IMG/VR virus record: IMGVR_UViG_3300030329_002678
Coordinates: 614 to 33,716 of that record
DNA: 33,103 bases
Reading direction: 5' to 3' (one strand)
Source: a virus
Shown: positions 1 through 33,103 of the stretch, piece by piece
Position numbering within the stretch: the stretch's first letter is position 1
How the letters are laid out: each line of letters starts with the position of its first letter
Translations under genes and position numbers: made by a program
The notes under the pieces: model-generated
Seen by the model: the letters and a program-made list of their open reading frames with translations, nothing else
What the model was told of the DNA's origin: nothing
The model's database searches: none

Positions 1-84
1 TTTTTTAATATGATAATGTTGATACGCTAAACGGGAGTCGTGATGTTTAAAAAAATATAAATTATCATAAAATATTTTTTGCAT
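1..84 (-). CDS. Partial ORF, N-terminal 28 codons of an unknown protein
   Basis: An ATG at 84 opens a frame that stays open for 28 codons to the left edge, so any gene here is truncated. The visible peptide is rich in aromatic and basic residues (MQKIFYDN at the start, RLAYQHYHIKK at the end). It lies 53 nt downstream of the preceding minus-strand gene. The upstream sequence is not the A-rich leader seen elsewhere, which lowers confidence. No family is recognised. Confidence 0.35.
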   Translation of the reverse strand, partial: MQKIFYDNLYFFKHHDSRLAYQHYHIKK

Positions 85-137
85 GGAGTGACAACCACTT
101 AATAACAAAAACAAACTTAAAAAAATTATTTTATAAA

Positions 138-284
138 TCATCTTCCTTGTCTATTGTAAGGTTTTTTATATTGATAGTTAGCAGAATGTTTTCCTCTACT
201 TAAATTTTTAGAGTGGATTCCTCTTCGAGTTTTTTTAGGTTTTTTAAAATACGTTAAAGTAAATCCAATATTTCTACGAGCCAT
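138..284 (-). CDS. Small basic protein of 48 aa
   Basis: Starts with MARRNIGFTLTYFKKPKK and ends KKPYNRQGR; about one third of residues are Lys or Arg. The ATG overlaps the stop of the upstream gene (TAATG), implying translational coupling. The pattern IHSKN...RGKHS...NYxxKxPYxxQGR resembles short basic proteins that I recall from marine phage genomes; their function is unknown to me. The high charge suggests nucleic-acid binding, but that is inference. Confidence 0.7.
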   Translation of the reverse strand: MARRNIGFTLTYFKKPKKTRRGIHSKNLSRGKHSANYQYKKPYNRQGR

Positions 285-571
285 TATCGTTTATATACCT
301 TGTCTTCAATATTTTCAATTTTTTTTTCTAGCTTTTCAATTTCTAATTGCATAAACTCAATTTTTTGATTTATTACCTCATCTTGTTTTATTTCTATTAT
401 AGGCAATTCTTTTGCAATTTCAATTTCTTGTTTAAGATTACTGTAAGACATTGCTCCTGAAATAAGGAATCCCCCTACAATTAAAATACTTTTGATATCT
501 ACTTTAATATCTGGCTTTTTATCTCCATCTAAATCTATTCCTACGGATTTTTGTAAAATTTCTTCGGGCAT
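284..571 (-). CDS. Small membrane-anchored coiled-coil protein (copy B of a tandem pair)
   Basis: 95 aa. A hydrophobic segment at about residues 28-43 (ILIVGGFLISGAMSY) is followed by a charged, heptad-like tail rich in Glu/Lys/Ile. It is paralogous to the gene immediately upstream: both carry LKxEI..AKELP...I.Q.EV just after the membrane segment and a coiled-coil C-terminus. One membrane helix plus a periplasmic-type coiled coil is the layout of inner-membrane spanins (Rz-like) and of some holin partners; a virion role is also possible. No definite family. Confidence 0.75.
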   Translation of the reverse strand: MPEEILQKSVGIDLDGDKKPDIKVDIKSILIVGGFLISGAMSYSNLKQEIEIAKELPIIEIKQDEVINQKIEFMQLEIEKLEKKIENIEDKVYKR

Positions 572-575
572 AATA

Positions 576-875
576 TTATTGTTTACTTAAACGATATAAC
601 CTCTCGTCTAGTTTGTTTAACGTTTCTTTTATTTCTGTTATGTCTGATTTAACTTGGGTAACTTCTTTTTCAGTATTTATGATGGCAGAGCGAATCAACT
701 CATCTTGAAACAACACTTCTTCTTGTGTTATGTTTGGCAAAGGAAGTTCTTTTGCTTCTATAATTTCTGCTTTAAGAGAAAAATACATTCCTATCAATGC
801 TGCTAAAGATATAGCAATCCCAATTATGTTTTTAATAGATATAGGGATAAGAGTGTTTTCGTTTATCTCTTTCAT
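576..875 (-). CDS. Small membrane-anchored coiled-coil protein (copy A of a tandem pair), Rz-like layout
   Basis: 99 aa. Predicted membrane helix at about residues 13-34 (IKNIIGIAISLAALIGMYF), then a charged coiled-coil tail ending LDERLYRLSKQ. Four nt separate it from its paralogue downstream. A lipoprotein gene lies two genes upstream, so this could be the inner-membrane half of a spanin pair, but the partners are not nested as in lambda Rz/Rz1. A TATCTTTG element lies 70 nt upstream of the start. Confidence 0.75.
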   Translation of the reverse strand: MKEINENTLIPISIKNIIGIAISLAALIGMYFSLKAEIIEAKELPLPNITQEEVLFQDELIRSAIINTEKEVTQVKSDITEIKETLNKLDERLYRLSKQ

Positions 876-944
876 TTATAAGTATATAATTTACCTTTAT
901 TTTTGCTAACCAGCTGTTTGTTTGATAAAATTTCATTACAAATG

Positions 945-952
945 CAAAGATA
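945..952 (-). promoter_or_regulatory. Putative Bacteroidota promoter -7 element
   Basis: Reads TATCTTTG on the minus strand, a match to TAnnTTTG. It precedes the paired membrane-protein genes. No good -33 TTG lies at 19-20 nt upstream, so only the -7 half is supported. Confidence 0.45.
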
Positions 953-981
953 ATAAATCTTCTGATATGTCGCTCAGACTA

Positions 982-1326
982 TTAAGATTCAATATGTAAG
1001 GTAACTTCCGTAGGATTTATAAGATTTTCAATTTGTCTATCCAAAGAATCCTTTATAGCTTTTACTTGATCCTCCCCTAACGCTTCTTCTGTTTGGGTGG
1101 TAGCCCATGTATTTGTAATATCTTTAAATGGTATAAAATCTTTAATATCAGCGGTGTTAAGCTGACACGTGCCAATGCTCGTAGCTGAATAAAAATTATC
1201 ATTTTTATCTTTTTGGTCTGAGACTGCTGTAAGTCTATAATGAATACAATATATCACATCTGAGTTACCGTCTTTTTCAATATACGCATTTACTGTTTTA
1301 CAATCCCATGTATATGTATTTGCCAT
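982..1326 (-). CDS. Conserved phage protein of unknown function, 114 aa
   Basis: Begins MANTYTWDCKTVNAYIEKDG and contains DVIYCIHYRLTA, a pattern I recall from short proteins near tail genes in many marine phages, where it is uncharacterised. It appears soluble, with no signal peptide or membrane segment. It sits between the lipoprotein/tail-fibre genes and the membrane-protein pair on the same strand. A structural or tail-associated role is inferred from position only. Confidence 0.75.
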   Translation of the reverse strand: MANTYTWDCKTVNAYIEKDGNSDVIYCIHYRLTAVSDQKDKNDNFYSATSIGTCQLNTADIKDFIPFKDITNTWATTQTEEALGEDQVKAIKDSLDRQIENLINPTEVTLHIES

Positions 1327-1349
1327 AATAAAAGGGTTTAAATTTTATA

Positions 1350-1357
1350 CAAATATA
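1350..1357 (-). promoter_or_regulatory. Putative Bacteroidota promoter -7 element
   Basis: TATATTTG on the minus strand, 24 nt upstream of the ATG at 1326. A -33 element is not evident. Confidence 0.45.
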
Positions 1358-1369
1358 ACTAATATATAT

Positions 1370-1504
1370 TTAGTTTTTAATTGTGTCTTGAACGACTTCT
1401 ACACTATCAACACTCACAGAGTCAGCTTGGTCAGAGCTTGTAGTGTTTGAGGTAGGTAAAGCACATCCAGACAACAATACAAAAAGTAATAATAGTTTTT
1501 TCAT
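1370..1504 (-). CDS. Small lipoprotein, o-spanin candidate
   Basis: 44 aa. MKKLLLLFVLLSGC is a textbook lipoprotein signal, with lipobox LSGC and lipidated Cys14, followed by a short Ser/Thr/Asp/Val-rich mature part. Its ATG overlaps the stop of the tail-fibre gene (ATGA), so translation is coupled. Size and lipobox fit outer-membrane spanins (Rz1-like), with the membrane coiled-coil proteins downstream as possible partners. A superinfection-exclusion lipoprotein is the alternative. Confidence 0.8.
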   Translation of the reverse strand: MKKLLLLFVLLSGCALPTSNTTSSDQADSVSVDSVEVVQDTIKN

Positions 1505-3621
1505 TTTTCTAATGTTTCTATTCTTGTTTTTAAATCATTTATAATTTCTTGTTGTTCTTGTACAGCTTTAACTAAAATAGGAACTAATACGGAATATTTT
1601 AAAGATTTGGTAGTTTCTCCTGTTGGTTCTTCAACACCCTTATCATTAGGTGCTGTTTCTACGCTATCAACAACTAAACTTGGAAATATTTTCTCAATTT
1701 CTTGAGCAATAAATCCAATATTTTTTTCCCCACTTTTTTTCCAATTAAAGTTTCTGACTTGCAACTTCATTACGTCATCTAACTTAGGAGTGGCATCTTC
1801 AATGTTTTCTTTTAATTTAATATCTGAATAAGCACCGTAAGAATTGTTTACATTTGCCACATTTCCATTTGCATATACTACAAACTTATACCCACCAGAG
1901 CCATCGTGTTCCCTACCTGCATAAATAAATTGAGTTGTACTTGATGAGCCATCTCCAGCATCTACTAATAAACCAAAACCTGTTGTACCTGCATTATTCA
2001 ATTTAGAAATAAAACCATAAAGACCACTGTTATATACTTCAAAATTATAACTTGGACTAACTCCTCCAACCGCAAACTTACCGCTACTATCAAGTATCAT
2101 TCTGTTTGCAGCATTTGTTTCATCTCTGAAAGTTAATGTGCTTGATGAACTACTATAAATAGAGAATGTAGCAGCAGCATCTAAAGCAATCCCTGCACTT
2201 GTATTTGTAGAATCTTCAATTTCTAAAACTCTTACGATTGCATCGCTTGAAGGGTCAGTCGTTCCCAATCCCAAATTACCAGCACTATTAAGTGTCATTA
2301 ATACATTGGTATTATTATTAATAAACTTAAACCCACAATCACTTACAGTTCCTTGAAATAATAAATAATCATTTTCCCAATAGGTTAAAACCTCATTAGT
2401 TGAATTAGCTTGAAAAGATATTCCACCACTTACAGTTGCACTTGTGCTTCCTAAAGTTAAAGTTGCTACTGCACCAGATATATTTGCAAGACTAGGAGAT
2501 TTAATTCCAACATTTCCAGCACTATTAATGGTTACATTATTATTTAATAACAAATCTATAAAAGCAGAAGTACCTCTATTATAACCTTGTAAATAAGCTA
2601 CACCTGCACCAGATGAATATCCTCCTTCTAATCCTTGATTAGCATCATCCCCAACCCTAAAATCACCACCGTGAACATCTAATTTCATACCAGAAGTTGG
2701 ACTTGTTGTTCCTATTCCAACATTTCCACTATCATCAATCCTCATTCTTTCTACTGCACCACCAGAAGCATTATAACTAGCTGTACCAAATGATAAAGCA
2801 CCACTTGGTAAAGTACCATTACCTTCTTCATTTATACTTTTTATAAATGACGTTACATAAGGTGCATTTCCTGATGCATCAGATGAATAATATTCAATAG
2901 AACCTACAACATCATCAACATCCCAATCTGCACTTTCTGTTGTATTGTTTATTCTAAATACAGGTGCATCTAAAGCTGCATCTCCACCAGAATTTCCAGA
3001 TGCAATTTCTAAAATAGTATTAGGATTATTTGTTCCTATTCCAATATTACCACCACTTTCAATTCTCATTCTCTCGTTAGTATGTCCGTCGGTGTAGAAC
3101 CTCATATCTGCTGTTGCTCTTGTCATTATAGATAAACCACCGCTTGCGCCTGTACCCGAACCTATGGCAGCACCATCTTGAACAAAACCACCAGCTGTTG
3201 TCATTCCAGTTCCATTTGCACCTAAAAACAAACCGTCTGCTGCTGCACTTGAATTGCCTACATAAATAGTTGCTTGTGCTGCTGCTCCTGCATTAGCATT
3301 ATATAATTGTATTATAGAATCAGCATTTTGATCTTTAACAAAAGTAGCTGTAGTTCCTGTTAGTGTTCCTGTAAGATCAATATTTCCTGCTACACTAATT
3401 GTTGGGCCTGTAGGATCTTCTGTCATGATAGAGTCAGTCAATGTCTCAGCATCTACCCATTTAGGAATTTTTTCTGCAGTTCCACTTCCGTCAATAATTG
3501 AAGACGACGCAATTAAGTTGGCAGGTGTAATCTGCACATTGTCTGTGCCATCATATCCTACTAGATACCCTACGTTTGCTACGTCTGTCTCTACATTAAA
3601 TTGTGAAAACTTTACTGCCAT
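1501..3621 (-). CDS. Long tail fibre/spike with C-terminal S74 intramolecular chaperone
   Basis: 706 aa. An N-terminal anchor (about residues 1-75, MAVKFSQFNVETDV) is almost identical to that of the second fibre. A repetitive body follows, with recurrent GNVGIGT-type turns (GNIGIGTNNP, GNVGIGTTSP, GNLGLGTTDP) suggesting repeated beta structure. The C-terminus is a peptidase S74/intramolecular chaperone domain: YSDIKLKENI begins at about residue 598 and NIGFIAQEIEKIFP follows. The Ser599/Lys604 dyad expected for autocleavage is present, so release of a C-terminal segment of about 108 aa after trimerisation is likely. Role: host recognition at the virion tail. Confidence 0.93.
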   Translation of the reverse strand: MAVKFSQFNVETDVANVGYLVGYDGTDNVQITPANLIASSSIIDGSGTAEKIPKWVDAETLTDSIMTEDPTGPTISVAGNIDLTGTLTGTTATFVKDQNADSIIQLYNANAGAAAQATIYVGNSSAAADGLFLGANGTGMTTAGGFVQDGAAIGSGTGASGGLSIMTRATADMRFYTDGHTNERMRIESGGNIGIGTNNPNTILEIASGNSGGDAALDAPVFRINNTTESADWDVDDVVGSIEYYSSDASGNAPYVTSFIKSINEEGNGTLPSGALSFGTASYNASGGAVERMRIDDSGNVGIGTTSPTSGMKLDVHGGDFRVGDDANQGLEGGYSSGAGVAYLQGYNRGTSAFIDLLLNNNVTINSAGNVGIKSPSLANISGAVATLTLGSTSATVSGGISFQANSTNEVLTYWENDYLLFQGTVSDCGFKFINNNTNVLMTLNSAGNLGLGTTDPSSDAIVRVLEIEDSTNTSAGIALDAAATFSIYSSSSSTLTFRDETNAANRMILDSSGKFAVGGVSPSYNFEVYNSGLYGFISKLNNAGTTGFGLLVDAGDGSSSTTQFIYAGREHDGSGGYKFVVYANGNVANVNNSYGAYSDIKLKENIEDATPKLDDVMKLQVRNFNWKKSGEKNIGFIAQEIEKIFPSLVVDSVETAPNDKGVEEPTGETTKSLKYSVLVPILVKAVQEQQEIINDLKTRIETLEK
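3393..3621 (-). repeat. Duplicated tail-fibre anchor coding segment, copy 1
   Basis: Encodes the first ~75 residues of the S74 fibre. Its partner is 5660-5886 in the second fibre. The proteins are about 93% identical here, but codons differ heavily: 24 of the first 37 codons are synonymous variants with no amino-acid change. Confidence 0.85.
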
Positions 3622-3656
3622 TAGTTTTTATTGTTTATTATTTTCATTTTATATTT

Positions 3657-4028
3657 TTATTGTGGTGGCACAGGCCATTTTATATTATACGGGTCTGCTT
3701 GATTTGTTACATCCCTAAGTTCTTGTCTGTAACTTTCCCAAAGCTCTTTAGTTTCTTTAGGAACATCCCCTAGCTGCGTCCAATCACTTTCTGTAAGTAG
3801 TTTATTTCTTTTTGCTCGTACCTCTGCCCACTGTACCTCTGTCCTTTGTTCTGTAGTTAAAGTTGGGGCATCACCCGTAACGGTTATTTTTCCATCTACA
3901 AGACCATAAGTTTTTGTTAAATCAGGTTCTTCTTCTGATTCTATTATAACAAAATCTTTAGGAGCACTAAATTTTACATTAGTGCTTGTGTATTGAAGGG
4001 TGTCGTTTTTAAAATACCAATATACCAT
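3657..4028 (-). CDS. Phage tail assembly chaperone-like protein
   Basis: 123 aa from the ATG at 4028 (MVYWYFKNDTL). This start was chosen because an A-rich leader (AAACAAATAAAACT) precedes it and it clears the stop of the upstream fibre gene; a longer frame would begin inside that gene. The C-terminal half carries RAKRNKLLTESDWTQLGDVP and ESYRQELRDV, the signature of the Phage_tail_APC-type family found next to tail fibres. It sits between the two fibre genes, consistent with helping fibre or tail assembly. No enzymatic motif is seen. Confidence 0.82.
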   Translation of the reverse strand: MVYWYFKNDTLQYTSTNVKFSAPKDFVIIESEEEPDLTKTYGLVDGKITVTGDAPTLTTEQRTEVQWAEVRAKRNKLLTESDWTQLGDVPKETKELWESYRQELRDVTNQADPYNIKWPVPPQ

Positions 4029-4041
4029 AGTTTTATTTGTT

Positions 4042-5886
4042 TTATGCAGCATATACTCTATTTCCGTTTATTTTTACATACCACGCTCCTGCGCCTGCAT
4101 ACGTGCCTGCACTTTTAGCTACTACAAAAGTGGTGTTGTTGGTTTTACTTATTGACCAAGCACCTCCATTAGCAGAATCGGTTCGTTGAATTTCTTGACT
4201 TGATAGGTTTGGCCCATTAGCAAATAAAGCCACTAAACTACATCCATACGTAGATATATATCCGTAGTGATTAAAAACACATTCAATATACAATGACGAA
4301 TCATCAACATTTGTAAAAGTTAAAGATACCGTTGCATTTCCCGCTACTGTTCCGCTATTGCCTACTTGAGAAATTCCATTAAAATAAAATCCAGCTGCTC
4401 CTGTATTTATATAACTAGCTTCTACAGTTCCGTCTGTGTGAAGGTGTAGTCTGTTTTGGCCATTTAAATAAAAGTAGTGAGGTATTGAGCCGCTTGTTTC
4501 TAAAGATAAACTACTTGTTGTTGCAACCAATCTACCCCGCATGACATCTCCTTGAGATAAATCTAATATACCCCCAGTTGTTGCGTTGTTTATTTCTAAT
4601 GTTGTATATCCCGCTATAGCAGTTGGGCTTGTCGTTCCAATTCCAACATTTCCTGGTTGGTCAATGTAAAGTTTATCAACACTATTGTATGTATCTCTAA
4701 TTTTAAAATAACCATTTGCACCATTAGATTCTAATGAGAACCCATTTGTGACACCTTCATTAAATTTCAAAGAACCTGTAGGAATCTGTATATTAACGCT
4801 ACCACCTGAAACAGTTAATGTATCAGCAGGCGCATCTGTGCCTATTCCAACATTTCCACCACTTTCAATTCTCATTTTTTCAGCATTATTTGTTGCAAAA
4901 ACCATATCTGTATTTTCGTGATTCCAAATTAATACTTCTTCATCTGCATTTATTCCTATTACAAAACCATCTGAAGCACCTGTTCCAGTACCAGTATTTG
5001 TAAATGCGTGATAATTTGCACCACTATCATCTACGTGCTGATGAAGTTTTTGACGTATTGTAGTAGTTCCTATTCCGACATTTCCACTAGAGTCAACTAT
5101 CATTCTGCTTGCAGCATTGGTTTCATCTCTAAAAACTAACGTGCTTGATGAGCTACTATACATTGAGTATTTAGCAGCACCTTGTAAAACAACCCCTGCG
5201 CTTGTAGAACCAGAATCTTCAATTTCTAAAAATCTTACAATCGCATCACTAGACGGTGCATCTGTGCCTATTCCTACATTTCCACCTGGCTCTATTCTCA
5301 TAAGCTCGGCCACACTACCGCTTGTTCCACCATTAAAAGTAATAGGGTATCCTGTTCCTGCGGCGTCTGCTGTAAACTCAAACCCGCCGCTATCAAAGTC
5401 TATAATGCCTGCTTCTGAATTTGTTGTAGAACGGTTAATGCTAAGTGAGCCTCCGTTTAAAACTGCATTTCCTGTATCGTGGTCTAAAGTTAAAATATCA
5501 GTAGTGCCATCATCTTGAGTAAATGTTAACAGTTCACCTGATATAGTTATTACAAAGTCTTTATTGGTATCACCCTCTATTCTTAAAGAAGGCTCTGTAG
5601 TAGATTTTATTAAAGTTAGCGTATCACCTGTTGTGCCGCTAATTACAAAATTTCCCCCTACAGTAATAAAGCCCGTTGAGTCTTCGGTTAAAATAGAATC
5701 GGTAAGGGTTTCTGCGTCCACCCATTTTGGGAGCTTGGTGGCTGTGCCGCTGCCATCAATAATTGAAGAGCTTGAAATAAGATTTGCGGGGGTAATTTGT
5801 ACGTTATCCGTACCGTCATATCCCACCAAGTATCCTACATTAGCGACATCAGTTTCTACATTAAATTGCGAAAATTTTACTGCCAT
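4042..5886 (-). CDS. Second tail fibre, same N-terminal anchor, no S74 tail
   Basis: 614 aa. Residues 1-72 match the other fibre at about 67 positions. The body again has GNVGIGT turns (GNVGIGTDAP, GNVGIGTTSP) and a block related to the first fibre (EIEDS..TSAG, YSSSSSTL, FRDETNAA). The C-terminus is different: instead of an S74 domain it ends in a Gly/Ser/Asn-rich, probably beta-sandwich segment (AGAGAWYVKINGNRVYAA). Two fibres with one attachment domain and distinct tips suggest alternative or combined receptor binding. Which fibre carries the primary receptor tip cannot be told from sequence. Confidence 0.9.
   Translation of the reverse strand: MAVKFSQFNVETDVANVGYLVGYDGTDNVQITPANLISSSSIIDGSGTATKLPKWVDAETLTDSILTEDSTGFITVGGNFVISGTTGDTLTLIKSTTEPSLRIEGDTNKDFVITISGELLTFTQDDGTTDILTLDHDTGNAVLNGGSLSINRSTTNSEAGIIDFDSGGFEFTADAAGTGYPITFNGGTSGSVAELMRIEPGGNVGIGTDAPSSDAIVRFLEIEDSGSTSAGVVLQGAAKYSMYSSSSSTLVFRDETNAASRMIVDSSGNVGIGTTTIRQKLHQHVDDSGANYHAFTNTGTGTGASDGFVIGINADEEVLIWNHENTDMVFATNNAEKMRIESGGNVGIGTDAPADTLTVSGGSVNIQIPTGSLKFNEGVTNGFSLESNGANGYFKIRDTYNSVDKLYIDQPGNVGIGTTSPTAIAGYTTLEINNATTGGILDLSQGDVMRGRLVATTSSLSLETSGSIPHYFYLNGQNRLHLHTDGTVEASYINTGAAGFYFNGISQVGNSGTVAGNATVSLTFTNVDDSSLYIECVFNHYGYISTYGCSLVALFANGPNLSSQEIQRTDSANGGAWSISKTNNTTFVVAKSAGTYAGAGAWYVKINGNRVYAA
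5660..5886 (-). repeat. Duplicated tail-fibre anchor coding segment, copy 2
   Basis: Partner of 3393-3621. It uses more G/C-ending codons than copy 1 (for example ACC, CCC, CTC) while encoding nearly the same peptide. Confidence 0.85.
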
Positions 5887-5888
5887 GG

Positions 5889-6035
5889 TTAATATTCGGT
5901 TATTAAGTCATTCGACCCTGTTTCTGTAACCATCTGCACACCTGTTTCGGTTACAATTTCATCACTCCCTGCAGGAGGAAATCCAGGGGGGACGTTCCTT
6001 GAAATAAGATTTGCTATTATAATCGCTAAACCCAT
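5889..6035 (-). CDS. Small protein with tandem TETG repeats, 48 aa
   Basis: MGLAIIIANLISRNVPPGFP is followed by two tandem units, EIVTETGVQ and QMVTETGSN, and a final LITEY. It starts 1 nt after the stop of the upstream gene and ends 2 nt before the second fibre gene, so it is part of the tail operon. Short proteins with tandem repeats of this kind occur beside marine phage tail genes, to my recollection, but their role is unknown. Confidence 0.7.
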   Translation of the reverse strand: MGLAIIIANLISRNVPPGFPPAGSDEIVTETGVQMVTETGSNDLITEY

Positions 6036-6036
6036 T

Positions 6037-6294
6037 TTACCACAACGCTAATATATTAGAAGCAGTAGTTCCAGTAGCGTAGACTCTCATTACTTGAACA
6101 GGAATAAACGCTCCTGTATTGAGTCCGTTGAATGTCACGTCGTCTCCTCCTACGGTTAACACACGCGCATTGCCTGCTGTTCCAATATATAACACGCAGC
6201 CGTTGTTTTCACCTCCTGTTATCGCTGGTATATTTACCGTATCAGAAGGAGTAACTGAAGCTGCTCTATAGGCTTGTAATTTTTGATATGCCAT
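6037..6294 (-). CDS. Small conserved virion-type protein, 85 aa
   Basis: MAYQKLQAYRAASVTPSDTV, then alternating Gly/Val/Thr beta-like sequence with CVLYIGTAGNARVLTVGGDD, ending FIPVQVMRVYATGTTASNIL. This pattern is common next to tail fibres in cyanophages and other marine phages and looks like a compact all-beta structural protein (baseplate, tail-tip or decoration). It lies upstream of the fibre genes on the same strand. Exact location in the virion is unknown. Confidence 0.78.
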   Translation of the reverse strand: MAYQKLQAYRAASVTPSDTVNIPAITGGENNGCVLYIGTAGNARVLTVGGDDVTFNGLNTGAFIPVQVMRVYATGTTASNILALW

Positions 6295-6314
6295 GTTACT
6301 TTTTGTTTTATACT

Positions 6315-6476
6315 TTAATTTTTATCTTTATAAGGAACGGCACGATTTAACGCTTCTTTCCTTTTAGCGCAGCCACAATCACTGTTTGTCGCTGTTGCCA
6401 CTGCGTCGACTACTTTTTTTATACCAGTAGCCTTGGTGATTTTTTCTATAGTATCACCTAGTCCTTTTGATTTCAT
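6315..6476 (-). CDS. Conserved small phage protein with CGC motif, 53 aa
   Basis: KGLGDTIEKITKATGIKKVV is followed by DCGCAKRKEALNRAVPY. This two-part pattern (helical GLGDTIxKxTKATGIKxxV, then CGCxxRxxxLN) recurs in many phages near tail genes, from recollection. The Cys pair could bind metal, but only two Cys are present. ATG at 6476 has the stop of the preceding gene 10 nt upstream. Function unknown. Confidence 0.75.
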   Translation of the reverse strand: MKSKGLGDTIEKITKATGIKKVVDAVATATNSDCGCAKRKEALNRAVPYKDKN

Positions 6477-6486
6477 TGAATTAAAT

Positions 6487-6648
6487 TTATCTTCCTTTTC
6501 TAGCTCGTCTTCTGCCAGCCGCTGCTTTTCTTGCCATTCCTGCTTTGCCGTATTTTTTTACGCCAATAGAATAAGCAATTTTTCTTGCAGAGCTAGGAGA
6601 CTTACCTTGACCTATAAGTTTGTTTACTAACGCTTGAAATCTGCTCAT
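6487..6648 (-). CDS. Small, strongly basic helical protein, 53 aa
   Basis: MSRFQALVNKLIGQGKSPSS begins it, and KKYGKAGMARKAAAGRRRAR lies near its C-terminus. About 17 Lys/Arg in 53 residues suggest DNA or RNA contact, possibly as an internal virion or DNA-condensing protein. It sits in the series of tiny genes upstream of the tail operon, 2 nt after its neighbour. I recognise the 'KIAxxIGxxKYGKxGM' flavour from other phages but no assigned function. Confidence 0.72.
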   Translation of the reverse strand: MSRFQALVNKLIGQGKSPSSARKIAYSIGVKKYGKAGMARKAAAGRRRARKGR

Positions 6649-6650
6649 CG

Positions 6651-6860
6651 TTATTTACTTAAACGGTCAATAGCATGATTTTTCATAGGAATATGTCTGT
6701 AGTCCATTCCTTTGTCTGCGCCATAAGCGTGACCATAAAGTTTTTTAGACATAGCTTTTGACTCATCTCTACGATCTTTTAAAGATTGTGAATGTTTTCC
6801 TCTGTGTCTACCACCGATGGATTCATCAAGTCTTGCGTTGTATCCTTGTTTTTTAGCCAT
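6651..6860 (-). CDS. Small conserved phage protein (DESxGxRHRGK type), 69 aa
   Basis: Start set at the ATG at 6860 (MAKKQGYNARLDESIGGRHR), which has an A-rich leader (AAAATACAAAACA); a longer frame reaching 6920 lacks one. The sequence NARLDESIGGRHRGKHSQSL, then KDRRDESKAM, is a pattern seen in many phages near structural genes. Highly charged and probably nucleic-acid or virion associated. No enzyme motif. Confidence 0.75.
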   Translation of the reverse strand: MAKKQGYNARLDESIGGRHRGKHSQSLKDRRDESKAMSKKLYGHAYGADKGMDYRHIPMKNHAIDRLSK

Positions 6861-6954
6861 TGTTTTGTATTTTATATTATACCTTCCTAATTTAAAATAT
6901 GGGAGGAAGATTTCGCCCAATTAGTTTTATTCTGTACTTTTACAAATACTAATG

Positions 6955-6962
6955 CAAATATA
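6955..6962 (-). promoter_or_regulatory. Putative Bacteroidota promoter -7 element
   Basis: TATATTTG on the minus strand in the divergent gap between the genes starting at 6860 (minus) and 6975 (plus). It would drive the small-gene/tail operon. -33 half not evident. Confidence 0.4.
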
Positions 6963-6974
6963 CTAATAAATTTA

Positions 6975-7457
6975 ATGACACGTTTTGAAAAAAGATTCCG
7001 CAAAAACTACGATAGAAAAGAACCTACACACGATTATTTAAAATACTGGCGCGTGGTAAGGTTTTGGGTAAAAGCCACACATGGCATTAGTACCCCTGAC
7101 TTAGAGATGATGTTGTTTTTATATAGCGAAGAAATTTTTGATAAAAAAAAATTTAAAGATTTCGGGCAAATTATGTCGTGGGATAAAAATAGGTTTGACA
7201 GGTTGTTGCGTGACAACTGGATTATTGTATGGAGAAAACGATACAAAAACCAAAAGACATTATACGAGCTTTCATTTAAAGGAAAAAAATTAATTAATAC
7301 CGTATACAAAAAACTTAATGGAGAAGAAATCGATGAAGCACCAAGCAACAATGTTTTATTTCGTGGTAACGTGTCGTATGCGGGAAAGGTATATAGAAAT
7401 AGAATAATTGAAATGAACCAGGCTATACAACGACAACGACGTCGCGCTCAAGAATAA
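6975..7457 (+). CDS. Winged-helix (MarR-like) DNA-binding protein, putative regulator
   Basis: 160 aa. The N-terminus is very basic (MTRFEKRFRKNYDRKEPTHD). HDYLKYWRVVRFWVKATHGI, LEMMLFLYSEE, MSWDKNRFDRLLRDNWI and LYELSFKGKKLINTVYKKL read as the helix-helix-recognition helix-wing order of a winged-helix domain with a 'Y.L...G..l...' MarR-like wing end. It is the only plus-strand gene in the left minus-strand block, and its 3' end overlaps the groES-like gene by 35 nt tail to tail. A transcriptional switch for the divergent genes is a reasonable inference. The motif family occurs in other marine phages without known target. Confidence 0.78.
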   Translation: MTRFEKRFRKNYDRKEPTHDYLKYWRVVRFWVKATHGISTPDLEMMLFLYSEEIFDKKKFKDFGQIMSWDKNRFDRLLRDNWIIVWRKRYKNQKTLYELSFKGKKLINTVYKKLNGEEIDEAPSNNVLFRGNVSYAGKVYRNRIIEMNQAIQRQRRRAQE

Positions 7458-7680
7458 TAGTATAAGGTTTGTCTTCTAAAAGCATCATGTGGCCTGCGTG
7501 CCTGTCATAATAAATTATATCTCCTTCGTTTATAACTGTTACCTGCGAGCCAGGCTTTATTACTTTGCCTTTGTTGTATCGTACATTGTCTTTGTCGTCT
7601 CCTGTAAGCAAAAGTCCTGAGTTTGTTTTTAGCTCTTCTTTTATTTGTTCTACAATAATATATTTATTTACTGCTTTCAT
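7423..7680 (-). CDS. groES: GroES-like co-chaperonin
   Basis: 85 aa from the ATG at 7680, chosen because it forms an ATGA overlap with the upstream gene; an in-frame GTG nine nt upstream is the alternative. NKYIIVEQ matches the first GroES strand, SGLLLTGDD the mobile loop with its hydrophobic tripeptide (LLL in place of IVL), then NKGKVIKPG and EGDIIYYDRHAG. A little shorter than host GroES (~95 aa). Expected to cap a GroEL ring; the phage-encoded GroEL two genes upstream is the obvious partner. Phage co-chaperonins (for example T4 gp31) adapt the chamber for capsid protein folding. Confidence 0.88.
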   Translation of the reverse strand: MKAVNKYIIVEQIKEELKTNSGLLLTGDDKDNVRYNKGKVIKPGSQVTVINEGDIIYYDRHAGHMMLLEDKPYTIILERDVVVVV

Positions 7681-8015
7681 TTCTCCCACTTGTCTTTACA
7701 TACCAACAAAGAAATTACGCTATAGTTAGCTAAATCTAAAAAAGAATCTTCTAACGACTCGTTCTTCGCTTTAAACCCTGTGGTCAACAAGTTGTCTACA
7801 CGACACAGCTTGTCGTTGCTTCTAAACCATATACCTGTAAGTGATTTTGTTTTGTGCTCTTTTTTAGACAGGTCTCTACCTAATGATATGTTGGTTGGGC
7901 CGTAGTCATGTTGTTTCTCACAGAAGGTGGTATACATCTGGTTTAATATATCTTTAAATGCGGCCGTTGTCTCAGGATATTTATTTTCACAAAACTCTAT
8001 AGACTTATTTTTCAT
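7677..8015 (-). CDS. Nucleotide modification associated domain 1 (Nmad1/DUF1599-like) protein
   Basis: 112 aa. The signature KQHDYGPTNISLGRDLS, the GIWFRSNDKLCRVDNLL block and DSFLDLANYSVISLL fit the Nmad1/DUF1599 family, small helical proteins seen in phages and often near nucleotide-modification genes. It overlaps groEL by 11 nt upstream and groES by 4 nt downstream, so the three are one translation-coupled unit. Biochemical role of the family is not established; an all-alpha NTP pyrophosphohydrolase-like fold has been suggested by analogy. Confidence 0.8.
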   Translation of the reverse strand: MKNKSIEFCENKYPETTAAFKDILNQMYTTFCEKQHDYGPTNISLGRDLSKKEHKTKSLTGIWFRSNDKLCRVDNLLTTGFKAKNESLEDSFLDLANYSVISLLVCKDKWEK

Positions 8016-9603
8016 GGCGCGCTAATGTTATGATTGCGTTGGTAGATAAAATTGTAGTGGCTACAGACACTGCGTTACGCAACGCTTTTTTGGTAACCTT
8101 TAACGGGTCAACGATACCGAGCTCAAACATGTCTCCATATACATCAAGCTTCACGTCATACCCTCCCGAGTCAATAATGTCATTTGTCATCTCAGAAGGA
8201 TTTTTCCCTGCGTTTATAAGAATCTGAAAAAACGGTTCTTGTAGCGCCTGAGATAATATCTCTACACCTAAGCGGTGGTCAATATTTTTTTCATCGGGCT
8301 TATCGCCATACGCGTCAGCTACACGGAAAAGAGCTAGCCCTCCTCCTGGTAAGATCCCTTCCTCCAGTGCGGAACGCACTGCGCACACCGCGTCATCGAC
8401 GCGGTCAAATTTTTCTTTCTGCTCTACATCACTGTTTGCTCCTACATAAATGACACCTATACCTCCTGTCAGTCCAGCAATACGTTGCAACACAAACTCT
8501 CTGTCGTCAGCTTGTTTGGTTGTCTTATGCTGTTCCCACAACTCTTTCACTCTGTCTTTCAGCTGGTCGTCGTTATTTTTGTCTTTAATAATAATGGTTG
8601 AGTCTCTTCCCACAATAACTTTCTTTGCTTTACCTAAGTCTTCAATACGCATGTGACTTAAATCATCACCTGTCTTCTCAGAAAAATAGGTAGCCCCTAC
8701 CGCTAGCGCGATATCGCTCATCAGCTCGTGTTGTTTGTATCCAAACTGAGGAGGAATAATACTGCATATCTGCAAATTGTTTTTCATCACGTTGGCAGCG
8801 AGGGTATTAATTAAGTTTTGTGTACACGTTCCAATAATTAAAAGCTTATGGTTGTTATTGATAATAGGCTTTAAAACGTTTTCAATAGATAAAATATTGT
8901 TTATCTCTTGGTCTGCTACTAAAATGTGTACGTCTTCTAATATACACTCGTCTTTCTTTTGGTTGTTTACAAACAAAGGAGAGCTGTAACCTCTATCGAT
9001 CTTCATTCCGTTTGTTACATCGTAATATGTGTTTGCATCGTCAGACTTCTCTACCGTCACTATCCCGTTCTTCCCCACCTTTTGGTATGTCTCACTTATA
9101 ATTGATCCTATATCGCTGTCATTATTACAAGATATAGTAGCTACGTCTAGTAGTCGTTTTTTTGTAAGTTTTTTTGTTTGTTTTGTAAGGGCTTGTATTA
9201 CCTTCTCTGTCTCTTTTTTTATGTATTTTATCACCTCAGTGCTGTTATGAGAACCAGTTAGCTTCTTCATCCCCTTCTTCACGATGGCTTCAGTAAGCAC
9301 AATAGCTGTCGTTGTGCCGTCACCAGCTTGTGACGCTGTCCTGTCGGCTGCTCCCCTCATCATTTGAACGGCTAAGTTCTCAACAGCATCTTTTAGCTTC
9401 ACCGCTTTGGCTACGGTCACGCCGTCTTTTGTTACTGTTATCCCATGTGTGTGTGATGGCGACTCAATAAGCACGGTCTGTCCTCTAGGCCCTAGTGTGC
9501 TTTTGACTGCTTTGGCTATAGTAGATATTCCTTGAATAAGTTTATCTCTACCTTGATCATCAAAACATAAGTCTCGATGAAGAGTTGGTTGTATTTGATT
9601 CAT
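8005..9603 (-). CDS. groEL: GroEL-type chaperonin, phage-encoded
   Basis: 532 aa, near the bacterial length (about 548). Equatorial ATP site: STLGPRG (35-41), TKDGVTVA (58-65) and AGDGTTTA (93-100, Asp95 equivalent to Asp87 of E. coli). RVDDAVCAVRSALEEG and GGG follow, with the catalytic Asp present (equivalent of Asp398). The Gly/Met-rich C-terminal tail of host GroEL is absent; it ends ITLARHEK. The N-terminus has an extra segment of about 8 residues. With its own GroES it probably forms a complete folding machine for virion proteins. A TATCTTTG promoter element lies 16 nt upstream. Confidence 0.95.
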   Translation of the reverse strand: MNQIQPTLHRDLCFDDQGRDKLIQGISTIAKAVKSTLGPRGQTVLIESPSHTHGITVTKDGVTVAKAVKLKDAVENLAVQMMRGAADRTASQAGDGTTTAIVLTEAIVKKGMKKLTGSHNSTEVIKYIKKETEKVIQALTKQTKKLTKKRLLDVATISCNNDSDIGSIISETYQKVGKNGIVTVEKSDDANTYYDVTNGMKIDRGYSSPLFVNNQKKDECILEDVHILVADQEINNILSIENVLKPIINNNHKLLIIGTCTQNLINTLAANVMKNNLQICSIIPPQFGYKQHELMSDIALAVGATYFSEKTGDDLSHMRIEDLGKAKKVIVGRDSTIIIKDKNNDDQLKDRVKELWEQHKTTKQADDREFVLQRIAGLTGGIGVIYVGANSDVEQKEKFDRVDDAVCAVRSALEEGILPGGGLALFRVADAYGDKPDEKNIDHRLGVEILSQALQEPFFQILINAGKNPSEMTNDIIDSGGYDVKLDVYGDMFELGIVDPLKVTKKALRNAVSVATTILSTNAIITLARHEK

Positions 9604-9619
9604 ATTAAATTTATTTCTA

Positions 9620-9627
9620 CAAAGATA
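9620..9627 (-). promoter_or_regulatory. Putative promoter -7 element for groEL
   Basis: TATCTTTG on the minus strand, 16 nt before the groEL ATG and followed by an A-rich leader (AGAAATAAATTTAAT). Perfect TAnnTTTG match; weak -33. Confidence 0.5.
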
Positions 9628-9638
9628 GAAATTTTATT

Positions 9639-9812
9639 TTAATATCCGCTTGATCTCATCTTTTTCTCCATGCCCATACCTGGATTGTACTTTATCGTAC
9701 CGTCCATAAGCTTTGCGTAGGTGTTTGCTTGCGCCTTCCCTACAGCATTATAAGGAAAAACTTTTGTCTTCTTTTTGCCCGTATCAGGACAAGTGTGTGT
9801 TACTGTTGGCAT
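9639..9812 (-). CDS. Small conserved phage protein, 57 aa
   Basis: MPTVTHTCPDTGKKKTKVFP, then YNAVGKAQANTYAKLMDGTI and a Gly/Met-rich basic end (MGMEKKMRSSGY). Phages often carry similar short 'K.FPY...GKA.A..YAK' proteins near structural genes. Two Cys-free turns around P-D-T-G look like a short beta hairpin. It lies immediately upstream of the groEL promoter and has its own TATATTTG element. Function unknown. Confidence 0.72.
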   Translation of the reverse strand: MPTVTHTCPDTGKKKTKVFPYNAVGKAQANTYAKLMDGTIKYNPGMGMEKKMRSSGY

Positions 9813-9827
9813 AATTGTATTTTTTTA

Positions 9828-9858
9828 CAAATATAATCATTTCTCATTACTCACTCAA
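9828..9858 (-). promoter_or_regulatory. Bacteroidota-type promoter with both elements
   Basis: On the minus strand TTG (9856-9858), 20 nt spacer, TATATTTG (9828-9835), then the ATG at 9812. This matches the TTG-N19/20-TAnnTTTG consensus and lies across the 3' end of the lysozyme-like gene. Confidence 0.55.
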
Positions 9859-10381
9859 CTCGTCTTACACCCGCAAACTTTGCCATGTAGTCAGAGCATT
9901 TTGTGTTGTACCCATCAGCCTTGTCAATACGCCCACCGCTCTCAAGGTATGCCATGACGTTGCCTGCTCCTACAAGATGTGCTGCCGCCAGTATCCCCGC
10001 CTCACTCACCACAACACCTTTGATGGTTGTGCCCGTGTACTTACGGATATGCCTTCTCAGCACCTTTTTGTTATGGGCTGTCAGCACTCGCACGCTCCGC
10101 TCTTGAAGCACACTGTCTTTTAGGTACTCACCTCTACTCACCTCTATCCCTATGGCTTTTAATGTTGCCACACCAAACTGATACTTGCCCATGTAACCAA
10201 ATGTGTTGACCGCACTGTAGTCACCACCACTCTCAAGAAACCCAAGCTTACTATAGAACTCACTCCCACTCACCTCACTCTTCACCTCACGCGTCTCAAG
10301 CTCCAACGGTAAGTTTAGGCCGAACGACGTAGGACTCCCGAGCATAGCAAGCATCGAGAGGAAAAAAACGGATTTATTCAT
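9851..10381 (-). CDS. Exported lysozyme/lytic transglycosylase-like peptidoglycan hydrolase
   Basis: 176 aa from the ATG at 10381. This start gives a clear signal peptide (MNKSVFFLSMLAMLGSPTSF); an upstream ATG at 10423 would put 14 residues before it. FLESGGDYSAVNTFGYMGKY, then QFGVATLKAIG, is the catalytic-Glu region of lysozyme-fold lytic transglycosylases (Glu50), and GILAAAHLVGAGNVMAYLES fits the later helices. It should act in the periplasm on peptidoglycan, for lysis or virion entry. G+C is visibly higher (around half) than in flanking genes, suggesting separate origin. Its leader holds the ATGTCG array instead of a TAnnTTTG promoter. Confidence 0.8.
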   Translation of the reverse strand: MNKSVFFLSMLAMLGSPTSFGLNLPLELETREVKSEVSGSEFYSKLGFLESGGDYSAVNTFGYMGKYQFGVATLKAIGIEVSRGEYLKDSVLQERSVRVLTAHNKKVLRRHIRKYTGTTIKGVVVSEAGILAAAHLVGAGNVMAYLESGGRIDKADGYNTKCSDYMAKFAGVRRVE

Positions 10382-10383
10382 AT

Positions 10384-10592
10384 ATGTCGTTTTTATGTCG
10401 AAAAAATAGCTGTTTAAATGCAATAGACGCAGTTATGTCGATTATGTCGTTTTTGTTGCTGCATTTTGCTATATAGTTTTTTACAAAGCTATAAAAATTT
10501 TTTTATAATATATCTACTTTAAAATCGACATTTTCGACATAGAAGATATAAGTAATTGATTATGAGTAAGTTATGAAATTTAAAATCGACAT
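10384..10592. repeat. Array of seven ATGTCG/CGACAT sites, probable operator or initiator array
   Basis: ATGTCG occurs at 10384, 10395, 10435 and 10444; the reverse complement CGACAT at 10526, 10535 and 10587. Sites are mostly paired, 9-11 bp start to start (ATGTCGATTATGTCG; CGACATTTTCGACAT), about one helical turn. Left copies point one way, right copies the other, around an AT-rich centre near 10,485. An inverted repeat ATGAC...GTCAT at 10609-10625 extends it. The array fills the leader of the lysozyme-like gene between the divergent transcription arms. Binding of a phage regulator or replication initiator is inferred. Confidence 0.7.
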
Positions 10593-10624
10593 ATTCTTGT
10601 CATATTTATGACGATTATTGTCAT

Positions 10625-10657
10625 ATAAAAGGAAAAAGGTAGCATTTCTACTACCTT
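10625..10657 (-). terminator. Rho-independent terminator for the two short ORFs to its right
   Basis: Stem AAGGTAG (10636-10642) with CTACCTT (10651-10657), 8-nt loop. On the minus strand the stem is followed by TTTTTCCTTTTAT, so it would stop transcription arriving from 10703-11043 before the ATGTCG array. Confidence 0.6.
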
Positions 10658-10702
10658 CCTTATGAAAAACAACTATATAGAACTTTACAGGGTAAAGTAT
10701 TT

Positions 10703-10879
10703 TTATTTTCTTTTTAGAGTATTTCTCGCTTCAGCTACTGCAATTCCGTCTGCGATCATTTCTATCTTTCTTGCCCTTTTAACTTCTTTTCTAATTCTAG
10801 CTGCTTGTGCAATTCCTGTTTCGCCAGGAGGACGAAGATTTATTAACCTACCATCCTTTACTATTAATCCGTCTACCAT
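10703..10879 (-). CDS. Hypothetical basic protein, 58 aa
   Basis: MVDGLIVKDGRLINLRPPGE, then a long basic helix (ARIRKEVKRARKIEMIADGI) ending LKRK. Preceded by an A-rich leader (GGCATAAAATATAAACATC) and followed by a terminator, so it has the marks of a real gene. No family recognised; the helix could bind nucleic acid. Confidence 0.65.
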   Translation of the reverse strand: MVDGLIVKDGRLINLRPPGETGIAQAARIRKEVKRARKIEMIADGIAVAEARNTLKRK

Positions 10880-10884
10880 GATGT

Positions 10885-11043
10885 TTATATTTTATGCCAA
10901 CACTTTATGTGTAAGCTGATTAAACCTAAAAATATTATGACCTCAGAAAAATTATATTCCTTGTCAGGTTCGTAAATTGAGAACCCTATCGCAGGCCCTA
11001 TATACAACCTATTTTGAAATTCAACTTCCCAACGAGTAGTCAT
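10885..11043 (-). CDS. Hypothetical protein with one hydrophobic segment, 52 aa
   Basis: MTTRWEVEFQNRLYIGPAIG, then IYEPDKEYNFSEVIIFLGLI and SLHIKC. The N-terminal half looks beta-like, the C-terminal half hydrophobic. It ends 5 nt before the next gene and is preceded by a perfect TATCTTTG only 3 nt from its ATG, implying a leaderless or nearly leaderless transcript. Short phage proteins with the 'GPAIGF..Y' pattern exist but are uncharacterised as far as I know. Confidence 0.65.
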   Translation of the reverse strand: MTTRWEVEFQNRLYIGPAIGFSIYEPDKEYNFSEVIIFLGLISLHIKCWHKI

Positions 11044-11046
11044 ATA

Positions 11047-11054
11047 CAAAGATA
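11047..11054 (-). promoter_or_regulatory. Putative promoter -7 element directly abutting a start codon
   Basis: TATCTTTG on the minus strand, then TAT and the ATG at 11043. With the usual start a few nt downstream of TTTG the mRNA would be leaderless. Confidence 0.5.
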
Positions 11055-11514
11055 CATTTTTTTTGTCAGATATTTAGAGGGTGGGGGTTATATACATTAT
11101 ATATAACACTGCCTCAAAACGAAAACGATTTTTTTTAAACTGTTTTGCTAAATAAATTTTTTTTTCGTCTGATTTTTTTGGCTTTTTTTCTAGGCTTTCT
11201 CTCTGTCCCTTTGTCCCTCTTGTCCCTTCCTTCCTTTCTACCTCTCAAACCTTTTCCAACCTCTTAAAGTCTTTAGACCTTTGAAGGTGTGGAATTACAT
11301 CACCAAATTACACAAAGAAAGAAAACAAAATGAGGGGTTTTGTTATTTAGAATGATTCTAAATTTTATATTTATTAAACATATAACTAAGTGATTATCAA
11401 TGAGTTATGAATTTATTTTGTTTTTGTATTAAAAAATAATTACTTACTTTCTAGGATTTAAACATTTTGCGAACTAAATTAGAACCGATTTAAATTTTAA
11501 CTAAATAAATAATT
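11055..11514. other. Divergent intergenic region, pyrimidine tract and AT-rich flanks
   Basis: No convincing gene in 460 nt. 11100-11190 is AT-rich with long T runs. 11191-11275 is a nearly pure C/T tract on the plus strand with three GTCCCT copies at 11205, 11213 and 11222. 11285-11312 holds GGTG...CACC with a repeated AATTACA. 11383-11414 resembles 10551-10581 (GATTAT...AGTTATGAAWTTT). The region must contain the start of the long plus-strand transcript, but I find no clean TAnnTTTG; a phage-specific promoter or replication origin is possible. Confidence 0.5.
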
Positions 11515-11916
11515 ATGACTAAATATGATATTATTAAAGATTGGAAAGATACTATAATAAATATTATAGAGGATGTTATTGAATACGATTTTAATAAAAT
11601 GAGTACAAAGGATTTAATACTAAATAAATTTTATATATCTGAAAAAGTTGAGGAACAACTATGGCAAACAATTGACGGCTGTCAAGATGTAATATATTAT
11701 CATAAAGCTGAAAAAATAAGTAATGTTATCGGCTTGTATAATGCTTTTGATACTTCTGATATGACTGGACAACAATTTAAAAGTTGGTGTGAGTGTGCCT
11801 TTGAAAATATCTATACATTAATTTATAATGAAATAGATATTAATAATTTAATTATTGATACTATCGCAAATATTGAAGCGACTAAATCAATAAAAGACTT
11901 TAAAATAAAATTATGA
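11515..11916 (+). CDS. Hypothetical acidic protein, first gene of the early arm, 133 aa
   Basis: Starts MTKYDIIKDWKDTIINIIED after the leader CTAAATAAATAATT. Predominantly helical and acidic. WQTIDGCQDVIYYHKAEKIS is the most distinctive stretch; comparable 'DGCQDVIYYxKA' segments occur in small early proteins of other phages, from recollection. Overlaps the SprT-like gene by 4 nt (ATGA). Position at the head of the early transcript makes a host-takeover or regulatory role plausible. Confidence 0.75.
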   Translation: MTKYDIIKDWKDTIINIIEDVIEYDFNKMSTKDLILNKFYISEKVEEQLWQTIDGCQDVIYYHKAEKISNVIGLYNAFDTSDMTGQQFKSWCECAFENIYTLIYNEIDINNLIIDTIANIEATKSIKDFKIKL

Positions 11917-12494
11917 ATAGAGAAACGTATTTAAATAAAGCAACGGAATTATTGAAGGTTGGAACGTTTAAACGGGCTGACCTTGTAATCCCTCATGATG
12001 TAAAGGTTTCATGTGGATTTCCTCCGACTGGTAACACTAGAAATAATAATAAGACTTTAGGAGTTTGCCATAATAGAGAAAGCAGTAAAGCAAAAGTAAA
12101 TGAGATTTTTATCTCTCCTGTAATTTCTGAATCGTTGAGGGTTTTAGATATTTTAGCTCATGAACTAATACACGCAATTGACGACTGTAAAAACGGACAC
12201 AAAAAAGCCTTTAGAGATATGGCTATCTCAATAGGATTAGAGGGTAAATCAATGACCTCTACCCATGCAGGGGAACGATTAAAACAAGACCTTTCTAAAA
12301 TCATAAACCGACTTGGGGAATATCCCCATCAAAAGGTAAGTCTAGCTGCGAATCGCAAAAAGCAAGGCACAAGAATGCTTAAAGTATCTTGTAATAATTG
12401 TGAGTTTAGTTACAGAACAAGCAACAAAAATATAAACATGATGACCAATAAAGTTTGTAATTCATGTGGCAAAGAAAGTTTAGAGGTCGTTTAA
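11913..12494 (+). CDS. SprT-like zinc metalloprotease
   Basis: 193 aa. HELIH (residues 83-87) with a further His at 96 (NGHKKAF) forms the metalloprotease zinc site of the SprT/Spartan family. The C-terminus has a zinc ribbon, Cys160-x2-Cys163 and Cys182-x2-Cys185. Family members digest proteins bound to or crosslinked with DNA; in phages they are common early genes of unclear target. Coupled to the gene upstream by an ATGA overlap. Both metal sites are intact, so activity is expected. Confidence 0.88.
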   Translation: MNRETYLNKATELLKVGTFKRADLVIPHDVKVSCGFPPTGNTRNNNKTLGVCHNRESSKAKVNEIFISPVISESLRVLDILAHELIHAIDDCKNGHKKAFRDMAISIGLEGKSMTSTHAGERLKQDLSKIINRLGEYPHQKVSLAANRKKQGTRMLKVSCNNCEFSYRTSNKNINMMTNKVCNSCGKESLEVV

Positions 12495-12526
12495 ACGACT
12501 TCATTTTTAATTAAATTAAAACAACT

Positions 12527-12754
12527 ATGAAAAAATACTATTTACCACTACTAAAAGAACAAAAACAAAGAGGAGTTTATTTTTCCTCTACGTTGTCGCC
12601 TTACTCATTTGAAACAATAGACACAGTAAGGCATGAAATAACTAATAAAGAATATAAAGAAGATTATCAAAAGGCAGAAAAAAAAGAAAGATTGTTAAAG
12701 CAAGATAGTTTTTTTAATAATTCTCATTTTAAATATAATATAATAAGACAATGA
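12527..12754 (+). CDS. Hypothetical protein, 75 aa
   Basis: MKKYYLPLLKEQKQRGVYFS, a short Ser/Thr-rich stretch and a Lys/Glu-rich helix. The leader TTAAATTAAAACAACT is typical of this arm. No family recognised. It overlaps the next small membrane ORF by 4 nt, so the two are translated together. Confidence 0.65.
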   Translation: MKKYYLPLLKEQKQRGVYFSSTLSPYSFETIDTVRHEITNKEYKEDYQKAEKKERLLKQDSFFNNSHFKYNIIRQ

Positions 12755-12846
12755 AAAACACAAAGGAAATAATAATAGATATAATATTTTTAATATCTGC
12801 ATTTGGTTTGCTATGGTTTACAATGGTTACTAAATGGGGATTTTAA
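12751..12846 (+). CDS. 31-aa single-pass membrane peptide
   Basis: MKNTKEIIIDIIFLISAFGL, then LWFTMVTKWGF: a charged N-terminus and one membrane helix of about 20 residues. Starts in an ATGA overlap with the preceding gene. Its stop directly abuts the structured RNA region. Too short for family assignment. Confidence 0.6.
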   Translation: MKNTKEIIIDIIFLISAFGLLWFTMVTKWGF

Positions 12847-12856
12847 AAAGTCTTAT

Positions 12857-12926
12857 AATAGTTAGTGCGACAAGTATAAAAAAACTATGTGCATGGAATT
12901 GTCCGAGAAATAACACACTAACTATT
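12857..12926 (+). ncRNA. Structured RNA element closed by an 11-bp perfect stem
   Basis: AATAGTTAGTG (12857-12867) pairs perfectly with CACTAACTATT (12916-12926). Inside, CGACAA (12868-12873) can pair with TTGTC plus G12905 (12899-12905), leaving a 25-nt A-rich apical part and an asymmetric right strand (CGAGAAATAACA). The element lies in the gap between genes ending at 12846 and starting at 13019 and immediately precedes the hammerhead-like fold. I do not recognise it as a known riboswitch. Confidence 0.6.
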
Positions 12927-13000
12927 TTAAAGTCTAATTGATAAGGATTTAATATCCGAAACCTAGAGATAAAAATCTAGGTCTTAGACAAATATTAAAC
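12926..13000 (+). ncRNA. Hammerhead-type ribozyme, variant core (U3-A8), putative
   Basis: Stem I GTCTAA (12932-12937)/TTAGAC (12984-12989), extended after an internal loop by TTTAA/TTAAA (12926-12930/12995-12999). Seven-nt core TTGATAA (12938-12944), where CTGANGA is usual. Stem II GGAT/ATCC (12945-12948/12954-12957), loop TTAAT. GAA (12958-12960). Stem III ACCTAGA/TCTAGGT (12961-12967/12976-12982). C12983 is the expected cleavage residue. All spacings match a type I hammerhead. The only core deviations, C3 to U and G8 to A, are the two residues that pair with each other, so pairing is kept. Cleavage would leave a 35-nt leader on the gene at 13019. Confidence 0.72.
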
Positions 13001-13014
13001 AATTAAATAAATAA
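12997..13014 (+). repeat. Recurrent start leader AAACAATTAAATAAATAA, copy 1
   Basis: An 18-nt leader element ending 4 nt before the ATG at 13019. Near-identical copies precede the starts at 13505, 13621, 14142, 14520 and 15558. A 29-nt stretch here (12988-13016) is repeated exactly at 14111-14139. Confidence 0.8.
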
Positions 13015-13018
13015 AATT

Positions 13019-13486
13019 ATGGGATTAGATATGTATTTAACAAAAAAAATGTATGTTAAAAATTGGAAACATACACCTCAGGATAAGAGGTCAAAAGTAG
13101 TCGCAACAATAGGTAATAAAAAGATTGATACAAGTAAAATTGTAAATCTTGAATTTGAAGCAGGTTATTGGAGAAAAGCAAACGCAATACATAATTGGTT
13201 TGTTACAAACGTACAAAATGGAAATGATGATTGTGGGGAATATTATGTAGATCTTGCACAATTAAAAGATCTTAAAAGTTTATGTAAACATATTTTACAT
13301 AATCATAAAAGGGGAAACAAAAACCTATTAGATAAATTTTGTAAAGACCTTATGCCTACAAAGGAAGGATTCTTTTTTGGAACTACCGATTATGACGATT
13401 ATTTCTTTGGCAGTCTTAAACAAACAATAGAACAATTAGATAATTTAGATGACAAAGGAGAATATTATTATAAATCAAGTTGGTAA
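13019..13486 (+). CDS. Conserved phage/bacterial protein of unknown function (MGLDMYL family), 155 aa
   Basis: MGLDMYLTKKMYV, EAGYWRKANAIHNWFVTNVQ, NGNDDCGEYYVD and the C-terminal GFFFGTTDYDDYFFGSLKQT make up a pattern found in many phages and some bacteria. The conserved Trp/His/Cys/Tyr residues suggest a defined pocket, but no function is known to me. Its leader contains the hammerhead-like RNA and the recurrent AAACAATTAAATAAATAA element. Confidence 0.82.
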   Translation: MGLDMYLTKKMYVKNWKHTPQDKRSKVVATIGNKKIDTSKIVNLEFEAGYWRKANAIHNWFVTNVQNGNDDCGEYYVDLAQLKDLKSLCKHILHNHKRGNKNLLDKFCKDLMPTKEGFFFGTTDYDDYFFGSLKQTIEQLDNLDDKGEYYYKSSW

Positions 13487-13502
13487 ACAATTAAATAAAT
13501 AA
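13485..13502 (+). repeat. Recurrent start leader, copy 2
   Basis: AAACAATTAAATAAATAA, overlapping the stop codon of the gene ending at 13486 and placed 2 nt before the ATG at 13505. Confidence 0.8.
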
Positions 13503-13504
13503 CT

Positions 13505-13618
13505 ATGAAAACAAATTATGATAAACTATTTAATGTGCTTATAGAATGGTACAATGAAAAACAAATTGAGGAAATTTGGAAACTATTAAAAAAATACGAT
13601 AATAAATTAAATAAATAA
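13505..13618 (+). CDS. Hypothetical 37-aa helical peptide
   Basis: MKTNYDKLFNVLIEWYNEKQ continues as a basic amphipathic helix ending KYDNKLNK. The C-terminal NKLNK and stop are encoded by the next gene's start leader, so leader and coding sequence are superimposed. No family recognised. Confidence 0.55.
   Translation: MKTNYDKLFNVLIEWYNEKQIEEIWKLLKKYDNKLNK
13601..13618 (+). repeat. Recurrent start leader, copy 3 (variant)
   Basis: AATAAATTAAATAAATAA, 2 nt before the ATG at 13621, and coding for the end of the previous peptide. Confidence 0.7.
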
Positions 13619-13620
13619 CT

Positions 13621-13863
13621 ATGGAAACAGATATATGTATAATGTGTGAAAATGATTTTGTAATTGGGGAAACAGGAAATGAGTTAGGATTTTGTTGTTC
13701 TTGCTCATCAAACAAAAACTTTCCTTATGATTTAAATAAATATTATGAAGATTATGATAATGGAAAAGTAATTTTCAAAGGATTTGAAACTATGGATAGA
13801 GGAATATTAGAACCTTATAAAACTATACAACTATGGAAACAGAAGAAAGAAAAGAAAATTTAA
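13621..13863 (+). CDS. Small CxxC protein, putative zinc binder, 80 aa
   Basis: METDICIMCENDFVIGETGN has a CxxC, followed by GFCCSCSS, giving a plausible four-Cys zinc knuckle in the first 30 residues. The rest is acidic/aromatic (YDLNKYYEDYDNGKVIFKGF). Overlaps the next gene by 31 nt. No family recognised. Confidence 0.65.
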   Translation: METDICIMCENDFVIGETGNELGFCCSCSSNKNFPYDLNKYYEDYDNGKVIFKGFETMDRGILEPYKTIQLWKQKKEKKI

Positions 13864-14072
13864 TTGAAGCTATTGTAAGCTTAAATGATGAGGACGCAAA
13901 TCATTTTTGCGATAAGTGGTATTTAGCCGATTATTATGATTGGGACGCAAAAGAAGTAGGATATACCTATGCAAAAAATGTTGTTAATGGGGAATGTAAG
14001 ACTATTGAGAATATAAAGGAAATGGAAAACTATTTAAATAAATATAAATCAAACAATTTTAAAACTAAATAA
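13833..14072 (+). CDS. Hypothetical acidic protein, 79 aa
   Basis: Starts METEERKENLIEAIVSLNDE inside the end of the previous gene. The start context CAACTATGGAAACAGA nearly repeats that of the previous gene (AACTATGGAAACAGA), suggesting duplication of a start module. Acidic and aromatic (KWYLADYYDWDAKEVGYTYA). No family recognised. Confidence 0.6.
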   Translation: METEERKENLIEAIVSLNDEDANHFCDKWYLADYYDWDAKEVGYTYAKNVVNGECKTIENIKEMENYLNKYKSNNFKTK

Positions 14073-14118
14073 ATAAAATTAGGAATTAACAAATATTATT
14101 ATTAAATTAAACAAATAT

Positions 14119-14136
14119 TAAACAATTAAATAAATA
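14119..14136 (+). repeat. Recurrent start leader, copy 4
   Basis: AAACAATTAAATAAATAA ahead of the ATG at 14142, part of the 29-nt exact repeat shared with 12988-13016. The preceding gap 14073-14118 is plain AT-rich sequence. Confidence 0.75.
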
Positions 14137-14141
14137 AAACT

Positions 14142-14330
14142 ATGAAAACTAAAAAAGTAAAAGGTATGAAATACTTATTTGTATTAGATTTTTTAGACGG
14201 TAGAGTCTATAAATACAATGTTAGAGGTCTAAGTACATACGAACATGAAGATTACCTAGTTGAGCTAGGACATTCATTATCAAATATTGAGTGGATGATT
14301 ACTGATAATGATATAATTATATACAATTAA
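14142..14330 (+). CDS. Hypothetical protein, 62 aa
   Basis: MKTKKVKGMKYLFVLDFLDG, then YKYNVRGLSTYEHEDYLVEL and WMITDNDIIIYN: a beta-alpha-beta-like small domain. Strong leader context. No family recognised. Confidence 0.65.
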   Translation: MKTKKVKGMKYLFVLDFLDGRVYKYNVRGLSTYEHEDYLVELGHSLSNIEWMITDNDIIIYN

Positions 14331-14333
14331 ATT

Positions 14334-14501
14334 ATGAAACGATATACTAAAGAACAATTACTAACAAAATTTAAAGGTAAGTACATTGATACTCACAAAC
14401 ATTATGACTATTCCACTAGAGAAACTACGTGGGAAGTTAGAAGTGTTAAAAGTAAAATATGGGAAAATCATAATTTACCTGAAGAAGAAATTACATTTTA
14501 A
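14334..14501 (+). CDS. Hypothetical protein, 55 aa
   Basis: MKRYTKEQLLTKFKGKYIDT begins it; it continues with aromatic and charged residues and ends LPEEEITF. ATG lies 3 nt after the previous stop, and its own stop merges with the next start leader. No family recognised. Confidence 0.6.
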   Translation: MKRYTKEQLLTKFKGKYIDTHKHYDYSTRETTWEVRSVKSKIWENHNLPEEEITF

Positions 14502-14517
14502 ACAATTAAATAAATAA
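14500..14517 (+). repeat. Recurrent start leader, copy 5
   Basis: AAACAATTAAATAAATAA, containing the end of the preceding stop codon and lying 2 nt before the ATG at 14520. Confidence 0.8.
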
Positions 14518-14519
14518 CT

Positions 14520-14675
14520 ATGAAAACAGATAAACAAATAATAGAAAGATTAGAATATTTTGAGGGGGGTGAGAATTGTACAGAAACAGAAAAGTGGATT
14601 GATAAAAAAACAGACACAATTTATAGTGTGCCAGTTGAGATTGTTAGACACTTTGATAAAATGGAAAAGATATGA
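14520..14675 (+). CDS. Hypothetical protein, 51 aa
   Basis: MKTDKQIIERLEYFEGGENC, acidic, ending VEIVRHFDKMEKI. Its stop overlaps the next start (ATGA). No family recognised. Confidence 0.6.
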   Translation: MKTDKQIIERLEYFEGGENCTETEKWIDKKTDTIYSVPVEIVRHFDKMEKI

Positions 14676-15055
14676 AAAAGAAAGAAACAAAATTCTTTGC
14701 CAGAAAATGTGATGTTACAGGTAAAGGAATGAATAAGGGTTATGTGTGGGGGGATGGTGTTTTTTATTGCGTAGATGATGATAGAGTTGCCTTAGCTGAA
14801 TTTAGAAAAGATAGAAAGCAAATAGTAAGTCTTATACCCGAAGATGTAACTGATATTGATTACTACGATAATTGGCATGAAGATGATGATGATGAATATT
14901 TAAAAGCAATAGAAAAGGTAAAGCAAAACAAAGATACTGATGAGGATTTAAGAACTTTATCATTTTTATTTGACTTACATTATTTTACAGAATGGGAGTG
15001 TAAAGAGGATTTTCAATATCAAGAAATAAACGGAAAACTAATTGAAATTAACTAA
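14672..15055 (+). CDS. Conserved phage protein with CDVTG motif, 127 aa
   Basis: FFARKCDVTGKGMNKGYVWG at the N-terminus, an acidic middle (NWHEDDDDEYLK) and a C-terminal YFTEWE block. The 'CDVTGxGMNxGY' start is shared with small proteins of other phages that I cannot assign. Only two Cys, so a full zinc site is not evident. Confidence 0.75.
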   Translation: MKKKETKFFARKCDVTGKGMNKGYVWGDGVFYCVDDDRVALAEFRKDRKQIVSLIPEDVTDIDYYDNWHEDDDDEYLKAIEKVKQNKDTDEDLRTLSFLFDLHYFTEWECKEDFQYQEINGKLIEIN

Positions 15056-15074
15056 TTAAATAAACACTAAAACT

Positions 15075-15188
15075 ATGAAAACAATTATAATATTATTAAT
15101 AGCAAGTATGCTAATAACAAATTGTGCTAGTATAAAATCCTGCACAAATAAATACGGACAGAAAAGTAAAACAATTTTAAAACGATAA
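15075..15188 (+). CDS. Tiny early lipoprotein, 37 aa
   Basis: MKTIIILLIASMLITNCASI is a lipoprotein signal (lipobox ITNC, Cys17), leaving a basic mature peptide of about 21 residues with a second Cys. It is located in the early arm, away from the lysis genes. Small early phage lipoproteins can block receptors against superinfection (for example T5 Llp); this is only an analogy here. Confidence 0.65.
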   Translation: MKTIIILLIASMLITNCASIKSCTNKYGQKSKTILKR

Positions 15189-15190
15189 CT

Positions 15191-15388
15191 ATGGAAAAAA
15201 GACTACAACAATTTTTAATTGATGACTTGAAAAAAGTAGAGTATCATGTAAATGAAATAATAGATAATATTTATGCAAGAAATCAACAAAAAGAATTTGC
15301 AAAAGATATTGAAGAAATTGAAATCTTTTTTTCCTATTGGAAAAGACATGCACAATTTGAAAAAGAAACAGAATTACAAAATAAATAA
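15191..15388 (+). CDS. Hypothetical coiled-coil protein, 65 aa
   Basis: MEKRLQQFLIDDLKKVEYHV, continuous charged helix with heptad character to the end. ATG lies 2 nt after the lipoprotein stop. No family recognised. Confidence 0.6.
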   Translation: MEKRLQQFLIDDLKKVEYHVNEIIDNIYARNQQKEFAKDIEEIEIFFSYWKRHAQFEKETELQNK

Positions 15389-15390
15389 CT

Positions 15391-15555
15391 ATGGAACAGA
15401 AAAATATATGTTTAAAATGTGGGCATTTGTCTAGTGAAGTATTTGAAAACGAATTAGTAGATATTGATGATTGGCAAAGAGTTCAATGTCCTGAATGTTT
15501 TAGTAGTAACTATTACATAGCAACCTTAGAAGAAATTAAACAATTAAATAAATAG
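15391..15555 (+). CDS. Mini zinc-ribbon protein, 54 aa
   Basis: CLKCG at residues 7-11 and CPEC at 33-36 form a standard four-Cys zinc ribbon. The last residues, KQLNK, are encoded by the next start leader. Such small ribbons can act as nucleic-acid or polymerase-binding adaptors; the target is unknown. Confidence 0.68.
   Translation: MEQKNICLKCGHLSSEVFENELVDIDDWQRVQCPECFSSNYYIATLEEIKQLNK
15538..15555 (+). repeat. Recurrent start leader, copy 6 (ends TAG)
   Basis: AAACAATTAAATAAATAG, in frame as the end of the zinc-ribbon gene and 2 nt before the ATG at 15558. Confidence 0.75.
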
Positions 15556-15557
15556 AT

Positions 15558-15791
15558 ATGAAACATATAAGCGAAGTATTTAAATATTCCGATGCCCATA
15601 AGCAACTAAGCAAAAGGCAAGAGGACAGAACAGAACAAATAGAAAGCTATGTTAAATGGTACAATGAAGAATGCTCTACTCCTTATTCCGAATTAGAGTG
15701 GTTAATAACTTGTGCCTTAGATTCTTCTTATAAAGAAGATGTAATAGAAGTATTAGATACAACACATAAACATATAACAGAAATAAATTAA
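15558..15791 (+). CDS. Hypothetical protein, 77 aa
   Basis: MKHISEVFKYSDAHKQLSKR, largely helical and charged, with YVKWYNEECSTPYSELEWLI in the middle. It is followed 7 nt later by the next start. No family recognised. Confidence 0.62.
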   Translation: MKHISEVFKYSDAHKQLSKRQEDRTEQIESYVKWYNEECSTPYSELEWLITCALDSSYKEDVIEVLDTTHKHITEIN

Positions 15792-15798
15792 ATTAATT

Positions 15799-16323
15799 AT
15801 GGATAAAATAAAATTTGCAATAGAGTTTGGAGGATTTTATGATAGTGTGCATTCATCTATCATTGAAGATCAAATTGAATTTTCAGCTATAGATTATAAA
15901 GAGGTAGATTTTAAAGGTACTCATGAAAATTATGCGAGAAATTATCTTAAAGCATTAAACGATACATTAGGATTAAATTTAGAATTTAGCAGTTTATGGT
16001 CGCCACAATTTTATAATTTTCAAAATGATGCTATTATGTCGTATATATCGGCTAAAGAATTTAAAGAGTTAAAGGAAATGATGTTAGAGAATAAAGAGTT
16101 TATAAAATGGGTAAATCAATCTAGTCAGTCAAGAGATGGGTATAATTCTTTTTATAAGGGCATAGATAAAGTGAAAAAAAATGATGAAATAATGTTAGAT
16201 TATATATTTAAGTACTTAATTCTAGTTGAAGATGACAACTTTAATTACGAGATAATTGCAGACTTTGACTTTGAGATAGTTTTTTCACAAGGTACAAGTA
16301 AATATGATTTACAAAAAAATTAA
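15799..16323 (+). CDS. Conserved early phage protein, 174 aa
   Basis: FAIEFGGFYDSVHSSIIEDQ at the N-terminus, SPQFYNFQNDAIMSYISAKE in the middle, and SRDGYNSFYKGIDK toward the C-terminus. The 'P(Q/R)xYNFxxDxI' block with a following 'S.DG..SFY' block recurs in uncharacterised early proteins of phages and plasmids, from recollection. Strongly acidic, which leaves DNA mimicry/anti-restriction as one possibility, unproven. Confidence 0.75.
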   Translation: MDKIKFAIEFGGFYDSVHSSIIEDQIEFSAIDYKEVDFKGTHENYARNYLKALNDTLGLNLEFSSLWSPQFYNFQNDAIMSYISAKEFKELKEMMLENKEFIKWVNQSSQSRDGYNSFYKGIDKVKKNDEIMLDYIFKYLILVEDDNFNYEIIADFDFEIVFSQGTSKYDLQKN

Positions 16324-16325
16324 TT

Positions 16326-16457
16326 ATGAAAAGTCCATATAAAAAATTAAAGAAGTTTGAAGGTAAAATGTATCAGCTTAAAAAAATACTTAAGGATGCT
16401 ATACATGAATTTGAAATAGAAGAATTAAATTATCTAAAAAAACAAAATAATCGATGA
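16326..16457 (+). CDS. Hypothetical basic peptide, 43 aa
   Basis: MKSPYKKLKKFEGKMYQLKK, one charged helix. Its stop overlaps the methyltransferase start (ATGA), suggesting translational coupling. No family recognised. Confidence 0.55.
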   Translation: MKSPYKKLKKFEGKMYQLKKILKDAIHEFEIEELNYLKKQNNR

Positions 16458-17008
16458 ACTCTCAGCAAATTAAATTATTTTCAAGTAAGAAATCTGATAA
16501 CTGGCAAACTCCTAAATGGCTATATGATAAATTAAATAAAGAATTTAATTTTGATTTTGATCCTTGTCCTTTGAACTCTACTTTTAATGGATTAGAAGTT
16601 AAATGGGGTAAAAGAAATTTTATAAATCCTCCTTATAGTAATGTTAAAGGATTTTTACAAATGGCTCATAAAGAATTAGAAAATGGAAATGCAGAAATTT
16701 GTGTTTTTTTAACTTTTGCTAATACTGACACAAAATGGTTTCACGATTATTGTTATAATAAAGCAGAAATCAGATTTATAAAAGGTAGATTAAAATTTTT
16801 AGATCATACAGGAAAAGTAAAAAATAGTGCGATGAGACCAAGTTTAATTTTAATATTTAGAAATGGAATAGGTAAAAAAGAAAAAGATAAACTTAAAAGA
16901 GAGAACAAAAAGTTAAAGAAAAAACTTAAACGTGCAGTAGTCTTTCCGAAGTCAAAACTTTCAGTAGCAGAAAAAACATTATTAAAAGATGACCCAAATA
17001 ATGTTTAA
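16454..17008 (+). CDS. DNA N6-adenine methyltransferase (phage Dam family)
   Basis: 184 aa. NWQTPKWLYDKLNKEFNFDF, DPCPL (36-40), NPPYS (58-62, the catalytic DPPY/NPPY motif), then CVFLTFANTDTKWFHDY and RPSLILIFRNG: the standard order for phage DNA N-6-adenine methyltransferases. The C-terminus is a Lys-rich tail (about residues 140-170). Expected to methylate adenine in phage DNA, protecting it from host restriction. No cognate nuclease gene sits beside it, so this is a solitary methylase. Confidence 0.9.
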   Translation: MNSQQIKLFSSKKSDNWQTPKWLYDKLNKEFNFDFDPCPLNSTFNGLEVKWGKRNFINPPYSNVKGFLQMAHKELENGNAEICVFLTFANTDTKWFHDYCYNKAEIRFIKGRLKFLDHTGKVKNSAMRPSLILIFRNGIGKKEKDKLKRENKKLKKKLKRAVVFPKSKLSVAEKTLLKDDPNNV

Positions 17009-17051
17009 ATCATTTGCATTATTAGTTTAAAATACTTAAATTAAATGAAGA

Positions 17052-17390
17052 ATGGAAATTAAAAGAATTTTATTAGAATATTACGATATAGGAGTACACA
17101 AGGACACTTATGTTTATACCATTGACAACCAAGAATTAAGAGAAGGAGAAGATTTTGACTACGGAGAGATAGAAAAAATACTACAACAAAAAGGACTAGA
17201 CGTTTCTGTACTTGCTCCCAAAGATTTTCCTTACGATTGCTCTATCATGGACTCTTTCAATGGCTCAATGGAGATGGACAGAAAAATAAACCAGTTAAAA
17301 CAAATAGGAATTGCTTTGGAAATTGACAATTTAATCGAAGCAAAATGGACAGAAAATAATTATGTAGAACAAAATGATGAAACAGAATGA
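17052..17390 (+). CDS. Hypothetical acidic protein, 112 aa
   Basis: MEIKRILLEYYDIGVHKDTY, then an acidic alpha/beta mix with FDYGEIEKILQQKGLDVSVL. Charge is strongly negative at the C-terminus (VEQNDETE). Overlaps the next small ORF (ATGA). No family recognised. Confidence 0.68.
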   Translation: MEIKRILLEYYDIGVHKDTYVYTIDNQELREGEDFDYGEIEKILQQKGLDVSVLAPKDFPYDCSIMDSFNGSMEMDRKINQLKQIGIALEIDNLIEAKWTENNYVEQNDETE

Positions 17391-17518
17391 AAAGAAGAAA
17401 ACCAAAACAAAAATTAATAATTAAAAAGAAAAACACCATTTTAGACTTTGTAATACACGATATTGCAACAATGACAAAACTACAATACGGAATTAAAGAT
17501 GATAAAAAATCTCATTAA
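17387..17518 (+). CDS. Hypothetical basic peptide, 43 aa
   Basis: MKRRKPKQKLIIKKKNTILD, then a hydrophobic helix (FVIHDIATMTKLQYG). Coupled to the upstream gene by ATGA and overlapping the next gene by 20 nt. No family recognised. Confidence 0.55.
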   Translation: MKRRKPKQKLIIKKKNTILDFVIHDIATMTKLQYGIKDDKKSH

Positions 17519-17669
17519 ATATTTAGTAGAAACTTTTTTTAAGATTAAATTATGTAAGACTTGTAAAAGCCGAGTAGTGTTATATTATAATACAACTTGC
17601 GACTTTTGTTCTTATAAAGTTTTTCCTAAGAAGAGTAGAAAAATAATTAAAAAAAACTGGAAAAATTAA
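17499..17669 (+). CDS. Mini zinc-ribbon protein, 56 aa
   Basis: Basic/hydrophobic start (MIKNLIKYLVETFFKIK), CKTC at 19-22, CDFC at 34-37, then a Lys-rich tail. Four-Cys zinc ribbon in a very small protein, like the one at 15391. Unknown role; a nucleic-acid-binding function is likely. Confidence 0.6.
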   Translation: MIKNLIKYLVETFFKIKLCKTCKSRVVLYYNTTCDFCSYKVFPKKSRKIIKKNWKN

Positions 17670-17679
17670 ATTTAATATT

Positions 17680-17841
17680 ATGCGAATACCTATTTCTCAC
17701 TTGATCAAAAAAATAACCACTGAATTAAAAAAACCTCATGCCAACAAGCATTATATAAGAGAGTTGAGAAAAGAATTAACCCTTCAGTATGCAGAAAGCA
17801 AGGGGATTCACGTAAATAAAGCAAAGAAAACAAAAAAATAA
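17680..17841 (+). CDS. Hypothetical basic protein, 53 aa
   Basis: MRIPISHLIKKITTELKKPH, then a helical basic tail (RELRKELTLQYAESKGI, ending KKTKK). Leader AAATTTAATATT. A further 22-codon frame begins in its stop codon (17841-17909) but is too short to call. No family recognised. Confidence 0.58.
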   Translation: MRIPISHLIKKITTELKKPHANKHYIRELRKELTLQYAESKGIHVNKAKKTKK

Positions 17842-18015
17842 TGAACAAAATTTGGATAGAAATTAAAAATAAATTAATATTGCAAACAATACTTTATAGT
17901 TTAATTTAGATTTGTTTATAACGATAAGACAGAGTCTCTTAGGTTTTTCATGAAGTATTTTAATTTAGTTAATAGTATTATATGGAGGCTCTTCTTATCA
18001 CTTAATAAAAAAAAT

Positions 18016-18333
18016 ATGAAAAAAGATATATTTAATATGTATGCAAGTAGAGTAGCTGAGAAGTTTCACTTAACGCTAGATGAAATGTTTGTTAAAAATA
18101 AAACAAGAGATGTAGTGGATAGTAGACAAATTCTTTTTTATTTATGTGTTCAGCGTCCTATAAGGATAAGTTATATTCAAAAGTTTTTGAAAGACAATGG
18201 ACTAGAGCTTTCTCATTCAACAATTATTCATGGATACAAGCATGCTCAAAAAATGATTAAAGAAGATGAGGACTGGGCAATGATGGTAGATCAAATTGAA
18301 AACGAAGTAAAGAATCACAAACAACCAGTATAA
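18016..18333 (+). CDS. Stand-alone DnaA domain IV-like DNA-binding protein
   Basis: 105 aa from the ATG at 18016, preferred because of its A-rich leader (TTAATAAAAAAAAT); an in-frame ATG at 17950 lacks one. ASRVAEKFHLTLDEMFVKNK, TRDVVDSRQILFYLCVQ and LELSHSTIIHGYKHAQKMI follow the DnaA C-terminal pattern (helix, 'R...V.aRqi..yL', then the '(D/S)HSTI.H' signature). No AAA+ domain is present. It could bind DnaA-box-like sites to start or block replication, or recruit a host helicase. Confidence 0.8.
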   Translation: MKKDIFNMYASRVAEKFHLTLDEMFVKNKTRDVVDSRQILFYLCVQRPIRISYIQKFLKDNGLELSHSTIIHGYKHAQKMIKEDEDWAMMVDQIENEVKNHKQPV

Positions 18334-18729
18334 ATGAAATACGATATAAAAGAAATATGGCAACAAGGAATAAAAGATCCTAAAGTATTTCGAGGGGGGA
18401 CGGCAAACTGTAAATGGATTATGAGAAAGGGAATACAAATGGAAAGATGTAAGGATGATTATAGAATATCCAACATGACGTTAGGTGGAATGTATTACAA
18501 AGAATTAAGCTTAGAAGAATATGAAATCTTTTTAAGCAAAGGGTGGCAACGAGGAGTGTATGAGGTGGCAGTAGAAAATGCGAAAAGGCAGTTAGATAAG
18601 GTGGAGAAAAAAACAAAAGAAGAAGTAAACCACAGAAAAAATACAAAATATTTTCAAACTCTCAAGACAGCAAGACAACGTATCATGAGTACGTATTCAA
18701 AACTGTTAAGAGAATTTAAGAATAATTAA
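18334..18729 (+). CDS. Conserved hypothetical protein, 131 aa
   Basis: MKYDIKEIWQQGIKDPKVFR, SNMTLGGMYYKELSLEEYEI, then LSKGWQRGVYEVAVENAKRQ and a long basic coiled-coil tail. The first ATG immediately follows the previous stop. 'LS..EYE.FL..GW..G....A...A' patterns occur in phage proteins beside recombination genes. Function unknown. Confidence 0.72.
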   Translation: MKYDIKEIWQQGIKDPKVFRGGTANCKWIMRKGIQMERCKDDYRISNMTLGGMYYKELSLEEYEIFLSKGWQRGVYEVAVENAKRQLDKVEKKTKEEVNHRKNTKYFQTLKTARQRIMSTYSKLLREFKNN

Positions 18730-18739
18730 ATTAAATATT

Positions 18740-19330
18740 ATGAGCGAAAAACAACAATCAGTTTTTGATATTCTGTCAAAAATATCAGTAAAAAACAAAA
18801 TAGAACGTAAGGGGAATTTAGATTATTTATCATGGTCAAATGCCTGGCTAATGTTAAAACAAAAATTTCCTTCTGCCCAAAGGATAGTATATGAAAGCGA
18901 AACAACTGGGTTAAATTATTTTACAGATGGACAAACAGCTTATGTGAAAGTAGGAATAGAAGTAGAAGGGTTAGAGCATATTGATATGTTGCCAGTAATG
19001 GATTACAGAAACAACTCAATACCTGTCGATAAAATTACTTCTTTTGATGTGAACAAAGCAATACAAAGATCAACAGCAAAAGCAATAGCTATGTTTGGTT
19101 TAGGTTTGTCGTTATGGTCAGGAGAAGATTTACCTTCAACACCTACAAAACCTTCAACGTTTGCTAATAAAAAAATAAAACTCTTAGTAGATGATGAGAA
19201 CATGCAAAAGGTTTTAAAGTATATAGCTGAAAACAAAGATACTTTAGGAATGGATAGAATCTTAACTAACCTTCAGACAAAATATATTTTATCTGAAGAT
19301 GTAAAAAAACAATTATCTAAGTATGCCTGA
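18740..19330 (+). CDS. Sak-type single-strand annealing protein (DUF1071 family)
   Basis: 196 aa. KGNLDYLSWSNAWLMLKQKF (the hallmark 'YLSWxxAWxxLKxxxP'), AYVKVGIEVEG, VNKAIQRSTAKAIAMFGLGL and SLWSGED match the DUF1071/Sak SSAP family. These recombinases anneal complementary ssDNA in phage recombination and replication. It overlaps by 8 nt with the exonuclease gene, forming a Red-like pair. Confidence 0.9.
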   Translation: MSEKQQSVFDILSKISVKNKIERKGNLDYLSWSNAWLMLKQKFPSAQRIVYESETTGLNYFTDGQTAYVKVGIEVEGLEHIDMLPVMDYRNNSIPVDKITSFDVNKAIQRSTAKAIAMFGLGLSLWSGEDLPSTPTKPSTFANKKIKLLVDDENMQKVLKYIAENKDTLGMDRILTNLQTKYILSEDVKKQLSKYA

Positions 19331-20081
19331 TCCTATTGTAACTATTGATTTAAAAACCATAAGCAACTCTTTACAAGATGACAAAAATTATTATGGTAAA
19401 AAAGGACAAGAATACTTATCCAATAGCGATATAAGTGTATTGCTTAACGATCCTAAAAATTTTAGAAAGCCCCAAGAAGACAATAAGAATTTTTTGTTGG
19501 GCAGGTTTTTTCATACTTTATTATTAGAACCTGAAAAAGCATCACAATTTGTGTGTATCGATACAGTTTCTCGTAACTCAAAGATATACAAAGAAGCTTT
19601 GGAGAGAGAAAAAAAAGAAGTGCTTTTGTTATGTAAAGAAGCCGATGAGGTAAAACAAATGGCTAATGCTATCAAACAAAACATTACTTTTTATGATAAC
19701 ATATATGCTACCCTTAACAGATTTGAGGTAGCAAAAGTAGGTTATGTGAAAGACACTTTGTGGAAAGGTAAGGCAGATGTTGTGGGAGTAGATTTTATTA
19801 TTGACCTAAAAACAACTTCTAACATAAAAGATTTTAAGTGGAGTGCTAGAAAATATAACTATGATAGTCAATGTTATATATACCAGACACTATTTGACAA
19901 GCCTTTAGTTTTTTATGTAATAGACAAAACGAATTACAATTTAGGAATATTTGAACCTTCACAAAAATTTATAGCTGAAGGGGAAGAGAAGGTAGAGAAA
20001 GCTATTGAAATGTATAATAGGTTTTACGGGGGTTCATCAAACGAAGATGTGTTAAATTATTATATACAAGAACAATTATGA
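19323..20081 (+). CDS. PD-(D/E)XK exonuclease, RecE/exonuclease VIII-like
   Basis: 252 aa. YLSNSDISVLLNDPKNFRKP and LLGRFFHTLLLEPEKA at the N-terminus. Catalytic core GKAD (149-152), DLK (161-163) and YDSQCYIYQ (180-188) are motifs II, III and the Gln-Tyr motif. It should degrade dsDNA ends to expose ssDNA for the annealing protein encoded just upstream. Overlaps its neighbours on both sides by 4-8 nt. All expected catalytic residues are present. Confidence 0.88.
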   Translation: MPDPIVTIDLKTISNSLQDDKNYYGKKGQEYLSNSDISVLLNDPKNFRKPQEDNKNFLLGRFFHTLLLEPEKASQFVCIDTVSRNSKIYKEALEREKKEVLLLCKEADEVKQMANAIKQNITFYDNIYATLNRFEVAKVGYVKDTLWKGKADVVGVDFIIDLKTTSNIKDFKWSARKYNYDSQCYIYQTLFDKPLVFYVIDKTNYNLGIFEPSQKFIAEGEEKVEKAIEMYNRFYGGSSNEDVLNYYIQEQL

Positions 20082-20329
20082 ATAACAAATATGAAAAAGG
20101 ATTACTTAGCTATGCTATTGAAGAATCCTTAAACACAATGTATAAGAACTTGTTTAATCAATACAGATATGGACAAGAGGATTTTGATAAAGAAGACGCA
20201 AGGCTTTATCTATTAAAAACAAAAAGATTTTTTGTAGAGGGAAAGAAACATATTAATGAAGCGATAACAGAAATAAATGAGGGGATAAAAAAATATGATT
20301 CTGCTTTGCAACAAAAAAGTAAAGTATAA
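20078..20329 (+). CDS. Hypothetical helical protein, 83 aa
   Basis: MNNKYEKGLLSYAIEESLNT, charged helices, ending LQQKSKV. Overlaps the exonuclease gene (ATGA), so likely an accessory of the recombination operon. No family recognised. Confidence 0.62.
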   Translation: MNNKYEKGLLSYAIEESLNTMYKNLFNQYRYGQEDFDKEDARLYLLKTKRFFVEGKKHINEAITEINEGIKKYDSALQQKSKV

Positions 20330-20357
20330 TTTTGTTTAACTATTAAATTTTTATATT

Positions 20358-20624
20358 ATGGCAGATGAAAAAATATTTGCAGATGGGTTTATTTTTAAAA
20401 GAAATGAGAATGCTCCTGATTGGGTGGTGGGTTCTCTTGCAGTTAAATGTGAAGAGGCTATTGCATTTCTTAAAACAAATCACAAAAACGGGTGGTGTAA
20501 TTTAAATATCAATGTATCAAAGGGAGGTAAGTATTATGTTGAGCTTGATACTTTTGTTCCAAAAAAACAAGAGGCAACTCAACCAAAACCAGTTGATCCA
20601 GATAAAAAAGATTTACCCTTTTAA
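20358..20624 (+). CDS. Small ssDNA-binding-like protein with SSB C-terminal tip
   Basis: 88 aa. The beta-rich body has FADGFIFKRNENAPDWVVGS, GWCNLNINVSKGGKYYVELD and TFVPKKQ, followed by a Pro/Gln/Lys linker and the end DPDKKDLPF. The last residues (DLPF) match the acidic/aromatic tip of SSBs that recruits partner proteins. It sits between the annealing/exonuclease genes and the primase-helicase, which fits an ssDNA-binding protein. Full OB-fold identity is not established from sequence. Confidence 0.72.
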   Translation: MADEKIFADGFIFKRNENAPDWVVGSLAVKCEEAIAFLKTNHKNGWCNLNINVSKGGKYYVELDTFVPKKQEATQPKPVDPDKKDLPF

Positions 20625-20642
20625 ATTATTGTAGTGTGAATA

Positions 20643-20703
20643 AGACAGGAGGGGAGATAATAGTAATCTATTTGCCCACACTTCCCTCTTTGTCTCATTT
20701 TTA
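20643..20703 (+). terminator. Imperfect hairpin with U-rich tail, possible terminator
   Basis: AGACAgGAGGGGAG pairs imperfectly with CTTCCCTCttTGTCT and is followed by CATTTTTA. An alternative pairing AGTGTG/CACACT overlaps it. It lies between the SSB-like gene and the next small ORF; attenuation before the primase gene is possible. Confidence 0.4.
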
Positions 20704-20709
20704 AATTAA

Positions 20710-20826
20710 ATGAAATTAACTTACTTATCTAAAATTATTATCGTGTTGTCGTCTTTACTGACCTCAACCATATTGATTGCTTTTTTTTGGAAAAAAAATA
20801 ACGAGAGAAGAAAAACTAAAAATTAA
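20710..20826 (+). CDS. 38-aa single-pass membrane peptide
   Basis: MKLTYLSKIIIVLSSLLTST, LIAFFWKK, then a basic tail NNERRKTKN: one membrane helix with positive C-terminus. It lies 11 nt upstream of the primase-helicase start. No family recognised. Confidence 0.55.
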   Translation: MKLTYLSKIIIVLSSLLTSTILIAFFWKKNNERRKTKN

Positions 20827-20837
20827 ATACAATCCCC

Positions 20838-23258
20838 ATGACTAAACACGTCATTACTATATTTAAGGATATTAAAGAAACCGAGACACCTTTTTATAGA
20901 GACGTAAATATAATTTTAGAACGTATAAAAACAGGGGCATCAAAAGATTTAATTAAACAAATACGATTAGAAAAAGACAAGACAACACAAAATACTCTCA
21001 AACAATCTTTACCTTCGATTTGTTTCTCAGGAAAATTTACTAAACGAAACGACAATGCTTTAGAGGAACATAGCGGCTTGATATGTTTAGACTTTGATGG
21101 GTATAGAACTAGCAAGGAAATGCTAGCAGAAAAAGAACGGCTTAGTAAAAACAAATATGTTTATTGTGTATTTATTTCTCCTTCAGGCAAAGGCTTGAAA
21201 GCAATAGTAAAAATACCAAGTGAAGTTGAAAATCACAGAAGCTATTTTAATTCTCTTAAAACTTATTTTAAATCTCCACATTTTGATTCAACGTGTAAGA
21301 ACGTAAGCCGTGTTTGTTATGAGTCTTATGATCCTTTGCTTGTTATCAATCGCACCTCTAGTGTATGGGAGAAAATAGAAGAAGAAGAATACGCAGAAAA
21401 AGATAAGTTTAAAGACAAAGTCACCATCCCTATAACAGATGAAAATAAAATTGTTGAAATACTTTTAAGATGGTGGCATAAAAAGTATGGATTAAAAAAT
21501 GGCGAAAGAAATAATAATGTTTATGTATTAGCCTCTGCCTTCAATGACTTTGGAGTAAACCAAAGTTTAGCTGAATATATTATGGGAGATTTCGCTAGCA
21601 AATCTTTTCCTTTAAGTGAAATTAAAAACACCATCAAGTCTGCTTACTCCAACACACAAAAATTTGGTAGTAAATATTATGAAGATGAAGACAGGGTTAA
21701 TCAAATCAAACAGAAATTACGAAGGGGTGTCTCAAAAAAGGAAATACGTTCTCAATTTGAAGAGTCCAAGATTGAGGACGTAGTTCTGGACTCAGTGATT
21801 AATAAACTAGATGAGGACGAGAGCAGTAAAAAATTCTGGAGTAAAAATGAAAAAGGGGTTATAAGTTTAATTCATATTTCTTTCAAACAATTTTTAGAAG
21901 ATCATGGCTTTTATAAATATTGTCCTGAAGGCACTAAGGCTTACGTGTTTGTAAGAGTAACAAATTATTTAATTGACCACACGTCTGAAAAAGAAATAAA
22001 AGATTTTGTTTTAAATCACTTGTTAAACTTAGATGATATATCGGTTTATAATTTTTTTGCTGAACGTACTAGATATTTTAGAGAGGAGTTTTTGAGTCTT
22101 CTTTCTTCTATTGATGTGTATTTTATTGCAGACAGTAAGAGTAGTGCGTATTTATATTTTAAAAACTGTGCAGTAAAAGTAACTCCAAAAGAAATTACTA
22201 CCATTGATTACATAGATTTAGGGGGTTATGTGTGGAAAGATCATGTGATAGATAGAAATTTTACTGTTATGTCAGATAAAAAATGTGACTACATGCAGTT
22301 TATAAGTAATATTTGTGGAGCAGATCAGGAAAGAATCAAAGCTATGGAAAGCACCATAGGTTATCTTATGCACGGATATAAAAATTTATCTTTTTGTCCA
22401 GCAGTAATATTAAATGATGAGGTGATATCAGATAACCCTGAAGGAGGTACAGGGAAGGGTGTGTTTATGAATGCGATAGCACAAATGAAAAAATTAGTTA
22501 TAATAGATGGAAAGGGATTTCATTTTGAAAGAACGTTTGCTTATCAACTTGTTTCTGCTGACACACAAATACTTTGTTTTGATGACGTCAGAAAACATTT
22601 TGATTTTGAAAGATTGTTTAGTGTGGTTACAGAAGGATTGACTTTAGAGAAAAAAAATAAAGATGCTATAAAAATTCCTTTTAGTAAATCACCGAAGGTT
22701 GCTATCACTACCAACTATGCGATTAAAGGAAAGGGAGGGTCGTTTGAAAGAAGAAAGTGGGAATTGGAATTGTCTCAATATTATAACTCACAATTTACAC
22801 CTTTGATGGATTTCAGAAGATTATTATTTGGGGATTGGGATGATGACGAGTGGGGTAAGTTTGATAATTATATGTTAGGTAATCTGCAAAATTATTTACA
22901 TACTGGATTAATTAAAAGTAAGTTTATTAATCTTGAAATAAGACAACTGTCAGCCGAAACTTGCCATGAGTTTATTGAGTGGTGCGGTTTAGTACAAGGG
23001 AATCCTCCTAACGAAAAGTTAGTTGTTGGAGAAAAAATTTATAAGCAAGATTTATATATGGAGTTCATAGAAGAGAACCCTGATTTTGCTCCTAAATCTA
23101 AGATGACTATTTCACGTACTCGTTTTTATAAATGGCTTGTTTCTTATGGTGTTTATAAAACAGGTATTACTCCAGAGGAAGGAAGAGATATGTCAGGAAG
23201 ATGGATAAGATTTAGAAATAAACATGAAATTGAAGAAATGGGGGAGCTTGATTTCTAG
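20838..23258 (+). CDS. Primase-helicase (VirE_N/BT4734-like N-terminus, SF3/D5-type ATPase C-terminus)
   Basis: 806 aa. Residues ~45-185: SICFSGKFTKRNDNALEEHS, GLICLDFDG and YCVFISPSGKGLKAIVKI fit the VirE_N/BT4734-like primase-associated domain. ~205-275: PriCT-like helical segment (RNNNVYVLASAFNDFGVN). ~500-720: SF3/D5-like helicase with Walker A GGTGKG (536-541), Walker B ILCFDDV (578-584) and sensor-like ITTNYAIKGKGG. The protein should prime and unwind DNA at the replication fork. This N-terminal domain is common in Bacteroidota phages and mobile elements. Confidence 0.88.
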   Translation: MTKHVITIFKDIKETETPFYRDVNIILERIKTGASKDLIKQIRLEKDKTTQNTLKQSLPSICFSGKFTKRNDNALEEHSGLICLDFDGYRTSKEMLAEKERLSKNKYVYCVFISPSGKGLKAIVKIPSEVENHRSYFNSLKTYFKSPHFDSTCKNVSRVCYESYDPLLVINRTSSVWEKIEEEEYAEKDKFKDKVTIPITDENKIVEILLRWWHKKYGLKNGERNNNVYVLASAFNDFGVNQSLAEYIMGDFASKSFPLSEIKNTIKSAYSNTQKFGSKYYEDEDRVNQIKQKLRRGVSKKEIRSQFEESKIEDVVLDSVINKLDEDESSKKFWSKNEKGVISLIHISFKQFLEDHGFYKYCPEGTKAYVFVRVTNYLIDHTSEKEIKDFVLNHLLNLDDISVYNFFAERTRYFREEFLSLLSSIDVYFIADSKSSAYLYFKNCAVKVTPKEITTIDYIDLGGYVWKDHVIDRNFTVMSDKKCDYMQFISNICGADQERIKAMESTIGYLMHGYKNLSFCPAVILNDEVISDNPEGGTGKGVFMNAIAQMKKLVIIDGKGFHFERTFAYQLVSADTQILCFDDVRKHFDFERLFSVVTEGLTLEKKNKDAIKIPFSKSPKVAITTNYAIKGKGGSFERRKWELELSQYYNSQFTPLMDFRRLLFGDWDDDEWGKFDNYMLGNLQNYLHTGLIKSKFINLEIRQLSAETCHEFIEWCGLVQGNPPNEKLVVGEKIYKQDLYMEFIEENPDFAPKSKMTISRTRFYKWLVSYGVYKTGITPEEGRDMSGRWIRFRNKHEIEEMGELDF

Positions 23259-23327
23259 GGGTACTTAGGTATCACTTGACTCGAGTTCGTTGCTTAGAAC
23301 GCATGTATGGGATTAAAAAATTGAATT

Positions 23328-24560
23328 ATGATTACATTTAGGTCGTATCAAGAAGATATAATAGAAAAAGGAATAGATATTTTAAACAAACATAAATTTG
23401 TTTATTTGTCTATGGAAGTAAGGACAGGAAAAACATTAACCGCATTAGGTATATGTAAAAAATTAGGAGTAGACAGCGTGTTGTTTGTTACAAAGAAAAA
23501 AGCCATGTTGTCTATTGAAAGTGATTACTATCAACTGAATCCTGACTTTGATTTTAAAGTTATTAATTACGAAAGCCTTCATAAAGTTTGTGTGGGTGGA
23601 TGGGATGTAATTATATGTGATGAAGCACATGGATTAGGTGCTTTTCCTAAGCCTAGTTTAAGGGCTAAGCAAATAAAAACTTTAGTTCAAAAAAACAATC
23701 CGTATGTGATATTGTTATCAGGCACACCTACCCCTGAAAGTTATAGCCAAATGTATCATCAGGTATACGGCATTCCTTCTAATCCTTTCGCTTCACATAA
23801 AACGTTTTATAAGTTTGCTCACCAGTATGTAAACATAAAAATGAAAAAAATTAACAGCCGTATCTACAACGATTATACTTCAGGAAAACAAACCATTTTA
23901 GATGCCATGCAACCTTATATGATAAGCCATACACAAAAAGCATCAGGGTTTCAAGTACAAACTAATGAAGAGGTTTTAGAGGTAATGATGAATGATATTA
24001 CTTATGATATCACCAAGCGTTTAAAAAAAACCAGAGTGATACAAGGAGAGAAAGAGGTTATCTTAGGAGACACTCCAGTTAAATTAATGAGTAAACTTCA
24101 CCAGTTATTTTCAGGAACAGTAAAGTTTGAGAGCGGAAACTCACAAGTTACTGATCATAAAAAAGCTGAGTTTATATATAATAAATTTAAAGGAACAAAA
24201 ATTGGTATCTTTTATAAATTTAAAGCAGAGTTAAAAGCTTTAAAAGAAATATATAAAGATCAACTTACTACAGAACTAAAAGAATTTCAAGAAACCAACA
24301 AGTCTATAGCCTTACAAATATTAAGTGGACGAGAAGGAATAAGTTTAAAAGAAGCCACAGCATTGGTGTATTATAATATTGATTTTAGCGCCACGAGTTA
24401 TTGGCAGTCTCGAGATAGAATGACAACCAAAGATAGGTTGTATAATAAAATTTACTGGGTATTTAGTAGAGGTGGAATAGAAAAAGATATTTATAAAACA
24501 GTTATTAAAAAGAAAGACTATACTTTAAATCATTTTAAAAGAAATATTTTATCTCTTTAA
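23328..24560 (+). CDS. SF2 helicase (SNF2/DEAD-like)
   Basis: 410 aa. Motif Q-like FRSYQEDII (4-12), motif I EVRTGKT (30-36), motif II DEAH (98-101), motif III SGTP (131-134), motif VI-like YWQSRDRM (about 358-366). It is compact, without an extra DNA-binding domain. Probably a replication, recombination or translocating helicase acting with the primase-helicase upstream. The 69-nt gap before it holds no clear promoter. Confidence 0.88.
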   Translation: MITFRSYQEDIIEKGIDILNKHKFVYLSMEVRTGKTLTALGICKKLGVDSVLFVTKKKAMLSIESDYYQLNPDFDFKVINYESLHKVCVGGWDVIICDEAHGLGAFPKPSLRAKQIKTLVQKNNPYVILLSGTPTPESYSQMYHQVYGIPSNPFASHKTFYKFAHQYVNIKMKKINSRIYNDYTSGKQTILDAMQPYMISHTQKASGFQVQTNEEVLEVMMNDITYDITKRLKKTRVIQGEKEVILGDTPVKLMSKLHQLFSGTVKFESGNSQVTDHKKAEFIYNKFKGTKIGIFYKFKAELKALKEIYKDQLTTELKEFQETNKSIALQILSGREGISLKEATALVYYNIDFSATSYWQSRDRMTTKDRLYNKIYWVFSRGGIEKDIYKTVIKKKDYTLNHFKRNILSL

Positions 24561-24729
24561 TATATAGGAGGAAGAAACTTAATTAGCCATGCTTCCAAAC
24601 ATACCTTTTGCTTATCAAATTTCTTCTCACCGATATATCCGTTACTCAGGTAATCTAAATAAAATTTAAAAAAAATAAAAAAATTTTAAAAAATAAAAAA
24701 CCCCCTTGTTTATGCTTTGTTCATAACAT

Positions 24730-24761
24730 TTGCAATTCTCGTTTATTTTACTTATCTTTGT
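24730..24761 (+). promoter_or_regulatory. Bacteroidota promoter TTTG-N20-TATCTTTG
   Basis: TTTG at 24730-24733, 20-nt spacer, TATCTTTG at 24754-24761. This is the best promoter match in the window, 52 nt before the ATG at 24814, and would be read by host primary sigma factor. Confidence 0.8.
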
Positions 24762-24813
24762 ATTACGAACAATTTTGTTCGAAATTTAAATTAACTAATT
24801 AAAAATAAAAACT

Positions 24814-25254
24814 ATGAATAAACAATTAAAAGGATTTATAAAAGATAGCGGAGGAAGATATAAATATTTTCCTTTAACTACAAAAAAACACAAAGTAGGT
24901 GATTGTGTAATAAGAGCAATTTCTATTGCAAGTGGTTTAGATTATAAAAAGGTTATGACTGACCTATTTGAAAGAGGTCTAGCTTTAGGTCGTCTTCCTA
25001 ATACTCAAAAAGTATATGAGCCTTATTTAGAGGAATTAGGTTTTGTTAAACAAAAACCTCAATATAATGTAGAACATGATGAAGCAACAGATGACGAATA
25101 CCTAAGAAAAAGAAGAATGAAAGATGTGTTAGTAGATTATAATAAATCTTATATATTTCTCACAAGCCAACATTTGACTGCTGTTGTTAACGGAGAACAT
25201 AGAGATGTTTGGAATTGTGGAGCATGGTGTGCTAATTCATATTATGTAAAATAA
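24814..25254 (+). CDS. Papain-like (C39/transglutaminase-fold) cysteine peptidase-like protein
   Basis: 146 aa. GDCVIRAISIASGLDYKKVM (Cys31 on the first helix), SQHLTAVVNGE (His120) and RDVWNCG (Asp131) give Cys-His-Asp in the order of the papain-like fold. Similar 'DCVIRA...HLTAVV.G...D.W' proteins occur in phages and bacteria and are uncharacterised. It has its own strong host-type promoter and a double terminator, so it is a separate transcription unit inside the early arm. Possible roles are cleavage of a host protein or defence factor; the target is unknown. Confidence 0.78.
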   Translation: MNKQLKGFIKDSGGRYKYFPLTTKKHKVGDCVIRAISIASGLDYKKVMTDLFERGLALGRLPNTQKVYEPYLEELGFVKQKPQYNVEHDEATDDEYLRKRRMKDVLVDYNKSYIFLTSQHLTAVVNGEHRDVWNCGAWCANSYYVK

Positions 25255-25311
25255 AAAGTTACGCCAGATAACAACTTTTTAAAGAGCAACAAATTAGTTG
25301 CTCTTTTTTTT
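25253..25311 (+). terminator. Tandem terminator hairpins
   Basis: First hairpin AAAAAGTT/AACTTTTT (25253-25280). The second is a perfect 10-bp stem, AAAGAGCAAC/GTTGCTCTTT (25281-25306), with loop AAATTA and a T run to 25311. The second is a standard Rho-independent terminator for the papain-like gene. Confidence 0.88.
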
Positions 25312-25334
25312 AATTTAAAAAAAATAAAATTATA

Positions 25335-25342
25335 TAACTTTG
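25335..25342 (+). promoter_or_regulatory. Putative promoter -7 element for the VRR-NUC gene
   Basis: TAACTTTG, matching TAnnTTTG, 11 nt before the ATG at 25354 and just after the tandem terminator. The transcript would have a leader of only a few nt. No clear -33 element. Confidence 0.5.
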
Positions 25343-25353
25343 TAAATACTATA

Positions 25354-25593
25354 ATGACAGAACAACAAATACAGAGTAAAAAAATAAAAGAATTAGAAGA
25401 CAAAGGATATTATGTTTTAAAATTAATTCAAACAAACAAGAATGGCATCCCTGATCTTTTAGCTTTATCTCCTAAAGCAAAGGTATTGTTTTGTGAAGTA
25501 AAAAAACCTAATGGGAAATTGTCTGAATTACAAAAGTATCGTTTAGAAGAATTAGAAAATTATGGATTTAAAACAGAGGTACACACTGGTTAA
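25354..25593 (+). CDS. VRR-NUC nuclease
   Basis: 79 aa. GIPDLLAL (31-38) and CEVKKPNGKLSELQ (47-60) give the PD...ExK...Q catalytic set of the VRR-NUC branch of PD-(D/E)XK nucleases. Stand-alone phage VRR-NUC proteins cut branched DNA or act in replication and repair. Starts a new transcription unit that continues to 28002. Overlaps the next gene by 32 nt. Confidence 0.88.
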   Translation: MTEQQIQSKKIKELEDKGYYVLKLIQTNKNGIPDLLALSPKAKVLFCEVKKPNGKLSELQKYRLEELENYGFKTEVHTG

Positions 25594-25915
25594 TGATTAT
25601 GATGTTGAAAAAGTATTTATCAAAAACCTTAAAAAATTTGATTTTGTAGTAGGGTTACAGATTGCTAAATTGCTTGAACAAAATCTTTATAACATACCTA
25701 TAAACAACGAAAGCACTCAAGTATATGGAGGTGTAGTGCATTATCCTGAAAACGAACCTACCTTTTTTGTTGTAGAATTATTGAAAGAAGATAACGGTAT
25801 TATTGTCCTTACCAACATTACTCAAACTCACGTCGATGAGTATTTAGATTTAATAAATCTAGGGTTAAATTTAGTGAACCCTCACCGTATAGGTTCTGAT
25901 CCTATTTTAAATTAA
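25562..25915 (+). CDS. Hypothetical protein, 117 aa
   Basis: MDLKQRYTLVNDYDVEKVFI, mixed alpha/beta, FVVELLKEDNGIIVLTNITQ, ending LVNPHRIGSDPILN. The only in-frame Met is at 25562, inside the VRR-NUC gene; a non-ATG start nearer 25590 cannot be excluded. No family recognised. Nothing notable in the following 84-nt AT-rich gap. Confidence 0.65.
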   Translation: MDLKQRYTLVNDYDVEKVFIKNLKKFDFVVGLQIAKLLEQNLYNIPINNESTQVYGGVVHYPENEPTFFVVELLKEDNGIIVLTNITQTHVDEYLDLINLGLNLVNPHRIGSDPILN

Positions 25916-25999
25916 TTTTATTTTTTCTTTTTTTTAATTTAAACTTTCTATAGATTTATAAGCTGAGCGTCTTATATACCACTTACAAAAATTTTTAAG

Positions 26000-26239
26000 A
26001 TGTATACCTACGAGGATAAAGATAAAATAATGAACTTCTCTTCGTGGTCAGCTCCGAAAAAGATTTCAGAACTGCTGCGAATAGACGCGAGTCTTTACGC
26101 AAACTCAGGGGTAGATTCTACAAAATTAGAAAAACAAAAACTGTATAGCCAATCTAGGGTACTTTATAAATTAATTAAAGAACTCAATCCAACTAAAGGA
26201 GACTTGTTTCTTCGTGAGCTGGATACAAAGAAAAAGTAG
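26000..26239 (+). CDS. Hypothetical protein, 79 aa
   Basis: MYTYEDKDKIMNFSSWSAPK, then helices with charged ends (LYKLIKELNPTKGDLFL, ending DTKKK). The order and size next to a metallophosphoesterase recall small proteins of Bacteroidota phages, but no function is known. Its stop is followed directly by the next ATG. Confidence 0.65.
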   Translation: MYTYEDKDKIMNFSSWSAPKKISELLRIDASLYANSGVDSTKLEKQKLYSQSRVLYKLIKELNPTKGDLFLRELDTKKK

Positions 26240-26428
26240 ATGAAAAAGTTTGGCGGCGATTTAGAAAGACTAAATCACATTAATAATCAGATGTCGCGTC
26301 TAAATGGTTTGACCGATGACGTCTATGAGCAATTAGTGGACAGAGAATTTGATTCACTCAAACTTACTTTAAAAGACATAGTTAAATTTTGTAACGAACT
26401 TTTACCAACTTTAGAAGATGAGATTTGA
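26240..26428 (+). CDS. Hypothetical helical protein, 62 aa
   Basis: MKKFGGDLERLNHINNQMSR, all-helical, acidic end (LLPTLEDEI). It overlaps the metallophosphoesterase gene by 11 nt, so the three genes 26000-27134 form a tight cluster. No family recognised. Confidence 0.62.
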   Translation: MKKFGGDLERLNHINNQMSRLNGLTDDVYEQLVDREFDSLKLTLKDIVKFCNELLPTLEDEI

Positions 26429-27134
26429 TCAGATTCGACCTCGCCTTAGTGGCAACCGAAGAAAGGCTTTTGAAAATTTAAATAAAAAAGAACGCCGTAT
26501 ACTTATCATAGGAGACATTCATGCTCCATTTGAACTCGAAGGATATCATGAGTTTTGTTTAGACGTATATGCTAAATACAACTGTAATCAAGTTATATTT
26601 ATTGGAGACATTATTGACAATCACTACGCTAGCTATCATGAAACTGATCCTGATGGGTTTAGTGGAGGAGAAGAGCTAGCCTATGCAATTCGTGATGTAG
26701 AAAAATGGAAGAACTCTTTTCCAAAAGCAGATGTAATTATTGGAAACCATGATAGAATGATAATGCGTAAAGCATTTACCTCAGCTATTCCTAAAGAATG
26801 GATAAAAGATTACAACGAAGTCTTAGGAACGAATTGGACATGGGAAGATCGTGTGGTTTACGATGGTGTGCAATACGTGCACGGTGAAGGAGGAACAGCG
26901 CGAACACGATGCAAAAATGATATGATGTCTACCGTTCAAGGACATATCCATACACAAGCTTATGTAGAATGGGTAGTAGGAAGAAAGTTTAAAGTCTTTG
27001 GAATGCAAGTGGGGTCGGGGATAGATACAACAGCTTACGCCGCAGCGTATGCTAAGAATTTTAAAAAACAAGCCGTAGGATGTGGAGTTGTGTTTGGAGG
27101 GCACACAGCTTTTAACTGTCTTATGGAGCTATAA
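26418..27134 (+). CDS. Calcineurin-like metallophosphoesterase
   Basis: 238 aa. GDIH (32-35), GDIIDNH (63-69), GNHD (109-112), HGEGG (155-159) and GHIH (175-178) give the five metal-binding motifs of the calcineurin-like phosphoesterase superfamily in order. All metal ligands are present. Substrate may be DNA ends, a cyclic nucleotide or a phosphoprotein; sequence cannot tell. It overlaps the next gene by 1 nt. Confidence 0.88.
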   Translation: MRFDQIRPRLSGNRRKAFENLNKKERRILIIGDIHAPFELEGYHEFCLDVYAKYNCNQVIFIGDIIDNHYASYHETDPDGFSGGEELAYAIRDVEKWKNSFPKADVIIGNHDRMIMRKAFTSAIPKEWIKDYNEVLGTNWTWEDRVVYDGVQYVHGEGGTARTRCKNDMMSTVQGHIHTQAYVEWVVGRKFKVFGMQVGSGIDTTAYAAAYAKNFKKQAVGCGVVFGGHTAFNCLMEL

Positions 27135-27919
27135 TGAAAGATATTGTATTTGTTACCGCCTATCGAGATTTACAAAGAGAAAAATGGTCACACTATATAG
27201 TTCCTAGAGAACACTATATCCAAAGGTTTGTAGAATTAACTAAAAAGATTGAGTATGAATTAGAGGTTTATGTTGAGCCTCATGTGTTAAAGATTTTACA
27301 AGATTATACTTTTCCTTCTCATATTTATTTCAACACCTGGGATAATGTAGAAACTTTTTTTGATAAATATTTTGAGCAAGAAGAAGCGATAAGTAAAGAC
27401 AAGTCGTTTTTAAATACTTTACCTAGACATATACAATACAGCCCTAAGCTTCACGCTGATTATACTTTAGTAAACCACAGTAAAGTTAATTTTCTTGCCG
27501 ATGTAAAATCTCGTAAACCTGATTATAGATATTATGGGTGGATTGATTTTGCTTATTATTTAATGTGGAATATTGATTTACCCAAAGATGTTGATGTGTA
27601 TAGTTTAGATGTAAAAAAAATCAGCGTACACAGTAAAAATCCTATACCTGATTTTTTAACTGTAACAGACTTATTACACTTTCCTCATGAATATATAACA
27701 GGTGGAAGTTATTTAATTCCTAACGATATAGTTTATCCTATAGAAAAAATTTATGAAAATAAATTAAAACAATATTATGCAATGGGTATTATAGACGACG
27801 ATCAGTCTATTTGGACACAGTTATATAACGATAACCCCGATATGTTTGAGTTATATATACACCCTACCATGCACGGACTATTTAAAAAGATAAAAAAAAT
27901 ACCTAATATTATAGAATGA
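27134..27919 (+). CDS. HtrL/YibB-like protein, putative glycosyltransferase fold
   Basis: 261 aa. IVFVTAYRDLQREKW at the N-terminus, YYGWIDFAYYLMW in the middle and DDDQSIWTQLYNDNPDMFEL near the C-terminus match the HtrL/YibB pattern ('VTA..D..R..W', 'W.DfGy', 'dQ..l'), a GT-A-like glycosyltransferase-related family. If active it may glycosylate a phage or host surface molecule. Being in the early arm makes host modification or DNA/protein glycosylation worth considering. Confidence 0.65.
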   Translation: MKDIVFVTAYRDLQREKWSHYIVPREHYIQRFVELTKKIEYELEVYVEPHVLKILQDYTFPSHIYFNTWDNVETFFDKYFEQEEAISKDKSFLNTLPRHIQYSPKLHADYTLVNHSKVNFLADVKSRKPDYRYYGWIDFAYYLMWNIDLPKDVDVYSLDVKKISVHSKNPIPDFLTVTDLLHFPHEYITGGSYLIPNDIVYPIEKIYENKLKQYYAMGIIDDDQSIWTQLYNDNPDMFELYIHPTMHGLFKKIKKIPNIIE

Positions 27920-28002
27920 AAAATAAAGAAGAGGTATTAAATTGGATAGGAATATTTATTCTTAATATTTTGTTTTGGATATTAGTTTTAAGTCTTTTTT
28001 AA
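27916..28002 (+). CDS. 28-aa single-pass membrane peptide
   Basis: MKNKEEVLNWIGIFILNILF, then WILVLSLF: one hydrophobic helix. Starts in an ATGA overlap with the previous gene and is the last plus-strand gene before the convergent point. Confidence 0.55.
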   Translation: MKNKEEVLNWIGIFILNILFWILVLSLF

Positions 28003-28070
28003 AAGTCGTCGGAAGTTAAATAAGCAAAAATAATCGCTATAACTATCGCTCCTAATAAAAATGTTAACAT
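27999..28070 (-). CDS. 23-aa membrane peptide in the lysis cluster
   Basis: MLTFLLGAIVIAIIFAYLTS ends DDF: one membrane helix. Start overlaps the YkuD-like gene by 7 nt, so translation is probably coupled; its 3' end meets the plus-strand peptide gene tail to tail by 4 nt. Very short, so tentative. Confidence 0.45.
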   Translation of the reverse strand: MLTFLLGAIVIAIIFAYLTSDDF

Positions 28071-28678
28071 ATATCTTTTGATTCTATTAACGTATAAGTA
28101 AATGAATTACCCCATATCTTTCTCGCCTCTCTACAAATCTTCATAAACTTTTCAAAATCATCGTACGCGCCAATTACCTGACATCCAGCCGACCATTTAT
28201 CAACTTGTGTGGATGTGTGATGAGGTCTAGCGGTAGCACGATGAATGTTAATGCCATAGATTCCTTCAGCGACATTATCTTCTATCATGTCATACACCTC
28301 ATCTTTATTATTATCTCGGTAAACTTTCAATGGTTTCTGTTGACACAAGGCTTCATATTTGCCTGCGTGTAAACGTATCTTATGAGAGCCTCTGTACTGC
28401 CCTGGTTTTAGGATTGCTACCCCATCTGGATTGATTAAATTATCCACCCAATGCGTGCCTGGGTCTGTAGTACACTTAAAACACTCATAAATCCATTCTC
28501 CCGCACTATCTTTGTATGAGATAGTAAGTTTGTCATCAAAACGATTGGTGACTTTAGATAGCGTTTCTGAGTTTCTCACACCTACGATATTCACATCATA
28601 TCCTTTGTTATGTTTATCGGTAAACCAAACATATCCTTTGGATAAGACAGCTTCTCGTATTTGTTCTAAACTATACAT
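28064..28678 (-). CDS. YkuD/L,D-transpeptidase-like peptidoglycan enzyme, endolysin candidate
   Basis: 204 aa. GINIHRATARPHH (His146), then VDKWSAGCQVIG (Ser163, Cys166), resembles the 'H...(S)xGC' catalytic motif of the YkuD fold. GVAILKPGQYRGSHKIRLHA in the middle is typical of related proteins in Bacteroidota phages and prophages. No signal peptide, so access to peptidoglycan would need the adjacent holin-like protein. Transpeptidase, amidase or other peptidoglycan activity is possible; endolysin role is inferred from position. Confidence 0.7.
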   Translation of the reverse strand: MYSLEQIREAVLSKGYVWFTDKHNKGYDVNIVGVRNSETLSKVTNRFDDKLTISYKDSAGEWIYECFKCTTDPGTHWVDNLINPDGVAILKPGQYRGSHKIRLHAGKYEALCQQKPLKVYRDNNKDEVYDMIEDNVAEGIYGINIHRATARPHHTSTQVDKWSAGCQVIGAYDDFEKFMKICREARKIWGNSFTYTLIESKDIC

Positions 28679-28681
28679 ACA

Positions 28682-28819
28682 TTAACTACCACAACTTAAA
28701 CATTCTTCATCGTCAATATTACATGACGGGTCTTGTTCTTCAAATTTAGTACGATCAGCCGTGTTTATACTTGAGCATAAACACGGGAGACCATTTATTT
28801 CGCAGTCACATTCGTTCAT
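28682..28819 (-). CDS. Cys-rich small protein, 45 aa
   Basis: MNECDCEINGLPCLCSSINT continues to a C-terminal CLSCGS; seven Cys in 45 residues (CxC, CxC, then CxxC). Coupled to the holin-like gene by ATGA and 4 nt before the YkuD-like gene. It might bind metal or form disulphides in the periplasm. A perfect 10-bp inverted repeat (CCGTGTTTAT, 28759-28768, with ATAAACACGG, 28777-28786) lies within it. Confidence 0.65.
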   Translation of the reverse strand: MNECDCEINGLPCLCSSINTADRTKFEEQDPSCNIDDEECLSCGS

Positions 28820-29034
28820 TTCTTCGCAAATTTTTCAACTCCTGATACTCCAAACGAACCGAGTGTTACTATAACAAATGAGTTATAGATTATCTCGTTA
28901 ATAACTAGGTCAGTGTGATACACCATACCTGTGACCAAATCAAAGATAGCAAATACTACCATAATAAAAAATGATAGAAAACCGACTACGGCTTTCTCAT
29001 TGATGACGTTGTCATCTTTAAAAATATTCCACAT
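28816..29034 (-). CDS. Holin-like protein, two membrane segments
   Basis: 72 aa. AVVGFLSFFIMVVFAIFDLV (about 15-34) and FVIVTLGSFGVSGVEKF (about 52-68) are two membrane segments, with charged N-terminus and basic end KFAKK. Size, topology and the enzyme gene downstream fit a class II-type holin. The holin assignment rests on layout, not on a recognised family. Confidence 0.65.
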   Translation of the reverse strand: MWNIFKDDNVINEKAVVGFLSFFIMVVFAIFDLVTGMVYHTDLVINEIIYNSFVIVTLGSFGVSGVEKFAKK

Positions 29035-29041
29035 AATGTTG

Positions 29042-32000
29042 TTATTTAGTTAGCTTTTTAAACTGGTTGTTGTGTCTTTCAAAAAATTTAAGATATGCTT
29101 TATTAAAAGCATCATACAACTTATCTTCCCTCTCTTCCAACTTACGAAGATACGAAGATTTTTTGGATTCATCTTTAACTACTTCTACCTTCTTTTTTGT
29201 CTCACGTATTTCTTTTAATTTTTTATCAATACGTTTCGATAATTTTAATAATGCCTCTGCTGCTCCGTATGCACGAAGCTCTTCTTGAGCGTCTAGTTCT
29301 CCTCTTTTTATTCCCTCTAGCTCTTTGCTTAACTGAGATAAATATGTTTTTCTATCATAGTAATCCGTGATATCTTGATATCTACTTACGCTTCCTGCAA
29401 ATCTACGCACAATAGGCATTTCTCTATATTCAATATCCTCTTTTTGTCCTGTCGCTAATTTATCTATTAACCTAACGGTTCTTTCACCAAATTTATAAGG
29501 TTGTCCTACATAGGACTCAACCAAATACTCTAATGATTCAGGAGCAACATCTATTTCTCCTGATCTATATTTTGTTCCTCCCGTTTTAGTGTTAAGCCAT
29601 TTTGATACAACCTTAAATAATTCAGGAGTGCTTCTTCTTCCTCGTTCAGCGTCAGGTGTAGGTGTGCCTAAAGGAAAATTTTCATTGTAAATAGTTGAGC
29701 CGAAATAATTTTCATTTAATGCTAAGTTTCCAATAGGTTTAAGGGCGGTTGGAAGAACAGTTTTTATTAACTGATTGGTTACGTCGGGGCTATCTGAAAA
29801 ATTAATAGGAGAAAACGAGCCCATAAAAGATCGAGATATAAACCCTAAAGTCTCCGCAAGACTTTTGTTTTGTGAGCCTAAATCTTGTATGGAGTTTCCT
29901 ATGTTATAAAAAATATTATAACCATAGGGTAAAGGAACTTTAAGATAATCTTTTCCATTATCCTTCATTATAATAATATTTCTTTCTTTTTCATAGTCAG
30001 GGATTTTATCATAATAAGAAATACCATCTTCATCTTCATCTGACGCGGCTCGATTAGCCCAAGCAGATAACGCGCCTAAAGTTATAATACCGAACATAGC
30101 TTTTTGAGCAGGATTATATTCTTTTATTATTTTACCTGTTTTGGGGTCTTTAACTTTTCGTTTAGTGCCTAGCGCTTTTGCAAGCCGTGCTGTTCCTTGT
30201 ACTGAAGCATTAAAAAATAAAAACCAATTATTTAAATCTGAGGATGTTCCTGACTGATTAAAGTTTATAGTTAAATCTTTTCCGATTGCTGCTGCTTTTT
30301 GTTTACTTATCCCTTGCTTTCGAGCTATTACATAAGCTGCTAATCTTGTAGAGTTTTCTGCTGCAGCATTTAATGTATCTACCCATTTAGTAAACCATTT
30401 TTTAGCATCGCTTAGCGGCCCAAACACTCCCTTTTTATTATAAGCGTTTATATCTTTTTGGATATCTTTAATGTCTTTCATATAAAAATACCCTGTCTTT
30501 CCTCCTTGTTTTACAAACTCATCATAATATTTAATTATTTCAATTTTATCTTTACTGTTTCTTTCATCTCTTAATACAGCATCACTTTTTAAATTACCCT
30601 TTGGGGTGGTATATTTTCCTAGTTCATATTGAGTAATTACAGGCAAGGCTTTGGTGGCTGATAATGTAGCAACATCTTTTACAAATTTAGCTGAGTTTTT
30701 TATTTCTATACCGCTTTCTCCTAACGCATTCATTACCCCCGTTTGTAAATCACGAATGTAGTTGGTAATTATAAACTCAGGGTTTAAAGTAGTTAATACA
30801 GGACGTAAAACACTATTTACAGCTTGTAAGACGTTTGTAAAAATATTAGCTTTAGTTGGGTTTGAATTGTTAAAAATTTCATTTAACTCAGGAGCTTTAA
30901 AATTAATAAAATAATCTTTTCCGTCTCTCAACACCCTCACATAATCTTTACTCATTTCGAAACCGCTTTTATCTCTATATATTACTCTTCCTTCTTTATC
31001 TAAAGATTTTGTAATACCTGGGGTGTCTTCCGAAAATACTTCATATTGGTCGGGGTCAGGATTTTTTTCTACTAAGTTTAAAAGTTTTTGAAGGGTCAAG
31101 TTTTTTTGTGCTCGTATAATGGAAGCGGTTCTTCTTTGAAAAATATTAGCCAACACATCTCCCGCTAAACTTGTTCTCCCCTTTGCTGGTTGATATGTTT
31201 TTCCAATAGGAGAAAGTCTTTTTCCCCCTTCACCTAATCCTCCTCCTCCTTGAAAATCAGCGTCAACGTTTTCAAGATTGTAATTGGTAAGAGGAACATA
31301 GTTGTTGTATGGGTTGTTTTTTAAATTTTCATAAGCAGTTTTGCTTATTAAACCGTTATCATAAGCTTCTTTTAGGTCTTGATTTAACAGGGCATATATT
31401 TCTTTACTAACTTTTTCTAGTTGTTTAGTTTCTTGTGGAGTAAAAGTATTTAAAGTTTCTTGAGCTTGTTCATTAGTCATTCCTGAGCCTGCTTCGTTAG
31501 TCGCATCTCGGTTTTCTTTAATAAATTTATTTCTTTCTTCTGCGTGTTTAGCATATAAGTAGTTACTTATTTGATTGGTATTGAGATTGTTTTTGTTAGC
31601 GCGATTAAGTATGTCGTTTAATTTAACATCTAATGTATCTAATAAATTTCTAGTTTTTCCATATAAAACTTTTTCTGCATCGCTAAAGTTTTGTTCGTCT
31701 TTTACGAATGCGCCTTTCTTTTTTTCTATTCCTTTTTGAATATCTCGTATTCGAGTATATTTATCATAATATTTTTCTTTGATGTTATCAAATGTCTCAC
31801 GGGACGTAACGTTTTTTTTCTTTTCTTTAAAATAATCTAAGATAGTGTTAACCTTATTAATAGAGTTAGATATTAATCCCCCTTCGTTTACTAGTTGATT
31901 GGGAACGTTAGCGTCTGTTTCGGGAGTTCCTAAGCCTGTAGGCTCACTAGGCTCTTTGGTTGGCTCAGTAGGTTCTTTCTCTACTTCTTCCGTGACCGTT

Positions 32001-33103
32001 TCGGCAATGATTTCAGTTTCTGATTCGGGTGTTCCTTCCTCCACTTCCGATACATCGACGGTTTGTTCAGTCGCATCCACGTCATCTGGGCTTTGCTCTT
32101 GAATGGCATCTGTTTCTGTTTTTTCTGTTTCTGTAATTTCTTTTTCTTCTTGTAAGATAGGGTATTTTTTATTAATAAGATCTATCTGTTCATTTATCTC
32201 TATTATTCGTTGCTCTCCTAAACGTAATGGGTTAGGCCCTATTTTTTCTTTTTCTTTTTCTAACTCAATAATGGTTTGTTTATCCTCCTCAGACATGTTG
32301 GGGCTCGCTTCATTTTCTACTTGTTTTTGAATCGTAATTTCTTTTATTTTTTCTTCTTGCAAACCAGATAATTGATTATCATTTTTAATGGTAAGCTCTG
32401 CTCCTTCTATAGATTCAGCAGGAGCATTTTCTAAAAATTCTTGTACTTCTTCACGTGTTTTTATTTCTCCATTTAATCTATAAAAAGGCGCTTGATTAGC
32501 TTTATAAATACCATACCCTACTGTCAAAGGAGCTGTTGCTGTTCCTACTACAGTTTCAAATCCTATGTCTGCCACATCCATTTCTTGTCCTGCTACTGTA
32601 CGCCCTGCTACTTCACCAGTTCCTCCACCTACAGCCTCTGTTCCAATACCTGCTGCAGCACCTTTTAATTTACTCCCTGTTTTACGCGCAACCTTGGTAG
32701 CTAGCTTTGAGGCTAACCCTCCTGACAATGCTTCGATTGCTCCTATTGCTATACCTCTTCCCGCCGACCTATATCTTATACGCTCCATAGCATCAGCATC
32801 TTCTAACACTTTTCTTATTCCGTCGTTATTAAATTCTAATCCTTTTTCGTCAAGCTCTTCTTGGAGAAATTCTGTAAATGATAAAGCTGTTTCAAGCGAT
32901 CCGCCCAATCCCCCTATTGCTCCTGCGATTGCTCCTGGAATTGCCCCAATTCCTCCTACTCCAAGCCCTAGAGCCCCTCCTCCTGCCCCCGTTTTTATAC
33001 CCATTTTTAATGAACCTTTATTTGCCATAGACACTAATGATGAGGTAAATAATTGTGGTATCAATGACAAATTGTTTCCAAGGCCTTTAACAAAACCTAA
33101 CAA
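29042..33103 (-). CDS. Large polyvalent/ejection protein, truncated at the window edge (C-terminal 1353 aa)
   Basis: The frame is open to the right edge; the apparent first codon is TTG and the real start is probably beyond it. Order: a Gly/Ala-rich, membrane-active-looking segment (GGGALGLGVGGIGAIPGAIA, about residues 40-70, and more to ~200), an acidic Glu/Thr/Pro-rich disordered linker (~330-410), coiled coils, then about 770-1000 with NPEFIITNYIRDLQTGVM and WFLFFNASVQGTARL, the LPD38-type polyvalent domain. C-terminal ~1250-1353 is charged helices. Such proteins are packaged and injected with phage DNA. Adjacent to the lysis genes on the same strand. Confidence 0.8.
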   Translation of the reverse strand: MLGFVKGLGNNLSLIPQLFTSSLVSMANKGSLKMGIKTGAGGGALGLGVGGIGAIPGAIAGAIGGLGGSLETALSFTEFLQEELDEKGLEFNNDGIRKVLEDADAMERIRYRSAGRGIAIGAIEALSGGLASKLATKVARKTGSKLKGAAAGIGTEAVGGGTGEVAGRTVAGQEMDVADIGFETVVGTATAPLTVGYGIYKANQAPFYRLNGEIKTREEVQEFLENAPAESIEGAELTIKNDNQLSGLQEEKIKEITIQKQVENEASPNMSEEDKQTIIELEKEKEKIGPNPLRLGEQRIIEINEQIDLINKKYPILQEEKEITETEKTETDAIQEQSPDDVDATEQTVDVSEVEEGTPESETEIIAETVTEEVEKEPTEPTKEPSEPTGLGTPETDANVPNQLVNEGGLISNSINKVNTILDYFKEKKKNVTSRETFDNIKEKYYDKYTRIRDIQKGIEKKKGAFVKDEQNFSDAEKVLYGKTRNLLDTLDVKLNDILNRANKNNLNTNQISNYLYAKHAEERNKFIKENRDATNEAGSGMTNEQAQETLNTFTPQETKQLEKVSKEIYALLNQDLKEAYDNGLISKTAYENLKNNPYNNYVPLTNYNLENVDADFQGGGGLGEGGKRLSPIGKTYQPAKGRTSLAGDVLANIFQRRTASIIRAQKNLTLQKLLNLVEKNPDPDQYEVFSEDTPGITKSLDKEGRVIYRDKSGFEMSKDYVRVLRDGKDYFINFKAPELNEIFNNSNPTKANIFTNVLQAVNSVLRPVLTTLNPEFIITNYIRDLQTGVMNALGESGIEIKNSAKFVKDVATLSATKALPVITQYELGKYTTPKGNLKSDAVLRDERNSKDKIEIIKYYDEFVKQGGKTGYFYMKDIKDIQKDINAYNKKGVFGPLSDAKKWFTKWVDTLNAAAENSTRLAAYVIARKQGISKQKAAAIGKDLTINFNQSGTSSDLNNWFLFFNASVQGTARLAKALGTKRKVKDPKTGKIIKEYNPAQKAMFGIITLGALSAWANRAASDEDEDGISYYDKIPDYEKERNIIIMKDNGKDYLKVPLPYGYNIFYNIGNSIQDLGSQNKSLAETLGFISRSFMGSFSPINFSDSPDVTNQLIKTVLPTALKPIGNLALNENYFGSTIYNENFPLGTPTPDAERGRRSTPELFKVVSKWLNTKTGGTKYRSGEIDVAPESLEYLVESYVGQPYKFGERTVRLIDKLATGQKEDIEYREMPIVRRFAGSVSRYQDITDYYDRKTYLSQLSKELEGIKRGELDAQEELRAYGAAEALLKLSKRIDKKLKEIRETKKKVEVVKDESKKSSYLRKLEEREDKLYDAFNKAYLKFFERHNNQFKKLTK

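Follow-up and report, generated by a model that had tools for sequence, protein, structure and literature searches.

The window analysed here is a 33,103-nucleotide stretch of viral DNA (positions 614 to 33,716 of IMG/VR record IMGVR_UViG_3300030329_002678). Its gene plan is that of a podophage near the Flavobacterium genus Elemovirus, with genes for GroEL, a primase and a Sak-type annealing protein; the phage-encoded GroEL lies at 8005-9603 on the minus strand (PHROG 5725, E = 1.4e-137). A predicted type I hammerhead ribozyme lies between a short ORF and a gene of unknown function, with the following features, all on the plus strand:

12751-12846, +: short ORF upstream of the hammerhead
12853-12930, +: separate structured RNA with 15-nt arms and 48 nt between them, not part of the hammerhead
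12931, +: conserved A immediately 5' of stem I, from counts of flanking bases
12932-12989, +: predicted type I hammerhead, all elements present
12932-12937, +: 5' strand of stem I, GUCUAA (DNA GTCTAA), from the fold; 100% of cells paired across 147 distinct relatives
12938-12944, +: core U3 U4 G5 A6 U7 A8 A9 (DNA TTGATAA), from alignment to covariance model R1
12945-12957, +: stem II, GGAU/AUCC (DNA GGAT 12945-12948, ATCC 12954-12957), from the fold and covariation
between GGAT and ATCC, +: stem II loop UUAAU (DNA TTAAT), from loop counts in relatives
12958-12960, +: G12 A13 A14 (GAA), unchanged in all 150 model hits
12961-12982, +: stem III hairpin, A15.1 first and U16.1 last, from the fold
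12961-12967 and 12976-12982, +: stem III strands ACCTAGA and TCTAGGT, from sequence and fold
12983, +: C17, the base after which cleavage is predicted
12984-12989, +: 3' strand of stem I, UUAGAC (DNA TTAGAC), from the fold and covariation
12984-13018, +: 35-nt leader, the expected downstream cleavage product, which would carry a 5'-OH given the predicted cleavage position
13019-13486, +: downstream gene, 155 aa, PHROG 7971 (E = 4.4e-8), function unknown, widespread in environmental viruses

Fold of the element and its absence from Rfam results

A sequence-only reading of this DNA had proposed the three-stem hammerhead plan; all of its letters are present, and folding 12926-13000 gives precisely the hammerhead three-way junction as the minimum-energy structure, at -16.8 kcal/mol compared with a mean of -8.06 kcal/mol for shuffled sequences (z = -3.4). 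The junction persists in a 264-nt fold, and an equilibrium model gives stem I a pairing probability of 0.24-0.34 in a very long transcript. From 5' to 3' the elements are stem I, core, stem II, GAA, stem III, H17 and stem I again, and the structure is open at stem I, which makes it type I; G12 A13 A14, the A15.1-U16.1 and G10.1-C11.1 pairs, and an H17 other than G are likewise as expected for this type. No ORF of at least 40 aa overlaps the hammerhead. A relaxed-core descriptor, in which positions 3 and 8 were free and the stems had at least 6, 4 and 6 pairs, matched none of 300 dinucleotide-shuffled versions of the window.

One part of the proposed structure did not survive. An outer stem I segment had been drawn between TTTAA (12926-12930) and TTAAA (12995-12999), for which the pairing probability is about 0.02 or less; positions 12926-12930 fall in the 3' arm of the upstream hairpin rather than in a hammerhead outer stem. 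The relatives also lack this segment and conserve unpaired A flanks instead, and we rejected it. The arms of the upstream RNA (12853-12930) are 93% complementary and the RNA lies one base upstream of the hammerhead; it has 98.9% identity to a sequence in contig L117, a near-identical phage, and we found no other relative of it.

It had also been claimed that standard searches requiring CUGANGA would miss the element. Rfam reported nothing in the window, and searching around the site up to an E-value of 10 returned only a weak microRNA model and no hammerhead. Hammerhead_1 (RF00163) had no match in the whole record, the window remaining below its gathering score of 34 bits or more, and the RAGATH-1 hammerhead (RF03152; 56.3 bits or more) had no match in the window. 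Searching phage records at the nucleotide level with this region likewise gave no match. Canonical phage members likewise fall under the Rfam cut-offs, with none reported at the 13 loci tested, so that Rfam-based annotation passes over such predicted mRNA-processing sites in phages.

A phage hammerhead family with a covarying core pair

Covariance model R1 was built from 60 canonical phage hammerheads only, with the window sequence and the U3-A8 members excluded. Scored with R1, positions 12932-12989 reach 49.9 bits (E = 3.6e-14), the runner-up elsewhere in the window has 11.3 bits, and the other U3-A8 copies are found at 48-57 bits. The pair formed by positions 3 and 8 is C-G in 144 of 150 model hits and U-A in six, with no other combination. 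The window core thus departs from the strict letter form CUGANGA, with U3-A8, an accepted variation, in place of C3-G8; the Watson-Crick pair is kept, as are U4, G5, A6 and A9. The compensated core claimed from the sequence is upheld by the relatives, since none of the six variants alters one of the two positions without the other. U4, G5, A6, A9, G12, A13, A14 and U16.1 are invariant in the 150 hits, position 17 is C in 139 and A in 11, and A15.1-U16.1 is found in all 147 distinct relatives.

The stems and the core pair covary in about 150 relatives. Changes on both sides of a pair are found for all six pairs of stem I, three of the four in stem II, the core pair and five of the six in stem III, and the covariation score is 0.85, compared with 0.157 for shuffles and at most 0.115 for slid controls; the alignment consists of matches aligned to the model, which biases these counts toward the structure, with the core pair lying outside the model. 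The pairing is not a product of how matches were selected, because unfiltered pattern matches also show the three stems. A canonical-core pattern with no pairing requirement found at least 125 distinct sites, with all three stems in 100 among the matches listed; the equivalent U3-A8 pattern found at least 98 distinct sites, with stem II paired in five and all three stems in the same five. Run on species genomes of bacteria and archaea (84,980 in all), the U3-A8 pattern gave four matches, none with three stems.

Two pattern scans of viral contigs, combined with a pairing filter, identified at least 167 distinct hammerheads in at least 97 contigs. Up to seven occur per contig, and the window record has one. 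The family plan is a 6-bp stem I with conserved A flanks, a 4-bp stem II, a stem III that varies and a GAAAC...GUC motif; most members have UYAAU as the loop of stem II, to which the UUAAU of the window conforms. Among the matches listed for 167 relatives, the base is A at position -1 of stem I in 93%, at +1 in 96% and at +2 in 76%, and the window has all three (A12931, A12990 and A12991). This arrangement suggests that the flank As, rather than an outer stem, may meet loop II as a tertiary contact.

The family has a marked position relative to genes. On the sense strand, 132 of the 167 hammerheads are followed within 60 nt by an ATG-started ORF, compared with 12 of the 167 on the antisense side, and the median distance from hammerhead to start is 21 nt when all start codons found are considered (both among the matches listed). 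Such a sense-strand position near start codons fits a part acting in mRNA just ahead of the start codon. Contigs L267, L354, L247 and L326 carry arrays of about four to seven hammerheads between small genes, with stem I often common to the copies within a contig.

Early-region copies and a replacement in a near-twin

The early-gene leader setting proposed for the window copy recurs in its relatives. In contigs L008 and L041, homologues of the gene at 13019 are preceded, at a distance of about 20 nt, by canonical CUGAUGA hammerheads; contig L335 has two canonical copies between groEL and primase; the early region of L237 has one U3-A8 copy and one with a canonical core. The early regions of two cultured Flavobacterium phages each contain one copy, a canonical hammerhead in elemoB and one with a canonical core in elemoF, and neither record has a ribozyme annotation. 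In elemoB (MT497068.1; L397:5997-6054), the CDS is annotated as starting at L397:6035, within stem III of the hammerhead, and an in-frame ATG at L397:6077, 22 nt past the ribozyme, is the likelier start. The elemoF copy (NC_055853.1; L399:16045-16102, minus strand) has an intact core and two mismatches in stem II, and on this basis is a natural candidate for an inactive hammerhead.

Coding sequence and ribozyme overlap in two contigs: in L335 the stop codon of the upstream gene (L335:7031-7033) is the TGA of the hammerhead core, and in L237 the upstream gene also stops inside a hammerhead (L237:4683-4746). Pelagibacter phage HTVC019P (KC465901.1; L398:2948-3008) has an unannotated canonical hammerhead upstream of genes for a MarR-like regulator, an integrase and an RNA polymerase, and other Pelagibacter phages have matches similar to it. 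A weak match in Vibrio phage PJ32 is not a hammerhead.

The downstream gene is often found without the element. In the close relatives L122 and L123 the gene is present without a hammerhead, and most of a wide set of relatives of the gene at 13019 have no hammerhead either, because that gene family extends far beyond this phage group. The hammerhead is thus not essential, being absent from L122 and L123 and lost in the near-twin L117.

The L117 locus shows what can take its place. Positions L117:26-233 match the window at 96-99%, through GTCTAA, and the two sequences are again common at L117:298-307 (TTAGACAAAT), which includes the stem I strand TTAGAC. Between the same stem I strands, 64 different bases (L117:234-297) replace the hammerhead; this insert extends the same stem and folds into another small structure, and a different gene follows. 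Searching the insert against Rfam up to an E-value of 10 gave only implausible weak matches, and two DNA patterns found no second copy in viral contigs. The insert and the hairpin at 12853-12930 have short stretches in common, such as ACAA-GTA-AAAA-CTAT and GAGAAA, but with one sequence of each, alignment lends no support to the idea that they are permuted versions of a single RNA. It is conceivable, and in our judgement unlikely, that the insert is a different self-cleaving ribozyme, such that phages would exchange unrelated ribozymes at one position as interchangeable mRNA-processing parts.

Predicted action, competing explanations and known hammerheads

We conclude that positions 12932-12989 very probably encode a type I hammerhead ribozyme that belongs to a large phage family, and we predict that it self-cleaves. 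Its likely role would be to cut the early mRNA after the predicted cleavage base, C12983. The polycistronic transcript would be severed between C12983 and U12984, leaving the upstream piece, which carries the ORF at 12751-12846 and the hairpin at 12853-12930, with a 2',3'-cyclic phosphate, and giving the gene at 13019 an A/U-rich leader of 35 nt with a 5'-OH. Cleavage would also destroy stem I and detach the ORF and hairpin from the message, and the 5'-OH or the opened leader may alter decay or translation.

The points that weigh against a working ribozyme are the lack of an Rfam hammerhead match, the lower probability of stem I in a very long transcript, and the existence of relatives (L122, L123 and L117) without the element. 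The first of these, together with the low-complexity, A/T-rich nature of the leader, might be taken to mean that the three-way junction arose by chance in intergenic DNA. We consider this extremely improbable: the descriptor had no match in the 300 shuffled windows, the E-value with R1 is 3.6e-14, and near-identical modules are found in unrelated contigs such as L157, which carries three copies between its genes, two of them U3-A8 and one canonical. The R1 score and the relatives refute a chance junction. A different possibility is that the element is a hammerhead by descent whose core has drifted to A/U in an AT-rich phage, so that this copy is a weakened or inactive, decaying module. Consistent with this, U3-A8 members are few (the six among 150 model hits) and are found in AT-rich contigs (28-38% GC), the elemoF copy has its two stem II mismatches, and L117 has lost the ribozyme. 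Nonetheless, positions 3 and 8 change jointly in all six variants, the window copy is otherwise intact in its stems, GAA, C17, loop II and A flanks, and U3-A8 cores are reported to be active (Perreault et al., 2011; PMC3088659); we regard decay as quite unlikely.

Somewhat less unlikely is that the element serves mainly as a movable boundary, with a common stem I enabling genes and leaders to be exchanged by recombination and RNA cleavage being a side effect. When stem I hexamers are compared in pairs, 35% of the pairs from one contig are identical and 3.7% of those from different contigs, and this sharing agrees with exchange of modules by recombination; moreover, the L117 swap falls exactly at GTCTAA and TTAGAC and brings a new downstream gene. 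However, recombination by itself would not demand that very divergent phages preserve the core, the cleavage position and stems II and III, as they do. Exchange at stem I and self-cleavage are compatible rather than mutually exclusive, and we favour a ribozyme that is predicted to cut the early mRNA.

Natural hammerheads in which C3/G8 covary to U3/A8 have been described, and such cores were proven active in vitro (Perreault et al., 2011, PMC3088659, citing Przybilski and Hammann, 2007); several hammerheads also flank genes in prophages (PMC3088659). The novelty initially claimed for the window element is therefore only partly retained: the core variant was reported in 2011 and hammerheads at phage genes were known (PMC3088659), but the claim that they are unreported in this phage group may hold. 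What a phage gains from cutting its own early mRNA was left open by the 2011 survey (PMC3088659), and could be tested during infection with the cultured phages elemoB and elemoF (Flavobacterium strain BAL314). A U3-A8 hammerhead with canonical relatives in the same phage lineage also allows what the core pair does to be compared cleanly between natural sequences.

Among the Rfam families, Hammerhead_1 (RF00163) resembles the phage family in architecture, core, GAA, A15.1-U16.1 and the loop II region, with the L008 copy aligned end to end; it differs in that L008 scores 27.0 bits against the cut-off of 34, and the window copy is unreported. RAGATH-1 (RF03152) is also type I and has the same CUGAUGAG...CGAAAC...GUC plan, with a copy from L247 aligning over the full model, but the score is 29.2 bits against a cut-off of 56.3, and the stem I extension and stem II loop are different. 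Phage and prophage arrays (PMC3088659) similarly have several hammerheads flanking single genes of a phage operon, whereas the window record has one copy. The U3-A8 hammerheads of Perreault et al. (2011; PMC3088659) carry the same double change, described there as a compensatory variation of the core in several natural hammerheads and reported to be active in vitro; the window copy is a member of the type I family with a UYAAU loop from environmental phages. The window element is an additional natural example of this known U3-A8 variant, and its novelty is modest.
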